DNA of 64,000 bases from Clostridia bacterium (lineage in GTDB: Bacteria; Bacillota; Clostridia; Oscillospirales; CAG-272), in the NCBI GenBank assembly GCA_017420755.1, contig JAFQOG010000029.1, positions 244,282 to 308,281 on the forward strand. Direction: 5' to 3'. Position 1 is the stretch's first letter, and every line of letters begins with the position of its first letter. This document shows positions 1 to 64,000 of the stretch, one piece after another. The notes beneath the pieces are model-generated. The model saw nothing but the letters and a program-made list of their open reading frames with translations, had not been told where the DNA came from and did no database searches. A program made the position numbers and the translations under genes.

Positions 1-801
1 AACCTTGACAGATGCTTTACCACTCTCTACAAGCTCACCAATAACGGATGGGAGAAGATACTCACCCTTGAGCTGATTGAGATTTGGATTTGAAAGGAAC
101 TCTATAAATCCACCCTCGAGAACATCGATAAAGTCAGGTGTAAGGCCCCACATATTCATTGAAACATATGATTCGGGATCAAGAGGAGAAACAGCTCCGT
201 CCTTTTCTACGCCTGCGCCTGTTGCAGTCTTTACGATATCGGTTGTTTCAACTACCTTTGTAAGATAGTTGTTTGCATCAACCTCACAAACGCCACGAGT
301 TACTCCACCGTTGTCGCTAAGTGTATTTTTAAGAATAAAGCCTGCCATACAGAAATTATACTGCTTTGGCTCGTCATGCTCATTTACCAAGAAATCGTGA
401 ACAGTTGCAAATGCCTCTTTTCCATAATAGTCATCTGCGTTGATTACCATAAATGGCTCATTTACAATACCCTTACAAGCAAGAACTGCTTGACCTGTTC
501 CCCATGGTTTCTTTCTTTCAGGTGGATTCGTAAAGCCATCCGGAAGGTCTTCGATATTTTGGTATGCGTATGCTACCTCACAAATGCCGGAAATTTTATC
601 TCCAACAACCTCCTTAAAGTAATCCTCCATCTCCTTTCTGATGATGAAAACTACCTTATTGAAGCCCGCCTTCAATGCATCGTGAATGGAATACTCCATA
701 ATAACCTCTCCGTTAGGTCCAAGAGGCTCGAGCTGCTTAATACCGCCACCGAAGCGTGAGCCGATACCTGCAGCCATAATTACTAGTGCTGTCTTTTTCA
801 T
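1..801 (-). CDS. Sugar-phosphate nucleotidyltransferase family protein (partial, 3' end cut by window)
   Basis: An open frame runs from an ATG at 799-801 to the window edge, giving 267 codons with no stop. The N-terminus has the nucleotide-binding loop of the nucleotidyltransferase fold (ALVIMAAGIGSRFGGG, residues 5-20, followed by KQLEPLG) and the metal-site type motif NADDYYG at residues 121-127, so it should transfer a nucleotide to a sugar phosphate or similar. The sugar and the nucleotide cannot be read from the sequence. A GGGAG ribosome site lies about 8 bases before the ATG. It follows the fucose isomerase gene by only 21 bases on the same strand, so the two are probably co-transcribed. 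The C-terminus, which often carries an extra domain in this family, is missing. Confidence 0.8.
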   Translation of the reverse strand, partial: MKKTALVIMAAGIGSRFGGGIKQLEPLGPNGEVIMEYSIHDALKAGFNKVVFIIRKEMEDYFKEVVGDKISGICEVAYAYQNIEDLPDGFTNPPERKKPWGTGQAVLACKGIVNEPFMVINADDYYGKEAFATVHDFLVNEHDEPKQYNFCMAGFILKNTLSDNGGVTRGVCEVDANNYLTKVVETTDIVKTATGAGVEKDGAVSPLDPESYVSMNMWGLTPDFIDVLEGGFIEFLSNPNLNQLKGEYLLPSVIGELVESGKASVKV

Positions 802-822
802 TTAAATTATATCTCCCATAAA

Positions 823-2616
823 TTATTTATACATTGGACCATAAGCTGCGCAAGCACGATAATCCTGACCTTCCTTATCCATACCAAAAGCATTCCATGC
901 AGCAGGACGGAAAATCTTATCCTCTGGAACATTGTGCATGCATACAGGAATTCTCAAAATTGAGCAAAGTGTGATAAGGTCTGCGCCGATATGTCCATAG
1001 CTGATAGCACCGTGGTTAGCTCCCCAATTATTCATAACATCATATGCGGTCTTAAATGCGCCCTCACCTGTTACTCTTGGAGCAAACCATGTGCAAGGCC
1101 ATGTGTAGTCTGTTCTCTTCCAAAGCTTATCGGAAACATCCTCGGGAAGTCCAACAGTCCAACCCTCTGCGATTTGAAGAACAGGGCCTAGTCCCTTAAC
1201 AAGATTCAATCTAATCATTGTTGCAGGCATTTCGTCCTTTGTTTCAAATCTTGAAGAATATCCGCCACCACGGAAATAGCCAAGGTCAGCATAGTTCCAT
1301 GTTGTATTTTTCATAATGTTTTCTTGGTCTTGCTTAGTTACCTCATACCAAGGCTTCATAACAGCATTACCATTTTCATCTCTTGCACCACCATTTGCGT
1401 CAAGGCAACAAGCACCGGAGTTGATTAGGTGAATAAATCCACCAGCTTCTCTTGCTACGCCCTCAACATCGTATCCTGTAGCCTTCTTTACAGCCTCAGG
1501 TGACCAATATGTTCTTACATCTGCGAACATTTGAGCACGATTTGTAAGAAGCTTCATAAAGAGCATTCCAAGACCGTTTAGAACATCGTTTTCGGTAGCG
1601 AGTATGTATGGCTCTCTTGCGCCATTCCAGTCAAATGAAGTGTTAAGCATAGATTCCGGGAAGTCACAGTTAGGATAGAAGTCTGTCCATTGTCTTTGAC
1701 CTTGGAAGCCGGCTGCAATTGCGTTATGGCCTACCATTTCCTCTTCACAGCCCTCGGGGAGATTTTTGTTACCGTTCATAAGATCCTTGATGATACACAT
1801 CATCTTTACAACAAATTCCCACTCTGCATCCTTAGTAGCGCGATCCTTTTGCATATCCTCGGGGTTCTTATCAAAGCCCTCAATGCAATGCTCCTTAACC
1901 CAAGCAAGAGCCTTTTCGTACTCGTTCTTGTCGTAGATGCCCTCTGTCATTCGTCTAATAATTTCAACCTCGTCAACGGACTCCACTCTCATACCGAGAT
2001 ATTCTTCAATAAATGCAGTATCAATGATAGAGCCACCAATACCCATACAAATAGAACCAATTTGGAGATATGATTTACCTCTCATTGATGCAGCGGCAAC
2101 TGCTGCACGACCAAAGCGAAGGAGCTTTTCCTTTACATCCTCTGGGATTGATGTATCATCAGCCTCTTGAACATCGTGACCATAAATACCAAAAGCAGGA
2201 AGTCCCTTTTGAGCGTGAGACGCCAATACTGCTGCAAGATATACAGCACCTGGTCTTTCAGTTCCATTAAAGCCCCATACACCCTTAATTGTGTTTGGAT
2301 CCATATCCATAGTTTCAGAGCCGTAGCACCAGCAAGGAGTTACTGTAAGTGTAATATCAACGCCTGCCTTCTTGAATTTGTCAGCACAAGCAGCTGCCTC
2401 GGCAACTCTACCTATTGTAGTATCAGCAATAACTACCTTTACAGGCTCACCATTTGAGTATCTAAGATTTTCCTCAAATAGCTTTGCTGCGCTTCTCGCC
2501 ATATTCATTGTTTGCTCTTCGAGTGATTCTCTAACCTTTAGTGGTCCTCTTCTACCATCAATAGTAGGACGGATACCAATTACTGGATAATCACCGATAA
2601 TTCTTTTTTCTGCCAT
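823..2616 (-). CDS. fucI: L-fucose isomerase
   Basis: The 597-residue product matches the full length of FucI, which interconverts L-fucose and L-fuculose (and D-arabinose with D-ribulose) in the cytoplasm using Mn2+. Signature stretches are [11 protein letters not shown] near residue 14, [13 protein letters not shown] at 28-40, [15 protein letters not shown] near 93 and [16 protein letters not shown] near 114. The metal/catalytic residues line up as E342 (ATEND) and D366 (FADVRTYW), with the same 24-residue spacing as E. coli E337 and D361. The gene has its own promoter and a GGGG ribosome site. Fuculokinase and aldolase are not in the window, so the rest of the pathway must lie elsewhere. 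Confidence 0.95.
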
Positions 2617-2655
2617 TTTAAATTCCCCTTTTAAATTTTTTTATTTGTTAATATA

Positions 2656-2684
2656 ATTATAATATTTAAAATCTATAAAATCAA
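2656..2684 (-). promoter_or_regulatory. Sigma-A promoter of fucI
   Basis: On the minus strand a TTGATT -35 box and a TATAAT -10 box are separated by exactly 17 bases, about 40 bases before the fucI start codon. Confidence 0.6.
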
Positions 2685-2699
2685 GTCAAATTTGAATAT

Positions 2700-3440
2700 T
2701 TATTTGCCTTCAATAAAGTTTATTGCACAATTTATGTCACTAGGACCATGTGGATGGTGGTCTACGCCTTCTTTTTTATCGATAAATAGTATATTTTCAA
2801 GACCGTTTTCCATATAGGCTCTTTCAAGCACAATTCCGTTTTCGTGGTATGGAACAGTTTTATCGCTGTCACCATACGCCATATAAACTCTTATTTTGTT
2901 TTCGATTAAGACGCCTAGCTCGTCGATTGGATGGCCTCTAAATGTAAGAAGCTCGCTCTTTGTCATGTGCCATGCTCTTTCAAATTCATCCCACATACCA
3001 TCTGTGACATCACAAGCATCGCCAAATCGTGCAGGACAGCTAAGATAATTAAGAACAGGAGCATCAAGATATAAGGTATCAATAACCTCGGGATGTCTTG
3101 CCGCCAAATGAATAGAAATCATTCCGCCACAGCTCATTCCAATTGTAATTACCTTGCTTGAAATGTCAAATTCCTTTGATGCGAAAAGAATAAATTCATA
3201 TTGATCCTCAATTTGCTCGGGCGTCCCCCAACGATTATGATTTTCAATAAATAGAAGTGTATAGCCTCTTTTTACCATTTCAAGCTGAAGCTCAGGAAAA
3301 GCTCCAAAATATTCAGTTTTCAAAATAGCCTTTCCGTTTTTCTTATTAGATGCAGGGAGTAGCACGATTGCCTTTTTACCATTAAATTCAAACTCAACAT
3401 GAGTTATTCCATCGTATTCATATTTTGCTTTGATTTCCAT
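2700..3440 (-). CDS. Alpha/beta hydrolase family protein
   Basis: A 246-residue soluble protein with an alpha/beta hydrolase layout: the nucleophile elbow GMSCGG puts the serine at 103, the acid is likely D193 in GDSDKT, and the histidine is in DHHPHG near 228-231. This resembles prolyl-oligopeptidase-like esterases/peptidases; the substrate is unknown. The start ATG at 3438-3440 has an AAAGGAGAGC ribosome site, and the gene has its own strong promoter. It sits before fucI on the same strand but fucI has a separate promoter, so a shared role in sugar use is only a possibility. Confidence 0.75.
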   Translation of the reverse strand: MEIKAKYEYDGITHVEFEFNGKKAIVLLPASNKKNGKAILKTEYFGAFPELQLEMVKRGYTLLFIENHNRWGTPEQIEDQYEFILFASKEFDISSKVITIGMSCGGMISIHLAARHPEVIDTLYLDAPVLNYLSCPARFGDACDVTDGMWDEFERAWHMTKSELLTFRGHPIDELGVLIENKIRVYMAYGDSDKTVPYHENGIVLERAYMENGLENILFIDKKEGVDHHPHGPSDINCAINFIEGK

Positions 3441-3469
3441 TTTTGCTCTCCTTTAAGTTTCTTACATTT

Positions 3470-3498
3470 ATTTTATTACTTTTTAAAAGTAAAGTCAA
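3470..3498 (-). promoter_or_regulatory. Sigma-A promoter of the alpha/beta hydrolase gene
   Basis: TTGACT and TAAAAT separated by 17 bases on the minus strand, directly after the thiT terminator. Confidence 0.65.
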
Positions 3499-3501
3499 GA
3501 A

Positions 3502-3527
3502 AAAAAGTGCGTTTTCACGCACTTTTT
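3502..3527 (-). terminator. Intrinsic terminator of thiT
   Basis: The hairpin AAAAAGTGCG / CGCACTTTTT with a TGAAAA-type loop and a run of T lies immediately after the thiT stop codon. Confidence 0.8.
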
Positions 3528-3528
3528 G

Positions 3529-4128
3529 TTATTTTTCATTGGTTAGGAGTTTTTCGATTTGTGAGGATGACATAAGGAACACACCTATCACAACCGTAAT
3601 AATAAGCTCGGGTAACATATATTCAATGTTATACAAAAATGAATATAAAAATTTACCCATTCCATCGGGCGCCCATTGTCCCCAAATTGCAACTCCGGTT
3701 ATATAATGGCACAAAAATCTAACGGCAATAATTATTGAAAATACAACGCTAACCTTGACCACGAAAAGCTTTTCTCCAAGCCCATTCCTTGCAAGCGCTG
3801 AAAATCCAAGAATTGAAAATGGTACTATGTAATCAAATAAGACGCAAACAATGACTGTTGTCGCAGTTGTGCACCATATGAAAACATTACCCTTAATAAG
3901 AGCTTGCGCTAGTTGAATGAAAGCATAGATTGCCGAGCTTGCAAATCCCCATTTATACCCAAATTTCAAGCCTATAAAGAGGATTGGTAGCATACTTGCA
4001 AGAGTTACCGAGCCACCCATTGGCATTTCGTAAACGGGTAAAAAGCTAAGAACTGTTGCTAAGGCGATAAAAATCGCACTTTGTGTTAGAGCAAGAATTT
4101 TTTTGCTCCTTGATAATTTTGTTTCCAT
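3529..4128 (-). CDS. thiT: Thiamine transporter substrate-binding membrane component ThiT (ECF type)
   Basis: The 199-residue protein is hydrophobic with about six membrane segments and resembles ThiT S-components, which bind thiamine and work with a shared ECF energising module. Recognisable family features are the loop YEMPMGGSVTLASMLPI near residues 33-49 (the region that closes over thiamine), KFGYKWGF near 55, and the conserved RFLCH...WGQWAPDG region near 137-156. The start ATG has a full AAGGAGG ribosome site. A TPP riboswitch with a terminator lies directly in front, which independently supports a thiamine role. The ECF ATPases and T-component are not in this window. Confidence 0.9.
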   Translation of the reverse strand: METKLSRSKKILALTQSAIFIALATVLSFLPVYEMPMGGSVTLASMLPILFIGLKFGYKWGFASSAIYAFIQLAQALIKGNVFIWCTTATTVIVCVLFDYIVPFSILGFSALARNGLGEKLFVVKVSVVFSIIIAVRFLCHYITGVAIWGQWAPDGMGKFLYSFLYNIEYMLPELIITVVIGVFLMSSSQIEKLLTNEK

Positions 4129-4142
4129 TGGAAACCTCCTTA

Positions 4143-4181
4143 AATATAAAAATTACCGCACAGGAAATATCCATGCGGTAA
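4143..4181 (-). terminator. Riboswitch-controlled intrinsic terminator before thiT
   Basis: Stem TTACCGCA / TGCGGTAA followed by TTTTTATATTT on the minus strand, placed between the TPP aptamer and the thiT ribosome site; this is the expected OFF structure of the riboswitch. Confidence 0.8.
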
Positions 4182-4204
4182 CAATATATCTAATAGCGAA
4201 AATA

Positions 4205-4284
4205 TTATCTTCCTACGCCGGCATTATCCGTATCAGGTTAAAGGGTTTGGAAATTTCCATCTCAGCCTTGACAGCACCCCTGAA
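4205..4284 (-). promoter_or_regulatory. TPP riboswitch (thi box)
   Basis: Minus-strand sequence contains the conserved aptamer blocks in order: GGGGTGC, GGCTGAGA, ACCCTTTAACCTGAT and GGATAATGCCGGCGTAGGAA. These are the diagnostic blocks of the thiamine pyrophosphate aptamer. It lies between thiN (upstream, same strand) and thiT, so it controls thiT; when TPP is bound the downstream hairpin should end transcription. Confidence 0.95.
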
Positions 4285-4320
4285 TATTTAATTGTGCGAT
4301 GAATGAATTTTATCACAATA

Positions 4321-4959
4321 TTACTCTATTGTCAAGTGATTTTCATAATTTTTCTTTGATGTATGCAAAATAAGAGTTCCTTTTTCTACAGAAACGGTTG
4401 ATTTTTTGCCTACAAACTCGTTGCTCACCCCAAGAGGAGCTTTATTTTCAAGGATAGCTCCATCAAGCTCATACAAAAGTCCTTTTTCAAAAACGCCCAA
4501 CGCCTCATCATCAAAGGAAAAAACAGAAATTCTGCCACTCGCATTAGAATCAAAGCTTACACCTGAATTTGTGATGGCAAAAACGACATTTTCATTATCA
4601 AAAAATGCAATATCAATACTCTCTTTAGAATATTTTGCAAGTAAGGCAATATTTGCAATAGTATGGTCGAGTGCTCCACCAATCGCACCATAAATTCTAA
4701 TATTTCTATATCCCTGCTCTATGGCATATTTTATCGCAAGCTCACAGTCGGTATAGTCCTTTTTCACAGGAAATCTTATTATATTTTCACAAGCTATCTC
4801 TCCCTCATAGGAGTCAAAGTCGCCTATTACGGCATTAGGCTGTATTTTATTTGATTTAAGAACTAAATATCCTCTATCAGCACCTATAATAAAATCAGTC
4901 GAATCGGGATTAAAATCAAGAATGCAATCAAGCGCACATACAATATAACAAATGTTCAT
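4321..4959 (-). CDS. thiN: Thiamine diphosphokinase
   Basis: The 212-residue protein transfers pyrophosphate from ATP to thiamine to give TPP. Family marks are IIGADRGYLVL (about 24-34), AVIGDFDS (about 43-50), the FPVKKDYTDCELAI block (63-76) and GAIGGALDHTIANI (90-103). Length fits the bacterial ThiN/TPK family. It precedes the TPP riboswitch and thiT on the same strand, forming a thiamine salvage locus: import by ThiT, activation by ThiN. Ribosome site AAAGGA is 6 bases before the ATG. Confidence 0.9.
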   Translation of the reverse strand: MNICYIVCALDCILDFNPDSTDFIIGADRGYLVLKSNKIQPNAVIGDFDSYEGEIACENIIRFPVKKDYTDCELAIKYAIEQGYRNIRIYGAIGGALDHTIANIALLAKYSKESIDIAFFDNENVVFAITNSGVSFDSNASGRISVFSFDDEALGVFEKGLLYELDGAILENKAPLGVSNEFVGKKSTVSVEKGTLILHTSKKNYENHLTIE

Positions 4960-5033
4960 TTTTTATCCTTTGGTATAATCAAATTTTTGATATTGAAGCA
5001 ATAGATTTGAGATTCAGCTACACTTCCATTTAA

Positions 5034-5062
5034 ATTCTAACACATTTCTTACTAAATGTAAA
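5034..5062 (-). promoter_or_regulatory. Probable thiN promoter
   Basis: TTTACA and TAGAAT separated by 17 bases on the minus strand, about 75 bases before the thiN start. Confidence 0.5.
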
Positions 5063-5170
5063 TATTTTTGTCCAAATTAACACATATGCTATAAATATAG
5101 AAAACGCTTATTTATGAGAGTCAAGTGATTTCTTAATGACTGCGTTCGAGTCCCTGCATTCATATTCACC

Positions 5171-5209
5171 AAATAAAAAAGGTAGGCGTAAAACCTACCT
5201 TTTTTATTT
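5171..5209. terminator. Bidirectional intrinsic terminator after the CAT tRNA
   Basis: Perfect hairpin AAATAAAAAAGGTAGG / CCTACCTTTTTTATTT with a short loop, starting directly at the CCA end of the minus-strand tRNA. A-rich and T-rich flanks make it usable on both strands. Confidence 0.85.
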
Positions 5210-5285
5210 GGTGGACCAACAGGGACTCGAACCCCGGACCGACCGGTTATGAGCCGGTTGCTCTAACCAACTGAGCTATTGGTCC
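5209..5285 (-). tRNA. tRNA-Met (CAT anticodon; possibly the lysidine-modified tRNA-Ile2)
   Basis: The minus strand folds as a 77-base cloverleaf including an encoded CCA end: acceptor GGACCAA/TTGGTCC, D-arm AGCTCAGTTGGTTAGAGC, anticodon stem ACCGG/CCGGT with CAT at 5249-5251, and T-arm with GGTTCGAGTCC. CAT is read as Met by default, but the GGACC acceptor start with C4-G69 and C5-G68, and the CTCATAA loop, closely resemble Bacillus tRNA-Ile2, in which C34 is changed to lysidine by TilS. Amino-acid identity is therefore open. Confidence 0.9.
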
Positions 5286-5384
5286 TTTGCGTGACTTGAG
5301 GTCACGCATTATATTTTACACATTAATTTGTGATTTGTCAATACTTTTTTCAAAAATGTTTCAAATAATTTATGTTTATCTTAT

Positions 5385-6764
5385 TTACTCTAAAACAACC
5401 TTGCTTTTATTGCTCATCATTCTCTTCTTTACTATTTTATAGCAAACGATGTAAGTTATGACAAGTGCAACATTTGTTATAACCCATGTAATTGGATGAA
5501 CAAGATATAGAGTACTGAGCGAAGGATACATTTTAAATATAGTATAAATCCAAATAATTCTTATTCCACAAGCACCAAAAAGCGCAATAAGTGACGGAGC
5601 TGTGCTATATCCTAATCCTCTGATTGCGCCCGGCATAACTCCCATAATTCCCGCCAAAAAATAAATTGGAAATGTAATTTTTAGTCTATCGTAACCGTAA
5701 ACTAATGCGATTGGATTGTCCTTGATGAATATCGACAAGATTGGATCGGCAAGCAAGAAAGAGCCTAAGCCAAGAATTAGTCCCAAAATAGCAGTCATAG
5801 ATATCGTTGCATATAAGATCTTGTTTACTCTTTCTATTTTGCCTGCACCGATATTTTTACTAATAAAGGTGGTTGCTGCGCTTTGAAACGATGTCAAGGT
5901 AACCCATAAAAGTCCCTCGACTGTTGCAACAGCTGTGCTTCCTGCCATAGCATCCTTTCCAAAGGAGTTTACGCCCGATTGCAAAAACGCATTTGAAACA
6001 TTCATAGCACAGTTTTGAATTCCCGCCGGAATACCTACCCTTATCATTTTACCAAATTTTTGCCATGAAAATGCCATATTTTTAAAGGAAAACGAGAATA
6101 ATCCTTCATTTTTTAAAAGCTTAACAAGGATTAATATTGCCGACACAATTTGAGAAATCACCGTTGCGATAGCCACTCCTACAACTCCAAGATGAAATAC
6201 AGCAACAAAAATGATATTCAAAGCAACATTTACAGCGCCCGAAATAGCTAGGTAAATAAACGGTCTTTGCGTTTCTCCTGCGGTTCTAAATATAGCAGCA
6301 CAGAAATTATAAATAAATGTAAATGGCATTCCACACATAATAATTTGCAAGTATATGGTTGCACCTTCCAAAACGCCACCTTCAACAGGTGTTTTCATCA
6401 AAATCAAAAGCGGTTCTGCAAGAAAAACACCTAATATTGTTAACAGCAAGCCAAGAATAGGAGCTGAAATGACAGCAGTGTCAATAACCTGCTTTGCTCC
6501 TCTGTTATCTCTCATTCCATGATGGAACGACAAAACAACATCGACTCCTGCGGATATTCCCAAAAACAAAGTCAAAAGCGCATTGAAAATTGCACTTGTT
6601 GCGCCAACCGCGGACAATGCGACATCTCCGGAAAATCTTCCCACAATTATAAGGTCTGCAGAATTATATAAGCTTTGCAAAATTCCTTGAAGCATAATTG
6701 GAATTGTAAATCTAATTATTTTCTTTACAACCCCACCATTTAGCATATCTATTTTTTCAGTCAT
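5385..6764 (-). CDS. MATE family efflux transporter
   Basis: The 459-residue, highly hydrophobic protein shows the twelve-helix MATE plan made of two similar halves. The N-terminal block LNGGVVKKIIRFTIPIMLQGILQ followed by YNSADLIIVGRF is typical of the DinF/MepA-like Na+/H+ coupled multidrug exporters; the second half repeats with FGKMIRVGIPAGIQN (around 225-240). The ATG at 6762-6764 has a GGAGATAAT ribosome site. It appears monocistronic. The exported compound cannot be predicted. Confidence 0.9.
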   Translation of the reverse strand: MTEKIDMLNGGVVKKIIRFTIPIMLQGILQSLYNSADLIIVGRFSGDVALSAVGATSAIFNALLTLFLGISAGVDVVLSFHHGMRDNRGAKQVIDTAVISAPILGLLLTILGVFLAEPLLILMKTPVEGGVLEGATIYLQIIMCGMPFTFIYNFCAAIFRTAGETQRPFIYLAISGAVNVALNIIFVAVFHLGVVGVAIATVISQIVSAILILVKLLKNEGLFSFSFKNMAFSWQKFGKMIRVGIPAGIQNCAMNVSNAFLQSGVNSFGKDAMAGSTAVATVEGLLWVTLTSFQSAATTFISKNIGAGKIERVNKILYATISMTAILGLILGLGSFLLADPILSIFIKDNPIALVYGYDRLKITFPIYFLAGIMGVMPGAIRGLGYSTAPSLIALFGACGIRIIWIYTIFKMYPSLSTLYLVHPITWVITNVALVITYIVCYKIVKKRMMSNKSKVVLE

Positions 6765-6849
6765 ATTATCTCCAAATTATCACAATATCTATGATATTGA
6801 TTTCATTTTAGCACCATATTTTTTAATATTCAATAGAATTTCAAAAATA

Positions 6850-6884
6850 ATTAAAAAATTTAAAGCCTATGCAAAAGCATAGGC
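6850..6884 (-). terminator. Intrinsic terminator of the secA-membrane protein operon
   Basis: Hairpin GCCTATGC-TTTT-GCATAGGC followed by TTTAAATTTTTT on the minus strand, just after the stop of the 436-residue membrane protein gene. Confidence 0.75.
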
Positions 6885-6890
6885 CTGTTT

Positions 6891-8201
6891 TTATGAATAT
6901 TTAAGTATTTTTTTGAAGATTTCGTCACTAATATATGAAAATGTAAATGTCAATACCATATAAAAGATTAAAGAGCTAAGAATGTCAACTACTACGAATG
7001 CCTCAAAATAAGGAATTGCAAATGGATATATTATTGCACATACAGCCGATATTATAGTAAACACCCATAGTGCCTTGATTTTTCGTGATAAATTACCTGT
7101 GTATTCCTTTACAAAATTATCTACGCTATATTCTGCAAAAAATTTGGGATTTTCATATATTTTTTGAATAGAATAAGCTTTTAGCAAATGAGTGCATAAA
7201 AGCACAATTGCAACTATTGACAGAGCCTCAATAGTATTAAATATTTGCACCGGTAAAAACAATCTTTGCGCATTTTCGTTGCTAATCAAATTTATAGTGT
7301 GATATTCCTTGTTAAATCTCGCCAAAAATATCGTGTTTAATATACTTGATGCAAAATGGACTACAAGTGATAAAATTAATAGCTTCTCTACTTTTTTAAG
7401 GACTATATAACCCTTTTTTACAAGGAACAAAAAGCCACAAAGAAATATAGGTGCTAGTAAAATATCACTTAGCATTTCAATTTCGTCTATATAAAAATCG
7501 ATCGTAAAGATCATTGATACCAAAATTACACTAATAGCAAAAATGAAATCCTTTGAAAAGAAAACGCTTTGTCTGTCCTTCATTTCCTCGTTAAAATCAG
7601 CATCAATTCTGGCTTTGAGCTCGTCAGTTAAGCTATGCTTAAAGAAATGAACGCATCTTGCAAGCCAAATTAAGCCAACTATCGTTGCAATTGTAACAAA
7701 CAGAATGAAAAATATAATTCTAAAGCGATACATCCAAGCCTTTTGAGGATCGCTTAAAAATAGTGCAAACAAATCCGGAATCGTTGAGCTAACTACTCTT
7801 ACAACAAAGAAAAAAGCAGTAAATTTCTTTAATCGTTCACTTTTCCCTACCGCTTGCTCCTCGCCACATCTTAAGCATATGAATGAAATTGTATCAAAGA
7901 GCTTTTGATATGCACCAAAGCCAAATATTATCTCTATTATCGCAAACGAGAACGAGAAAACGAGTGCCATTGTTGCATCAGTAAATGGCAAAATTATAAG
8001 AGAAACTATTTTGAAAATAGAAACTATTGCCATTGTTCTAAATGCGTATTTTGTTTCGTCTGCCTTATCGTAAACATATGAAGCGTTAGAAAACGCCTTC
8101 ATCAAGAGTAAATAGCCGATAAAATCGGGAAAAATGTCAAAAACGCTAACTATTGGATTGAAAAGAAAAATTACTGCTATGATAAAGTATCTTCTTTTCA
8201 T
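6891..8201 (-). CDS. Multi-spanning membrane protein of unknown function
   Basis: A 436-residue protein that I do not recognise. It has roughly eight to ten hydrophobic segments (for example IIAVIFLFNPIVSVFDIF at 7-24 and IFFILFVTIATIVGLIWLA in the middle) and a cytosolic stretch near LTDELKARIDADFNEEMKDRQ. No enzyme or transport motif is visible. Its ATG overlaps the stop of the preceding membrane protein gene by four bases (ATGA), which implies translational coupling; both follow secA. The protein pair may act together in the membrane, but that is inference from the overlap only. Confidence 0.75.
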   Translation of the reverse strand: MKRRYFIIAVIFLFNPIVSVFDIFPDFIGYLLLMKAFSNASYVYDKADETKYAFRTMAIVSIFKIVSLIILPFTDATMALVFSFSFAIIEIIFGFGAYQKLFDTISFICLRCGEEQAVGKSERLKKFTAFFFVVRVVSSTIPDLFALFLSDPQKAWMYRFRIIFFILFVTIATIVGLIWLARCVHFFKHSLTDELKARIDADFNEEMKDRQSVFFSKDFIFAISVILVSMIFTIDFYIDEIEMLSDILLAPIFLCGFLFLVKKGYIVLKKVEKLLILSLVVHFASSILNTIFLARFNKEYHTINLISNENAQRLFLPVQIFNTIEALSIVAIVLLCTHLLKAYSIQKIYENPKFFAEYSVDNFVKEYTGNLSRKIKALWVFTIISAVCAIIYPFAIPYFEAFVVVDILSSLIFYMVLTFTFSYISDEIFKKILKYS

Positions 8202-8851
8202 TTCCTTTTCTCTCCCTCGTTATCGTTATTTTCTCTTTTTTCCCTTGGAGTCATTGCCATATCAAGCTTATCATTTAAAAAATTAAGCGATGAGCTAGAG
8301 GATTTTTTACTCATATCGACATCATCCTCATAGCATATTCTAATATACGAATTTGCAACAACAACCAAAATCATTATCACATACAAAAGCTGTGCAATGG
8401 TAACTATTACGGACAAGCGCTCTATTGCGAATTCGTTTTGCTTAAACACTACATTTAAAAGAAGCATTGCAACAAAATAAATTCCCATAAAAATATAAGT
8501 GATTATAATTTTTGTTTGTATGCTTGGCAAGCCAACTGCCTTCGCTAGCTTATAAATAGCAGTTGCCAAAATTACACATGACGCAATGTTTACAAACGAA
8601 AGCGCAAGTGCAAGGTATTCTGCAATAGCAAGCGTAGGTGATAGGACTTGAACAAACATATTTGCCATGGAAAGCAAAAATTCTATCGCGATTGCTATCA
8701 TTGATGCCACAAATAGCTTATTTTGCGCAATTAACTCCTTTAAGGAGTATAAAACTATTGCACTACCAATCACATATGTGAAGGTGGACAAGGGCGTTAT
8801 TGCTCCTAAGAGCATAAGACAACACCCTATAAACATTATTCCAAAGCCCAT
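8198..8851 (-). CDS. Membrane protein of unknown function, co-transcribed with secA
   Basis: I start this 217-residue protein at the ATG at 8849-8851 because GGAG lies 7 bases before it inside the last secA codons; a longer frame reaching into secA is unlikely. It has about six membrane segments and a charged, serine-rich C-terminal tail (KKSSSSSLNFLNDKL, then Glu/Lys/Asn-rich), probably cytoplasmic. The start is one base beyond the secA stop and its stop overlaps the next gene, so secA and both membrane genes form one operon. Family not recognised; a role at the membrane near the Sec machinery is only suggested by position. Confidence 0.7.
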   Translation of the reverse strand: MGFGIMFIGCCLMLLGAITPLSTFTYVIGSAIVLYSLKELIAQNKLFVASMIAIAIEFLLSMANMFVQVLSPTLAIAEYLALALSFVNIASCVILATAIYKLAKAVGLPSIQTKIIITYIFMGIYFVAMLLLNVVFKQNEFAIERLSVIVTIAQLLYVIMILVVVANSYIRICYEDDVDMSKKSSSSSLNFLNDKLDMAMTPREKRENNDNEGEKRK

Positions 8852-8852
8852 T

Positions 8853-11594
8853 TTATTCTCCGTCTGCAGAATTTGCTCCGCAACACTTTTTGTATTTCTT
8901 GCCACTTCCACAAGGACAAGGATCGTTTCTACCAACCTTATTTTCAGCTCTTACGGGCTGTGTGGTTCTGGTTGTTCTTCTCTCGCTTGCTCCAAATTTC
9001 ATAAATCCCTCGTCACTAGGTCTTGCAACCTGTACACGCTGAATTGGCTGAGCCTTTGGCATAGCAGAAAGAATTTGTCTTACTGTATCATCACGAATTG
9101 CCAAAATCATTTCGTCAAAGAGATCAGCTCCTGCAAGCTTATATTCGTTTACAGGGTTTCTTTGAGCGTATGCTTGTAGATTGATGCTATCACGAAGGTC
9201 ATCCATTGCCTCAAGGTGATCCATCCACTTCTCGTCAACATTACGAAGAAGAATTACTCTTTCAAGCTCACGAGCGCCTTCAACTCCAAATAGCTCCTCC
9301 TTGCTCTCCCAAAGGGCAATAGCACGCAAAACAAGAGTTTCGGTGATTTCCTTTGCGGTTTCATTTCCTTGGAAATCATCATATGAGCAAATTAATGGTG
9401 TGTATTTATTAAGAAGCTCCTGTAGCTCCCATTCCTCTCTTGAGCCAATTGTGTGAGCCTCAACGGTGTCTGTAATGGTAGAAATGATCATATTTCTGAT
9501 CTTTTCCTTTAAGTCGATACCATCAAGAACCTCTGCACGCTGAGTGTAAATAACATTTCTTTGCTGATTCATGACATCGTCATAGGAGAGGACATATTTA
9601 CGCCTTTGGAAGTTTCTGTCCTCTATTCTGCCCTGTGCATTTTCAATTGTGCCGGACAAAATTCTAGCGTCAATTGGAGTATCCTCGTCAATTCCCAGAC
9701 GATTTACTATGCCTATCATTCTATCGCTTCCAAACAATCTCATAAGATCGTCCTCAAAGGATAGATAAAACCTTGATTCACCGGGGTCACCTTGACGGCC
9801 TGCACGACCTCTTAGCTGATTGTCGATACGCCTACTCTCGTGACGCTCTGTACCGATGATAAATAGACCACCAACAGCCCTTACCTTTTCAGCCTCCGGC
9901 GCAATTTCAAGCTTATATTTCTCATAAAGCTCGGCAAAAACAGCTCTTGCTGCGAAAATTTCCTCAGAAACCGATTGTGACGAGCCTGTTGCCAGCATTA
10001 TAGTTTCCTCGTCGTAGCCTAGCTTTTTCATTTCCTTTTTAGCAAGGTATTCGGGATTTCCTCCAAGCATAATATCCGTTCCACGACCCGCCATATTTGT
10101 GGCGATGGTTACAGCCTTGAATTTGCCGGCAGACGATACAATATCTGCCTCTCTTTCATGGTGCTTAGCGTTTAATACATTGTGAGGAATTCCAAAATTC
10201 TTAAGCTTTTGAGAGAGCCACTCCGATTTTTCAACCGAAACAGTACCAACAAGCACCGGCTGTCCCTTATCGTAGCATTCCTTGATTTGTCTTAAAATCG
10301 CCCTTTCCTTGCCTGCCCTTGTCTTATACACAACATCGTTGTGGTCAATTCTTATCATGGGCTTATTTGTAGGAACTACAACAACATCAAGGTCATAAAT
10401 TTCTCTAAATTCATTCTCCTCGGAGAGCGCTGTACCGGTCATACCGGAGAGCTTGTTATACATTCTAAAATAGTTTTGGAATGTAATTGTCGCAATAGTG
10501 CGATTTTCTCTTTGAATTTTAACTCTTTCCTTTGCCTCGATTGCCTGATGAAGTCCGTCAGAATATCTTCTACCGGGCATAAGACGGCCTGTAAAGGTGT
10601 CAACAATTATAACCTGTCCGTCCTTGATAACATAATCAGTATCACGATGCATAATTCCGTGAGCCTTGATGGCAAGCTGAACATGGTGGTGAAGCTCAGA
10701 ATTTTCGGGCGCTGTTAGATTTTCAATTCCAAAAAATCTTTCCGCCTTTTCTACTCCGTGCTTGGTAAGAGTTGCAGTTTTTGATTTTTCGTCAACAATA
10801 TAATCCTGCTCAATATCCTCGTGCTCTACCTTTAGGTCAAGCTCCTTGATAACAAATTTGGTAAAGGTGCGTACCAAGGCATCTGCCCTGTCGTAAAGGT
10901 CAGTGCTTTTGTTTCCTGCGCCGGATATGATAAGAGGTGTTCTTGCCTCGTCGATAAGAATGGAGTCAACCTCGTCAACAATGGCAAAATAGTGTCCTCT
11001 TTGACACATTTGCTCCTTATAAATAACCATGTTATCACGAAGATAGTCAAAGCCAAACTCGTTATTTGTACCATAGGTAATATCACAATTATAAGCCCTT
11101 TTCTTGTCAGCCTTTGATTGACCGTGAACAACAAGACCGGTTGTGAGTCCCAGAAATTCGTGAATTCTTCCCATTTCCTCACAGCCTAAGCGAGCAAGGT
11201 AATCGTTTACTGTAACGATATGAACGCCCTTGCCTGTAAGAGCATTAAGATATGATGGCAAAACAGCAACAAGGGTCTTTCCCTCACCCGTTTTCATTTC
11301 AGCTATTCTGCCTTGATGTAGCAAAATACCACAAATAAGCTGAACACGGAAGGGGCGCTTGCCCAAAACTCTGTCAGATGCCTCACGAACGAGGGCGTAT
11401 GCCTCGGGCAAAATATCGTCAAGGGTTTCTCCATCAGAAAGACGAGCCTTGAAAATATCGGTCATCTCTCTCATTTCAGCGTCGCTCATGCTAGCAAATC
11501 TTTCGCCGAGCTCTTCTATTTTGTCAACAATTGGAATTATTTTTTTAATTTGCTTGTCACTATATGTTCCAAAGATTTTTGAAAAAAGTCCCAT
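8853..11594 (-). CDS. secA: Protein translocase ATPase subunit SecA
   Basis: The 913-residue product is a full-length SecA, the motor that pushes preproteins through SecYEG. Visible features: Walker A in [11 protein letters not shown] (about residue 96-106), [19 protein letters not shown] for the DEAD-type Walker B (about 208-226), the MTGTALSEE and AGRGTDI motifs of the helicase core, [13 protein letters not shown] (motif VI), and a C-terminal SEC-C zinc site [16 protein letters not shown] that binds SecB-like partners or lipids. The ATG at 11592-11594 has a GAAAGGAAA ribosome site. Two membrane protein genes follow with almost no spacing. Confidence 0.97.
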
Positions 11595-11767
11595 TTCATT
11601 TTCCTTTCGGTTAGGTTATTTTAATCCATACATAATTTATAATAACATACAAATTATTAAAAATCTATACTTATTTGTAAATTTTCTTGCGAATTTGTTT
11701 CAAAAATCATTGTTTTTTGACTTTTTTAATGCTATTATACTAGTAATGATTGATAGGAGATAGAATT

Positions 11768-12265
11768 ATGAATGATTTGAATATAGTACTTTTAGAGCCG
11801 GAAATTCCACAAAACACAGGAAATATTGCTCGCACCTGTGCGTCCTCGGGGGCTTCTCTACACATGATAAAGCCCTTAGGATTTAAAATTGATGACGCAA
11901 AGCTAAAGCGTGCAGGCATGGACTATTGGTACCACCTTGATATACACTACTACGAAAATATTGACGAGTTTTTCGAGAAAAATCCCGATGCGAATTTTTA
12001 TTTATTTACCAAAAAAGCGTCAAAAAGGTACACCGACATAAATTATGATAAAAGGGTGTTTTTCTTCTTTGGGCGTGAAAGCTGTGGTCTGCCCGAGGCG
12101 CTTTTGGAAAAATATTCGGAGCGTTGCCTTAGAATTCCTATGAAAGAGGGACTACGCTCTCTTAACCAATCAAATTCCGTTGCGATTGCGGTTTATGAGT
12201 ATTTAAGACAGCACGATTTTGATGGGCTATCCGACAACGGTGGTTGGATAAATCACGAGAATTAA
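11768..12265 (+). CDS. trmL: tRNA (cytidine(34)-2'-O)-methyltransferase (SpoU/TrmL family)
   Basis: The start at 11768 is chosen because AGGAGA lies 8 bases before it; this gives 165 residues, the normal TrmL length. The protein is a single SPOUT (trefoil-knot) domain: NIVLLEPEIPQNTGNIARTC at the N-terminus is the motif 1 signature, FFFGRESCGLPE the central motif and IPMKEGLRSLNQSNSVAIAVYE the knot motif 3. TrmL methylates the ribose of the wobble base in some tRNA-Leu. It is transcribed alone, divergent from secA, and ends at a shared bidirectional terminator. Confidence 0.92.
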   Translation: MNDLNIVLLEPEIPQNTGNIARTCASSGASLHMIKPLGFKIDDAKLKRAGMDYWYHLDIHYYENIDEFFEKNPDANFYLFTKKASKRYTDINYDKRVFFFFGRESCGLPEALLEKYSERCLRIPMKEGLRSLNQSNSVAIAVYEYLRQHDFDGLSDNGGWINHEN

Positions 12266-12373
12266 CGAATTTTTGAATTTTAATATTCTAAAAATCATAA
12301 ATTTCTAAATTTGAAAATTTTATTTTTATGAATTTTCCCTTTTAAATTAAGGGTAAATCAATATTTCAAAAGG

Positions 12374-12518
12374 CAAAAAGCACTTCAAAATGAAGTGCTT
12401 TTTTGTGTATTATTTATTTATTTTATTGCGTGCAAAAATACAGAGTTAGCCTCTGTCTGTCTGTTAGGATTTTCGCAGATTTCATTTTATTTATCAAGAC
12501 CTTTCTAACATTTTGCGT
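12374..12518 (-). ncRNA. Candidate orphan small transcript (function unknown)
   Basis: A minus-strand unit with a near-consensus promoter just upstream and a strong hairpin terminator at its end, not leading into any gene (trmL reads toward it from the other side). The predicted RNA contains TGTTAG...CTAACA and ACAGAG-GCTAA-CTCTGT pairings, so it could fold. A 20-codon ATG frame exists at about 12424-12486 but its only purine-rich stretch is 14 bases away, so I do not call it a gene. This fills the 335-base gap between trmL and dpaB. Confidence 0.4.
12375..12404. terminator. Bidirectional intrinsic terminator (trmL and orphan transcript)
   Basis: AAAAAGCACTTCA / TGAAGTGCTTTTTT hairpin with a three-base loop; U-runs on both sides. 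Confidence 0.85.
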
Positions 12519-12524
12519 TATTTT

Positions 12525-12553
12525 ATTTTAGCATATATAATTTAAAATGTCAA
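12525..12553 (-). promoter_or_regulatory. Strong sigma-A promoter of the orphan transcript
   Basis: TTGACA, 17 bases, TAAAAT, with an extended TATGC before the -10 box, on the minus strand. Confidence 0.65.
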
Positions 12554-12557
12554 TAAT

Positions 12558-12594
12558 AAAAACGCAAATGCGAGAGCGTGCATTTGCGTTTTTT
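12558..12594 (-). terminator. Intrinsic terminator of dpaAB
   Basis: Hairpin AACGCAAATGC / GCATTTGCGTT flanked by A and T runs, directly after the dpaB stop. Confidence 0.85.
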
Positions 12595-12599
12595 ATATT

Positions 12600-13160
12600 T
12601 CATATAAACAATGGTCTTAATTGCCTTGCGTCAAGGGCATAGGAAAGGGTTTGAGAAACGAGTGAAAATTCGGAAATTAAAGAATGAGGCTTTCTTGTTG
12701 GGTCGTCCTGCTTCATTGGCACAAAATAGACATGCTTGCGCTCTAACAAAATGCTTATATTTTGCAAATTAGCGCTCAATGCATCGTTTGAGCAAAGCGC
12801 GATAACAAGTGGACGATCTGCACGAAGATGCGCCTTTGCGGTCATTGTAACAGCGGTATCTGTTATTCCTCTTGCAATTTTTGCAAGTGTGTTTCCTGTG
12901 CATGGTGCTATTATAAGTGCATCAAGTGCGATTTTTGGCCCTAGTGGCTCTGCATCTACTATTGTGTGAATGATTTTCTTGCCTGTTATCTGCTCTACCC
13001 TCTCTATTAGCGAGCTTGCCTTTCCAAAGCGAGTGTCTGTAGCATATACATTTTCACTCATTATTGGTAAAACATCGTAGCCCTGTTCTACGAGGGATTT
13101 CATTTGCTCAAGGCTTTGAGAATGAGTACAAAACGATCCACAAAACGCGTATCCAATCAT
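12600..13160 (-). CDS. dpaB: Dipicolinate synthase subunit B
   Basis: The 186-residue protein belongs to the flavoprotein (HFCD/UbiX-like) fold and matches the B subunit of spore dipicolinate synthase (SpoVFB), which with DpaA oxidises dihydrodipicolinate or its precursor to dipicolinic acid in the mother cell. Family stretches are GYAFCGSFCTH at the N-terminus, DALIIAPCTGNTLAKIARGITDTAVTMTAKAHLR in the middle (quoted in part: APCTGNTLAKIA) and VYFVPMKQDDPTRKP. The ATG follows the dpaA stop by one base and has an AAGGAG ribosome site. Its presence marks the host as a spore former. Confidence 0.93.
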   Translation of the reverse strand: MIGYAFCGSFCTHSQSLEQMKSLVEQGYDVLPIMSENVYATDTRFGKASSLIERVEQITGKKIIHTIVDAEPLGPKIALDALIIAPCTGNTLAKIARGITDTAVTMTAKAHLRADRPLVIALCSNDALSANLQNISILLERKHVYFVPMKQDDPTRKPHSLISEFSLVSQTLSYALDARQLRPLFI

Positions 13161-13161
13161 A

Positions 13162-13911
13162 CTAGCTCCTTTCGTTAGAAATATATTCTATAACGAAATC
13201 GAATATTGCTCTACCTGCACTTATCGGCATCATTTTACCGGGCAACGCTAGTGCTCTTATTGGACGCTCCTCGTCCTCAAAGCCACCGGGGAGCGAGGCA
13301 AGGTCGTAAATTTGAGTTGATAGTGGGATTTTATCGCTTTCACTTTTTGATATAATCCTTTCGGGAACTGTATTTAGAATTGCGTCGTAGCTTGCCTTTG
13401 GAAGCTCGCAAATTTCAAGGGCGCTTGCACCGTTTTGAACAGCTAAGGCTCTGCTTTCCTCTCTTCTTGCAAAAACAGTTACTTTTGCGCCAAGGAACTT
13501 TAATAGTCTGCAAAGATGCTTTCCAATTCTTCCATAACCTATTATGGCAATGCTGCTATGAGAGAGCGATTTTTCAAGCTTATTTATCAAAATTCCAAGC
13601 ATACACTCAGCCGTTATATAAGCGTTTTTATCCAAAAAGCCTTCATTATTAGAATAGCTTATAAGATTTCCTTTTGAAAACCTTTCAAGCGGTGCGCCTT
13701 GTCCACAAAAAACAAGAGTGCTCTCTTTGATGCTACGGAAAATTTTAAGAAAATCCTCGTCATCTAGGGCACTCTTTATTGGTAATATTAAAATATTTGG
13801 GCTTTGCACATCATCAGGCAAGCAAAGGCGTGATGAATATCCATTTTCCAAAAATATTTCATTTAGAGCTTCATACCTTTTATCAGAGGAAATAATATTG
13901 ATTTCGTTCAT
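13162..13911 (-). CDS. dpaA: Dipicolinate synthase subunit A
   Basis: I use the ATG at 13909-13911 (AAAGGAAG ribosome site), giving 249 residues. The second half holds a Rossmann NAD(P) site, IAIIGYGRIGKHLCRLLKFL, with FARREE at the end of the next strand, as in SpoVFA. The N-terminal half is the DpaA-specific domain. It acts with DpaB to make dipicolinate for spore cores. The operon is dpaA-dpaB with its own terminator; the lysine-pathway partners often found beside it in Bacillus are not here. Transcription is expected to be mother-cell (sigma-K) controlled; a weak CATAATATG stands upstream but I do not call it. Confidence 0.92.
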   Translation of the reverse strand: MNEINIISSDKRYEALNEIFLENGYSSRLCLPDDVQSPNILILPIKSALDDEDFLKIFRSIKESTLVFCGQGAPLERFSKGNLISYSNNEGFLDKNAYITAECMLGILINKLEKSLSHSSIAIIGYGRIGKHLCRLLKFLGAKVTVFARREESRALAVQNGASALEICELPKASYDAILNTVPERIISKSESDKIPLSTQIYDLASLPGGFEDEERPIRALALPGKMMPISAGRAIFDFVIEYISNERS

Positions 13912-13981
13912 ATATCTTCCTTTAAAATATATTTGAGAAATTCTTCTCAATACATATTATGAGGCTCTTTAGTTTTTGGCA

Positions 13982-14722
13982 TTATTTTTCATTTTTTGCT
14001 ATGAGCATATTGATTTTAAAGCCTTTTTCTGTAAAATTACGCTCATACTCTGTTTGAATGTTCACATCGTTCATATCAGATGCGTGCAGATCATAGGTTT
14101 TGTATTCGAGCAAGAAAGGAGATTTTTCAACCTCTTCGAGCGAAAAATCAAACAAATCTCTATTATCGGTTTTGAAGTGGAATTTTCCACCTTTTACCAA
14201 AATTCTTGAATACATATTAAGAAAGTTAATGTGTGTCAATCTGCGCTTGGCATGTCCCTTTTTGCCCCAAGGGTCACAGAAATTTACATAAATTGCATCA
14301 ACCGAGTTATCAGGAAGGTCCTTAAGTAGCTCTGACGCATCACCTACTGCAAAGCGAACATTTCCCATTTCTTCAAGTGTCATAGGAACGCTATCTGCGC
14401 CAAGAGGATATATTGTTCCGTCAGGGGTTTGCCAACCACCATTAGGTGCAAGATTTCCAAGAGAGCGCGAGGTTGCGTATTTCTCTGTTGCCAAAACACA
14501 AACATCTGCAATTTTCTCTATTGCAAGATAATTATAATCGCTTTCTTGCACGCTTTTGCCTCTTACAAAATCTCCTTTGCCACAGCCAATTTCAATTCTT
14601 AAGGGCTTGTTATTTCCGTAAACGCTTTCTAAATTTTCGACAAGTGTTGCAGGATTTTCCACAATTAATGATGATAGCAAGGATAATCTTTCGCTACCAT
14701 GGCGCTTTTTTTTCATTCTCAT
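13982..14722 (-). CDS. trmB: tRNA (guanosine(46)-N7)-methyltransferase
   Basis: The 246-residue protein has the TrmB methyltransferase core: SAM-binding RIEIGCGKGDFV (about 42-53), AIEK (67-70), the acidic NVRFAVGDASELL (121-133), and the catalytic/tRNA motif YVNFCDPWGKKGHAKRRLTHINFL (quoted in part: NFCDPWGKKGHAKRR). It forms m7G46 in tRNAs. About 33 extra residues (roughly 85-118, rich in Gly/Pro) are inserted between AIEK and the VGDA strand where most TrmB proteins have a short helix. It reads toward dpaA but with a 70-base gap. Confidence 0.93.
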   Translation of the reverse strand: MRMKKKRHGSERLSLLSSLIVENPATLVENLESVYGNNKPLRIEIGCGKGDFVRGKSVQESDYNYLAIEKIADVCVLATEKYATSRSLGNLAPNGGWQTPDGTIYPLGADSVPMTLEEMGNVRFAVGDASELLKDLPDNSVDAIYVNFCDPWGKKGHAKRRLTHINFLNMYSRILVKGGKFHFKTDNRDLFDFSLEEVEKSPFLLEYKTYDLHASDMNDVNIQTEYERNFTEKGFKINMLIAKNEK

Positions 14723-14825
14723 ATTGAATTTTTCTCCATTTTTTGATAAAATAATGTTAACACACTATATACTAACACATTTTTTTGTAAATTTGTATAG
14801 TATTTTTAGAAAAAAGGAGAAATTT

Positions 14826-15083
14826 ATGAAATATTCTTACAGAACCAAGGGTGTTTGCGCTCAAGCAATCAATTTTGAAATAGAGGACGGAAAAATATAT
14901 AATGTTAGCTTTTTGGGTGGCTGTAATGGCAATTTAAAGGCCATTTCTAAACTAATTGAGGGCATGGAATGCGAAAAGGTCATCTCTCTTTTAAGAGGTA
15001 ATGATTGCCGTGGCAGAGGCACTTCGTGCGCCGACCAGTTGACTATCGCAATCGAAAATGCTATGGGGGAAATTAATAAATAA
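14826..15083 (+). CDS. TSCPD domain protein (TIGR03905 family)
   Basis: Start at 14826 follows AAAAGGAGA with good spacing and gives 85 residues. The sequence YRTKGVCAQAINFEIEDGKI followed by VSFLGGCNGNLKAISKLIEG and CRGRGTSCADQLTIAIE is the small TSCPD-type domain with conserved cysteines, otherwise found at the C-terminus of class II ribonucleotide reductases. The stand-alone form is common in Clostridia and its role is not established; a nucleotide- or metal-related function is likely from the RNR link. Its stop overlaps the polA start (TAATG), so the two are coupled. Confidence 0.8.
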   Translation: MKYSYRTKGVCAQAINFEIEDGKIYNVSFLGGCNGNLKAISKLIEGMECEKVISLLRGNDCRGRGTSCADQLTIAIENAMGEINK

Positions 15084-17590
15084 TGAAAAAGCTATTAATC
15101 GTTGACGGAAATAGTATTCTAAATCGCGCTTTTTACGGAATTAGGCCTCTTTCGACTAAGGAAGGCATTCCAACTAACGCAATTTATGGTATGCTTACTA
15201 TTTTGAAGCGTCATCTTGACCATTTGAAGCCAGAATATGCAGTTGTTGCGTTTGATTTGCGTGCTAAGACCTTTAGACATAAGGCTCACGATTTTTACAA
15301 GGCTCAAAGGAAGCCTATGCCCGAGGAGCTTGCTCTCCAGCTTCCCTATGCCAAGGAAGCGGTTAAGTCACTTGGCTTTAATGTAATTGAGCTTGAGGGC
15401 TATGAGGCCGACGATGTAATTGGAACTGTTTCTCGCATTGCTATGCAGGACATGGACATACATTCGTATATTTTAACCGGTGACAGAGACTCGCTTCAGC
15501 TAATCAATCCATCTTGCTCTGTTATTTTAGTTAAAACCAAGGAGGATATTCTCTACGATACGGACAAGTTTATTGAGGATTTTGGCATAACGCCAACCCA
15601 ATACATTGATGTTAAGGCGATTATGGGAGATTCCTCTGATAACATACCCGGTATTAACGGAATTGGCGAAAAGGGTGCTTTTAAGCTCATTGCTGATTTT
15701 GGCTCGCTTGATGCTATTTATGAAGGCTATAAGGATGCAAAAATCAGTGATGGCTTAAAATTAAAGCTTGAAAACGGCAAGGAAATGGCGTATATTTCTA
15801 AATTCTTAGCGACTATCGTTTGCGATGCGCCAATTGAAAGGGATATTCCTGATTTTGAATATAGAGGAATTGATGCCGAGATTGCCTCTGACCTTTTCTT
15901 GAAGCTCGAATTTGAAAGCTTGATAAAAAAATTCAATATTGTTTTTGATCCATCAAAGAGGAAGCCCTCCTCTCCTTCTGTCGAGCCGGAAAAAATCAAG
16001 AACGCCTTTGAAATTGGCGTTCTTGACGATATAAGAGACGAAACCGTTGCGATTTATTATCACGATAAAAAATTATACATCTACACAGAAAAATACAATT
16101 TTTACTATGATGGACTTGATCTTGATGCCTTTTTAAAGGGAAACCGCATAATTTGTCATGATTTAAAGGCGTGGGCAAGGGAGTACAATTTTGATTGCTT
16201 CTTTGATGTTATGCTTGCATCTTATCTCGTTTCTCCATCCGACGCCTCTTATGAGCTAGAAAATCTATGCATCAAGTACTTAAATACTGAATTCGTGCCC
16301 GAGCATGGCGCTCAGCTTATATACGAGCTTTACAAGGTTCTTGATGCCGAGCTTGAAAATATCAATGCAAAAAAAATTTTAACCGACATTGAAATGCCCT
16401 TAGCAAAGGTGCTTACCTCAATGGAAAAAGAAGGCTTTAGAGTTGATACAAGCGGACTTGCCTCTTATGGTGAGGAGCTTGCCTCTATGGCAGAGGCTTA
16501 TCAGGAGCGCATCTATATGCTTGCCGGCGAGGAATTCAACATAAATTCGCCAAAACAGCTTGGTATTATTCTTTTTGAAAAGCTTGGGCTTTCACACGGA
16601 AAGAAAAACAAAAGCGGTGGATATTCAACCGATGCCCATGTTCTCGAGGATTTGAGAAGTGAATCCCCTATTATTGATGAAATTCTAGAGTATAGACAGC
16701 TTATGAAGCTAAAAAGCACCTATTGTGAGGGGCTTTTAAAGGTTGCTGACGAGAACGGAAGGATTCATTCTACCTTTAACCAAACGGTTACTGTTACAGG
16801 TCGTCTTTCCTCGTCCGAGCCAAATCTACAAAACATACCTATTAGAACTGAGCTTGGAAGACGCTTTAGGCAGTATTTTATTACTAAAAGCGAGGATTAC
16901 CTATTAGTTGATGCTGACTACTCTCAAATCGAGCTTAAGGTGCTCGCTCACCTTTCAGGTGATGCTAATATGATTTATGCCTTTAATTCGGGCATGGACA
17001 TTCATACAATGACCGCCTCACAAGTATTTAATGTTCCTCTTGACATGGTAACTCCCGAGCTTAGAAAGCGTGCTAAGGCCGTTAACTTCGGTATTGTTTA
17101 CGGAATTGGCGATTTCTCCTTGGCTAAGGATTTACACATTACAAAAAAAGAGGCAAAGGCTTATATTGACACTTATTTTTTGACATATCCAGATGTTCAT
17201 AATTTCATAAAGGGTCTTATTGAAAGCGCTAAGGAAAAGGGATATGCAGAAACGATGTTTGGTCGTCGCAGATATGTTCCCGAAATAGAATCTAAAAATT
17301 ATAATATTCGCTCATTCGGTGAAAGAGTTGCTATGAACTCGCCAATTCAAGGTAGCGCTGCTGATATTATTAAAATTGCTATGATTAGAGTCTATAATGC
17401 TCTAAAGAAAGCGAAAATCGACGCTAGAATTATTCTTCAAGTACATGATGAATTGATTCTTGAGGCGCACAAAACCTGTGCCGATGAGGCTAAGAAAATT
17501 CTTCAAAGAGAAATGGAGGCAGCTGTTGAGCTTCTTGCACCATTAACTGCTGATGCAGGCATTGGTGCGACATGGCTTGATGCTAAGTAA
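15083..17590 (+). CDS. polA: DNA polymerase I (proofreading domain inactive)
   Basis: The 835-residue protein has an N-terminal 5' nuclease (LIVDGNSILNRAFYGI at 4-19, YEADDVIGT, GDSSDNIPGI), a shortened middle 3'-5' exonuclease-like domain, and a C-terminal family A polymerase. Polymerase motifs: A, DADYSQIELKVLAHLSGD with metal Asp at 612; B, RKRAKAVNFGIVYG; C, QVHDELILEA. The middle domain lacks the DxE and other acidic residues needed for proofreading, as in many Firmicutes. Motif A has Lys619 where Arg is usual. It fills gaps and removes RNA primers in replication and repair. ispE follows after 6 bases. Confidence 0.96.
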   Translation: MKKLLIVDGNSILNRAFYGIRPLSTKEGIPTNAIYGMLTILKRHLDHLKPEYAVVAFDLRAKTFRHKAHDFYKAQRKPMPEELALQLPYAKEAVKSLGFNVIELEGYEADDVIGTVSRIAMQDMDIHSYILTGDRDSLQLINPSCSVILVKTKEDILYDTDKFIEDFGITPTQYIDVKAIMGDSSDNIPGINGIGEKGAFKLIADFGSLDAIYEGYKDAKISDGLKLKLENGKEMAYISKFLATIVCDAPIERDIPDFEYRGIDAEIASDLFLKLEFESLIKKFNIVFDPSKRKPSSPSVEPEKIKNAFEIGVLDDIRDETVAIYYHDKKLYIYTEKYNFYYDGLDLDAFLKGNRIICHDLKAWAREYNFDCFFDVMLASYLVSPSDASYELENLCIKYLNTEFVPEHGAQLIYELYKVLDAELENINAKKILTDIEMPLAKVLTSMEKEGFRVDTSGLASYGEELASMAEAYQERIYMLAGEEFNINSPKQLGIILFEKLGLSHGKKNKSGGYSTDAHVLEDLRSESPIIDEILEYRQLMKLKSTYCEGLLKVADENGRIHSTFNQTVTVTGRLSSSEPNLQNIPIRTELGRRFRQYFITKSEDYLLVDADYSQIELKVLAHLSGDANMIYAFNSGMDIHTMTASQVFNVPLDMVTPELRKRAKAVNFGIVYGIGDFSLAKDLHITKKEAKAYIDTYFLTYPDVHNFIKGLIESAKEKGYAETMFGRRRYVPEIESKNYNIRSFGERVAMNSPIQGSAADIIKIAMIRVYNALKKAKIDARIILQVHDELILEAHKTCADEAKKILQREMEAAVELLAPLTADAGIGATWLDAK

Positions 17591-17596
17591 TAGTTT

Positions 17597-18466
17597 ATGA
17601 AATACTCTATTTTAGCGCCTGCCAAAATAAATCTCTTTCTTGATGTTACAAAAAAGCGTCCCGATGGATATCACGAGATTACAAGCGTTATGCAGGCTGT
17701 TTCTCTGTTCGATGAAATTGTTATAGATGTCACAGAAGGTGATAAAACAGAAATATTTCTAAACGGTTCTGAGCCATCTCTTAAATGGGATGAAACAAAT
17801 CTTGTTTATAAGGCGTGCAAGCTATTTATCGAAGAGGCAAAAATCGAGGGATATCGCTTTGACATTTATGTTGAAAAGAAAATTCCCGCTTGCGCAGGAA
17901 TGGCAGGCGGTAGTACCGATGCTGCTAGTACTCTTTTGCGTTTGAATATGATTTTTGGCGATTTTTTCGGCTTGGAAAAGCTTTGCGAGCTTGGTGCTAG
18001 GCTTGGTGCGGATGTTCCCTTTTGCATAAGAGGTGGTACATGCCTTTGTGAAGGCGTTGGAGAAAAAATAACACCTCTTGAGAGTCTGTTTGGCGCTCAT
18101 ATTGTTTGCGCTATAGGTTCGTCCTCTGTTTCAACTCCCGTTGCCTTTTCATTACTTGATGAAAAATTTGGCACAAATCCTGGTAAAAGCGCCTCAATAG
18201 AAGCTTTTTTGGCAAATGTAAAAAAACGAGATTTAAGGGCTATCGGTGCATCTCTTTTCAACAAATTCGAAAGCGTTATCGCATCTGAAAATCCAGAAAT
18301 ACAAAAAATCAAGTGTATTCTCTTGAAAAATGGTGCTCTTGGGGCTTTAATGAGTGGTAGTGGCCCGTCTGTTTTTGGAATTTTTGATAACGAAACTGAC
18401 CAAAAAAACGCCTTCTTTGCTTTGCAAAAGGAAAAAATCAAGGCTTTTTTATGTAATTCTCTTTGA
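17597..18466 (+). CDS. ispE: 4-diphosphocytidyl-2-C-methyl-D-erythritol kinase
   Basis: The 289-residue GHMP kinase phosphorylates CDP-methylerythritol in the non-mevalonate isoprenoid pathway. It shows the IspE N-terminus APAKINLFLDV.KRPDGYHE, the ATP-binding glycine loop IPACAGMAGGSTDAA (about 99-113) and the C-terminal GHMP motif LMSGSGPSVFGIF. Length and motif order are complete. It is the last gene of the TSCPD gene-polA-ispE operon, starting 6 bases after polA, with only a weak ribosome site of its own, so coupling is likely. Confidence 0.93.
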   Translation: MKYSILAPAKINLFLDVTKKRPDGYHEITSVMQAVSLFDEIVIDVTEGDKTEIFLNGSEPSLKWDETNLVYKACKLFIEEAKIEGYRFDIYVEKKIPACAGMAGGSTDAASTLLRLNMIFGDFFGLEKLCELGARLGADVPFCIRGGTCLCEGVGEKITPLESLFGAHIVCAIGSSSVSTPVAFSLLDEKFGTNPGKSASIEAFLANVKKRDLRAIGASLFNKFESVIASENPEIQKIKCILLKNGALGALMSGSGPSVFGIFDNETDQKNAFFALQKEKIKAFLCNSL

Positions 18467-18491
18467 TTTTCAATTTTTTTTGGATTTTTTG

Positions 18492-18520
18492 TTGACAAAT
18501 TGTCAATTTAGATTTATAAT
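18492..18520 (+). promoter_or_regulatory. guaB promoter with a palindromic -35 region
   Basis: TTGACA, 17 bases, TATAAT: a perfect consensus. The -35 box is half of a dyad, TTGACAAATTGTCAA (18492-18506), which could be an operator or coincidence. Confidence 0.75.
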
Positions 18521-18567
18521 AGAAAAAATATTTTAACAATGTTTTCTTAGTAATACGGAGGAATTAA

Positions 18568-20046
<1,479 letters not shown>

Positions 20047-20056
20047 TATAAAAATT

Positions 20057-20085
20057 AAAATCGGGCGAAATCGCCCGATTTTTTG
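20057..20085. terminator. Terminator between guaB and the convergent XRE gene
   Basis: AAAATCGGGCG-AAAT-CGCCCGATTTTTT hairpin. Confidence 0.85.
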
Positions 20086-20087
20086 TT

Positions 20088-21203
20088 TTATAGAAAATCG
20101 CAATATTGATTAACCTTTAAAACTAATGCCTTAAACCTTTCTGTTTCGCGTATAGGGTTTAGCCACTCCCCACCTTCTGAATTGTTCAGAATATTGCTTA
20201 TAGTCTGCATATTCATTTTTCTATAGTCATCATCTACTGTTACCGTAATTAAATCAAGAGATGGGCAGTTATATTTCAGCACAGCTCCAATTGGAAGATT
20301 CCAAATTTTGATATACAAATCAACTGCTTTTTCAAGGGCTATAAAGCCCTCTTCTGTTTCGCCTGAGCCAATCAGTCCGCCTGCTAATCTCAAATATCCC
20401 ATAGCTCTTTCTTGTAGCCAACCGTCTATTTCCTCGTTTGGATTGCTCATTACTTCTATGATTTTAAGAATGATTTTTTGACCATCTGCACGAGATTTTG
20501 CATTTTTGTATGTCTTTGCATCTCTTTTGCAAAAATCTCTATCAAAAATATCTTCTAATTCGTGTATTATATTCCATTGAATTTGCTCGTTGTATTTTTC
20601 AATCTCGTTTCTATAATCATATCGTGATGTCAAAATACTTGGCAAAGAGGTATAAAAGGTATCGCTTACATATTTTGTCCAATTTTCAAGCTTATCCTCA
20701 TCCTCTACTCTAATCATTATCCTTATGCAAGCGGTACGAAAGTCCCCTTCTATTGATTTGTCATTTTCTATAACAAATAAAGAATGTTTTCTTAAAGCCT
20801 CAATGTGCTTCTTGGCACAATCAATTCCCATTCGCCAATATAGGCTACATAGCTTCCATTGAAAATACACATCCTTTGGAAAACTTTTGATTGCCTCTTT
20901 TAGAGTTTTTTCAAATCTTTTGAAATCCTCGTCGCTATATATGTTTTCCTGTTCTTTGATTGTTTTCAAATATTCCTGTCGTTTATATTCTATGGTTGTT
21001 TCATCTGTGCCAAAAAGCACATCAGTAGTTACACCAAAATAATTAGCAATCAACGGAATAAGCTCGACATCAGGATATGCAAGGTCATTTTCCCATCTGC
21101 TGACGGATTGATAGGTTACATTCAGCACCCTTGCTAATTCCTCTTGCGTGATATTTTTTTCTTTTCTAAGTCTTTTTATTACTTGTGAAATAGGTAATCT
21201 CAT
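20088..21203 (-). CDS. XRE-family transcriptional regulator with a long helical C-terminal domain
   Basis: Residues 5-65 form a helix-turn-helix of the XRE type (LRKEKNITQEELARVLNVTYQSVSRWEND), followed by LADYFGV-like text (IANYFGVTTDVLFG) usual for these regulators. The remaining 300 residues are helix-rich and may be TPR-like, probably a sensing or dimer domain; no ligand is apparent. Total 371 residues. It has its own promoter and a GAGGTGAGA ribosome site. The paralogue at 23.1-24.2 kb shares this plan. Targets are unknown; self-regulation or control of neighbours is plausible. Confidence 0.85.
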   Translation of the reverse strand: MRLPISQVIKRLRKEKNITQEELARVLNVTYQSVSRWENDLAYPDVELIPLIANYFGVTTDVLFGTDETTIEYKRQEYLKTIKEQENIYSDEDFKRFEKTLKEAIKSFPKDVYFQWKLCSLYWRMGIDCAKKHIEALRKHSLFVIENDKSIEGDFRTACIRIMIRVEDEDKLENWTKYVSDTFYTSLPSILTSRYDYRNEIEKYNEQIQWNIIHELEDIFDRDFCKRDAKTYKNAKSRADGQKIILKIIEVMSNPNEEIDGWLQERAMGYLRLAGGLIGSGETEEGFIALEKAVDLYIKIWNLPIGAVLKYNCPSLDLITVTVDDDYRKMNMQTISNILNNSEGGEWLNPIRETERFKALVLKVNQYCDFL

Positions 21204-21246
21204 ATTCTCACCTCATAATTATATTCAAAGTGCACCTTGTACCTTT

Positions 21247-21275
21247 ATTGTAATTCAAAAATACCTATAATTCAA
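21247..21275 (-). promoter_or_regulatory. Promoter of the 371-residue XRE regulator
   Basis: TTGAAT, 17 bases, TACAAT on the minus strand about 45 bases before the start codon. Confidence 0.5.
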
Positions 21276-21342
21276 TAACTTATCACGCATAATAGACTAA
21301 ATTATTAAGTGAATTTTTCACGCAATGCTTCTATAGCTATAG

Positions 21343-21371
21343 AAAAACGAGTGCCGAAAATCAGCACTCGC
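21343..21371 (-). terminator. Terminator of the sigma factor gene
   Basis: Hairpin CGAGTGC / GCACTCG followed by TTTTTC on the minus strand; one of three similar GCGAGTGC hairpins in the window. Confidence 0.7.
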
Positions 21372-21377
21372 TTTTGC

Positions 21378-22931
21378 CTATTTATGATTTATTCCCCAAA
21401 TTGCAAGATTTGTTTTTTCTTTCGGTACAATCAAGCTACCGTTGTCTATAAGCTCATTTACAATAAAGCCCATAACTCCACTGCTATAATGTAGCCGTGC
21501 TATGTTTTTGCACTGATCTTTTACAAAGTTTGGAGTAACCTTTGAAAGTTCGATTGCAGCTTTTTCAAATATTTGCTCCATATATGCTTTAGTGTATTTT
21601 AAATTAGGAGCAATAAGCTCGCAAATTGCCTTGTAATTTTCTTTATCAAATACATAAAAGTTTGGATATACTATTCCATTTTCACAATATACATACCCTT
21701 CTTCTATCATTACAGGAAGCAATTCGTTAGTTTCATCCGCTTTATTTTGTAAAATGGCATCCTTCATAACCCTTGCTCTGTCCATAAATCGAGAATTCAT
21801 ATAATTTTGTATGTGTGATGTGCTTCTATAGTTTACTGCACAAAAATTAACATCATCTACATAACAATGAGATATTCCATTCAAAGACATATTAATATAA
21901 TCGTTATCGTAGCCGAAAATATAGCCACATCCACCAAGCACCAAATCGGGATAGCTTTCAGGCATATCTGTTGCTTCAAGCAAAACCATACTGATAATGA
22001 GCCACAAAAGTCTGTTATCATCAAGGTCGTTGCCTTTAAATTTTAGTTGTCTTACTTTTTCAAGCAAGGATTTTGAGCTTTCAAAAATCTCTTTCGCTGC
22101 TTTTGTGTAAATACCTTTAACCGATTTTATAAAGTCCTTTTCAAATGCATCTGTAATTATAACAATATTTGTTTGATATTTTGTGCCTACTCTCTTTATC
22201 ATTTCGGCACTTTCAAGGATTTCAAGCTCTTCCTCAAGATATGGCATTGCAACACCAAGCTCAATTGATAATTCTTCTGCTGTAAGTGGTTTTTCATAAG
22301 CTGCAAGCATTATTGCTCCGGGCAATGAACGGTCAAACAGCTCTCTATATTTTGGCGAAACACTGCCCCAAAAATCTACACGGAATACACCGGGGTTGTA
22401 GCTTTTTTCTCCTAATTTTCTTGTCATACTAACACCTTCCTTTAGTATCTTTCTTGATTTGAATAAATGATACTTTACCATTTCAACACTCATATTTTGC
22501 TCATTTGCAATTTCTTGACAGTTTTTATTATGAATGTAATAAGAAACAGTAATTTTTCTATGCACCGAGGAAAGCAAGGACAGCTCCCTTCTTAAAAGAT
22601 AGGTTTGCTCGTCCTTTTCTTCTTTCTCAATGTATTGGTCTAACGGAGAATGATAAAAACCAACATTATCAGTATTTTCGTTTAATTCTACTGTTTTTGA
22701 TATGATTTTATTTCTGCGAATAAATTTTCTAAAGGTATTTTCTGCAATTTTCCAAGCATAGCCCCAAAACGCCTCATCATTTTCAAGGTTTTCGGCAGAG
22801 GCAAGAATTTCGCATATTATTTCGGAGGTTAAATCCTCTGCCGAGTCCTTGTCATACAATTTATCAAAGGCATAGCCATAGAATGCAGACATATTTTTAG
22901 AAATCAATTCTGCTACTATCTGTTGTTCCAT
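21378..22931 (-). CDS. Sigma-70 family (ECF-like) RNA polymerase sigma factor with a long C-terminal domain
   Basis: Residues 1-90 look like sigma region 2 (YDKDSAEDLTSEIICEIL, FWGYAWKIAENTFRKFIRRNK) and about 115-165 like region 4 (SSVHRKITVSYYIHNKNCQEIANEQNMSVEMVKYHLFKSRK), so the front third is an ECF-type sigma factor. Unlike ordinary ECF factors of about 180 residues, this one continues to 517. The extension begins with a winged-helix-like stretch (LTAEELSIELGVAMPYLEEELEIL, about 217-240) and then an unrecognised region with a Cys- and aromatic-rich part (LVLGGCGYIFGY). No anti-sigma gene is adjacent, so the extension may itself be the sensor. Ribosome site AGGAGAACG fixes the start. Confidence 0.8.
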   Translation of the reverse strand: MEQQIVAELISKNMSAFYGYAFDKLYDKDSAEDLTSEIICEILASAENLENDEAFWGYAWKIAENTFRKFIRRNKIISKTVELNENTDNVGFYHSPLDQYIEKEEKDEQTYLLRRELSLLSSVHRKITVSYYIHNKNCQEIANEQNMSVEMVKYHLFKSRKILKEGVSMTRKLGEKSYNPGVFRVDFWGSVSPKYRELFDRSLPGAIMLAAYEKPLTAEELSIELGVAMPYLEEELEILESAEMIKRVGTKYQTNIVIITDAFEKDFIKSVKGIYTKAAKEIFESSKSLLEKVRQLKFKGNDLDDNRLLWLIISMVLLEATDMPESYPDLVLGGCGYIFGYDNDYINMSLNGISHCYVDDVNFCAVNYRSTSHIQNYMNSRFMDRARVMKDAILQNKADETNELLPVMIEEGYVYCENGIVYPNFYVFDKENYKAICELIAPNLKYTKAYMEQIFEKAAIELSKVTPNFVKDQCKNIARLHYSSGVMGFIVNELIDNGSLIVPKEKTNLAIWGINHK

Positions 22932-22953
22932 ATCGTTCTCCTGTCAGTCCTTT

Positions 22954-22967
22954 TTGAAAGCTTTCAA
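22954..22967. promoter_or_regulatory. Perfect 14-base palindrome before the sigma factor gene
   Basis: TTGAAAGCTTTCAA lies 22 bases before the start codon, between any likely promoter and the ribosome site; a candidate operator. Confidence 0.35.
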
Positions 22968-23072
22968 CCATATAGTACCATTTACTTGGTGTCGGTTAAC
23001 AAATTTTTGAAAAAATTCTAAATTTATTTTATTATGCATTCAAAGTAATTCATTGTTGTTCGTTAAATTGAA

Positions 23073-23092
23073 GCGAGTGCCGAAGCACTCGC
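23073..23092 (-). terminator. Hairpin after the split XRE locus
   Basis: GCGAGTGC-TTCG-GCACTCGC on the minus strand, very stable, 10 bases after the stop at 23103; followed by a modest T-rich stretch. Confidence 0.65.
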
Positions 23093-23102
23093 CATTTAAG
23101 AG

Positions 23103-23585
23103 TTATGTTTTTAACTTGCTATATGCTTCTAAAAATCTTTCATCGTTTCTGACTGAATCATAAACAGAGTTACTGTCTATTTCCATCTTGTATCTTGCCA
23201 ATGTTGTATAACTTCCACCTGTTTTGTGTTTTAAACAAGGTCTTTGATCTATAAGAATGTTTTTGTATTCATATTCATTGGGCAATTTATTATATGCTAT
23301 CCAACCATTTACCGATTTTTCAAAACACTCAATTGCATTTTCTGTGTCGCCGATTGATAAATATTCTTTTGTCAAAACTTCGTTAAATTGTCCTATATAG
23401 AAAACAAATTCTCCAAGATCATCTTCATCAAACATGGCATTGAAAATTTCCTGTTGTTTTTTTACTAAAGCGATTTTTTCTTGTGGCGAAACAGCATATC
23501 CTTCAATATCGTTCTTTAAGTTTGCAAGAATACCAATATACGCATTCAAATGCCACCATTTATCAACAATATCGCTTTGCATCAT
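23103..23585 (-). pseudogene. C-terminal part of an XRE regulator, out of frame with its N-terminal part
   Basis: This 160-residue frame lacks a DNA-binding domain and reads like the helical C-terminal half of an XRE regulator (QQEIFNAMFDEDDLGEF, SIGDTENAIECFEKSVNGW). It starts exactly where the preceding frame stops, sharing one base (TAATG). Joined by one extra A in the A-run GCAAAATAATG, the two halves would make a single protein of about 350 residues, close to the 371-residue paralogue nearby. It is therefore most simply the downstream half of a frameshifted gene; a translationally coupled second cistron or programmed -1 slippage on the A-run are the alternatives. Confidence 0.6.
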
Positions 23586-24154
23586 TATTTTGCCCTCAAC
23601 TGATGAATATTAAACCAATTCCAATCCTGACCATATTCAATGTATTTTTCCATAAAAGCAAACTTATCTTCTGCTGAATTTAGTCCTAAAATATGGCTTG
23701 ATGCATCTAAAAGTAATGTTTTGTCCGTGCAATTTTTCAAAACAAGCTTGCATAAGCGTTCAATTTCTTCTTTATTATTGCTTGTTCCGTACACCTTTAG
23801 TGCGTTTACATAAAGCATAACAATACGATAGTCATAGGAATAATCCTCATATGCGTTTTTTGCTAACTCTAAGGCTCTTTTTCCTTCTTCGTTTGCTGTC
23901 AAATTCTTATACTCTTCAATATAATGCTTTATTCGTTCTTCTACTATTATTTGATCGTTACCAAGCAATGCATCAATTGTTACTCCGAAGAAATTTGCCA
24001 AAGTTGGAAGCATTGAAATATCTGGAGAGGCATCTCCTCTTTCCCATTTTGAGACAGATTGAGGAGAAATGTGCAAAATTCCTGCAAGAGTTTCTTGTGT
24101 TAAGCCCTTTTCTTTTCTCAATCTTTTAATATTTTCACTAATACGAATTTCCAT
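23585..24154 (-). CDS. XRE-family regulator, N-terminal part of a split gene
   Basis: Start chosen at 24154 because AAAGGAG lies 9 bases before it; this gives 189 residues. Residues 1-65 are an XRE helix-turn-helix (IKRLRKEKGLTQETLAGILHISPQSVSKWERG) followed by LANFFGVTIDALLGND. The rest is helix-rich and ends abruptly at DWNWFNIHQLRAK with a stop in an A-run, immediately followed by the C-terminal frame. If expressed alone it would still bind DNA. It has its own promoter and a palindrome, TGTAGCTGCTACA, in the leader that may be its own operator. Confidence 0.75.
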   Translation of the reverse strand: MEIRISENIKRLRKEKGLTQETLAGILHISPQSVSKWERGDASPDISMLPTLANFFGVTIDALLGNDQIIVEERIKHYIEEYKNLTANEEGKRALELAKNAYEDYSYDYRIVMLYVNALKVYGTSNNKEEIERLCKLVLKNCTDKTLLLDASSHILGLNSAEDKFAFMEKYIEYGQDWNWFNIHQLRAK

Positions 24155-24178
24155 AATTAAACTCCTTTTAATTCGAAA

Positions 24179-24191
24179 TGTAGCTGCTACA
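24179..24191. promoter_or_regulatory. Candidate operator palindrome in the XRE leader
   Basis: TGTAGC-T-GCTACA, a perfect 6+6 dyad, between the -10 box (24197-24202) and the ribosome site. Confidence 0.4.
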
Positions 24192-24196
24192 ACCAT

Positions 24197-24225
24197 ATTA
24201 TACGATCCAATCAAAACAAAATCAA
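24197..24225 (-). promoter_or_regulatory. Promoter of the split XRE gene
   Basis: TTGATT, 17 bases, TATAAT on the minus strand. Confidence 0.6.
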
Positions 24226-24324
24226 TAACTGAAAATTAGAGATTTTTGCAACCTTTAGTTTAAAGACAAATTGCTTGGTTTTACATATGCATAATACCGT
24301 TTCTCTTTTAATCAATTTAATTTC

Positions 24325-25110
24325 TCAAACAAATTTAAAAACATATCTTTTTGCGCACGAAATTAGACCCGACTTTTTTGCAACCGCTCTTGATGCTTCA
24401 TTTTCACAATAGGAATAAAACAAGGTGCTTTCATTGCTGGACAATGATTGAATTGCTTCATAGCACAAAAGTGTCGCGTATCCGTGATTTCTATATTTTT
24501 CGTCTATAAATATATATGCTACATCCCATATTTTTTCATATTGTCTTTTTAATGCTATATAACCGATAATTTTTTCTTCTAGTATCAAATAAATTATTCT
24601 GTTATTTTCATAATCTATATTCTGCTCTCGCTCTAAAATTTTTATATGATTTCCATTTTGATTTACAAAATCTTCATCTTGTATATATTCCCTATTTTCT
24701 GTAAATTTTGCTTTACCATATACTAGCGCTTTACGAGCTTTTTTTGTTGAATGAAAGCTTTCTATATATTCAAAAGTATCTATTTTGTAAAGCTTTAATA
24801 AATCATTTAGCAATCCATCATATTCATACAATGCAACAAAACAACCTTTCGAAAAATATCCTTTGTTTTTCATATTTTCTATTTGAACCAACATTTCTCT
24901 TTGCCCATCTCGATTACAATGAATATCCATAGTTTCAACTCCATCATAATATCTTATATAACAAAGAAAATTGTCATTTGAACTTTCAGATGCATAACAC
25001 TCAATCCTCTCTATTCCCTCGCCATTTTCAATAATCGGCAATAGCATGCAATAGTCAAACACCTTCTTTTTCAATCGCTTAATTAGTTCTTCTTTTTTTA
25101 TAGTTTTCAT
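24325..25110 (-). CDS. GNAT-family N-acetyltransferase
   Basis: I start at the ATG at 25108-25110, 8 bases after GGGAG, giving 261 residues. The C-terminal ~120 residues carry a GNAT fold: IIYLILEEKIIGYIAL for the central strands, VAYIFIDEKYRNHGYATLLCYEAI with the acetyl-CoA loop (R/Q-x-x-G-x-A form, here RNHGYA), and NEASRAVAKKSGL near the end. The N-terminal half (ECYASESSNDNFLCYIRYYDG) is an extra domain of unknown role, possibly a second degenerate GNAT domain. Substrate unknown. Spelling is very A/T rich, like the neighbouring regulators. Confidence 0.75.
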   Translation of the reverse strand: MKTIKKEELIKRLKKKVFDYCMLLPIIENGEGIERIECYASESSNDNFLCYIRYYDGVETMDIHCNRDGQREMLVQIENMKNKGYFSKGCFVALYEYDGLLNDLLKLYKIDTFEYIESFHSTKKARKALVYGKAKFTENREYIQDEDFVNQNGNHIKILEREQNIDYENNRIIYLILEEKIIGYIALKRQYEKIWDVAYIFIDEKYRNHGYATLLCYEAIQSLSSNESTLFYSYCENEASRAVAKKSGLISCAKRYVFKFV

Positions 25111-25268
25111 TTTCAATGCTCCCTTCAACTAGCAATTTTGATTATAACATACTGCATACAATTTATAAATCAAGTGGGATAAAATGCTATTTTTAGGGAT
25201 ATTTTTCAGAAGTTGCTTTCTAGAATGTGACGGTTTTGTGAAAATTTAATTCAAAATGAATTTTTCTA

Positions 25269-25297
25269 TTGACTTGTTTTTTAAAATAGTATAAAAT
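25269..25297 (+). promoter_or_regulatory. Promoter of the AI-2E family permease gene
   Basis: TTGACT, 17 bases, TAAAAT, about 30 bases before the start codon. Confidence 0.65.
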
Positions 25298-25328
25298 AAT
25301 ATTGATAACTTAGAAATGGAGTATGCCG

Positions 25329-26810
25329 ATGTTTAAAAACTTTAAGAAAAACGACAAGTATTTTACCATTGCACTTTACGCTTTTGTCGTTGTGGCTCTT
25401 TTGATTGCGCTTATATTTGCGTTTATTAATTTAGACAAAATTAACGCTGCAATCGGCGGCTTCTTTAAAGCTATTGCGTCATTCATTTATGGTTTACTTA
25501 TCGCTTATATTTGTAATCCGTTATACAAGAATATTCGTAAATATGTCTTTAAATTTGTCGAAAAGAAAAAGCCAAGACCTACATTAAGAAAGGTGCTTTC
25601 TTTAATTTTGACATATATTATCTTTTTTGCTATTGTTACCGTTATCTTATTCTCGGTAATTCCGTCAATAGTAGAAAATATTAATACACTTGTTGGATAT
25701 TTTTCTCCCGAAAACATTCAAACTTGGTTTGATAATATTATATCTAAGCTTACCGAGACATTCCCTGATCTTGATTCCGGAGTATTATACTCCACTATAA
25801 AATCATTTTTGTTCAATGCTGACGGAAGCTTAAAATTTGACATATCTACAATCGCAGGAACTACTGCCAACTTTGTTTTAGATTTGGTAATTTCTCTTGT
25901 TGACCAAGTGTTCGCAATTGTTGTAGGTATTATCCTTTCAGTTTATTTCTTAATTCATGCAGGTAGCATTTCTGCAAGAATTAAAAAGCTTCTTGCCGCT
26001 ATGTTCAGCAGAGAGCATTTTGATAAAATAATGGATTTTGCAAAATTCTCCAACAAGACCTTTGGCAGATATTTGATTGGTACAATATGCGACTCTATGG
26101 TTGTTGGATTGGTAGTTGGTATCATTCTCGCAATTCTTCAAATGCCTTACGCTGTTCTTATCGGAGTTATTGTCGGTGTAACTAATGTAATTCCCTTCTT
26201 TGGCCCATTTATCGGTGCTATTCCATCTGCATTCATCATATTGATTGCAAGTGGTGAATTTTGGAGAGTTTTGGTTTTTGTATTGGTTATCGTAATCGTT
26301 CAACAAATCGACGGAAACATTTTCGCTCCACACATTGTTGGCGCTTCAATTGGCCTAACTCCTATTGGCGTTATTGCAGCTGTTACCATTTGCTCTCACT
26401 TCTTTGGATTTTTGGGTATGCTTATAGGAGTTCCGCTTTCCGCGGTTCTTACCTATCTTGTTTCAAATATGATTAACAAGAGACTAAAGACCAAAAACCT
26501 CCCTGAAAATACAGATCTTTATAGGAAACCAAACTTCTTCGACGATGAGGAATTCATTCAAGCTTCCTTTGATGTTGAGGCTCAGGCTAGAATTGATATG
26601 AGAGTAGCGGCTGAACGCGCAAGAGAAAACCTTGAGCTACACCAAATTGGTATTCACGAGGCTCAAGAGCGTATCGTTAACGAGCGCGAGCAGGTTGTAA
26701 TCGATGCCGAAACCTCTCCCAGCGAGGCTTATGTAAGCACAAGCGAAATAGAGGTTCCACAACCCACATTACCTGATGAAAATCAAGGCGACGAGGACTC
26801 GGAAAATTAA
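25329..26810 (+). CDS. AI-2E family transporter (PerM/YdiK-like permease)
   Basis: The ATG at 25329 is preferred over one at 25323 because GGAG is 7 bases before it. The 493-residue protein has about eight membrane helices, with the long central region (VLDLVISLVDQVFAIVVGIILSVYF, quoted in part: LDLVISLVDQVFAIV) and the family signature VGVTNVIPFFGPFIGAIPSA plus DGNIFAPHIVGASIGLTPIGV. The C-terminal ~90 residues are charged and probably cytoplasmic (ARIDMRVAAERARENLELH). Members have been linked to autoinducer-2 export or Na+/H+ exchange; the substrate here is open. Confidence 0.88.
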   Translation: MFKNFKKNDKYFTIALYAFVVVALLIALIFAFINLDKINAAIGGFFKAIASFIYGLLIAYICNPLYKNIRKYVFKFVEKKKPRPTLRKVLSLILTYIIFFAIVTVILFSVIPSIVENINTLVGYFSPENIQTWFDNIISKLTETFPDLDSGVLYSTIKSFLFNADGSLKFDISTIAGTTANFVLDLVISLVDQVFAIVVGIILSVYFLIHAGSISARIKKLLAAMFSREHFDKIMDFAKFSNKTFGRYLIGTICDSMVVGLVVGIILAILQMPYAVLIGVIVGVTNVIPFFGPFIGAIPSAFIILIASGEFWRVLVFVLVIVIVQQIDGNIFAPHIVGASIGLTPIGVIAAVTICSHFFGFLGMLIGVPLSAVLTYLVSNMINKRLKTKNLPENTDLYRKPNFFDDEEFIQASFDVEAQARIDMRVAAERARENLELHQIGIHEAQERIVNEREQVVIDAETSPSEAYVSTSEIEVPQPTLPDENQGDEDSEN

Positions 26811-26815
26811 TAATT

Positions 26816-26842
26816 AAAAAATCGGGTTACACCCGATTTTTT
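26816..26842 (+). terminator. Terminator of the AI-2E permease gene
   Basis: AAAAAATCGGGT-TAC-ACCCGATTTTTT hairpin. Confidence 0.85.
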
Positions 26843-26986
26843 ATTTTTAAAATTTGTAAATTTAAAATTTCTTGAATTTTTAAATTTTTAAATTTGTTTT
26901 TAGTTTAAAACCCTTTTATTTAAGCTATTAAGAATAAAAAATCCAAATTTGAAAATAATATTATTATCATAAATTTGGAGGATATT

Positions 26987-28216
26987 ATGGTTTCAAAAAT
27001 TTGTTGTGTAAAAGCAAGAGAAATAATAGATTCTAGGGGAAATCCTACCCTAGAGGCGATGGTAATTTTAAGCGATGGAAGCCATGGAATTGCTAGCGTT
27101 CCAAGTGGTGCTTCCACAGGTAAATTCGAGGCAGTAGAATTAAGGGATAATGAAAAGCGATTTTGTGGGAAGGGTGTTTTAAAGGCGGTTTCCAATGTCA
27201 ACAACATTATTTCTCAAGAAATCCGTGGCGCTGACGCTGATTTTAGGCTTGTTGATAATATAATGTTGAATTTAGATGGCACTGAAAACAAATCCTTTTT
27301 AGGTGCCAATGCTATGCTAGCGGTTTCGCTTGCAACCGCTAAGGCGTGTGCTAAGTCCTTTAATGTACCTCTTTACAAATATCTTGGTGGTGAGTTTGCA
27401 AGACGGCTTCCTGCACCTATGATGAACATTCTAAATGGTGGTGCTCATGCATCAAACAATTTAGATATTCAAGAGTTTATGATTGTTCCCTCTGGCTTTG
27501 ATCATTTTAAGGATGCTCTGCGCTCCGGATGTGAAATATATCATTCACTAAAAAAGCTTTTAAGCTCTAAGGGCTTATCGGTTGCGATTGGTGATGAGGG
27601 TGGCTTTGCGCCTAATCTTTCAAGCGAAGAGGAAGCCATCGAGTTAATAATATCTGCTATAAAAAAGGCTGGATATTCTACTGACGAGGTAAAAATTTCG
27701 CTCGATATCGCATCTAGCGAATGGGTGAATGGAGACAGATATTTTCTTTCAAAGGCACAAAAAAGCTATTCCTATGATGAGCTTATTTCCAAATGGGAAA
27801 GGCTATGCTCACAATATCCAATCTTATCAATCGAAGATCCTTTAGGCGAGGAGGATTACCCTGCTTGGCAAAAAATCACATCCTCACTTGGTAGCTCTTC
27901 TCTTTTGGTAGGTGATGATTTGTTTGTAACAAACGAAAAACGACTTCAGTATGGTATAAAAAATAAAATCGCAAATGCAATTTTAATAAAACCAAATCAA
28001 ATAGGAACACTTAGTGAAACCTTGAATGTCATTAAGCTTGCTAAGGAGCATGGCTATTATACCATTATCTCTCATCGTTCAGGTGAAACGGATGACTCCT
28101 CTATTGCTGATATTGGAGTTGGTTGTGGCACGGAATTTATAAAGACAGGCGCACCTTGCCGTGGCGAGAGAGTGTCAAAATACAACAGGCTATTAAAAAT
28201 AGAGTCGGAATTTTAA
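26987..28216 (+). CDS. eno: Phosphopyruvate hydratase (enolase)
   Basis: GGAGG six bases before the ATG at 26987 sets the start; 409 residues, slightly short of the usual 420-435. It converts 2-phosphoglycerate to phosphoenolpyruvate. Motifs: AREIIDSRGNPTLE near the N-terminus, SVPSGASTGKFEAVELRD, GANAMLAVSLA, the metal ligands in SLDIASSEW, IEDPLGEEDY and GDDLFVTN, the catalytic Lys in LIKPNQIGTLSET, and ISHRSGETDDSSIADI. The Pro after the catalytic Lys is unusual where V, L or F is common. The gene stands alone, apart from other glycolysis genes. Confidence 0.95.
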   Translation: MVSKICCVKAREIIDSRGNPTLEAMVILSDGSHGIASVPSGASTGKFEAVELRDNEKRFCGKGVLKAVSNVNNIISQEIRGADADFRLVDNIMLNLDGTENKSFLGANAMLAVSLATAKACAKSFNVPLYKYLGGEFARRLPAPMMNILNGGAHASNNLDIQEFMIVPSGFDHFKDALRSGCEIYHSLKKLLSSKGLSVAIGDEGGFAPNLSSEEEAIELIISAIKKAGYSTDEVKISLDIASSEWVNGDRYFLSKAQKSYSYDELISKWERLCSQYPILSIEDPLGEEDYPAWQKITSSLGSSSLLVGDDLFVTNEKRLQYGIKNKIANAILIKPNQIGTLSETLNVIKLAKEHGYYTIISHRSGETDDSSIADIGVGCGTEFIKTGAPCRGERVSKYNRLLKIESEF

Positions 28217-28261
28217 TTCAAAAACCTCTTTTTGAATACAAAAATGATATATTAAAAAAAT

Positions 28262-28288
28262 AAGGCAAGAAAAATCAATTCTTGCCTT
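28262..28288 (+). terminator. Terminator of eno
   Basis: AAGGCAAGAA / TTCTTGCCTT hairpin followed by GACTTTATT; its end overlaps the -35 box of the next promoter. Confidence 0.65.
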
Positions 28289-28315
28289 GACTTTATTATA
28301 CTATTGTGCTATAAT
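28287..28315 (+). promoter_or_regulatory. Promoter of the SRP RNA
   Basis: TTGACT, 17 bases, TATAAT; start expected about 33 bases before the RNA 5' stem, implying 5' processing. Confidence 0.7.
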
Positions 28316-28355
28316 ATCAAAGTATTCGCATATATTTAGAATATTACGCAAAAAA

Positions 28356-28658
28356 ACAAGTTGTGATGTAAGGTCATACTAGCTGGGGTGGTAGCGGTGC
28401 CCTGTACCTGAAATCCGCTATACGCAGGGGTGAACGCTAATATGAGGACTGTTTTTGTGTGGTCAGCGCCATCAATGGGTGTGTTGACGGATGAGTCTTG
28501 CGCAATTTTCGGCTGTGAACCGTGTCAGGTGGGGGACCAAGCAGCACTAAGCAGTTTTGGAGATGTGCCGCGAGGGCGCTTGTTCTGAGCATTCGTTTTT
28601 GGTTTGCGCATGTAAAAGCATTTCGAACTTAGATGTATGATCTTACATGACAGCTTGT
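28356..28658 (+). ncRNA. ffs: Signal recognition particle RNA, large (Bacillus-type) form
   Basis: About 300 bases with long complementary ends: ACAAGTTGTGATGTAAGG at the start pairs with CTTACATGACAGCTTGT at the end. The conserved domain IV core reads GTCAGGTGGGGGACCAAGCA then GCACTAAGCAG, the site bound by the Ffh protein; the tip is a GGGA tetraloop closed by GG/CC. The 5' part (AGCTGGGGTGGTAGCGGTGCC...) fits an Alu domain, as in the 6S-like scRNA of Bacillus. It precedes dnaX exactly as in B. subtilis. It works with Ffh to send membrane proteins to SecYEG. The T-run at the 3' end may give partial termination. Confidence 0.9.
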
Positions 28659-28686
28659 TTTTTATTAAAATCTTTAGGAGGGCAAA

Positions 28687-30240
28687 ATGCATCAAGCTTT
28701 ATACAGAAAATACAGACCTGCCGTTTTTGACGATGTTTCAGGTCAAGAGCACATTACTTCTATTCTTAGATACGAAGCATTAAATAACGCTGTTTCTCAC
28801 GCTTATCTTTTTGCTGGTTCTAGAGGAACAGGTAAAACAACTTGTGCTAAAATTCTTGCTAAGGTTGTAAACTGTCTTAATCCAATCGATGGAAATCCCT
28901 GTAATGAATGCGAAAACTGTCGCGCCATCGATAATGGAACTGCAACCGATGTAATCGAAATGGACGCAGCAACAAATACGGGTGTTGATTACATAAGAGA
29001 GCTTCGAGATAGCGTTGTTTATACTCCTGCTATGCTTAAAAAGCGCGTTTATATCATTGACGAGGCACACATGCTATCAGATAGCGCATTCAATGCTCTT
29101 TTAAAGACTATCGAAGAGCCACCAGAGCATGTTTTGTATATTTTTGCTACTACCGAGCCACATAAAATTCCCGCAACAATTATTTCTAGATGTCAGCGTT
29201 TTGAATTCAGAAGAATTTCCATGGCAGATTTGTCTGGGCGTCTTATGTATATTGCCGAGCAAGAGGGCATTGGACTTAGTGATGATGGAGCTATGTTAAT
29301 TGCCAAAACCGCACAGGGTGGAATGAGAGATGCTATAAGCTTAATGGAGCTTTGCGCCGGTTCTCACAAGGTAATTGATGCTCCGTTAGTAAATGAAATT
29401 CTTGGAACCAGCTCATATGATAAAATGTGTGAGGTTGCAAGAAACATCGCGGAAAGAAATTACTCAAAGCTCTTTGAAACAATTAACGAAATTGTTATTT
29501 CATCTAAGGATATTTTGGTATTCTTTGCAGATTTAACTGCATTTTATAGAGATATGATGGTTCAACGCTCCTGTGGAGCTAGAGCTTATCTTGATCTTGC
29601 CCCACAGGAATACGCAATGCTCGAGGGGGTTACAGCGTCGTTTAATATGGCAACTCTTCTATATCATTCAAGGCTTTTAGATGATGCATATAATAATATG
29701 CTTAAAAACCCCGCAAACAAGAGATTACTTGCCGAAATGACGCTTATGAAAATGTGTGACGCAAGGCTAGCTAATTCAAATGATGCTATTTTAGCAAGGC
29801 TATCCTCTCTTGAGGACAAGGTTACTCTTCTTTCAAGAGGCGTAACTCCACAAGTCGATAATTCGGCTCCAACATCTGCTACTAATGCCGATGTGAAGTC
29901 GCCTTTCACCGAGCAACAGACTGACGAGGGTTCTACTCCTCGTGTTGAAAACCGTCCTCTTGATATTTGGGACGAGGTTATTGCGAAGGTTGGTGAGTTC
30001 GACCACGCAGTTGAGAGCTTTTTGAAAAATTGCGAATGTATTTATTCTCCAAGCGAAAATAAATATTATATTATCTCCGCTAACAAGCTCATGGCTACTA
30101 TGCTTGGAAGCGAGAAAAACAAAAAATATATTTTTGATTCTATGATTTGCTGTGATGTAGATATAACATCTATTTCACAAATCGAAATTATTCTAAAGAC
30201 TAGCAAGGTCGCAAAATCAGACCTTGACGATTTTATATGA
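28687..30240 (+). CDS. dnaX: DNA polymerase III subunits gamma and tau
   Basis: The 517-residue clamp-loader subunit starts ALYRKYRPAVFDDVSGQEHI, has Walker A GSRGTGKTTCAKILAK (about 39-54), a four-cysteine zinc module (CLNPIDGNPCNECENC), Walker B VYIIDEAHML, and sensor IFATTEPHKIPATIISRCQRF. The C-terminal 150 residues, after a Ser/Thr/Pro linker, are the less conserved tau part that should contact the polymerase. AGGAGGG fixes the start. dnaX-ybaB-recR behind SRP RNA is the classic Firmicute order and supports co-transcription in replication and repair. Confidence 0.96.
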   Translation: MHQALYRKYRPAVFDDVSGQEHITSILRYEALNNAVSHAYLFAGSRGTGKTTCAKILAKVVNCLNPIDGNPCNECENCRAIDNGTATDVIEMDAATNTGVDYIRELRDSVVYTPAMLKKRVYIIDEAHMLSDSAFNALLKTIEEPPEHVLYIFATTEPHKIPATIISRCQRFEFRRISMADLSGRLMYIAEQEGIGLSDDGAMLIAKTAQGGMRDAISLMELCAGSHKVIDAPLVNEILGTSSYDKMCEVARNIAERNYSKLFETINEIVISSKDILVFFADLTAFYRDMMVQRSCGARAYLDLAPQEYAMLEGVTASFNMATLLYHSRLLDDAYNNMLKNPANKRLLAEMTLMKMCDARLANSNDAILARLSSLEDKVTLLSRGVTPQVDNSAPTSATNADVKSPFTEQQTDEGSTPRVENRPLDIWDEVIAKVGEFDHAVESFLKNCECIYSPSENKYYIISANKLMATMLGSEKNKKYIFDSMICCDVDITSISQIEIILKTSKVAKSDLDDFI

Positions 30241-30252
30241 TGAGGTGTTAAT

Positions 30253-30591
30253 ATGAAAGCTATGGTACCAAAGGGCCCAAGCATGAACGAAATGATTCGT
30301 CAAGCCCAAAAAATGCAAGAGGACATGCAAAAAAAGCAAGCAGAGCTTGAAGCTATGGAATACGATGTTAGCGCAGGCGGTGGCGTTGTAAAAATCAAAA
30401 TTAATGGTAAGCGTGAGATTTTATCTATTGATATCGATCCTATTATCGTTGATCCCGATGACATTGAAACCCTTAGCGACATTCTCGTTGCAGGCGTTAA
30501 CGAGGCTGTAAAAAAGGTTTCTACTATTTACGATGAGGAGATGGCAAAAATCACCGGACCATTTGGTGGTGGAATGCCTGGTATGTTCTAA
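30253..30591 (+). CDS. Nucleoid-associated protein, YbaB/EbfC family
   Basis: A 112-residue protein with the YbaB signature: MNEMIRQAQKMQEDMQKKQAELEAMEY (an N-terminal helix, quoted here in part as MIRQAQKMQEDMQ), then VSAGGGVVKIKINGKREILSI and PFGGGMPGMF at the end. These dimers bind DNA without strong sequence choice. It lies 12 bases after dnaX and overlaps recR by one base (TAATG), so it belongs to the same operon. Confidence 0.93.
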   Translation: MKAMVPKGPSMNEMIRQAQKMQEDMQKKQAELEAMEYDVSAGGGVVKIKINGKREILSIDIDPIIVDPDDIETLSDILVAGVNEAVKKVSTIYDEEMAKITGPFGGGMPGMF

Positions 30592-31190
30592 TGGAGCTCC
30601 TCTTAAAGCCACTACAAGACCTTGCTGATAAGTTTAGATCTCTTGATGGTGTTGGAAAGAAAAGCTCTGTTAAAATGGCGTTTTCCGTGCTTAATATGAG
30701 CGAGGATGAGGCAAGAGCCTTTGCAGATGCTATAATTTGTGCAAAAACTCAAATTGGTGTATGCAAATGTTGTCAAAACATTACCTCGAGTGAGCTATGC
30801 TCTATTTGTAGCTCCGATTCTCGCGATCACTCCATTATATGCGTGGTTGAAGATCCGCAAGGTGTTATGGCACTCGAAAAGGTTAAAGAATTTAATGGTG
30901 TTTATCATGTGTTACACGGAACAATCTCTCCTATGAAGGGAATTGGTCCTGATCAGTTAAAGATCAAGGAGCTTCTTGCTAGAATCGAGCGTGAAGAGGT
31001 TTCCGAGGTAATAATTGCTACCAACCCTACTGTTGAGGGCGAGGCTACCGCTATATATATTTCAAGGCTCTTAAAGCCGTTTGAAATAAAGGTCACAAGA
31101 ATTGCCAACGGCTTGCCTGTTGGTGCTGATCTTGAATACGCAGACGAGGTTACTCTTTATCGTGCAATTCAAGGAAGACGAGATATTTAA
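30591..31190 (+). CDS. recR: Recombination mediator protein RecR
   Basis: The 199-residue protein has the RecR order: N-terminal helix-hairpin-helix (LDGVGKKSSVKMAF, about 18-31), a four-cysteine zinc finger (CKCCQNITSSELCSIC, about 57-72), a Toprim domain beginning ICVVEDPQGVMALEK, and the Walker-like end (RIANGLPVGADLEYADEVTL). It helps load RecA at gaps with RecF and RecO. Translation is coupled to ybaB. Confidence 0.95.
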   Translation: MELLLKPLQDLADKFRSLDGVGKKSSVKMAFSVLNMSEDEARAFADAIICAKTQIGVCKCCQNITSSELCSICSSDSRDHSIICVVEDPQGVMALEKVKEFNGVYHVLHGTISPMKGIGPDQLKIKELLARIEREEVSEVIIATNPTVEGEATAIYISRLLKPFEIKVTRIANGLPVGADLEYADEVTLYRAIQGRRDI

Positions 31191-31204
31191 GATAAGGTAT
31201 TAGA

Positions 31205-32317
31205 ATGAATTACATTTTTTTCGATATTGAATGCGCCAATTGCTTTCAAGGACAGGGAAAAATATGTTCTTTCGGATATGTTATCACCGATGAAGAATTT
31301 AATATAATCGAAAAACGAGATATTGTTATAAATCCACGCTCAAAGTTTCATCTTGTGGGTCACGGAAATCACCCCGGAATCGTTTTAGCTTATGAAGAGG
31401 CCGTATTTAAGGCTGCTCCTACTTTTCCTAACTTTTATAAAGAAATTCGTTCACTCTTACAGGATAAAAACAGCCTAATTTTAGGCTTTTCCGTTATGTC
31501 TGATGCAAATTACATAAAGAGTGAATGCTCAAGATATGAGCTCGAAATGTTTGATTATGACTTCATTGATGTCCAAAGAATTTATACCGATATGCATTCT
31601 CTTACAAATACCCCATCACTTATAAAATGTGCATCTGAATACAATATTGCTCAATCTCAAGATGTTCATAAAAGTGATGACGACGCGCTACTAACCATGC
31701 GTGTAATGAAGGCCATGTGCGAAGCCACTAACCTTTCTGTAAGAGAGCTTATCAAAAAATACCCACACTCGAAATGCTGGTGCAAGGATGGCGAGCTTGA
31801 TTGTGAATTTGCAACATTTAGAGCAATTCAACGCGCAAACAAGCTTTCTAAAATGGAAGTTATTACCGGCAGTAAGCGCACCAACTGGATGTACGCTCCT
31901 GACCTTGATAACCATAGAAATTTTGCAAGCTATGCAACAGGAGTTTTTGTAAACTACTCCTCTAAATCTCCTTTATGTGGCAAAAGAATTTGCATTAGTA
32001 ATCTTTATGAGGAATTTCATTTCGCAGAAATGATGAATATTGTATCTGCGCTCGCTAAGGTTGGCGTTAGATACTCTTATAAGCCCAATTATTGTGATAT
32101 TTTCGTAACCTATGAATTAAAGGGTAAGCATGACGAGGAATACGAATGCTATCGTCTTAGAAAGGCTTTAAGGCTAATAGAATCCGGCGAAAAGCACATA
32201 GAATTTATTTCATTCAAGGAATTCCTTGAAATGCTAGAGCTCAAAGAGGAAGAGCTTTCGACGCTCGACTATTCTACTCTTTCTCCACTTTGGAAAAAAA
32301 CGCCCGTTGGCAACTAG
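31205..32317 (+). CDS. DEDD-family 3'-5' exonuclease with a C-terminal BRCT-like region
   Basis: Residues 1-175 carry a DnaQ-like exonuclease: IFFDIECAN gives the D-x-E of motif I (residues 7 and 9), FSVMSDANYI gives motif II, and DVHKSDDDALLTM motif III with H and D of a DEDDh enzyme. Residues about 255-340 (SPLCGKRICISNLYEEFHFAEM...) resemble a BRCT domain (opening phrase LCGKRICISNLY). Such exonuclease-BRCT joins are known in Gram-positive DNA repair or PolIII epsilon-like proteins. It sits 14 bases after recR and ends the replication/repair operon. The exact substrate is open. Confidence 0.8.
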   Translation: MNYIFFDIECANCFQGQGKICSFGYVITDEEFNIIEKRDIVINPRSKFHLVGHGNHPGIVLAYEEAVFKAAPTFPNFYKEIRSLLQDKNSLILGFSVMSDANYIKSECSRYELEMFDYDFIDVQRIYTDMHSLTNTPSLIKCASEYNIAQSQDVHKSDDDALLTMRVMKAMCEATNLSVRELIKKYPHSKCWCKDGELDCEFATFRAIQRANKLSKMEVITGSKRTNWMYAPDLDNHRNFASYATGVFVNYSSKSPLCGKRICISNLYEEFHFAEMMNIVSALAKVGVRYSYKPNYCDIFVTYELKGKHDEEYECYRLRKALRLIESGEKHIEFISFKEFLEMLELKEEELSTLDYSTLSPLWKKTPVGN

Positions 32318-32341
32318 TAGTCACTATGGCTATATAAATCA

Positions 32342-32367
32342 AAACCCCCGAGAAGAATCGGGGGTTT
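32342..32367. terminator. Terminator after the exonuclease gene
   Basis: AAACCCCCGA-GAAGAA-TCGGGGGTTT hairpin followed by GGTTTTT. Confidence 0.85.
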
Positions 32368-32374
32368 GGTTTTT

Positions 32375-32409
32375 AAAAAAGCTTGACAAAAACATTGTCA
32401 AGCTTTTTT
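32375..32409. terminator. Terminator of the minus-strand radical SAM operon
   Basis: AAAAAAGCTTGACAA / TTGTCAAGCTTTTTT hairpin, back to back with the plus-strand terminator. Confidence 0.85.
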
Positions 32410-32411
32410 GC

Positions 32412-33098
32412 TTATTTAAATGGCGTCATGTCGCATTTTAACATTTCTTTTCTAACAATAGAATATCTTTCATTTAACAAATCACCACTAAAAATAGTGG
32501 TATTTTTTCTTATTGCTTCTATTATAAGCTCAGGATTGAGATTTTTGTCGCTTCCTGCGCAAAGAATGGTGTTAATAACTATTTTGCCATTTTCCTCTCT
32601 TGCAATAAAAGAATAAATAAATTCCTTAATGTTTATTTCCTTTTCTCCACTTTTGGTTTTTTTAGAAACAAAAATATCGTTTGAAAATAGCTTTTCTAGC
32701 TCCAATGCTGTATTTTGATTTATTTGAGGAGAAAATATTTCAATTTCATGATCAATATATACAACATTTTTGAGCTTTTGCTCCGGCTCATAAACCTCGA
32801 GCACTTCCATTTCATCAGGGAAGCTATCATTTAGCCTTTTCTTGATATCGTCTAAGCTCATAAAGGAATTGAGCTTTATATCCATATATTCACATTCGCT
32901 TTCAACACCAACAGGGAGGGGTACTGCAAAAACGATTTTAGGCTGAGGATTAAAGCCCTCACTATACCAAATATCTATTCCTGCACGAACCATAATTCTC
33001 TGCATTGTTTTGGCGAGATCAAGGTGCGATATATACATAAGAGATCCGTATTTTTTGAACTTTATTCTTACTTGAATTACTTGATTTTCGGACACCAT
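32412..33098 (-). CDS. TIGR03936/DUF2344 protein, partner of a radical SAM protein
   Basis: The 228-residue protein matches the DUF2344 family by VRIKFKKYGSLMYISHLDLAKTMQRIMVRAGI (phrase YISHLDLAKTMQR), YSEGFNPQPKIVFAVPLPVGVESECEYMDI. GGAGGTG before the ATG fixes the start. It overlaps the end of the radical SAM gene by 22 bases. The two are nearly always together in Clostridia and sometimes fused, so they likely act in one complex, perhaps in tRNA or ribosome modification; the reaction is not established. Confidence 0.88.
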   Translation of the reverse strand: MVSENQVIQVRIKFKKYGSLMYISHLDLAKTMQRIMVRAGIDIWYSEGFNPQPKIVFAVPLPVGVESECEYMDIKLNSFMSLDDIKKRLNDSFPDEMEVLEVYEPEQKLKNVVYIDHEIEIFSPQINQNTALELEKLFSNDIFVSKKTKSGEKEINIKEFIYSFIAREENGKIVINTILCAGSDKNLNPELIIEAIRKNTTIFSGDLLNERYSIVRKEMLKCDMTPFK

Positions 33099-34924
33099 GT
33101 CAAATCACCTCCGAGCTTATTTGCGCCACAACCAGAGCATTTTTCCTTACAGTTTGGTGTTGTAATGCTTTGATGCGCCTTTTTGTTTTCTGATATCATA
33201 AAGCTCTTCGAAACACCTATATCAATAACATCCCAAGGCAAGATTTCATCATAATCTATTCTACGATTAGCATAAAAGTCAGGATTTATACCACACTCGT
33301 CGAATACATGCATCCATTTATCATAATCAAAGAACTCGTCCCAAGCGTCGAATCTCATTCCTTTTCTCTGCGCAAGGGCAATTGCTCTGCCCAAGCGTCT
33401 ATCTCCCTTAGAAAAGACCGCCTCGAGCCTTGAAACCTTAGCCTCGTGCCAATTATACCTTATTTTACGATCAACTATCTTTTCAGCTAGGAATTGTTGC
33501 TTATCAACAAGCTCCTCAAGAGTGTTTTGAGGCTCCCATTGAAAAGGAGTATGTGGTTTTGGGACAAAGCAAGACACGCTAACAGTAACCGTGATCGGCT
33601 TTTTAGGTCTTGATGGAGTTTGGTAAAACTCATCTACAACTCTTTTAGCAAGAGACGCAATGCCCTCAATATCCTCGTAGGTTTCCGTTGGCAAGCCGTT
33701 CATAAAATAAAGCTTAACCTGACTCTTTCCACCCTCAAAGGCAAGACGGACAGCATTCATCAAATCCTTTTCATAAAGATTTTTGTTTATAGCATCACGA
33801 AGGCGTTGCGTTCCCGCCTCAGGAGCAAAGGTTAAGCCGGATTGACGAATAGAGCTGATTTTATTCATTAGCTCTCTTGTAAAGCTATCTGCACGAAGAG
33901 ATGGTAATGATAAATTTATTTTATTTGGATTTGTCCATGCTAAAAGCTTGTCAGTTGCCTCACTAAGACAAGAATAATCGCTAATTGAAAGAGATGTGAG
34001 TGAAATTTCTGTATATCCCGTATTATTAAATATTTCCCTTGCCTGACAGTCAAGCGTTTGAGCGTTCTTTTCACGAACCGGACGAAATACCATGCCTGCC
34101 TGACAGAAGCGACAACCTCTTATACAGCCACGGAAGGTTTCTAGCATTATCCTATCATGAACCACCTCGATAAAGGGCATTATTGGCTTCGTAGGGAAAT
34201 AAGAGGTATTAAGATCTGCAATTATTCTCTTTTCAACCTTAGAAGGGACATCATCATATTTTGGCGCAAATGATTTAATAGTTCCGTCCTCGTTATATTC
34301 CACATTATAAAGCGACGGAACATAGAAGCCCTTAAGATGAGAGGCTTCTCTTAAAAAGGCAGTTTTAGTGTATGTTCCATCAGTTTTCATGCTCATATAG
34401 AGATTGGCTAACTCAACAAGAGCCTCCTCGCCCTCTCCTATGCTGAAAATATCGAAGAAATCAGCAACAGGCTCTGCGTTGTAGGCACAAGGTCCACCGC
34501 CTAAAATTACAGGAGCATCCTCGCCTCTCTCGCTTGCTAAAATTGGAATTTTAGCTAAATCAAGCATATTGATGGCGGTTGTATAGCAGAGCTCATATTG
34601 TAATGAGAACGCAACAATATCGAATTTATTTACCTCGTCTCTGCTTTCGAGCGCCCATAGAGGAATGTCATATTTTCGCATTTGCTCTTCCATATCAGTC
34701 CATGGTGCATACACTCTTTCACACCAAACCTCAGGTACGGAGTTGAGTGCGCCATAAAGCAATCTAACTCCAAGGTTTGACATTCCTATTTCATATGTAT
34801 CCGGAAAGCAAAACGCTATGCGACATTTAATGTCTTCTTTGTTTTTTATTATTTGTCCATATTCTCCACCTGTATATCTTCCCGGCTTAGATACGGATTT
34901 TAAAATTGAGCTTATATCTTGCAT
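33077..34924 (-). CDS. B12-binding radical SAM protein, TIGR03960 family
   Basis: The 615-residue protein has a cobalamin-binding-like N-terminal domain (about 30-175) and a radical SAM core with the [4Fe-4S] cysteines C267, C271 and C274 in RGCIRGCRFCQAG. Other family phrases are FPDTYEIGMSNLG, LGGGPCAYNAEPVADFFD and LTFAPEAGTQRLRD. The C-terminus has a cysteine set (CKEKCSGCGANKLGGDLTWC) that may hold another cluster or zinc. It is followed by its DUF2344 partner and preceded by the P-type-ATPase-like gene at 7 bases, so they share a transcript. Confidence 0.92.
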   Translation of the reverse strand: MQDISSILKSVSKPGRYTGGEYGQIIKNKEDIKCRIAFCFPDTYEIGMSNLGVRLLYGALNSVPEVWCERVYAPWTDMEEQMRKYDIPLWALESRDEVNKFDIVAFSLQYELCYTTAINMLDLAKIPILASERGEDAPVILGGGPCAYNAEPVADFFDIFSIGEGEEALVELANLYMSMKTDGTYTKTAFLREASHLKGFYVPSLYNVEYNEDGTIKSFAPKYDDVPSKVEKRIIADLNTSYFPTKPIMPFIEVVHDRIMLETFRGCIRGCRFCQAGMVFRPVREKNAQTLDCQAREIFNNTGYTEISLTSLSISDYSCLSEATDKLLAWTNPNKINLSLPSLRADSFTRELMNKISSIRQSGLTFAPEAGTQRLRDAINKNLYEKDLMNAVRLAFEGGKSQVKLYFMNGLPTETYEDIEGIASLAKRVVDEFYQTPSRPKKPITVTVSVSCFVPKPHTPFQWEPQNTLEELVDKQQFLAEKIVDRKIRYNWHEAKVSRLEAVFSKGDRRLGRAIALAQRKGMRFDAWDEFFDYDKWMHVFDECGINPDFYANRRIDYDEILPWDVIDIGVSKSFMISENKKAHQSITTPNCKEKCSGCGANKLGGDLTWCPKIK

Positions 34925-34931
34925 TTTTTAC

Positions 34932-37148
34932 TTATTGTAATAGCATCACCGAGGATATTATAAGCATTATAGTTATCCACACTACATAATATCCAACTAT
35001 TAGAAGCGAGCTGAGGAGCGGAATCATTCCAAACACACTCATAGAAAGCAACGCCACTCCTATAATTGATGCGATAATATTTACAATTGTTCCAACCTTT
35101 CTTATTTTTGCAATTCCCTTGCAAATTGGAATTGCTTTTATAAGGGATCTGGAATGTCCCTTAGAAACAATTCCGCTATCTGCCTTATCCATAACAGTAG
35201 GAATTTCATCGGACTTAGAAAGTCTTATGACTCTTAAATCTGTATTCTTAAACGCCATTTGACGCTTTAACAATTCATTATTGATATTAGGATCAAAGGT
35301 TCTTATTCCTACAGATACACCACATTTGTTTAGATTTCTTACCGTTTGAGCGAAATCCTCATCCATTGTATATTTTATATACATTCTTGCACAAAGCTTG
35401 CCATTACAAGCCATGTACATAACGCTTACATCCTCGCCCGCATCGTCTCTTTCGTTAGAAATTTCGATTCCCTGAGATGTAATGCCATATCTATCAGCAA
35501 ATATAATTGTATCGTTATCTACCTTTACACAAAGATAACTTCTTCCTGAGCACACAAATCTCGCTCTCTTGCTCTTTGTAAATGCATCCTTTGTAGCGAT
35601 TTCGAAAACATCTGATAATGGTCCACCTACAATGCTAAATCCATTTGCTGCATAATACAAAACCTTCTCTATTTTATAATCATTATAGACATTGAAGTTT
35701 TGAAGCTTTACATTATATGGTGGGAATGCGGTTGTATCATTAACAGACACTGCCTTAGAGTCTGAAAATTCATATATGGTCTGTTCACCTATAATAGAGG
35801 TTTCTTCCTCGTATAAATGCTTATTTCCAACGAAGAATGGAACGCTATACATAAACAAAACTCCAACAGGCATAACCATCATAACACCCGCATACCAGCT
35901 TGTCATTGTTGACATAAAGTCTGATCCGCGAAATAGTGCTATAATTGCAACAATCAATGGTACACACACTGCCAATATGTAGTACGGATACATTATTTTT
36001 GCGGTATTTGCAGACTTGTTTGTTCTTGCAAAATAGCGCTTAACAAATTCCGCCTTTTCAACTCTTATAAGCTCTCCTACAAAATCCTTTGACATTGTAG
36101 AAAATGCCTCTATTTCCGCCTCTGAATCATCGTCAGTTGCTTTGCTCAAAACAAACTTGGTATCCTTCGAGGAAACAATGCTAAAGCTATATTTTTCTCT
36201 TGCGACATTAATATAAGAAAAAGCAATAGATAACACACAAACAATTGCGGTTGGGAAGTTATATAGCTGTGGCACAACATTGAATGGAACAAAAATAATG
36301 GTAAATATAGAATAAATTATAGCTGCTCCTAGCGAGAATACCGTTATAGCCTCAGGTATATATTCCTTTGAAATGATCGACTTTATTCCATGATATATTT
36401 GCTCATATGCACAAAGTGCACACAAAGCAAGCAATCCCAAATCTACAAAGAAATGAAGATATGGGTGCTGAACAACATTAAAAATCCCTGTAGGATTTGA
36501 TGAGAACAATGTAATATTCTCTATCAAGAGAAGAAATAGTGCAAAAATCCCGGAAATTATCAGCTTTGTCCTAATGCTTCTTTTTGCAAACTTATACATA
36601 CCGATAATTTCTTTTCTTTGCTGGCGGTCTGTATATTCATAATAATCCGAATGAATGTCGCTTTGCAAGGTTTCTATTTCAGCAGTAGAAGGATTCATAG
36701 AATCATCTACATTTAGAACTGCCCCTGAGCGATCTGCAATTCCAAAAGCCCTTAAAAAATCGCTTTCGGAGCGTGAGCTACTAGCAAATCTCTCGTCGTA
36801 TTCGACATCAACCTGCTCGTGCCTTGCCATAGCACCCTCGGTCCATTCGTACATTTCGCTTCTTCTGTTTTCATCCGCTGTCCTGATTTGATCAGCAGCA
36901 ATTCTGAATATTTCCTCGTCGGGAGAAATAAGCTCTAAATCATCCTCTTCAGTGGAATCATCGCTTGTGGCTTCTTCTCCATCTATTTGAACGGTTTCCG
37001 GCGTAGCTTGACGAGAGGTGCTTAATGGCGCCTCCTGAGCAGTTATAGTGGTATTGGTGTCTGTGCCTTCGGTTGCTTCGCCCGAGTCATCACTTGATGC
37101 ATCTATTGCACCAACATCCATTGATATTTGATCGAAAATTTCTTCCAT
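34932..37148 (-). CDS. P1B-type-ATPase-like membrane protein with lost catalytic motifs (pseudo-ATPase)
   Basis: A 738-residue protein. Residues 1-190 are acidic and Ser/Thr-rich, likely disordered. Eight membrane segments follow in a 4+2+2 layout (about 195-215, 230-250, 265-290, 297-315; 388-406, 417-440; 686-705, 710-735), the P1B heavy-metal pump plan. Aligning by eye, the M4 proline (MPVGV, P427) is about 45 residues before D471, as CPC is before the phosphorylated Asp in real pumps; but DKTGT is DTTAF, HP is GP (GGPLSDV, 508-514), TGD is TFD (617-619) and GDGxND is gone. ATP-driven transport is therefore unlikely; a regulatory or binding role is inferred. It lies between rlmB (8 bases) and the radical SAM gene. 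Confidence 0.7.
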   Translation of the reverse strand: MEEIFDQISMDVGAIDASSDDSGEATEGTDTNTTITAQEAPLSTSRQATPETVQIDGEEATSDDSTEEDDLELISPDEEIFRIAADQIRTADENRRSEMYEWTEGAMARHEQVDVEYDERFASSSRSESDFLRAFGIADRSGAVLNVDDSMNPSTAEIETLQSDIHSDYYEYTDRQQRKEIIGMYKFAKRSIRTKLIISGIFALFLLLIENITLFSSNPTGIFNVVQHPYLHFFVDLGLLALCALCAYEQIYHGIKSIISKEYIPEAITVFSLGAAIIYSIFTIIFVPFNVVPQLYNFPTAIVCVLSIAFSYINVAREKYSFSIVSSKDTKFVLSKATDDDSEAEIEAFSTMSKDFVGELIRVEKAEFVKRYFARTNKSANTAKIMYPYYILAVCVPLIVAIIALFRGSDFMSTMTSWYAGVMMVMPVGVLFMYSVPFFVGNKHLYEEETSIIGEQTIYEFSDSKAVSVNDTTAFPPYNVKLQNFNVYNDYKIEKVLYYAANGFSIVGGPLSDVFEIATKDAFTKSKRARFVCSGRSYLCVKVDNDTIIFADRYGITSQGIEISNERDDAGEDVSVMYMACNGKLCARMYIKYTMDEDFAQTVRNLNKCGVSVGIRTFDPNINNELLKRQMAFKNTDLRVIRLSKSDEIPTVMDKADSGIVSKGHSRSLIKAIPICKGIAKIRKVGTIVNIIASIIGVALLSMSVFGMIPLLSSLLIVGYYVVWITIMLIISSVMLLQ

Positions 37149-37156
37149 GCCCTTAC

Positions 37157-38005
37157 CTATTTAGACGCTCTTTGCATTCTGGCTACATGGCATAGTATAA
37201 CCGATGCCGCCGTTGACACATTGAGCGAATTTACCTTTCCGTACATTGGTATAGATATAATGAAATCGCTTTTTTCCTTTATAAGTCTGCCTACTCCATT
37301 TCCCTCAGAGCCTAGCACAACCGCACAAGCGCAATCGTAATCCGCCTCGTAGTATGGTGTACCACCCGCCTCAGATGAAAAGATCCATATACCCTTCTTT
37401 TTCAAATCCTCAATCGTGGTAGCGATATTGGAAACCTTAGCGATAGCCATATGCTCTATTGCGCCGGCAGACGACTTATAAACAGCAGGAGTAATACCCA
37501 CCGCATGACGCTTAGGAATTATAATTCCATGAGCTCCTGCGCATTCAGCGCACCTTATAAGAGCGCCAAGATTGTGAGGGTCCTCAATGCAATCTGCAAT
37601 TACAATTAAAGGCTTTTCATTTCTTTGTCTTGCAATTTCAAGGATATCATCAACATCTACATAATCCTTAAGAGATGCCATCGCAACAACGCCTTGATGA
37701 TTTGCGCCACCGCTCATATAGTCAAGCTTGGATTGCTCAACCTCTACAACCGGTATGCGCTTTTCGATTGCTTGTGCAACAATTAAGGTCAATGAGCCCT
37801 CTCGATTTCCCTTTCTTACATAAATTTTATCTATAGTCCTATCAGATTTAAGTAGTTCGCTTACAGCGTTTCTTCCTATTACAATTCCAAGATTGTCAAT
37901 TTCGTCATTTTCTCTAAATATTTTATTGTTTCTTTTACCAGAACCCTGTCCTCTTGTTCTATCTGAGGTTGGTCTGTTGTTTTTATTATTTCTTTTGTTT
38001 TCCAT
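37157..38005 (-). CDS. rlmB: 23S rRNA (guanosine(2251)-2'-O)-methyltransferase family protein
   Basis: The 282-residue SPOUT methyltransferase has, after a basic Asn/Arg/Lys-rich 30-residue extension, the TrmH/RlmB substrate-binding domain (VIGRNAVSELLKSDRTIDKIYV) and the knot domain with IADCIEDPHNLGALIRCAECAGA (phrase DPHNLGALIRCAE), VVLGSEGNGVGRL and IPMYGKVNSLNVSTAASVIL. RlmB methylates G2251 in the peptidyl-transferase P-loop. It lies downstream of the sigH-like and zinc-ribbon genes, a neighbourhood also seen in other Firmicutes. Confidence 0.92.
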   Translation of the reverse strand: MENKRNNKNNRPTSDRTRGQGSGKRNNKIFRENDEIDNLGIVIGRNAVSELLKSDRTIDKIYVRKGNREGSLTLIVAQAIEKRIPVVEVEQSKLDYMSGGANHQGVVAMASLKDYVDVDDILEIARQRNEKPLIVIADCIEDPHNLGALIRCAECAGAHGIIIPKRHAVGITPAVYKSSAGAIEHMAIAKVSNIATTIEDLKKKGIWIFSSEAGGTPYYEADYDCACAVVLGSEGNGVGRLIKEKSDFIISIPMYGKVNSLNVSTAASVILCHVARMQRASK

Positions 38006-38094
38006 AATTTCTCCGTCATATAATAAAATATACAGTTATTTTTATTTTAGCATAAATAATTATATTTGTACAGTAATTTTTTAAAAAAATATAA

Positions 38095-38123
38095 AAAACA
38101 AGCTTCAATCGAAGCTTGTTTTT
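38095..38123. terminator. Terminator between the zinc-ribbon gene and rlmB
   Basis: AACAAGCTTC-AATC-GAAGCTTGTT with A and T flanks; 50 bases after the zinc-ribbon stop. Confidence 0.75.
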
Positions 38124-38173
38124 CATAAATCCCTAATTAATTTACAAAATATGTATCTTATTTCATATGCTAA

Positions 38174-38449
38174 TCATTGATTTTTCATTTCAGCGAAGCA
38201 CTCACTGCAATATACAGGTCTGTCGCTATTGGGTTGGAAGGGAACCTTCGCTTCCTTACCACACTTAGCACATGTAGTTGTGAACATTTCTCTTGGCACT
38301 CTAGCAGCATTCTTTCTTGCTTCTCTACATGCCTTGCATCTTTGAGGCTCGTTTTGGAAGCCCTTTTCTTGATAGAACTCCTGCTCGCCTGCTGTGAATA
38401 CGAACTCCTGTCCGCAATCCTTACATGTTAATGTTTTGTCCTGAAACAT
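38174..38449 (-). CDS. Small zinc-ribbon protein (two CxxC pairs x2)
   Basis: A 91-residue protein with eight cysteines as four CxxC pairs: LTCKDCGQEF, RCKACREARK, TCAKCGKEA and YCSECFAEM. This is the paired zinc-ribbon family widespread in Clostridia (probable zinc-binding domain plus CxxC-x17-CxxC unit). Two zinc ions are expected. Function is not established; nucleic-acid binding is a fair guess. It sits between the sigH-like gene and rlmB on the same strand. Confidence 0.85.
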   Translation of the reverse strand: MFQDKTLTCKDCGQEFVFTAGEQEFYQEKGFQNEPQRCKACREARKNAARVPREMFTTTCAKCGKEAKVPFQPNSDRPVYCSECFAEMKNQ

Positions 38450-38494
38450 TTCTTTCTTCTCCCTCAGGTAAAAATTTTATACAAAAGCCTTAGC

Positions 38495-39064
38495 TTATGC
38501 ATCGTTATTTTTCAAATGCCTGATTATTTTCGTCTTCATTCGATAAATTGCGTTATTAACTGACCTTTCTTCCTTAGACAGCCTTTTAGCAATTTCCTTG
38601 GTCCTCATTCCTAGCATAAAATACATTTCAAATATTTTATACTCGTACCTCGAGAGAATCAGAGGCGCGATGCTTCGAACAATCTTTAGCTCCTCGGTAT
38701 TAAAAAAGCTATCCTGCACGACATTATCGTCGCGTCCTTGCTTTCCTTTGCTTCGAGGGCGTTCGTTTTTTCTTTTTTGGGAATTAAGCATGCGAACATA
38801 AGAAATCAATCTATTTCTAATACAGACCTTCGCATATGCCCCAAAGGTTATTTTTTTCTCCTCATTGTAGGTCTCGATAGCCTTAAAAAATGCTATTTTC
38901 GCCTCTTGAAGAAAATCGTCAAAATCTCTTGACTCCTCAGGACACATATTGGAATACTTTTGGGACACACTCAAAAGCAAGCCTTGATATTTTATAAGCA
39001 ATTTTTCAAAGGCGCCTTCGCTTCCCTCTCTTGCCAAAATGACAAGACTCATAATTTCGTCCAT
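38495..39064 (-). CDS. Sigma-70 family sigma factor, SigH (Spo0H)-like
   Basis: The 189-residue protein has region 2 (DFDDFLQEAKIAFFKAIETYNEEKKITFGAYAKVCIRNRLISYVR, phrase FGAYAKVCIRNRLISYVR) and region 4 (LSRYEYKIFEMYFMLGMRTKEIAKRLSKEERSVNNAIYRMKTKI, phrase RSVNNAIYRMKTK). Both match the style of SigH, the first sigma factor of sporulation and post-exponential genes, and rlmB proximity fits the sigH neighbourhood. Exact orthology is not certain; an SigI/SigF-type alternative is less likely. It has a near-consensus promoter. Confidence 0.75.
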   Translation of the reverse strand: MDEIMSLVILAREGSEGAFEKLLIKYQGLLLSVSQKYSNMCPEESRDFDDFLQEAKIAFFKAIETYNEEKKITFGAYAKVCIRNRLISYVRMLNSQKRKNERPRSKGKQGRDDNVVQDSFFNTEELKIVRSIAPLILSRYEYKIFEMYFMLGMRTKEIAKRLSKEERSVNNAIYRMKTKIIRHLKNNDA

Positions 39065-39116
39065 TTTATACTCCGTTTATAGCGATTTGGTAATAATCCA
39101 CAATCACTATATTATA

Positions 39117-39144
39117 ATTATAACACAAATATTGAGAATGTCAA
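39117..39144 (-). promoter_or_regulatory. Promoter of the SigH-like gene
   Basis: TTGACA, 16 bases, TATAAT on the minus strand; a second ATTATA block is adjacent. Confidence 0.7.
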
Positions 39145-39229
39145 GAAGTTTTTAACATTTTTTTGAATTTTTAATTAAAATTTGTTGTTTTTTTGTATAT
39201 TTTTCACAATAATTCGTCAAAATTAACAA

Positions 39230-39781
39230 TTATTCAAAAATATAGTTGGTTTCTCCGGATACCAAAGCCAGTGTTCCTCTAAACACAATTTCGGGTTTTC
39301 TTCTAAAATTCACAAGCATTCTTTCTGCTTCCATTTTAGTATCAACCTCTACATTCACATCTAGCACAAGCCTTCCAAACTCAGTAATTTCGCAATGCAC
39401 ATAATATTTGCCGTTATCTCTTAGCATATAATAGCAATCCAGCTTAGCTCCTCGTTTCTGGAACGAAAGATGTCTTATTGCACTACGATAGCTTGATTCT
39501 CTTATGCTTGCAACAATCGTATCGCTTAACTCGTGGGCAATTGTTCTTCCTGTCGAGGTAACAACAAACAAGCCCTCCTCGTCATCGTCCTTATCAACCT
39601 CAATTACATGATTTGCATCGACTAGCTCTCCAAAGCAATCTCCTGCATCAAAATAACTAACCACATTTTCTTGGTGCAAAATGCTACAAACATCTGATAG
39701 CTTTACGGGATATCCTATTCTATCCATTAGGTAAAGAATAAAAATTTTTATTTCGTTTTTATTCGTCATTGGAATATCCAT
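39230..39781 (-). CDS. DUF4364 family protein
   Basis: The 183-residue protein matches DUF4364: an N-terminal winged-helix-like region (KIFILYLMDRIGYPVKLSDVCSIL), then YYMLRDNGKYYVHCEITEFG-type strands (phrase VHCEITEFGRLVLDVNV). The family is common in Clostridia and probably contains a winged helix for regulation, but no target is known. AGAGAG is a modest ribosome site. It has its own promoter. Confidence 0.82.
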   Translation of the reverse strand: MDIPMTNKNEIKIFILYLMDRIGYPVKLSDVCSILHQENVVSYFDAGDCFGELVDANHVIEVDKDDDEEGLFVVTSTGRTIAHELSDTIVASIRESSYRSAIRHLSFQKRGAKLDCYYMLRDNGKYYVHCEITEFGRLVLDVNVEVDTKMEAERMLVNFRRKPEIVFRGTLALVSGETNYIFE

Positions 39782-39833
39782 TTTCTCTCTTCGCTTCCTT
39801 TCATTTTAGGATCATTTTTAGGGTCGTATTGAT

Positions 39834-39862
39834 ATAATAACACACTTTTTATTTTTTATCAA
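39834..39862 (-). promoter_or_regulatory. Promoter of the DUF4364 gene
   Basis: TTGATA, 17 bases, TATTAT on the minus strand. Confidence 0.55.
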
Positions 39863-39921
39863 CCAAAATTTTGATTTTTTCTACAATATTTGACTATTTT
39901 GCATTTAACTGCTTATATAAT

Positions 39922-39951
39922 AAAGATCCCGCAAGACAAAACGGGATCTTT
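39922..39951 (-). terminator. Terminator of the AEC permease gene
   Basis: AAAGATCCCG / CGGGATCTTT hairpin at the 3' end of the gene. Confidence 0.8.
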
Positions 39952-40888
39952 AATTATTAAAAAAGATTTGCAATATCGTCATTATAGCCGGCATTGTAAG
40001 CATTGACAAAAGCGAGCACATTCCACAAACAATTGCCGCCCTCTTTTTTTCTATTTCATATAATTCTGCAAGCATGACGGTAGCGGTCGCTGTCGGCATG
40101 GCAAACACAATCGCCATAAACATAATATAAAACGAATTAAATCCAAGACCACAAGTAAGAAGCACCACCACTACCGGAGCTATAATTAACTTTACAAAGC
40201 AAGTATAATATATTTTTAAATCGCAAAATAGTTCCTTTAGCGAAACCGTACCAATAAGCGCTCCTGTAATAAGCATTGAAAGCGGTGTGCACAAGCCACC
40301 CAAATATGACGCTGTTATTTCTACAAATTCAGGCATTGGGATACGCAAGGCGTATATTAAAATTCCTAAAACGCATGGAATAGTTCCATAATTAAGTATC
40401 ATGGTTTTAGGACTTATTTTTATGTCATCTCTCCCTCTTGCAAGCACTATAATTCCCCATGTCCACATAAATAAATTAAAGGAAATCAAGAAAAATCCTG
40501 CATAAAACAAGCCTTCATCTCCAAGAATTGATTGAATTAAAGGGAAACCAATAAAGCCACAATTTCCAAAAATTATAGAAAATTCTGTAATTTTGCGCTC
40601 CTCAAGGCTTTTGAATTTAAAAACTGCAAGATAAGCAATCAATGCGATTAGAGCATGGAATAAAATTCCTAGCCCAAGCACCAAAAGTCCTCCCTTGAGC
40701 CTTTCGTAAGAAAACTCAACGCCTAGCATTGCGCTAATTATCATAAATGGCTGACCAATCTTTATAACGATTGCAGAAAGCGCCTTTGAAGCACTATCGT
40801 TTATAATGCCTATCTTTCTTCCTATAAAGCCAACAATAAGCATCAAAAAAAGTGCAAGAATAACTGTATAAAAGGGTATTAAATTCAT
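39950..40888 (-). CDS. AEC family transporter (auxin-efflux-carrier type)
   Basis: The 312-residue protein has about ten membrane segments in two inverted halves. AEC features are GIINDSASKALSAIVIKIGQPFMI at the N-terminus, IFGNCGFIGFPLIQSILG in the middle and the broken-helix region FAMPTATATVMLAELYE in the second half. Bacterial members move malate or other organic acids out of or into cells; the substrate is not readable. AAGGAA lies 9 bases before the ATG. Gene is alone. Confidence 0.88.
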   Translation of the reverse strand: MNLIPFYTVILALFLMLIVGFIGRKIGIINDSASKALSAIVIKIGQPFMIISAMLGVEFSYERLKGGLLVLGLGILFHALIALIAYLAVFKFKSLEERKITEFSIIFGNCGFIGFPLIQSILGDEGLFYAGFFLISFNLFMWTWGIIVLARGRDDIKISPKTMILNYGTIPCVLGILIYALRIPMPEFVEITASYLGGLCTPLSMLITGALIGTVSLKELFCDLKIYYTCFVKLIIAPVVVVLLTCGLGFNSFYIMFMAIVFAMPTATATVMLAELYEIEKKRAAIVCGMCSLLSMLTMPAIMTILQIFFNN

Positions 40889-40939
40889 TTTTTAGTTCCT
40901 TAAAAATTTTTCCTTAATTCTATCACTTTTGATTTACAA

Positions 40940-41494
40940 TTACAAGAGCTTTGACAATATTTCGAGAGCATTTTTTTCGCAAATGCTTTCGCAATGCTCT
41001 ATTATATAGAAAAGCAGGCTGTTTTTTACCCTTTCTCCATATTCGCAAATAAAAGCATATTTAATTTCCTTTGGCGCTATTCCATAAATTACCAAATAAT
41101 AATTTTCCGTTTCTCTATTGTAATAAAGTTGCGCACTGGCGTTGGCGTTCCCATTATAAAGTCTTGAGCACACCTCTAAAAGATCATTTAACCTTTCAAA
41201 CCGATATATACTTCTCATTTCTTGCTTTGATTGTCTTGACCCTTGCTTTACGCTAACCGCCCTTGATATAAATATTTCGCACCCACCATCCTTAGATATG
41301 TATATTTCTGCTGAAATTTTATCATTTTCCAAATCAATTCTATTTTCGCTTGTAATTTTATCAAGCAATATTTTAAGCGATTTATTCATTTTTGTATCAT
41401 CGTTTACATCGCTTGACGAAATATCATATTCCACAGCTTCGCTTGCGTTTAATGCTATTTTAAAGGAATTGTATCCTATTTTTATTATCTCCAT
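40940..41494 (-). CDS. MecA-like adaptor protein
   Basis: The 184-residue protein has the two-part MecA layout: an N-terminal region beginning MEIIKIGYNSFKIALNASEAVEYDI, an acidic middle, and a C-terminal domain with YRFERLNDLLEVCSRLY, ETENYYLVIYG and CEYGERVKNSLLFYIIEHCESI. MecA brings substrates to the ClpC ATPase in Gram-positives and controls competence and sporulation proteins. Sequence is divergent, so the adaptor role is inferred. GAGGTG ribosome site fixes the start. Confidence 0.7.
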   Translation of the reverse strand: MEIIKIGYNSFKIALNASEAVEYDISSSDVNDDTKMNKSLKILLDKITSENRIDLENDKISAEIYISKDGGCEIFISRAVSVKQGSRQSKQEMRSIYRFERLNDLLEVCSRLYNGNANASAQLYYNRETENYYLVIYGIAPKEIKYAFICEYGERVKNSLLFYIIEHCESICEKNALEILSKLL

Positions 41495-41668
41495 AATTCA
41501 CCTCTTACTGATATTATATAAGGAAGCTTCTCTTTTGTGCAAGATAAGCTTTTTGGCGTTTGGGGATTTTATTACCTTTTTTGCAATTATTTTTGAATTA
41601 TACGGAAAACTAAGCATTTTTTTCTTTTTCGTCTAATATGCTTTACTAAGAAATTTTTAGGAGGATTT

Positions 41669-42940
41669 ATGAAAAAATTTTTATTTTTCTGCTTTATTTT
41701 TGTATTCGCCTTATCATTTAATGTATTAGCAAGTGAAAGATTGTCGCCCGCCATTGATGTAATCGCTAGCGATAATTCTATGGTTAAGGCAGGGGTGGTT
41801 TACGACGGCGAAATTTGCTTTGATTCATATGATTTCGATAACGCTCTTGGCGTAAATGTTGAATCAATTAAAATTTGCTCTCTTCCATCTGAAAGTGACG
41901 GAAGATTAATGCTTGGAAATCTTTATGTAGTAAAAAATCAAATTATTGAGCGAGAGGATTTTTCTTCTCTTAAATTTATTCCTCGCTCCTCGAAAAAATC
42001 CGATTGTATTTTCCGTTTTTCTCCTAGCTCCGGTAAATACGAGCTTGAGTGCGTATTGAGAGTAATAGACGAGGTTAATTATTCGCCTATTGCTACTAAC
42101 GGAGATATAATATCTACATGGACAAACGAGGACATTTCACGCTTTGGAACGCTTGATGGTAGCGATCCGGATGGTGATGAAATTAAATTCGAAATCGTTT
42201 CTTATCCTGAAAAGGGTCTTGTGCAAATTACCAATGCAGTAACAGGTGATTATAAATATACTCCATTCGAGGATGCCAAGGGAAATGATACCTTTACATA
42301 TCGAGTAAGAGATGAATATGGAAATTATTCCGCTACTACCACGGTCAAAGTAAGAATCGACAAGTTAAAAACCACCCTTGTTTTCGAGGATATGTCAGGA
42401 CATCGAGCATTAAACGCAGTTTGTGAAGTTGGCGATGTATTTAAAATAGAAAGAAATGAAAACGGAACATATACCTTCAATCCAAATGGTAAGGTTACAA
42501 GAGAAGAATTTTTAGCGCTCGTTATGGACGCTATGGGAGCAAAGGATATTCCAACTATCACACACACAAGATTTGCAGATGATGCAGATATCTCTCCAAA
42601 ATACAAGGGATATTTTGAGAGTGCCTTCTCTCTTGGAATCATTAGTGGAGAGAGGAAAATCGATGGAATATATGTTTTGCCAAAAAGCGAAATCACCACC
42701 GCTGAGGCATCAGTAATAATTAATAAAATTATTGGTTCAAAATCTAGCGCATCAAAAGACGCATTCTCTGATAGCGACGAAATTCCAGACTGGGCAAGGG
42801 ACTCCATTGTGTCACTTTGTGAAATAGGAATTTTAGAAAAGGAAAATGGAAAAATAAGCCCTAATTCTCCATTAACAAGAGCTCAAACTGCTCAAATTTT
42901 AATGTCACTTTTAGAGTATCGCGGTAAATTAGAGCATTAA
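41669..42940 (+). CDS. Secreted S-layer-homology (SLH) protein with a cadherin-like domain
   Basis: The 423-residue protein starts with a signal peptide (MKKFLFFCFIFVFALSFNVL, cleavage near ALA at 21). Residues 130-230 form an Ig/cadherin-like repeat with the calcium-type phrases GSDPDGDEIKFEIVS and NDTFTYRVRDEYGN. Residues 250-420 hold about three SLH units (FADDADISPKYKGYFESAFSLGIISGE; FSDSDEIPDWARDSIVSLCEIGIL, phrase PDWARDSIVSLCEIGIL), which anchor proteins to secondary cell-wall polymers. AGGAGG ribosome site. Probably a cell-surface protein; ligand unknown. Confidence 0.88.
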   Translation: MKKFLFFCFIFVFALSFNVLASERLSPAIDVIASDNSMVKAGVVYDGEICFDSYDFDNALGVNVESIKICSLPSESDGRLMLGNLYVVKNQIIEREDFSSLKFIPRSSKKSDCIFRFSPSSGKYELECVLRVIDEVNYSPIATNGDIISTWTNEDISRFGTLDGSDPDGDEIKFEIVSYPEKGLVQITNAVTGDYKYTPFEDAKGNDTFTYRVRDEYGNYSATTTVKVRIDKLKTTLVFEDMSGHRALNAVCEVGDVFKIERNENGTYTFNPNGKVTREEFLALVMDAMGAKDIPTITHTRFADDADISPKYKGYFESAFSLGIISGERKIDGIYVLPKSEITTAEASVIINKIIGSKSSASKDAFSDSDEIPDWARDSIVSLCEIGILEKENGKISPNSPLTRAQTAQILMSLLEYRGKLEH

Positions 42941-42954
42941 TAGTATAATATTAT

Positions 42955-42984
42955 AAAAAGCGTTGCAGTAGCAACGCTTTTTTT
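42955..42984 (+). terminator. Terminator of the SLH gene
   Basis: AAAAAGCGTTGC-AGTA-GCAACGCTTTTTTT. Confidence 0.9.
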
Positions 42985-43043
42985 GAATTTTTGATTTTTA
43001 AATATTTTAATATATTGAATTATTAAATTATATAATTCAAAAA

Positions 43044-43463
43044 TTAAATAAAATTTCTTCTTTTTGCTTCCTTTATAAGCTCAAATTGTATCACAGGATA
43101 AGTCCACACTTCAAGTGGCGGAAGCTCATCAAAAAGAGTGATCAGCTCCATCTCGGATTTAAGCTCCTCTTCCAATGATTTAACATTTGCAAAATAAAGC
43201 CTTCCGTAACTCGAAGCGCCGTTTGAGATAACCTCATAAGAAAACAAAGGCTTAATAGAGTAAGATATTGCTCCTGTTTCTTCATATAGCTCTCTTTTAG
43301 CGGTATCGTCTATTGCTTCATTTTCTTCCCTGTGTCCACCCGGAATTTCAAGTGTTTTTCTTTCTCTATGCTTACAGAAGATATATTTTCCATCCATCAT
43401 AGCTATGATAACTGCAAATTTTAGTAGCGAATCCTCTACAATATCGTGAAACCTTACTTCCAT
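43044..43463 (-). CDS. Nudix hydrolase
   Basis: A 139-residue protein with the Nudix box GGHREENEAIDDTAKRELYEETGA (G-x5-E-x7-RE-x2-EE-x-G form). It hydrolyses a nucleoside diphosphate linked to another moiety; an 8-oxo-dGTP or nucleotide sanitising role is typical but unproven. It follows rqcH by one base, with AGGTG inside the end of rqcH as ribosome site, so it is co-translated. Confidence 0.85.
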   Translation of the reverse strand: MEVRFHDIVEDSLLKFAVIIAMMDGKYIFCKHRERKTLEIPGGHREENEAIDDTAKRELYEETGAISYSIKPLFSYEVISNGASSYGRLYFANVKSLEEELKSEMELITLFDELPPLEVWTYPVIQFELIKEAKRRNFI

Positions 43464-43464
43464 A

Positions 43465-45213
43465 TTACTTCACCTGCATTTGCTCTATTTTTCTTTCGTT
43501 TGGCGTAACATACGCTGTCCAATTCACATGATAAATAACATATCCCGGCTTAGATCCGGCGGGCTTTTTAACATTTTTTGCATGAGTGTAATCAACAGCG
43601 ATATTATTGCCCTCAGCCTTTGAATAAAATGCAGCGATTTCGGCAGCCTCGGTAAAGTCAATCTCCGGTGGTTCTTCTCCGTCTGTTTGCAATAGCACAT
43701 GTGATCCGGGGAGATTTTTTACATGAAACCACCAATCTGCTTTTGACGCAAGCTTCGTGGTGATATAGTCATTTTGCTTATTGTTTTTTCCACACAAAAC
43801 TATATATCCATTTGTGGTTTTGAATTTTAATGGCTTTGGCGCTTGAGGCTTACCCGAGCTATAATTTTTCATTCTCGAAGCATATCCACTATGATAAAGC
43901 TCGTCCCTTATTTCCGCAAGATCGGACTCAGTTTCGGCCTTTGAGAGCGCCTCAAAAACAGTTTCTATATATTCAAGCTCTGCTCTTGCAAGCTCTATTT
44001 GTTTTGTAAGCTCTGTTTTTGCCTTTTTAGCTTTATTATATTTCTTGTAATATTTTTGGGCGTTCTGAGCTGGTGTCAAGCGATTATCCAACTCTATTTC
44101 CACCTCCGGACAGCTCTCGTCATAATAGTTTATAACCCTTATTCTTTGCTGACCACGCTTCATAAGATATATGTTCGCTGTTATTAGATCGCCTAAAAGC
44201 TTGAATTCCTCGCATTTTTCGCATTCGGCTAGCTCCTCGGTTTGAATTGCTATTTTTCTTGTAACCCTTGCTTGTGCATTTGTTAGAAGTCTAAAAATAT
44301 CAGCTGACCTTTGACGAATTCTTTCATTTTTACTTTTTTTAGCATAAAAAAGGTCTATCGCCTCAGAAAATGTGCTTATCTCCTCACACACAAATCCATC
44401 TCCATAAAATTCAAGAGGCATATAAGAATACTCAACAACTGCTCCATCGGGGTCATAAATTATATATGGCCTTGCACTATTGCTTTTAATTTTATTAAAG
44501 GTATCAAAAAAAGCATTTGACAGAAGCATTTTATTTGTCGTTTCCAAGGTGGAATCAATATCTAGGGTGCATTTATATGCAATTTGTCTTGCGCTTGAAA
44601 TTGCAATTCCCAAAAACATATTAGTAATGAACTTATCACATTTCATTTCAGGACTAGCCTTATCGTAAGCAAGCTCAAAATCACTTTCCGTAATTTGCAT
44701 TGTATCTAGCTTATCCTGCTTTGGTGGAAGCTCATATTTCATTCCGGGAAGTATTTGACGCTGAGAGCTTGTAGAAAAATCAATTATTTTAAGTGCAGAT
44801 ATTATTTTCTTATCGCTATCAGTCAAAATTAGATTGCTATGCTTTCCCATTATTTCGCAAATGAGATATTTTTTGGATTTATATCCCATCTCATCGTACG
44901 CCTCTAGCTCCAGCTCACACACACGCTCGTATCCAATTTGATTTACGCAAATTAGCTTAGCACCTGCAAGATGCTTTCTTAAAAGCATACAAAACATTGG
45001 TGCTTTGGCTGGATTTTCGGTGCGAGAGTTCGTAAAATGAAGCCTTGGATAATTTGATCCAGCATTTATAAGTAGCCTCAAGCTTTCTCTTCCGGCATGA
45101 AGCATCAATACTATTTCATCATTCATAGGCTGATAAATCTTTTCAACCTTGCAAACTCCAAGTGCGTTTATTTCATTGACAACACATCGGAGCATTCCCG
45201 CATCATAAGCCAT
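43465..45213 (-). CDS. rqcH: Ribosome-associated quality control protein RqcH (NFACT family)
   Basis: The 582-residue protein has an N-terminal NFACT-N domain (MAYDAGMLRCVVNEI, KIYQPMNDEIVLMLHA), a coiled-coil middle (LTKQIELARAELEYIETV) and the NFACT-R domain at the end (KADWWFHVKNLPGSHVLL, HAKNVKKPAGSKPGYV). RqcH binds stalled 50S subunits and adds C-terminal alanine tails, marking nascent chains for ClpP. It was long annotated as a fibronectin-binding protein. Start AAGGAGAG is good. Confidence 0.92.
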   Translation of the reverse strand: MAYDAGMLRCVVNEINALGVCKVEKIYQPMNDEIVLMLHAGRESLRLLINAGSNYPRLHFTNSRTENPAKAPMFCMLLRKHLAGAKLICVNQIGYERVCELELEAYDEMGYKSKKYLICEIMGKHSNLILTDSDKKIISALKIIDFSTSSQRQILPGMKYELPPKQDKLDTMQITESDFELAYDKASPEMKCDKFITNMFLGIAISSARQIAYKCTLDIDSTLETTNKMLLSNAFFDTFNKIKSNSARPYIIYDPDGAVVEYSYMPLEFYGDGFVCEEISTFSEAIDLFYAKKSKNERIRQRSADIFRLLTNAQARVTRKIAIQTEELAECEKCEEFKLLGDLITANIYLMKRGQQRIRVINYYDESCPEVEIELDNRLTPAQNAQKYYKKYNKAKKAKTELTKQIELARAELEYIETVFEALSKAETESDLAEIRDELYHSGYASRMKNYSSGKPQAPKPLKFKTTNGYIVLCGKNNKQNDYITTKLASKADWWFHVKNLPGSHVLLQTDGEEPPEIDFTEAAEIAAFYSKAEGNNIAVDYTHAKNVKKPAGSKPGYVIYHVNWTAYVTPNERKIEQMQVK

Positions 45214-45438
45214 TTTTCTCTCCTTTTTCTATGATAACCCAGTGAGTTTCGTTACTCTTCCTAGATATTTTACTACATATTTACTGCTAAGTCAAATATT
45301 TTTTATAATATTTTATAAAATAATATGGAAATTTGATTTTGTTTGTGCTATACTATATGTTAAAGTATTGTGCCCTTTGCACAATATGCCTATATTTTTA
45401 AGCCTATATGGCTATTATTCATTATGAAAGGACTAAAA

Positions 45439-47814
45439 ATGGTTACATACAACGAAATATGCGAACAATATACATTGCCCCTTCTTCCAGTGCGCGGAAT
45501 TATCGCCTTTCCCGGCGTTCCTGTTAGTGTCGAGGTTGGGCGTGCGTTCTCTAAAAAAGCAATAGATGTTGCTCAGCGTACAAGCTCATTTGTATATTTA
45601 GTAGCTCAAAGAGATCAAAACGAAGAGGATAAAATCTTATCAAATGTTGAAAATGTTGGTGTTATTGCTAAAATAAAGCAAGTAATCACCGCTAATGACG
45701 GAAACCTCAAGGTAGTTTTCGAGGGTATTTGTCGCGCTGAAACTAATACGGTTTCTCACCTTTCCGGATATTATGTTGCTAGTGTTACATCAAGAATTTT
45801 AGAAATTGAAGGCTATTCCGAGGATAAGGCTGAGGCTCTGCTACGCAGGATTAGAAAGGGGATAAAATCAATAGTTTCCCTTTTCCCCCTTCCATCTAAG
45901 GATTTTGCTACAAAATCCATGCTTATTGAAGACCTTGACTTCTTGTGTGATTTTACTGCATCTAATCTTTTGGTTAAGCTTGAGGATAAGCAAGCAATTC
46001 TTGATAAATTTAACAAGTACGAAAGAGCCGAGCTTTTAGTAAAAATTCTTGCACGAGAGGCTAGAATAATAAAGCTTGAAGCTGGAATTCAAAGAAAGAC
46101 CAAGGAAAGAATTGATGAAAGTCAGCGTGAATACTATCTTCGTGAGCAATTAAAGGTTATTCAAAGCGAGTTAGGAAACGATTCACAAAACGAAAGCGAG
46201 GAGCTTTACGAGGAGATTGTTGCTAAAAAGTTCCCTAAGGCTGTTGAGGAAAAGCTTTTAAAGGAGCTTTATAAGTTCAATAAAGCGCCATTTGGAACTC
46301 CTGAGGCTACCGTTCTTCGCACATATCTTGAAACATGTCTTGAAATTCCATTTGGAAAATTTTCTAAGGATGCAACAGATGTGTCGGTAGCTAGAAGAAT
46401 TCTCGAAGAGGATCACTATGGGCTACAAAAGGTTAAAGAAAGAATTCTCGAATTTATCGCCGTTAAGGAGTTAAACCCTGAGGTTAAAAATCAAATTATA
46501 TGCCTTGTCGGCCCTCCCGGTGTCGGTAAGACCTCTTTATGTGCTTCTATCGCACGCGCGTTGAAACGCAAGTATGTGCGCGTTTCTCTTGGTGGAATAA
46601 GAGATGAGGCAGACATTCGCGGACATAGAAAAACCTATGTTGGTGCTATGCCCGGTAGAATTATCAATGCGCTTATAGAGTGTGAAACCTCAAATCCTGT
46701 TATGGTATTCGACGAGATTGATAAAATGGCGTCTGATTCCAGAGGAGATCCCGCATCTGCTATGCTCGAGGTTCTTGATGGCGAGCAAAATAAGGCATTC
46801 CGTGACCATTTTGTAGAAATGGATGTTGACCTTTCGCATTGTATGTTTATCGCTACCGCTAATACGCTTGACACTATTCCCAAGCCTCTTATTGACAGAA
46901 TGGAAATTATCGAGCTTTCGTCATATACAAGACTAGAAAAGCTGAATATTGCTAAAAATCATCTTATACCCAAGCAAATCAAGCGTCATGGCCTTACCAA
47001 AAAAAGCTTTAAGCTTTCAGACAATGCTATTCTTATGCTTATCGACTCATATACTGCCGAGGCCGGCGTTCGTAATCTCGAGCGCGAAATCGCTTCACTT
47101 TGCAGAAAGGTAGCAAAGAAAATCATTGAAAATGGCGTCAAAAGTGTTAGCATTACCGAAAGAAATCTTCACGATTTTCTCGGTGCTCCTAAGCTTGAGG
47201 CTGAAAAAATTGAAGAAAGCGATTTAATCGGTGTTGTAAACGGAATGGCGTATACCTCTATTGGTGGAGATTTGCTTAAAATCGAGGCCTCTGTTATGAA
47301 GGGAACCGGAAAGCTACAGCTTACAGGTCAGCTAGGCGATGTTATGAAGGAGTCTGCTGAAATAGCGATAAGCTACATAAGAGAAAATGCTGAAAGGCTC
47401 GGTATAGATCCCGACTTTTATTCCAAAACAGACATTCACATTCATGTTCCGGAGGGAGCAATTCCAAAGGATGGTCCTAGTGCCGGTGTTACTATGACTA
47501 CTGCACTTGTTAGTGTTCTCTGTTCTCGTCCTGTTAGGCGTGATATAGCTATGACAGGTGAAATCACACTAAGAGGAAAGGTGCTACCAATAGGTGGACT
47601 CCGTGAAAAAACTCTTGCCGCATACGCTGCCGGAGTTACTAATATTTTAATTCCCGAAAAGAACTTAAAGGATCTTGAAGATATAGACCCTGTTGTTCGT
47701 GCGGGCGTTAAATTTATCCCATGCAAAACACTTGACGATGTTTTCGAGGCAGCCTTTGTGCCTTGTGAGCTTGTGGCTACCTTTATAAATCAATATGTTA
47801 CCACAAACAATTAA
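45439..47814 (+). CDS. lon: Endopeptidase La (Lon protease)
   Basis: The ATG at 45439 is preferred because AAAGGA lies 6 bases before it, giving 791 residues. An N-terminal LON domain (LPLLPVRGIIAFPGVPVSVEVGR), AAA+ ATPase with Walker A GPPGVGKTSL and Walker B MVFDEIDKM, and a peptidase with catalytic Ser in PKDGPSAGVTMT and Lys in LPIGGLREKTLAA. Degrades damaged and regulatory proteins. lon-engB order matches B. subtilis lonA-ysxC. Confidence 0.96.
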   Translation: MVTYNEICEQYTLPLLPVRGIIAFPGVPVSVEVGRAFSKKAIDVAQRTSSFVYLVAQRDQNEEDKILSNVENVGVIAKIKQVITANDGNLKVVFEGICRAETNTVSHLSGYYVASVTSRILEIEGYSEDKAEALLRRIRKGIKSIVSLFPLPSKDFATKSMLIEDLDFLCDFTASNLLVKLEDKQAILDKFNKYERAELLVKILAREARIIKLEAGIQRKTKERIDESQREYYLREQLKVIQSELGNDSQNESEELYEEIVAKKFPKAVEEKLLKELYKFNKAPFGTPEATVLRTYLETCLEIPFGKFSKDATDVSVARRILEEDHYGLQKVKERILEFIAVKELNPEVKNQIICLVGPPGVGKTSLCASIARALKRKYVRVSLGGIRDEADIRGHRKTYVGAMPGRIINALIECETSNPVMVFDEIDKMASDSRGDPASAMLEVLDGEQNKAFRDHFVEMDVDLSHCMFIATANTLDTIPKPLIDRMEIIELSSYTRLEKLNIAKNHLIPKQIKRHGLTKKSFKLSDNAILMLIDSYTAEAGVRNLEREIASLCRKVAKKIIENGVKSVSITERNLHDFLGAPKLEAEKIEESDLIGVVNGMAYTSIGGDLLKIEASVMKGTGKLQLTGQLGDVMKESAEIAISYIRENAERLGIDPDFYSKTDIHIHVPEGAIPKDGPSAGVTMTTALVSVLCSRPVRRDIAMTGEITLRGKVLPIGGLREKTLAAYAAGVTNILIPEKNLKDLEDIDPVVRAGVKFIPCKTLDDVFEAAFVPCELVATFINQYVTTNN

Positions 47815-47825
47815 GGAACTAAAAA

Positions 47826-48425
47826 ATGAAAATAAATACAAATAATGTTTCACTAAAAATGAGTGCAGGAAAGCCTTCTCAATTTTTGAGAAATCCTGTA
47901 CCTCAAATCGCGTTTTCCGGGCGATCTAATGTTGGAAAAAGCTCTCTTATCAATACTCTTTTAGGCAGAAAATCTCTTGCTAGAGTTAGTAGTGCTCCCG
48001 GAAAAACAATAACCATCAACTTTTACGATGTTGACTCAAAGCTTTTCCTCGTTGATCTTCCCGGCTATGGATATGCCAAAAGAACCGCTCAGGATCAGCT
48101 TGTTTGGTCAAACCTTGTTGATGGATATTTTACAAACAACCCCAACATCGACCTTTTAAAACTAGTAGTTCAGCTTGTGGATTCTAGAGTGGGATATACT
48201 AAGGACGACATAGACATGATAAGCTTCATGAATGAAATGGATGTGCCTTATGTAATCGTTGCCACAAAAACGGACAAGCTAAACAAAACCGAGCGTAAAA
48301 AGGCCGTTGAAGCGCTTATTACCAACCCTATTTTAAGAGAAGGAACTACCATTATCCTCTTCTCCTCAGAAACTCGCGAGGGAAAAGAGGATTTGTGGAA
48401 GGAAATTCTCAGATACGCTGAATAA
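47826..48425 (+). CDS. engB: Ribosome biogenesis GTP-binding protein EngB/YsxC
   Basis: The 199-residue GTPase has G1 GRSNVGKSSLIN, G3 DLPGYGYAK and G4 ATKTDKL. It acts in late 50S assembly and is essential in most Firmicutes. AAGGAA ribosome site; 11 bases after lon; ends overlapping the next ATG (TAATG). Confidence 0.94.
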   Translation: MKINTNNVSLKMSAGKPSQFLRNPVPQIAFSGRSNVGKSSLINTLLGRKSLARVSSAPGKTITINFYDVDSKLFLVDLPGYGYAKRTAQDQLVWSNLVDGYFTNNPNIDLLKLVVQLVDSRVGYTKDDIDMISFMNEMDVPYVIVATKTDKLNKTERKKAVEALITNPILREGTTIILFSSETREGKEDLWKEILRYAE

Positions 48426-49099
48426 TGATTGATTATATAATTGAGCTTTTAATTACTGTCCCCATAATACTTATCGCTCTCACATTTCACGAGTGCGCTC
48501 ATGGTTTTATTGCATACAAGCTGGGCGACAGCACCGCTAAGGAAATGGGCCGTCTTTCCTTAAATCCACTTCATCACATAGATATTATGGGTGCAATTTG
48601 CATGCTAATTTGCAGATTTGGTTGGGCAAAGCCCGTCCCTATTGACACGAGGCATTTTAAAAATCCAAAAAGAGATATGGCGCTCTCTGCTCTAGCCGGC
48701 CCTGTATCTAATCTTTTGCTTGGCTTTTTCGGTTGCTTTATTTTCGCTTTATCATCTCACTTCCTTTTTGAGATGACATTTACAAGCAAAAGCTTTGCAT
48801 ACTGGATTTGCTATGCGTGGCTACTATTTTCATACAATTTTGCTTGGTTAAATATTTCCTTGGCAATATTTAATTTAATACCATTACCGCCTCTTGACGG
48901 ATCTAGAATTTTCCTTTCGTTTTTACCTCCTAAGGCTTATTTTAAGGTTATGAGATATGAAAGAGAGATTGCTATTGGCTTCTTTGTTATTCTGTTTGCT
49001 GATTCTAGATTTTTAGGCGGATATATATCTGGCGGATTATCATACATTGTTGATTTGATATTTAATGCTATGATGTCACTATTCTCACTTATTTTTTGA
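48425..49099 (+). CDS. Site-2 protease family (M50) membrane metallopeptidase
   Basis: A 224-residue membrane protein with the zinc motif HECAH (HExxH) in the first third and NLIPLPPLDG as the third ligand motif, typical of small M50B site-2 proteases. It cuts substrates inside the membrane, such as anti-sigma factors; the target is unknown. Translationally coupled to engB by TAATG, and followed directly by scpA, placing it in a conserved Clostridial engB-M50-scpA-scpB run. Confidence 0.9.
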   Translation: MIDYIIELLITVPIILIALTFHECAHGFIAYKLGDSTAKEMGRLSLNPLHHIDIMGAICMLICRFGWAKPVPIDTRHFKNPKRDMALSALAGPVSNLLLGFFGCFIFALSSHFLFEMTFTSKSFAYWICYAWLLFSYNFAWLNISLAIFNLIPLPPLDGSRIFLSFLPPKAYFKVMRYEREIAIGFFVILFADSRFLGGYISGGLSYIVDLIFNAMMSLFSLIF

Positions 49100-49107
49100 G
49101 GTTTAAA

Positions 49108-49953
49108 ATGGAAGATATTCAATTGCAAGCCCCTCTTGACTCTGAAAATCAAGATGTGAGCTCTGACGAAATTATATATATACTTGACGAATGGCGTGGA
49201 CCTCTTTCTGTTTTGTTGTCGTTAGTTATCAAGAACAAAATGGATATAAAGGACATTCAAATTTCCGTTCTCTGCGAGCAATATTTAGAATATATCGAAA
49301 CCATGCAAGCTATGGATATTGAGCTTACAGCAGAGTTTATGGTAATGGCATCTCACCTAATGCACATCAAGAGTAAAATCCTTTTGCCAAGGCCACCGGA
49401 AGAAGAAGAGGATCCTCGTGAGGCGCTAGCTCGAGCTCTTATGCTTCAAATGGAATATGAGCGCGCTAAGGAAGCATCACAGGAGCTTAATACGATGTTT
49501 TCGCATTTTAGCGGAAGATTTGTAAAGGAAACTGATGAAATCGCACCTGATCGCTCGTATGTTGCTGAGCACGATGTTAATTTACTCTCTATTGCTATTA
49601 CTAGGATCATGAACACCTTAAAAATAGCAGATGAGGATATTGCATCTGAAAAAATAAAGCCTCTTATAAGCACAAGAACCGTATCAGTTGGTGAACGAGT
49701 GTATGCTATTTTAAGGCTTTTGTTATGCTGTGGCGGTCGTGTAAACGCTATGGACTGCTTTGCCGATATTTCCACAAAGCATGAGCTAGTTGCTACTTTT
49801 ATGGCTATTTTGGAAATGCTAAAGGCAGGCAGAATATCCATTATGGAGGATGTAGATAGCATAGTTTTAGATGGCGTAATTGACATTGCTAACAACATTT
49901 ATATTAAGCTATATCCTGGAAAAATAAGATCACAAGAGGAACAACATGGATAA
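49108..49953 (+). CDS. scpA: Segregation and condensation protein A
   Basis: Start at 49108 follows GAGG at 6 bases; 281 residues. ScpA is the kleisin subunit of the SMC condensin. Marks: FxGPLxxLLxLI type phrase WRGPLSVLLSLVIKNKMDI, EYLEYIETMQAMDIELTAEFMVMASHLMHIKSKILLP (phrase EFMVMASHLMHIKSKILLP), and the C-terminal winged helix binding Smc. Overlaps scpB by 8 bases. Confidence 0.94.
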   Translation: MEDIQLQAPLDSENQDVSSDEIIYILDEWRGPLSVLLSLVIKNKMDIKDIQISVLCEQYLEYIETMQAMDIELTAEFMVMASHLMHIKSKILLPRPPEEEEDPREALARALMLQMEYERAKEASQELNTMFSHFSGRFVKETDEIAPDRSYVAEHDVNLLSIAITRIMNTLKIADEDIASEKIKPLISTRTVSVGERVYAILRLLLCCGGRVNAMDCFADISTKHELVATFMAILEMLKAGRISIMEDVDSIVLDGVIDIANNIYIKLYPGKIRSQEEQHG

Positions 49954-50677
49954 TTTACAAAAAACAGAAGAAATTCAAAAAATAGACAAGGAAAATTTGG
50001 AAAAGGCCATTGAAGCTATTCTCTTCGCTGCCGGCCATCCTATGTCATATGAAAAGCTAGGCGAGGTTCTAGGATATTTTTCCGGACAAATCAAGAAAAA
50101 GGTTTTTGAAATGGCAGAAAAATACAATAGTGACGAAAACAGAGGTATTATGCTACTTACCTTTGACCAAACCTGTCAGCTTTGCACAAAAGAAGATTTT
50201 TTACCATATATCAAGGCTGCTCTTGGCATTAGAAGAGGTGGAAATTTATCAAGCTCCTCTCTTGAGGTTCTAGCTATTATAGCTTATAATCAGCCTACAA
50301 CCAGGGCCTTTATTGACGAGGTAAGAGGCGTTGATAGCGCATACATAGTAGGAAGCCTTTTGGAAAAGAGTCTTATTGAGGTTTGCGGTCGTCTTGATGT
50401 ACCCGGCAGACCTAATCTATACAGAACAACTCCTACTTTTTTGAGATGCTTTGGTATAGAAACTCTTGAACAGCTTCCATATGTTGAAATACAAAGAGCT
50501 CAAAACGAGGGTGAAATCATACCTCTTGATCTCGAATTTATGGATGAAGGAGCTTCTGCCGGTGATGCTGAAAATGCTTCGGAGGACAATGACGGCGATA
50601 CCACTTCTCAAAGCTCGAATGATGATGCTGTGGATGATTTTGAAGACATTTCTGACAGCAATACAGACGAGGACTAA
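49946..50677 (+). CDS. scpB: Segregation and condensation protein B
   Basis: The 243-residue protein has two winged helices: EAILFAAGHPMSYEKLGEVL at the N-terminus and SSLEVLAIIAYNQPTTRAFIDEVRGVDS in the middle (phrase AIIAYNQPTTR). It dimerises and binds ScpA. The last ~45 residues are very acidic and Ser/Asn-rich, an unusually long tail. AGAGGAA ribosome site lies inside scpA. Confidence 0.94.
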   Translation: MDNLQKTEEIQKIDKENLEKAIEAILFAAGHPMSYEKLGEVLGYFSGQIKKKVFEMAEKYNSDENRGIMLLTFDQTCQLCTKEDFLPYIKAALGIRRGGNLSSSSLEVLAIIAYNQPTTRAFIDEVRGVDSAYIVGSLLEKSLIEVCGRLDVPGRPNLYRTTPTFLRCFGIETLEQLPYVEIQRAQNEGEIIPLDLEFMDEGASAGDAENASEDNDGDTTSQSSNDDAVDDFEDISDSNTDED

Positions 50678-50707
50678 AATAATTTGAAATCTTGAAAGGA
50701 GGTTTAT

Positions 50708-51367
50708 ATGCCGATACCTACTTGGTGCTTGGTTTTAGGTGCAATTTTGCTTTTTATTGGCTTTATTTTGTCCATAAAAATCAAGCTTGTGCTTGCATAT
50801 GAGGAATCATTTGCGATATATATAAAAATCCTCTTTTTCAAAATAATGTTATTCCCTGACGATAAAAAGAAAAAGACAAAAAAGAAGAAAAAAAAGAGCT
50901 CTTCTACTACAACAAAAAAAGAAAAACCCTCAAATGAGCCAAAGAAAAAGATCTCTGCATCTCAAATTATCAAAATAATTTCTGTTATGAAGGATACTGT
51001 TATTGATATTTTGAAGGACTTTTTTGGAAAAATTCATTTTAAATTTATAAAAATTCATGCCGATATTGGATGTGAGGACGCCTCAAAAACAGCACTAGCA
51101 TATGGTGCTGTCACTCAAGGAGTTGCCTATTTTATCGAGCTTCTCGATAACACCTCTAATGTGGAGGTTTCAAGCTCCTCTAGCATTGATATTCGTGCAA
51201 ATTTCATTTCTCAAAAATCGTGGCTTGAATTAAATTGCTTACTCTATATAAGAGTAATTTCGCTTATTTCACTCGGTATAAAAGCTCTTAAGGGCTACTT
51301 AAAATACAAAAATATACAAGAAAAATTATTGGAGGTTGAAAACGATGGAACAATCAAGACAAAGTGA
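50708..51367 (+). CDS. DUF2953 protein (YtfI-like)
   Basis: A 219-residue protein with an N-terminal membrane segment (WCLVLGAILLFIGFILSI), then a lysine-rich cytoplasmic stretch (KKKKTKKKKKKSSS) and a C-terminal region matching DUF2953 (YGAVTQGVAYFIELL). It precedes gerW/ytfJ as ytfI precedes ytfJ in Bacillus and is likely part of sporulation or germination work, though its job is not known. AAGGAGG ribosome site is strong. Confidence 0.82.
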   Translation: MPIPTWCLVLGAILLFIGFILSIKIKLVLAYEESFAIYIKILFFKIMLFPDDKKKKTKKKKKKSSSTTTKKEKPSNEPKKKISASQIIKIISVMKDTVIDILKDFFGKIHFKFIKIHADIGCEDASKTALAYGAVTQGVAYFIELLDNTSNVEVSSSSSIDIRANFISQKSWLELNCLLYIRVISLISLGIKALKGYLKYKNIQEKLLEVENDGTIKTK

Positions 51368-51755
51368 GCTTATTAGAACTGCTCTTGAAAATGTAAAAAG
51401 CATGGTTGACGCCAATACTGTAACCGGAACGCCTATCACAACTGAAAGTGGAACTATGATTATTCCTATTTCCAAGGTATTTGTTGGAATTGCCTCTGGT
51501 GGAATTGACTATTTTGGCAAAAAAAGCACAACTGACAAAAACTTTGGCGGTGGAGGTGGAACAGGCGTTACTGTATCTCCTATTGGATTTTTGGTTGTTG
51601 ATTCTAAGGGCAAGGTTGAGTTACTAAATATTGACGCACCCGCTAAGGATCCTGTTTCAAAGGTTGTTGAGCTTATCGAAAACTCACCTGAGCTTATCGA
51701 AAAATTCAAAAAAATGTTTTCTAAAAAAGGCGAAGATGAACCTGAAGAGGAATAA
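51345..51755 (+). CDS. gerW: Sporulation protein GerW/YtfJ
   Basis: The start at 51345 has GGAGG 9 bases before it inside the previous gene; 136 residues. The family core SGTMIIPISKVFVGIASGGIDY and the glycine-rich FGGGGGTGVTVSPIGFLVV are clear. GerW affects germination through the spore cortex or the inner membrane in Bacillus. It overlaps DUF2953, confirming coupling, and supports sporulation in this organism. Confidence 0.9.
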   Translation: MEQSRQSELIRTALENVKSMVDANTVTGTPITTESGTMIIPISKVFVGIASGGIDYFGKKSTTDKNFGGGGGTGVTVSPIGFLVVDSKGKVELLNIDAPAKDPVSKVVELIENSPELIEKFKKMFSKKGEDEPEEE

Positions 51756-51829
51756 TCTTCTCTTTTGAGATGCTGTTTTTTGAGCATAATATTAATACAT
51801 TTAAATCGTTTTAACGAAAGGTTTATATT

Positions 51830-52933
51830 ATGCTACGAAAAACATCTATTTTGTGCGCAATTTTTCTTTTTGCTTTTATATTAGCTATTTCCGCTAATGC
51901 TTTAGAAATATCCGCAGAGCATGCTATTTTAATCGAATGTGATAGCGGAGATATAGTTTTTCAAAAAAACGCCTTTGAAAAAGCTCCTATGGCCAGCACC
52001 ACCAAAATTATGACCGCCGTCGTTGCCATTGAAAATGGTAAGCTGGATAAGATAATCACTATTCCAAAGGAAGCGGTTGGCATTGAGGGGTCTTCTATTT
52101 ACCTTAAGGAAGGTGAACGGCTAACCTTATATGAGCTTTTATGTGCGTTACTTTTAGAAAGTGCCAATGACGCCGCTACTGCTATTGCGATAGAAATTGG
52201 TGGTAGCATTGATGGTTTTGCTCAACTGATGAACGAAAAGGCCTATGAATTAGGGCTTTTTAGTACTCATTTTACCAATCCACATGGACTTGATGACAGC
52301 GAGCATTATACGAGCGCGCGCGACCTCGCTTCTCTTTCTAGATATGCTATGAAAATTCCGCAATTTTACGAAATTGTATCAAGCACAAAAAAGACAATTC
52401 CCCATCAAGATGATTCTTATCGCATTTTGATCAATCATAACAAGCTTTTAAAAAGCTATCTAGGAGCGATAGGCGTGAAAACGGGTTTCACTAAAAAAAG
52501 TGGTAGATGTCTTGTTTCATGCGCCGAAAGAGATGGTGTGCAACTAATCGCAGTTACCTTAGATGCTCCAAATGATTGGAAAGATCACAAAAGGCTACTA
52601 GATTACGGATTCGAGCAATATGAGTCCATTCCACTAGCGCAAGCTGGTGATTATACCATTTCGCTTAGCTGTATTAACGGGCAAAAGAACGAAGTTATTT
52701 GTTCCAATCTAGACGCGCTTTGCGTCACCTTAAAAAAAGGAGATTCTTCGCGTTTGAGTGCAGTTTTTGAGTCTGAAAGATTTGTTTTTGCACCAATCAA
52801 GCAAGGAGAGCGTGTAGGAAAAATTGTTTATTACCTTGACGAAAAGGAAATTGCCTCGCTTGATATTTGCGCTCTTGAATCTATAAAAACAATAAAATAT
52901 AAAAAATCTATTTTTGAAAGAATTTTTGGCTAA
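51830..52933 (+). CDS. D-alanyl-D-alanine carboxypeptidase (DacF type, S11)
   Basis: A 367-residue secreted enzyme. Signal peptide at 1-24 (ILCAIFLFAFILAISANA). Active-site motifs: SxxK as S56-TTK in MASTTKIM, SxN in ESANDAATA, and KTG in GVKTGFTKKSG. The C-terminal ~100 residues are the usual beta domain of PBP5-type enzymes. It trims stem peptides of peptidoglycan; DacF-like forms act in the spore cortex, consistent with gerW next door. AAAGG ribosome site. Confidence 0.9.
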   Translation: MLRKTSILCAIFLFAFILAISANALEISAEHAILIECDSGDIVFQKNAFEKAPMASTTKIMTAVVAIENGKLDKIITIPKEAVGIEGSSIYLKEGERLTLYELLCALLLESANDAATAIAIEIGGSIDGFAQLMNEKAYELGLFSTHFTNPHGLDDSEHYTSARDLASLSRYAMKIPQFYEIVSSTKKTIPHQDDSYRILINHNKLLKSYLGAIGVKTGFTKKSGRCLVSCAERDGVQLIAVTLDAPNDWKDHKRLLDYGFEQYESIPLAQAGDYTISLSCINGQKNEVICSNLDALCVTLKKGDSSRLSAVFESERFVFAPIKQGERVGKIVYYLDEKEIASLDICALESIKTIKYKKSIFERIFG

Positions 52934-52934
52934 T

Positions 52935-53666
52935 ATGGAAAAAATAAGACTTCAAAAGTTTTTCACTGATAATAATATTATGTCTCGCAGAAGCGCTGAA
53001 AGAGCTATCGAGGCAGGAAATGTTAAGGTTAATGGAGTTATTGCAAGGCTTGGCGATAAAATTGATCCAGAAACTGACATTGTTACCTTTAACGGAAAAA
53101 TTATCAAGCCTCTTCCTAAGGGTAACAAGCGTTACATAATGCTAAATAAGCCCCTTGGTTATGTTTGCACAGCAAGCGATGAAAAGGGCCGAAAAACCGT
53201 CATGGAGCTCCTTAAAGATGTTGGTGACAGGATTTATCCCGTGGGACGCCTTGATATGTACTCTGAGGGACTTTTACTTCTCACAAACGATGGTGAGCTT
53301 ACCAATCGTTTAACCCATCCAAGCGGACACTTCCCTAAAACCTATAGCGTTGTAATAAAGGGAGAGCTTTCGAGCGAGGATATATCTCGTCTTACCTCTC
53401 CTATGGAAATAGATGGATATAGGTTAAAGCCAGTTAAGGTGAAGATTATATCTTATAAAAATGGCGCTACTAACACATTATTTACTCTTACTGAAGGTAG
53501 AAATAGACAAATTAGAAAAATGTGCGAGGCTTGCAACCTCACAATTATGCGTCTTACTAGAATTGCCATAGGCAAATTAAAGCTAGGAGACTTACCAAGA
53601 GGCACCTGGAGAGAATTAACCTCTGCCGAAATAAATTATCTACAAGGAAAAACTAACACACTTTAA
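52935..53666 (+). CDS. rluB: 23S rRNA pseudouridine synthase RluB family
   Basis: The ATG at 52935 overlaps the end of the carboxypeptidase gene nearly to its stop (TAATATG); 243 residues. An N-terminal S4 RNA-binding domain (RLQKFFTDNNIMSRRSAERAIEAGNVKVNG) and the catalytic phrase YPVGRLDMYSEGLLLLTNDGEL with the active Asp, then EGRNRQIRKMCEA. It forms Psi2605 or a nearby site in 23S rRNA. Same scp-dacF-rluB neighbourhood as in Bacillus. Confidence 0.92.
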   Translation: MEKIRLQKFFTDNNIMSRRSAERAIEAGNVKVNGVIARLGDKIDPETDIVTFNGKIIKPLPKGNKRYIMLNKPLGYVCTASDEKGRKTVMELLKDVGDRIYPVGRLDMYSEGLLLLTNDGELTNRLTHPSGHFPKTYSVVIKGELSSEDISRLTSPMEIDGYRLKPVKVKIISYKNGATNTLFTLTEGRNRQIRKMCEACNLTIMRLTRIAIGKLKLGDLPRGTWRELTSAEINYLQGKTNTL

Positions 53667-53675
53667 GGAGAATTT

Positions 53676-54062
53676 ATGTTAACTGTACTTCCAATTCAAG
53701 AAAAAGAGCTTCAAAGGGAGCTTTGCGAGCTTTGTGAAATTGAGTTCGATAGCGTTTCGTTCGCTTATAGAGCCGATGATGGCGATTTTTTGGGCGTTTG
53801 TCAGTTTTATTTTGATAACGATTGTGGCGTCATTAATGGCTTTAAATATGCCCCTCTCACATGTGACAATGAGGCAATGATTATTATGCTTCGTACCGCT
53901 ATGAATTTTATGCATAGATGCGGTCTTAAAAAATCTATCTTTTTAGCCAATTCCGCAAACCCGGAGCTTCTTGAATTGTCTGGATATTCAAAGGATGAAA
54001 ATGGAATTTATTCAATTGATTTAGATGAATTTTACATATCACCATGTCATTATAATAAATAA
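53676..54062 (+). CDS. Hypothetical protein, possible acetyltransferase-like fold
   Basis: A 128-residue protein starting MLTVLPIQEKELQREL. It has no clear catalytic motif. The order of a beta region (FLGVCQFYFDNDCGVINGFKYAP), a helix (NEAMIIMLRTAMNFMHRCGL) and ANSANPELLELSGYS resembles a trimmed GNAT domain (with the N-PxLxxLSGY phrase common there), but acetyl-CoA binding is not seen. AAGGAG ribosome site. Ends the scp-rluB operon at a terminator. Confidence 0.65.
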   Translation: MLTVLPIQEKELQRELCELCEIEFDSVSFAYRADDGDFLGVCQFYFDNDCGVINGFKYAPLTCDNEAMIIMLRTAMNFMHRCGLKKSIFLANSANPELLELSGYSKDENGIYSIDLDEFYISPCHYNK

Positions 54063-54088
54063 AAGTCGAGAAAATTCTCGACTTTTTT
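54061..54088. terminator. Terminator of the scpA-rluB operon
   Basis: AAAAGTCGAG-AAAATT-CTCGACTTTTTT. Confidence 0.85.
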
Positions 54089-54094
54089 ATTTTC

Positions 54095-54625
54095 TTAATC
54101 GCATTGCTTTCCGTTTATTGTTCTATTAATTTTCAAGCAAGAATAGTATGCACCGATAACAAGTAAAATATCTTTTATTATGTATGGCAAAGACACGAGA
54201 ACGGCAGATCTAAAGAAGTCGATCTTTGAAATTATCATATATTGTAATACTCCAAACGCATGACAAACGATTGTTGCAATTATTCCCATAGGAATTGCAA
54301 GAGCTTTTTTGGAGAAAGTGGCACAAAGAATTACAATAATTATAAATCCCCATATAAATCCACCTGTTGGTCCTATTAGAACGAAAAATCCGCCCTTAAA
54401 TCCGGAAAAAACAGGTACTCCTATTCCACCGAGTAAAACATAGATTAAAATACTCAGCAAGGCTCGTTTTAAATCTAGATAATAGCCCGCTAGTGCTATG
54501 GCGAAAATTTGTATTGTTATTGGCACTCCCGTCGGTGTTGGAATAGCGATTTGAGAAACAACAGAAATAACTGCAACAAAAATTGCAACAAAGGTCATTT
54601 CTCTTATCTTTTTATTAATTGACAT
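54095..54625 (-). CDS. bioY: Biotin transporter BioY (ECF S-component)
   Basis: Start at 54625 inside the end of birA, preceded by GAGAAG; 176 residues with six membrane segments. BioY phrases: IPTPTGVPITIQIFAIALAGYYLD near the start (motif TPTGVPIT), GVPVFSGFKGGFFVLIGPTGGFIWGF. It captures biotin for the cell together with an ECF module. Overlaps birA by 11 bases; the pair is a biotin uptake and use unit. Confidence 0.93.
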   Translation of the reverse strand: MSINKKIREMTFVAIFVAVISVVSQIAIPTPTGVPITIQIFAIALAGYYLDLKRALLSILIYVLLGGIGVPVFSGFKGGFFVLIGPTGGFIWGFIIIVILCATFSKKALAIPMGIIATIVCHAFGVLQYMIISKIDFFRSAVLVSLPYIIKDILLVIGAYYSCLKINRTINGKQCD

Positions 54626-55586
54626 GCTTTCTTCTCGCCCTCGCCTCTCCGGAATTAAATTTAAATACCCCACCGTCTGATTTTAAAATCAAATTTGCGC
54701 TATCGTCAATGTCTAAAACTATTCCATCTATAATATCGTTTCCTCTATACACGCTAACCTCTTTGCCTATAAGATTTGATTTGCTTCTGTAAACATCAAT
54801 ATATTTTTTGTCCTTGAAGTTTTTATAATAATGAAGAAAACGATCCACAATTTCTGCGCAAAGAAGGCTTTTATATCCATTTGGAATTTTGGAAGGATAA
54901 ATTGAGGTAGCAATATCCTTTATTTCACTATCAAATCCGTTTTTTGGTGGAGCTATGTTTACGCCCATACCAATTATTACATAATCAGTTCTTGCGCTTT
55001 CAAAATTAAATGACGCCTCGCTTAAAATTCCGCACACCTTTTTGTTATCTATATAAATATCATTTACCCATTTTATAGAGCATTTTACACCACTAGTGCT
55101 TTCTATAGCCTCTAATACAGCTACCGCACCCATTACGGTTATATTTACACTTTCTTGAATTGGAATTTCAGGGCGCAATATAAGGCTCATATACAATCCA
55201 TTTTCGTCATTTGATATAAAGCTTCTGCCAAGTCTTCCTCTGCCTGCGCTTTGCCTTTTGGCAACAACCAAAGTCCCCTCCGGTGCGCCTTGTAATGCTA
55301 GTTCCTTTGCGATATCGTTTGACGAGGTGGTTTCCTCAAGCATTACAACACTAATGTCATTTTTGGACAGCCTTGATATTCTATTTGCGCTAAAAACATC
55401 TGTTTCACAAGATAGCATATATCCGTTACTTGTTGATGCAATCTCGTATCCATCATGTTTAAGTGCATTTACAGCCTTCCAAACAGCATTTCTTGTCACA
55501 TTTAATGCTTTAGCAATATCTTCGCCCGAAATGTTATTTCCTTGATTATTTTCAAGGATTTCTAATACTTGATTTTTTATACTCAT
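54615..55586 (-). CDS. birA: Biotin-acetyl-CoA-carboxylase ligase and repressor BirA
   Basis: The 323-residue protein has an N-terminal winged helix (GEDIAKALNVTRNAVWKAVNALKHDGYEI), then the ligase with VVAKRQSAGRGRLGRSFIS (biotinyl-AMP loop), IKWVNDIYIDNKKVCGIL and IGMGVNIAPP, and a C-terminal SH3-like domain. It attaches biotin to carrier domains and may repress bioY. GAGG ribosome site. I do not find a clear BirA-type dyad in front of it. Confidence 0.93.
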   Translation of the reverse strand: MSIKNQVLEILENNQGNNISGEDIAKALNVTRNAVWKAVNALKHDGYEIASTSNGYMLSCETDVFSANRISRLSKNDISVVMLEETTSSNDIAKELALQGAPEGTLVVAKRQSAGRGRLGRSFISNDENGLYMSLILRPEIPIQESVNITVMGAVAVLEAIESTSGVKCSIKWVNDIYIDNKKVCGILSEASFNFESARTDYVIIGMGVNIAPPKNGFDSEIKDIATSIYPSKIPNGYKSLLCAEIVDRFLHYYKNFKDKKYIDVYRSKSNLIGKEVSVYRGNDIIDGIVLDIDDSANLILKSDGGVFKFNSGEARARRKHVN

Positions 55587-55638
55587 ATTTTCCTCTCGTC
55601 ACCTGTTCTCGCTTTCTCGGTGACGCCTTATGCAAATT

Positions 55639-55668
55639 AAAACGGCAGTTGCCTGCCGTTTTGTTTTT
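55639..55668 (-). terminator. Terminator of the LCP-like gene
   Basis: AAAACGGCAG-TTGC-CTGCCGTTTTGTTTTT type hairpin; the T-run lies on the plus strand, and an AAAACGG...CCGTTTTAATTT is on the minus side. Confidence 0.75.
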
Positions 55669-55670
55669 AA

Positions 55671-56828
55671 TTATTCTCCGTAAAGTGCAACTTGAAGATC
55701 TGTTACTACCTTATTGTAATCCTCATATGCTGAGAAATACTCGTATTGGCCTTCTCCGAGAATCTTAATATTCTTGATGTTTTCAGAAAGATTTGATGTT
55801 ACGATACCGTCAGCCAAAGCATCTCCAGTTGTTCTTACAGCAATCTGAAGAAGTGATGAGAAATCGTCAGCCTCGGTTGAGGTTGTAGCATTCTCTGCAA
55901 GCTTATCAGTAAGAGCCTTAATACCCTTTACGCCATCCTTAATTGAAAGCTTTGTAACCTCTACAAGAATGCTGAATATAGCATTTGTGTTAGAACCGGT
56001 TGTACCACGAAGATAAGCAAGAGTTTGAACACCATTAAGTGTTACCTTTTCGCCCTTCTTTGTGATCTTCAAAACCTCTGCGCCAAATCTCTCATTATAG
56101 AGCTCGATAGCGATGTTAAGATTGTCAACCTCTTCTTGAGTCATTGTCATCTCAATTCCACCAACAAGATCTACCATTTCAGCAGCAGCCTCCATGTTCA
56201 TTTCAACATAACCATCAATATCAATACCGAAGTTTTGAGTAATGGTTCTGGAAAGAAGGTTTGCTGTGCCAAAATTATATGCATCCTTAAGTTGTCCAAT
56301 TACATCGGCATAAGGAATGTAAACTAATGTAGCATCATCCACAAGAACATATGTAAGCTTGTTTGTGTCCTTATTGAAAGAAGCGATGATGATCATATCA
56401 GCAGATGGCTTTTCAGGATTTGAATTTTCAATTCCATAAATTGCATAATTAAATACATTTGCCTCGTCCTTGATTGAATTCACAACAGAGCTATGATTGT
56501 TTGATGCAAGGAATGCATATTTTTGGAACTTAGCATCATTATACACTTTATCAATGTAGAATCCGTTACCTTCCTTAAACGACTCGGCGATTGTTGGAAT
56601 TGTATCCTTATAGCTACCCTTAGGTGACATACTTTCAGAAATGTTTTTGATTAATGCATTTACTACTACGAAAACCAATGCAACTATTGCAATCAAAACA
56701 ACAATAGCTAGCAAGATTCCCTTTATAACAGAACGCTTCTGCTTTTGCTCGGTATAAACAATGTCTGCACGATTGCTTTCGGGAACATTAGCAGATGCTT
56801 TTCTTCTCTCGATGATTCTTTTACTCAC
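55671..56828 (-). CDS. LytR-CpsA-Psr (LCP)-like membrane protein with degenerate catalytic residues
   Basis: GTG start 8 bases after GGAG; 385 residues. One N-terminal membrane anchor at 35-60. The outside domain has the LCP order ADMIIIASFNKDTNKLTYVLV, then GYVEMNMEAAAEMVDLVGGIEM and LNGVQTLAYLRG. LCP enzymes attach wall polymers and need Arg/Asp at their catalytic loop; here the usual S-x-P-R-D-T is read as L-V-D-D-A-T (residues 162-167) and the later R-x-R...D-x-x-R block is missing, so catalysis is unlikely. It may bind polyprenyl phosphate without transfer. Strong consensus promoter. Confidence 0.75.
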   Translation of the reverse strand: MSKRIIERRKASANVPESNRADIVYTEQKQKRSVIKGILLAIVVLIAIVALVFVVVNALIKNISESMSPKGSYKDTIPTIAESFKEGNGFYIDKVYNDAKFQKYAFLASNNHSSVVNSIKDEANVFNYAIYGIENSNPEKPSADMIIIASFNKDTNKLTYVLVDDATLVYIPYADVIGQLKDAYNFGTANLLSRTITQNFGIDIDGYVEMNMEAAAEMVDLVGGIEMTMTQEEVDNLNIAIELYNERFGAEVLKITKKGEKVTLNGVQTLAYLRGTTGSNTNAIFSILVEVTKLSIKDGVKGIKALTDKLAENATTSTEADDFSSLLQIAVRTTGDALADGIVTSNLSENIKNIKILGEGQYEYFSAYEDYNKVVTDLQVALYGE

Positions 56829-56874
56829 GTCGATATTCTCCTTTTTGCTATTAAAGTAAAATTTTTATATTTTT

Positions 56875-56903
56875 ATTATATATCAATTTTTTTGGCTTGT
56901 CAA
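56875..56903 (-). promoter_or_regulatory. Consensus promoter of the LCP-like gene
   Basis: TTGACA, 17 bases, TATAAT on the minus strand. Confidence 0.8.
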
Positions 56904-56944
56904 CACTTTTTCAACATATTTTAGTGTGAAAAACAAAATTCATA

Positions 56945-57955
56945 TCATTTTTTTGATCCAAATGCTTTAGAAGAAAATTCTCTAAGGAAATAAATATCTT
57001 TAAAATTAACCGTAAAGACCCTTTCGTTCAAATAAGAAAGCGAGTCATCACAAGTTAAAAATACAAGCTTATATGAATACAGGGCTTGGTGCTTATATCC
57101 TCTTTTTTTATCTACATCGATAAATCCATACTTTCCGTCACCTAGCAAAGCATGCCCTATTGAAGCCATATGCGCCCTTATTTGATGCGTTCTGCCTGTA
57201 AGCAGTTCAACCTCTAAAAGCGAGATATCCTCTTGTTGATTGTACTCTAAGGATTTATATTTTGTAATAATTTCCTTGGCACCATTTCTGTATTCCTTGA
57301 ACACGCTAACGGTGTTAGTTTTTGAATTTTTTAGAAGATAGCCCGTTAATGTGTCTTCTTTTTTGGGCAAAAAACCATGAACAGCGCAAAGATAAAGCTT
57401 CGAAATCTTATTTTCTCTTATTCTTGCATTTATATCCCTTAATGCGATAGCATTTTTTGCAGCTATAACAATTCCGCCCGTGTTTCTATCTATTCTATTA
57501 CACAGTGCGGGCGCAAATGAGTTTTCCGCGCTTGGATTGTATTCACCCTTTTGAGCAAGATATGCTTGAATATGATAAATCAATGTATTTCTTTCATCGA
57601 TTGCACCAGTTCCGCTGGTTTTACCATCACCATCTCCGCTATGAACAAGCACACCTGCCGGCTTGTCACACAAAATGATATTTTCGTCCTCATAAACAAT
57701 TTTCAAATTCGGAGTAATAGTTAAAAGCTCATTATCGGTTATTTTTTCAGCAAACAAGTCTTCGCTTAGAAAAACTTGAACAGTATCGCCCTCGCATAAG
57801 ATTTGGCGTTGCTCGGCTCTTTTTCGATTGACCTTTATCTTTTTTAGGCGGATAGCCTTATACATTAGCGACACGGGTATTCCCTTTATAGTCTTTAAAA
57901 TAAATTTGTCAAGGCGTTGACCGGCATCATTTAAATTTATTACATATTCTCTCAT
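56945..57955 (-). CDS. RluA family pseudouridine synthase
   Basis: The 336-residue protein has an N-terminal S4 domain (AGQRLDKFILKTIKGIPVSLMYKAIRLKKIKVN, phrase VSLMYKAIRLKKIKVN) and the RluA catalytic motif ALCNRIDRNTGGIVIAAKN with the active Asp, followed by ELLTGRTHQIRAHMASIGH. It modifies 23S rRNA or tRNA uridines. TGATG overlap with upp couples the two. Confidence 0.9.
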   Translation of the reverse strand: MREYVINLNDAGQRLDKFILKTIKGIPVSLMYKAIRLKKIKVNRKRAEQRQILCEGDTVQVFLSEDLFAEKITDNELLTITPNLKIVYEDENIILCDKPAGVLVHSGDGDGKTSGTGAIDERNTLIYHIQAYLAQKGEYNPSAENSFAPALCNRIDRNTGGIVIAAKNAIALRDINARIRENKISKLYLCAVHGFLPKKEDTLTGYLLKNSKTNTVSVFKEYRNGAKEIITKYKSLEYNQQEDISLLEVELLTGRTHQIRAHMASIGHALLGDGKYGFIDVDKKRGYKHQALYSYKLVFLTCDDSLSYLNERVFTVNFKDIYFLREFSSKAFGSKK

Positions 57956-58575
57956 CAGTCAGTACCAAAAATCCTATCACCTGCGTCACCTAACCCAGGC
58001 AAAATATATGCGTTTTCGTTTAAGCATTCGTCAAGCGCGCAAGCATATATATCTACATCCGGGTGAGCATCTTGTAGCCTTTTAACTCCTTCCGGTGCTG
58101 CAACAAGACAAAGGAAGCGTATTTTTTGAGCACCCTTCCTTTTCAGCATATCAATAGCATCTATTGCACTTCCACCGGTTGCCAGCATTGGATCTACAAC
58201 TATTGATATTCCATTTTCTATTTCACTCGGTAGCTTGCAATAATACTCTATCGGCATATGAGTTTCATGATCTCTGTAAAGGCCTATGTGTCCAACTCTT
58301 GCGTTTGGAATTAATTTTACAAGTCCGTCAATCATTCCAAGTCCCGCTCTAAGAATAGGAATAATAGACACATTATCAACAATGGCAAAACCTGTTGTCT
58401 CTTGCATTGGTGTTTCGATTTTATATTTATCAAGTGATAAATCTCTTGTAACCTCATAGCACATAAGCTCTGAAATATCGCAAAGCAAGCTTCTAAACTG
58501 CTCAGTATTCGTACTTTTATCCCTCATAATTGAAAGCTTATGAGCGACAAGAGGATGATTTGAAATATAAAGCAT
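57955..58575 (-). CDS. upp: Uracil phosphoribosyltransferase
   Basis: Start at 58575 follows AAGGAGAG; 206 residues. It makes UMP from uracil and PRPP. Signature: [23 protein letters not shown] (phrase [14 protein letters not shown]), [43 protein letters not shown] (PRPP loop) and [27 protein letters not shown] at the end. Own promoter. Confidence 0.95.
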
Positions 58576-58609
58576 TTTTCTCTCCTTATCTTTCATATTC
58601 ATTAATAAT

Positions 58610-58638
58610 ATTATAGAGGCAGGAATGGCTTTTTTCAA
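58610..58638 (-). promoter_or_regulatory. Promoter of upp
   Basis: TTGAAA, 17 bases, TATAAT on the minus strand. Confidence 0.7.
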
Positions 58639-58678
58639 GTATATTTTCGAATTATTTCATTTTTTATATAAATTTTGA

Positions 58679-58707
58679 TTTACATATCGAAAAAAATGTG
58701 CTAGAAT
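58679..58707 (+). promoter_or_regulatory. Promoter of mtaB
   Basis: TTTACA, 17 bases, TAGAAT; about 30 bases before the start codon. Confidence 0.6.
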
Positions 58708-58737
58708 ATGATTGGCTATTTTTAAAGGAGGTGCAAA

Positions 58738-60054
58738 ATGTCAAAAACGATTAAGGCTTGTGTTATTACTCTTGGATGTCGAGTTAATCAATACGAAAGC
58801 GACGCTATAATGCTGGAGCTTTCTAAAAACGGTGTTATAATTTCGGGCAAGGACGAGGTTTGCGATATATACATCATTAACACATGTACAGTAACTGCTG
58901 AAAGCGACAGAAAATCTAGACAATTTATTCGTAGATGTGTCGCTAAAAATCCAAACGCGGTGATAATTGTAACGGGTTGCTATTCTCAAATCAATCCCGA
59001 AGAAGCATTAGCTATTGATGGCGTTGATTTTGTTTGTGGAAACAATGGCAAATCTATAATCGCTAAAAAGGCACTAGAATTGCTTGAATCAAAAGCCCCA
59101 AAAAGTATGTTCATGCCTGATATTTACAACGCCAAATTTGACCAAATGAATGTCGGTGCGCCTCTAACCAGAACCAGAGCGTTCATAAAAATTCAAGATG
59201 GATGTGAATCAAAATGTGCGTATTGCATTATTCCCAGTGCTCGAGGCAATGTTCGCTCTGATAGTAAAGAAAATATAATAAATGAAGTAAAACGAGCTGT
59301 AAGCGAGGGCTGTGTCGAGGTTGTGCTAACCGGTATTGAAACAGCGTCATATGGAAGAGATTTCAAAAACGGATATTCTCTTGCAGATTTACTTTACGAT
59401 GTAAACGAAATAGAGGGAGTAGAAAGAATTCGTCTGGGTTCTATTGACCCTGCTTCTATTACAAAGGAATTTGTTGATAAAATTGCCACTCTTTCCAAGG
59501 TAATGCCACATTTTCACATTTCAATGCAAAGTGGATGCTCTAAAACCTTGGCTAGTATGAGAAGAAAATATAATATTGATATGGCGAATGAACGCATTAA
59601 TTATTTGAGAAAATCAATTCCATCTCTTATGCTTAGCGCAGATGTTATAACCGGCTTCCCCGGTGAGAGCGACGAGGATTTTAACGAAACGCTATCGTTT
59701 TTCAAAAATCAGCATTTCTTACATCTTCATATTTTCCCGTATTCAAAAAGAAAAGGAACTGTGGCTTATAGTATGCCAAATCAGGTTGATGAATCTATCA
59801 AAAAGGAGCGGCTTAGACAATTGTCTAATATGGAACTGGAAATACATCGAGAGCTTCTTTCTGAATACATAAAATCACACGAAATCGTTCCCGTTTTGTT
59901 CGAAAGCTACGATGGCGAATTCGCATACGGTCACTCTCCTTCTTTTGTAGAGATAAAGATAAAATCTAACGAAAATTTAAGTGGAAAAATCATAAATGTA
60001 AAGCTCTTAGATAGCGATGATGAGCGTGTTATTGGCAAATTATTGAATTTTTAA
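58738..60054 (+). CDS. mtaB: tRNA N6-threonylcarbamoyladenosine(37) methylthiotransferase
   Basis: The 438-residue methylthiotransferase has the N-terminal UPF0004 domain (ITLGCRVNQYESDA, VTGCYSQ), the radical SAM motif IQDGCESKCAYCIIPSARG with CxxxCxxC, and a C-terminal TRAM domain. The LGCRVNQ phrase is typical of MtaB rather than MiaB (LGCQMN) or RimO. It adds the 2-methylthio group to t6A37 in ANN-decoding tRNAs. AAAGGAGG ribosome site. Confidence 0.93.
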   Translation: MSKTIKACVITLGCRVNQYESDAIMLELSKNGVIISGKDEVCDIYIINTCTVTAESDRKSRQFIRRCVAKNPNAVIIVTGCYSQINPEEALAIDGVDFVCGNNGKSIIAKKALELLESKAPKSMFMPDIYNAKFDQMNVGAPLTRTRAFIKIQDGCESKCAYCIIPSARGNVRSDSKENIINEVKRAVSEGCVEVVLTGIETASYGRDFKNGYSLADLLYDVNEIEGVERIRLGSIDPASITKEFVDKIATLSKVMPHFHISMQSGCSKTLASMRRKYNIDMANERINYLRKSIPSLMLSADVITGFPGESDEDFNETLSFFKNQHFLHLHIFPYSKRKGTVAYSMPNQVDESIKKERLRQLSNMELEIHRELLSEYIKSHEIVPVLFESYDGEFAYGHSPSFVEIKIKSNENLSGKIINVKLLDSDDERVIGKLLNF

Positions 60055-60065
60055 ATTAAAAAAAC

Positions 60066-60092
60066 AAAAAACTCTCGAATTGAGAGTTTTTT
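60066..60092. terminator. Terminator between mtaB and the convergent TetR gene
   Basis: AAAAACTCTC-GAATT-GAGAGTTTTTT. Confidence 0.85.
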
Positions 60093-60095
60093 GTT

Positions 60096-60605
60096 TTACA
60101 TTTTTATAAAATCAAAGCAAGATTTCAATTCTATAACAAGCTGAGCCGGAGAGATTAGATTTGAAGCAAGAAGCCATCTTTTAATAGCGCAAACTATAGC
60201 ATCGGCAAAAAAGTCTGCCCTTATGCTCAAGCCGTTATTATTAAGTTCCATGTTTTCACTAAAAATATTATAGCAAACAAGCTGTAAATGCTGTGATATT
60301 GAATTTTGACCCTCAGCTTTTAGGACCTTTTTGTAAAAGCTACGATTTTCATAAAGATATTTTGCAAGAATTTCGATTGTTTTCCAAAGGCCACTAGGCA
60401 CTTCTCTATATTCTTCCAAAAGCTCACTATCAAAAATCCAGCATATAAGATCCTCTTTATCCTTAAAGTGATAATAAAAGCTTTTTCTGTTCATATCACA
60501 TTTTTCGCAAATTTCTCGCACACTGATTTTGTTAAGCGGAATTTCGCAAAGTAGCTCCTTAAAAGCATTTGCGAACAATATTTTTGTAGTATGTAGCTCT
60601 CCCAT
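60096..60605 (-). CDS. TetR/AcrR family transcriptional regulator
   Basis: The 169-residue protein has a TetR helix-turn-helix (KILFANAFKELLCEIPLNKISVREICEKCDMNRKSFYYHFKDKEDLI, phrase EKCDMNRKSFYYHFKDKEDL) and a short C-terminal domain like the DhaS-type TetR_C group. No effector or target is visible next door. It is unusual in being preceded by a yybP-ykoY-type riboswitch with a terminator. GGAGG ribosome site 7 bases before ATG. Monocistronic. Confidence 0.85.
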   Translation of the reverse strand: MGELHTTKILFANAFKELLCEIPLNKISVREICEKCDMNRKSFYYHFKDKEDLICWIFDSELLEEYREVPSGLWKTIEILAKYLYENRSFYKKVLKAEGQNSISQHLQLVCYNIFSENMELNNNGLSIRADFFADAIVCAIKRWLLASNLISPAQLVIELKSCFDFIKM

Positions 60606-60635
60606 TTTTTATCCCTCCGTTTTTAGCAGATGAAT

Positions 60636-60678
60636 AAAAAAATCGAGCCTCATCTGCTTTCATTACAGATAAGTCTCG
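60636..60678 (-). terminator. Riboswitch-controlled terminator before the TetR gene
   Basis: Minus-strand stem CGAG-A-CTTATCTG / CAGATGAG-G-CTCG followed by TTTTTTT; its 5' arm uses the same CTTAT that closes aptamer helix P1, so the two are mutually exclusive. A further TCATCTGCT could also pair. Confidence 0.75.
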
Positions 60679-60753
60679 TTAATTAAGATAAAGCCAGACT
60701 TTAGTCGGTTGTTGACTTTATCGCATCAAGGATGCAAACTACTCCCTTATTTA
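60669..60753 (-). promoter_or_regulatory. yybP-ykoY type (Mn2+-sensing) riboswitch
   Basis: Minus strand reads, in order, ATAAG + GGAGTAG (P1 5' side and conserved loop), hairpin GCATC-CTT-GATGC, helix GATAAAG...CTTTATC with TCAACAACCGAC inside, then CGAGA + CTTAT (P1 3' side). GGGAGTAG, the CAACA stretch and GAGAC next to P1 are the diagnostic blocks of the yybP-ykoY motif. Binding should form P1, free the downstream gene from the terminator and switch it ON. Confidence 0.8.
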
Positions 60754-60760
60754 CAATTTT

Positions 60761-60789
60761 ATTATATCATATACTTTCCTCAAATTCAA
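60761..60789 (-). promoter_or_regulatory. Promoter of the riboswitch-TetR unit
   Basis: TTGAAT, 17 bases, TATAAT on the minus strand, immediately before the aptamer. Confidence 0.65.
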
Positions 60790-60821
60790 GACCTTTTTGG
60801 AAATTTTTATTAAAATCAACA

Positions 60822-60847
60822 TCAAAAGCGAGTGATTTGGCACTCGC
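60822..60847 (-). terminator. Terminator of the methyltransferase-GNAT-HIT operon
   Basis: GCGAGTG-CCAAAT-CACTCGC followed by TTTTGATG on the minus strand, just after the HIT gene. Confidence 0.7.
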
Positions 60848-60854
60848 TTGTATT

Positions 60855-61262
60855 TTATAATGATTTTCTTATATTGCTTGCTATTTCTTGTGATACATTA
60901 ATTTCATTCTCGGTGCATTTCCAACCAAATCCATCATTTTGGTATCGTGGGAATATGTGCAAATGAAAATGTCCTATTTCATTAAATGCACCACCGTTCT
61001 GCATAATGCTATATCCATCAGGCTTATATATATCTTTCAGTGCTTTCACTATTCTTTGAGACAGCTCCATTATTTCGTTAAGTAGCTTTATTGGTAATTC
61101 TTCTATATCCAAATAATGTTCCTTCGGTACTACTAAAATATGACCTTCGTTTATTGGGTCAACATCTAAAAAAGCAACAATATTATTGCTTTCATATACA
61201 ATATTGCTTTCTACCTCTTTATTTGCGATTTTACAAAATATACAGTTTACTTTATTCTCCAT
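60855..61262 (-). CDS. HIT family nucleotide-binding protein
   Basis: A 135-residue protein with CIFCKIANKEVESNIVYESNNIVAFLD at the N-terminus and the histidine triad HFHLHIFPR near residue 105. HIT proteins hydrolyse or transfer nucleotides on alpha-phosphates, such as AMP-lysine or Ap4A-type molecules. Overlaps the GNAT gene by 16 bases; last in its operon. Confidence 0.88.
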   Translation of the reverse strand: MENKVNCIFCKIANKEVESNIVYESNNIVAFLDVDPINEGHILVVPKEHYLDIEELPIKLLNEIMELSQRIVKALKDIYKPDGYSIMQNGGAFNEIGHFHLHIFPRYQNDGFGWKCTENEINVSQEIASNIRKSL

Positions 61263-61720
61263 TTTTCCAACCTATATAGTCCTTCCTCGTCTATTACATT
61301 TATTCCATTTTTGTAGCTATAACCCATTTTAATATAAAACTGACAGGCAGTAATTGAAGCAGGGATTTCTATTCTTTTTGCTCGCAAGAAAAACTCGTCA
61401 TTTTCAAGTGTTTCAATTATTTTTCTGCCAATCCCTTGCCCTTGATATTCGGGCAAAACAAATATGGTAAACAAGCTACTTTCGTCAAGCTTATCAAAAT
61501 ACGGACCAATTCCACCGCATCCAACGATTTTGTTTTCCATTATAAACACATAAAAATTCATCCACTTTGAACGCTTTATAAGCCTTTGGGGATTCAATTT
61601 TTGAACATCATTTTCTATATATTCACTTGAATAATCTTTGATATTAGTAGTTCTTAAGGTTTTTGCTATTAGTTCCGCAACCTCATTTGCATCCTTTTCT
61701 TCAAATAATCTTATTAACAT
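61247..61720 (-). CDS. GNAT family N-acetyltransferase
   Basis: A 157-residue single GNAT domain: IRLFEEKDANEVAELIA at the start, IMENKIVGCGGIGPYFDKLDESSLFTIFVLPEYQGQGIGRKIIETLE with the acetyl-CoA phrase QGQGIGRK, and ACQFYIKMGYSYKNG. Substrate unknown. Begins 3 bases after the methyltransferase stop and overlaps HIT. Confidence 0.88.
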   Translation of the reverse strand: MLIRLFEEKDANEVAELIAKTLRTTNIKDYSSEYIENDVQKLNPQRLIKRSKWMNFYVFIMENKIVGCGGIGPYFDKLDESSLFTIFVLPEYQGQGIGRKIIETLENDEFFLRAKRIEIPASITACQFYIKMGYSYKNGINVIDEEGLYRLEKWRIK

Positions 61721-61723
61721 ATT

Positions 61724-62512
61724 TTAGTCCTTTCTAAATATATCTAACATGTGAGATGAAGCACCCACCATGTCGTTTCTTTCACAAATACAAAGTATAT
61801 ATTTCATATATTTTTGAAATGTTTCATCATCCATTTCATCAACTGCACCCGAAATAAATCGTGTTATCATATCTGTACCGATATAGTGTAGTCTAGTTAC
61901 TTGAAAATTGCTCATCAATCTATCTACATCTTCTTTTCTAAAGAGAGAAAATACCTCTTTGGGATTAGAACTCAGCTTAAATGTTTCATAATCAACCAAA
62001 TTATCATGCAACCCACTTTTAAAATTTCCTTTTAAAAAACCAAAATGAAACACAGTCATATCATTGTTACAATAAGCTGCAAATACTATGCCACCCTTTT
62101 TAGTAACTCTTATTGCCTCGCTCAAGGCGGCAAGCTGGTCTTTTTCAGTATATAAGTGGTACATCGGTCCAAGAAGCAAAGTAATATCATATAAATCTGA
62201 CGGCACGCTATGAAGGTTTATGGCATCGCCTTGATTGATTGTAATTTTTTCGTTTGGCTTTGTGTTTGCCTTAAACATTTCTATATTGCATTCCATAAGT
62301 TCAATCGCATCAACCTCGTATCCTTGCCCGGCAAAATAATGTGAGTAGCGTCCTGTTCCTGCACCTATTTCTAAAATTCTCATACCTTGTTTCAAATGCT
62401 TTTCTATATAATTGATAGTAGTTAGAAATTCTACCATGCCTCTTTTATTGCTGAATCTTATATCCTCGTTGTGTGTTTCGTAATAACCCTTTAAAGCTTC
62501 TATTCTTTCCAT
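61724..62512 (-). CDS. Class I SAM-dependent methyltransferase
   Basis: Start at 62512 follows TAGGAGG; 262 residues. SAM motif LEIGAGTGRYSHYFAGQG (about 47-64), then VDAIELMECNIEMFK, and NINQGDAINLHSV-type motif (ITINQGDAINLHSVPSDLYD, phrase GDAINLHSVPSDLYDITLLL). The acceptor substrate is not readable; small-molecule methylation is typical. First gene of an operon with GNAT and HIT, controlled by a leader-peptide-terminator region. Confidence 0.87.
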   Translation of the reverse strand: MERIEALKGYYETHNEDIRFSNKRGMVEFLTTINYIEKHLKQGMRILEIGAGTGRYSHYFAGQGYEVDAIELMECNIEMFKANTKPNEKITINQGDAINLHSVPSDLYDITLLLGPMYHLYTEKDQLAALSEAIRVTKKGGIVFAAYCNNDMTVFHFGFLKGNFKSGLHDNLVDYETFKLSSNPKEVFSLFRKEDVDRLMSNFQVTRLHYIGTDMITRFISGAVDEMDDETFQKYMKYILCICERNDMVGASSHMLDIFRKD

Positions 62513-62523
62513 AAAACCTCCTA

Positions 62524-62565
62524 AAACAAAAAGCACCATATATCGAATGCTCGACTTACAGTGCC
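62524..62565 (-). terminator. Attenuator terminator between leader ORF and methyltransferase gene
   Basis: Minus-strand hairpin GGCACTGTAAGTCGAGC / TTCGATATATGGTGC followed by TTTTTGTTTT. It stands 23 bases after the leader stop and 12 bases before the methyltransferase ribosome site, as in attenuators. Several internal mismatches make it a medium-strength hairpin. Confidence 0.65.
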
Positions 62566-62587
62566 TAATTCCTATTACATAATATGA

Positions 62588-62680
62588 TTATGAATTTAGG
62601 GTACGACAAAGTAAGCCCGACTGTTTCCACCAATCGCGCATCATATACATATTCATAGCGTTAACTACAAAATGCTTCAT
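62588..62680 (-). CDS. 30-residue leader peptide
   Basis: A complete small ORF with AAGGAG 8 bases before the ATG. The peptide begins MKHFVVNAMNMYMMRDWW and ends LLCRTLNS; five Met and two adjacent Trp in 17 residues. It is the only coding segment of the leader before the terminator and fits a regulatory peptide whose translation controls read-through into the methyltransferase operon. Codon GGCTTAC near its end (62611-62617) can pair with GTAAGTC in the terminator arm. Confidence 0.7.
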   Translation of the reverse strand: MKHFVVNAMNMYMMRDWWKQSGLLCRTLNS

Positions 62681-62708
62681 TGTCGTTACTCCTTCTTTGT
62701 TTTTCTTA

Positions 62709-62737
62709 ATTCTAACACTTATTTTTTGCAATGTCAA
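62709..62737 (-). promoter_or_regulatory. Promoter of the leader-methyltransferase operon
   Basis: TTGACA, 17 bases, TAGAAT on the minus strand; start about 25 bases before the leader ATG. Confidence 0.75.
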
Positions 62738-62766
62738 TTGTTTTAGCACAATTTATATGATATAAT
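62738..62766 (+). promoter_or_regulatory. Promoter of the MazG-Nudix-Nudix operon
   Basis: TTGTTT, 17 bases, TATAAT, with its -35 box directly abutting the -35 of the opposite promoter, so the two divergent operons share one regulatory core. Confidence 0.6.
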
Positions 62767-62798
62767 TATTAAAAGGCTATCGAAAGGCGGAGTAAAAA

Positions 62799-63116
62799 AT
62801 GGACGGAAAGACTACTATAAAATACTTACAGAGCTATATAAAATCAAAGGATTTTAAGCCCGAGCTCATTAAAGATTATTTTTTGAAATTGTCAGAGGAG
62901 ATTGGCGAGCTTGCCAATGCTATTCGCAAAAATCAGTTAAAAAAAGAGGGCGAAAGCATAAAAGGAACAATAGACGAAGAGCTTTGGGATGTTATCTATT
63001 ATGCTTTAGCTTTGGCAAATTGCTATGATATTGACATTGAGTCAGTAATCAAGGAAAAAGAAGATATTAACAATGCTAAATATAACACGGGCATTGTTTT
63101 TGAGGAAAATCGTTAA
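62799..63116 (+). CDS. MazG-like nucleotide pyrophosphohydrolase
   Basis: A 105-residue all-helical protein with the MazG acid pattern: LSEEIGELANAIRKN (E-E-x-x-E) and IDEELWDVIYYALALAN (E-x-x-D). These cut NTPs or modified nucleotides to NMP and PPi. GCGGAG ribosome site. First of three genes. Confidence 0.85.
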   Translation: MDGKTTIKYLQSYIKSKDFKPELIKDYFLKLSEEIGELANAIRKNQLKKEGESIKGTIDEELWDVIYYALALANCYDIDIESVIKEKEDINNAKYNTGIVFEENR

Positions 63117-63129
63117 TTTTGAGGTTATT

Positions 63130-63576
63130 ATGGAAAATGTTATATTTACGAATATGTGTATGATATACGACGGTGATAAAGTTGTTGTTCAAAACAGAGT
63201 TAATAAAAAATGGTCAGGTATTGCTTTCCCCGGCGGACATGTTGAATACGGTGAATCTTTTACCGATTCCGTAATTCGTGAGGTTTATGAAGAAACAGGT
63301 TTGACTATATCCTGTCCTCGCCTTTGTGGCATTGACAGTTGGATGTGCGAGGACGGCTCTCGTTATATGATATTATTGTATAAGACAAATAAATTTAGTG
63401 GTGAGCTTTGTTCTTCTAATGAAGGAGAGTGCTTTTGGACTACTATTGATGAAATGAAGTCAATGAATCTTGCTTATACAATGTCAGATTTACTTGATAT
63501 TTTTCTTAACGAGAATTTAAGCGAATTAAGTTGGCAGTTAGATAAAAACAAAGAGTGGAAATATGTGCTCAAATAA
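63130..63576 (+). CDS. Nudix hydrolase (8-oxo-dGTP diphosphatase-like)
   Basis: Start at 63130 follows TGAGG; 148 residues. Nudix box GGHVEYGESFTDSVIREVYEETGL. The opening phrase NMCMIYDGDKVVVQNR and FPGGHVE fit the MutT/8-oxo-dGTP group. Follows the MazG gene after 13 bases; together they would clear abnormal nucleotides, but the substrates are inferred. Confidence 0.87.
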   Translation: MENVIFTNMCMIYDGDKVVVQNRVNKKWSGIAFPGGHVEYGESFTDSVIREVYEETGLTISCPRLCGIDSWMCEDGSRYMILLYKTNKFSGELCSSNEGECFWTTIDEMKSMNLAYTMSDLLDIFLNENLSELSWQLDKNKEWKYVLK

Positions 63577-63586
63577 GGAGTTAAAA

Positions 63587-64000
63587 ATGCATAAAATTTT
63601 TGGCACAAAAGAAAATGTCTCATATTTAGACCGCGAAGGAGCTTATATCATTGTAATTAAAGAAAATAGAATAGGTGTTATCAAAACGCCAAAGGGATAT
63701 TTCCTCTTAGGTGGTGGCATTGACAAAGGTGAAAGCCACGAAGAAGCCATTAGGCGAGAGTGTCTTGAAGAAGCAGGCTATACAGTCAACATCAAGCAAA
63801 AACTATGTTCTGCTGAAACATATACCAAGCATCCAAAGATAGGCTATTTTCACCCAATACAAACATATTACATTGGTGAGCTTTTGGAAAAGGTGCAAGT
63901 GCCTATTGAAAGCGACCACGAATTTATGTGGGTTGAGTATGAACAGTTAAAGGGCAAAATGTTTGCTGAAATGCAAAACTGGGCTATCGAAATAGCAAAA
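63587..64000 (+). CDS. Nudix hydrolase (partial, 3' end cut by window)
   Basis: From an ATG at 63587 (AAGGAG, 7 bases upstream) 138 codons run to the window edge without a stop. Nudix box GGGIDKGESHEEAIRRECLEEAGY is complete. It reads KTPKGYFLLGGGI before the box, typical of MutT-type enzymes. Third gene of the MazG-Nudix-Nudix operon. Confidence 0.85.
   Translation, partial: MHKIFGTKENVSYLDREGAYIIVIKENRIGVIKTPKGYFLLGGGIDKGESHEEAIRRECLEEAGYTVNIKQKLCSAETYTKHPKIGYFHPIQTYYIGELLEKVQVPIESDHEFMWVEYEQLKGKMFAEMQNWAIEIAK

Follow-up and report, generated by a model that had tools for sequence, protein, structure and literature searches.

The window, a 64,000-nucleotide stretch of contig JAFQOG010000029.1 from a Clostridia bacterium, holds a minus-strand open reading frame that starts at an ATG and encodes a protein of 738 amino acids, with numerous stops on the plus strand opposite it. 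The product resembles a heavy-metal P-type ATPase stripped of its catalytic motifs, and its gene lies among rlmB and two genes of radical SAM type (Table 1). The gene is separated by 8 bp from rlmB and by 7 bp from the radical SAM gene, a spacing that suggests that these three share one transcript.

Table 1. Genes and protein features at the locus (window positions)
Feature	Position	Strand	Basis
rlmB, 23S rRNA (G2251-2'-O)-methyltransferase, 8 bp upstream	37157..38005	-	TIGR00186, 219.9 bits (cut-off 160.15)
Candidate pseudo-P1B-ATPase gene, 738 aa	34932..37148	-	ORF; CopA profile homology; catalytic motifs absent
Acidic N-terminal tail, residues 1-185, probably disordered	36594..37148	-	48 D/E vs 13 K/R
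First four predicted membrane helices and shortened A-domain loop, residues 192-385	35994..36575	-	Hydropathy peaks; loop length
Predicted M3 and M4 with P427, residues 389-440; CPC replaced by MPV	35829..35984	-	P427 column; CPC count
NDTTAFP replacing DKTGTLT, residues 470-476	35721..35741	-	Profile alignment
FDPN at the GDN of TGDN, residues 618-621; D619 invariant	35286..35297	-	Column 619 counts
TIGR03960 B12-binding radical SAM protein, 7 bp downstream	33077..34924	-	Profile match
TIGR03936/DUF2344 radical SAM-associated protein	32412..33098	-	Profile match

The original prediction described the N terminus as about 190 acidic, probably disordered residues. The acidity is borne out by the charged residues counted here and is general among relatives, with a net acidic tail in 72 of the 78 family sequences measured (median length, 221 residues; range, 20 to 616). 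A simple hydropathy scan of the 738-residue protein gives seven peaks, and alignment with CopA-like profiles fits a 4+2+2 arrangement of helices. The same scan on 79 family sequences gives exactly eight peaks in 29 and from 4 to 11 in the others.

In some members, such as L150, L127 and L120, the acidic tail opens with a motif like FSLDDILAEF, and the window's own group has by eye a different short motif, MEEKxDQIxMD. Outside the window's group, a pattern for the family motif, written after the sequences had been inspected, matches 20 of 51 members where shuffled sequences would give 0.4; inside the group, the figures are 4 of 28 and 0.2. The possibility that DDILAEF is a docking tag common to other proteins was also considered. 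A DNA pattern for DDILAEF gave 30 matches over 59 genomes, compared with 5 for the reversed pattern; 6 of the 30 belong to the family and 24 do not. Among the latter, judged by eye, 12 look RecF-like and 2 SecA-like, with the motif internal, and the few matches near an N terminus are very short ORFs. The idea of a common tag was therefore rejected.

Gene neighborhood

The surroundings of the gene were compared at related loci, where rlmB stands out as the one neighbor kept across the order while the others change. It lies directly upstream at all 27 named loci. In a set of 40 loci that spans 23 of the order's families and was selected for holding the family gene, 39 have rlmB upstream on the gene's own strand, 38 of them with a gap of at most 182 bp or overlapping predicted starts; the remaining locus, L116, lacks it on both strands of its 11 kb. 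Neighbor families were counted at the 36 of the 40 loci where the first gene-calling pass had called the family gene: rlmB is a neighbor in 32, an elongation factor EF-G paralogue is next with 10, and any other family reaches at most 4. The EF-G paralogue lies downstream of the pseudo-ATPase gene and is the immediate next gene in 8 of the 10 cases; all six that were scanned (L126, L131, L132, L147, L153 and L155) are of the NF009381 type.

The radical SAM gene is a more local companion. It is present at 25 of the 27 named loci, nearly all of them close relatives of the window, and at 3 of the 36 loci elsewhere, all in the window's own family. A run of genes for DUF4364, a sigma factor, a zinc-ribbon protein, RlmB, the pseudo-ATPase, TIGR03960 and TIGR03936 recurs in the window's close group. 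The original prediction had called an rlmB-radical SAM operon unexpected for a metal pump and had asked whether orthologues keep the same neighbors. On the rlmB side they do, across the order (38 of 40 loci), and in the loci read the radical SAM side is confined to the window's family. Translational coupling or an old gene order, instead of function, may explain why rlmB lies next to the gene.

Two further genes of the window deserve mention. The sigma-70 family factor of the recurring run (38495-39064) is nearest to SigH and falls far under the SigH cut-offs. Some 6 kb upstream of the pseudo-ATPase gene and on its strand, at 43465-45213, is an RqcH/EfbA-like gene, of a ribosome-rescue family, which matches NF038240 (E 2.4e-119) and NF041120 (E 8.3e-55), both under cut-off.

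Kinship with P1B-type ATPases

Homology to P-type ATPases is convincing at the profile level only, as single-sequence scores are weak. Taken singly, the 738-residue protein reaches E 0.015 for the Pfam model E1-E2_ATPase and 0.094 for a CopA structure, and a search of NCBIfam with it gave no match. A profile of 40 members searched against the PDB finds Legionella CopA (3rfu) as its best match at E 3.9e-32, and the 30 distinct sequences at E 0.001 or below are P-type ATPases without exception. Compared by HHalign with 13 real CopA-like pumps, the same profile aligns over 542 columns at E 2.3e-38 and probability 100, and one restricted to 20 close relatives still gives E 2.5e-17. Some members are recognizable singly: 22 of the 40 match the heavy-metal model TIGR01525 at E 0.001 or below (best E, 7.1e-12) and 15 match the CopA model; none of the 40 was matched in a Pfam scan at E 0.001.

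Judged by these profiles, the gene product is a true relative of P1B-type ATPases across the membrane, P and N domains. The fold kinship proposed from the window's letters thus found clear homology in the profile searches that had been named as its possible refutation, and the nearly ungapped alignment seen by eye from the M4 region to the phosphorylation site recurs in the profile comparison, which is ungapped from M3/M4. In the PDB search, the best copper pump scores 114.6 bits, against 42.9 and 27.4 for cadmium and zinc pumps, and the ancestor of the family was therefore most likely a pump of the CopA (P1B) type. A tree in which six real pumps split off with support of 1.0 took in CopA-like pumps alone and has long branches, so it does not show where the family originated.

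Motif loss and the former catalytic site

Motifs were followed in 79 distinct family sequences (124 rows minus exact duplicates), of which 25 come from the window's close group; a few of the 79 are incomplete. In the profile alignment with CopA-like pumps, DKTGT pairs with N470-D471-T472-T473-A474, so that the catalytic Asp is replaced by Asn470 and the Lys by Asp471. The Asp column varies across the family (N in 25 sequences, D in 15, S in 10, R in 8, T in 8, A in 5, Y in 3, and others), and the Lys column is mostly D (64, with A in 7, E in 4, S in 4 and K never). The string DKTG occurs in 4 of the 79, always inside the N-terminal tail. The original reading of the site as DTTAF was right about the loss of DKTGT and one residue off in register.

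The other losses read from the window hold as they were described. The HP of the N domain is G509-P510, and residue 509 is H in none of the 79; TGD is T617-F618-D619; and GDGxND is missing here and from every one of the 79. A TGD string occurs somewhere in 5 of 42 family sequences; at the motif site itself, the seven residues most frequent in column 618 do not include G. The metal-binding CPC is likewise absent from all 79 whole sequences scanned. Its site reads MPV in the 738-residue protein; a single Cys at 426 or 428 is found in 4 of the 79, and the M4 proline P427 is kept in 70. In the A-domain loop, whose median length is 70 residues in the family and 135 in 13 real pumps, the string TGE is present in 3 of 79 family sequences, not including the window's protein, as opposed to 12 of the 13 pumps. 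The distance between the DKTGT and TGD sites is nearly unchanged, 149 residues in the family versus 154 in real pumps. Lengths from the TGD site to M5 were set aside, since trimmed alignment ends make them unreliable for the real pumps.

Relatives are just as depleted. The best ORF at each of 42 loci within the order lacks both DKTGT and GDGxND, and among the 79 sequences DKTGT is never found at its site or GDGxND anywhere, so that orthologues with both motifs intact, named as a possible refutation, did not turn up. The sequences give good support to the original suggestion of a pump turned non-enzymatic, and we consider it highly probable that the protein is non-catalytic. By its sequence, the 738-residue protein fits the class of pseudoenzymes, homologues of enzymes that lack essential catalytic residues and are kept by selection.

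Over 536 columns, weighted conservation is highest at W724, Y593, D619, Y578, F475, a glycine at 551 (A in the window's genus), N621, F515 and P476. Five of these nine, Y593 (Y in 73 of 79), D619 (D in 78, the remaining one a gap), F475 (F in 69), N621 (N in 71) and P476 (P in 71), sit at or beside former catalytic motifs, and for this reason the site looks rebuilt, not simply eroded. The other four (W724, Y578, glycine 551 and F515) lie away from the former catalytic motifs that could be placed. Groups differ in two glycines of the N domain. Among sequences from beyond the window's genus group, 50 of 54 keep the latter G of GxG and 54 of 54 the G of the GN motif; in the window's group, the former is Y in 23 of 25 and the latter A in 24 of 25. 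Nucleotide binding is thus possible elsewhere in the family and unlikely in the window's group.

Distribution, selection and possible function

A search with the single protein found relatives in 33 of 38 related genomes: 20 of the 23 from the window's genus, a count that takes in the window's genome, and 13 of the 15 from other parts of the order, where identity is 17 to 24%. The relatives that could be named come from uncultured Clostridia, mostly of deer, goat and sheep gut. Profile A2 extends this to nearly the whole order, probably Oscillospirales. It has matches in 197 of 197 genomes, and the family is clear in 192 (confirmed where loci were read, counted on score for the remainder), every strong match being at E 7.4e-45 or better. 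Five weak matches, E 4.6e-20 to 5.1e-4, were set apart by reading the score table. One of these genomes, G048, probably holds the family gene: rlmB stands at a contig end and is followed by a cut-off ORF of 147 residues that matches the family at E 0.0009. The other four (G082, G149, G107 and G121) have no clear family gene and only distant relatives of rlmB, and an assembly gap may account for both absences; with that possibility, joint loss of the two genes was set aside.

Outside the order the same kind of search leads to ordinary pumps. Profile matches were found in 281 of 293 genomes of the class and 199 of 199 of the phylum, where the best ones outside the order, E 3.5e-30 and 5.6e-34, respectively, are both real pumps. 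All 26 matches that were opened (16, then 10 elsewhere in the phylum) are ordinary pumps with DKTGT and GDGxND, a count that covers the higher-scoring matches.

Purifying selection on the family gene looks strong. Pairwise dN/dS is 0.041 to 0.123 in the 10 of 12 pairs that give a value, against 0.034 to 0.127 for rlmB (11 of 12 pairs); these ratios are rough, since 11 of the 12 pairs either have dS above 1 or yield no dS, and the sole unsaturated pair is the one at 0.041. Where parts of the protein were compared separately, in eight pairs, the tail reaches 0.27 to 0.31 in two. RlmB is the better conserved of the two proteins in 10 of 12 pairs; they are level in one (0.977 and 0.976), and in one (L093, L113) the pseudo-ATPase is ahead. 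In genome G044, the family gene (L133) is split by a stop codon, through sequencing error or a rare loss.

We propose, at a probability of about 60%, that the pseudo-ATPase works in the membrane as a scaffold or receptor that no longer cycles, perhaps in connection with ribosome maturation; a scaffold or receptor role, as against transport, is fairly probable. The membrane helices would anchor the protein. Its cytosolic P and N domains would not cycle and would retain the rebuilt pocket as a binding module, with D471, F475, P476, Y593, D619 and N621 holding a partner or small ligand, and the acidic tail, long and opening with a short motif, would recruit a second partner. A partner from ribosome maturation, or from translation at the membrane, is suggested by the constancy of rlmB and, in part of the order, by the EF-G paralogue that lies downstream. 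Drawn from gene order alone, this ribosome link is tentative, possible but unlikely. More doubtful is the fuller picture, in which the protein would provide, throughout the order, a platform at the membrane on which ribosome maturation or translation could dock, with its catalytic site turned into a ligand or partner pocket and its gene in an operon with rlmB.

Several other roles can be weighed against this one. The window's own genome holds two P1B pumps over the family cut-off (G000:C29 and G000:C25), both with DKTGT, GDGxND, TGE, HP and a CPC-type motif, the former also with TGD. The pseudo-ATPase gene is therefore not the sole pump-like gene of its genome and need not pump metal. The pseudo-ATPase could instead be a regulatory subunit that pairs with these real pumps and modulates them, a role consistent with the kept length of the DKTGT-to-TGD stretch (149 versus 154 residues) and with matches to TIGR01525 in all 59 order genomes searched, 57 over cut-off. 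Real pumps are nearly universal, however, being over cut-off in 13 of 14 control genomes, so that such co-occurrence says little. The family gene, moreover, pairs with rlmB and not with pumps: a real pump is near it at 1 of 67 loci (L123), and four other pump-profile matches proved to be the family gene itself. We regard a pump subunit as improbable. A passive channel or carrier, its helices conducting an ion without ATP, would agree with the membrane segments covered by the alignment and with P427 (P in 70 of 79). The loss of CPC from M4, which is complete in the 79 sequences, speaks against a metal channel, and no polar membrane motif was recognized among the 25 best-conserved columns, leaving this role quite improbable.

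A new enzymatic use of the site is a similarly slim prospect. The protein could be a hydrolase or phosphotransferase with a rebuilt, HAD-like site that makes use of D471 or D619; D619 is D in all but the one gapped sequence, D471 is D in 64, and 35 of 79 have a further D at residue 473, resembling the DxD that HAD phosphatases carry. Against this, the Mg-binding GDGxND segment is missing from all 79, and 15 sequences have A, S or E at residue 471. Finally, weak single-sequence scores and the internal stop in the G044 copy might point to a decaying pseudogene or to chance resemblance to P-type ATPases, which is hardly credible given dN/dS of 0.04 to 0.12 where computable, clear presence in 192 of 197 order genomes and a profile match at E 2.3e-38.

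P-type ATPases rank among the most studied ion pumps, and we know of no widespread bacterial family that keeps the P-type fold and has given up phosphorylation. Searches of open-access literature, which excludes most subscription journals, turned up no title or abstract opening on a family of P-type pseudo-ATPases. A gene present in almost all sampled genomes of an order and kept under selection points to a function that awaits a name, and the family offers a natural test of what a P-type scaffold does without ATP. It also calls for caution in annotation, as 22 of 40 motif-less members match the heavy-metal ATPase model TIGR01525, if weakly.

The closest known relatives are the CopA-type P1B-1 ATPases (TIGR01525, NF007952; Legionella CopA, 3rfu), with which the family shares homology in the membrane, P and N domains, the order of these domains and a nearly equal DKTGT-to-TGD spacing. 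Unlike them, it has no DKTGT at the site, HP, GDGxND or CPC (79 of 79) and mostly no TGE in the A loop (absent in 76 of 79), its A-domain loop is about half as long, and a long acidic tail stands where CopA has metal-binding domains. The functionally uncharacterized P-type ATPase families (FUPA) are also P-type relatives without a known substrate; they are set apart in that they are mostly counted as ATPases. Transporter homologues that no longer transport, such as UhpC and Snf3/Rgt2, act as sensors, and iRhoms are pseudo-proteases. Their folds differ from that of the family described here, which would resemble them as a membrane protein kept by selection after transport or catalysis was lost.
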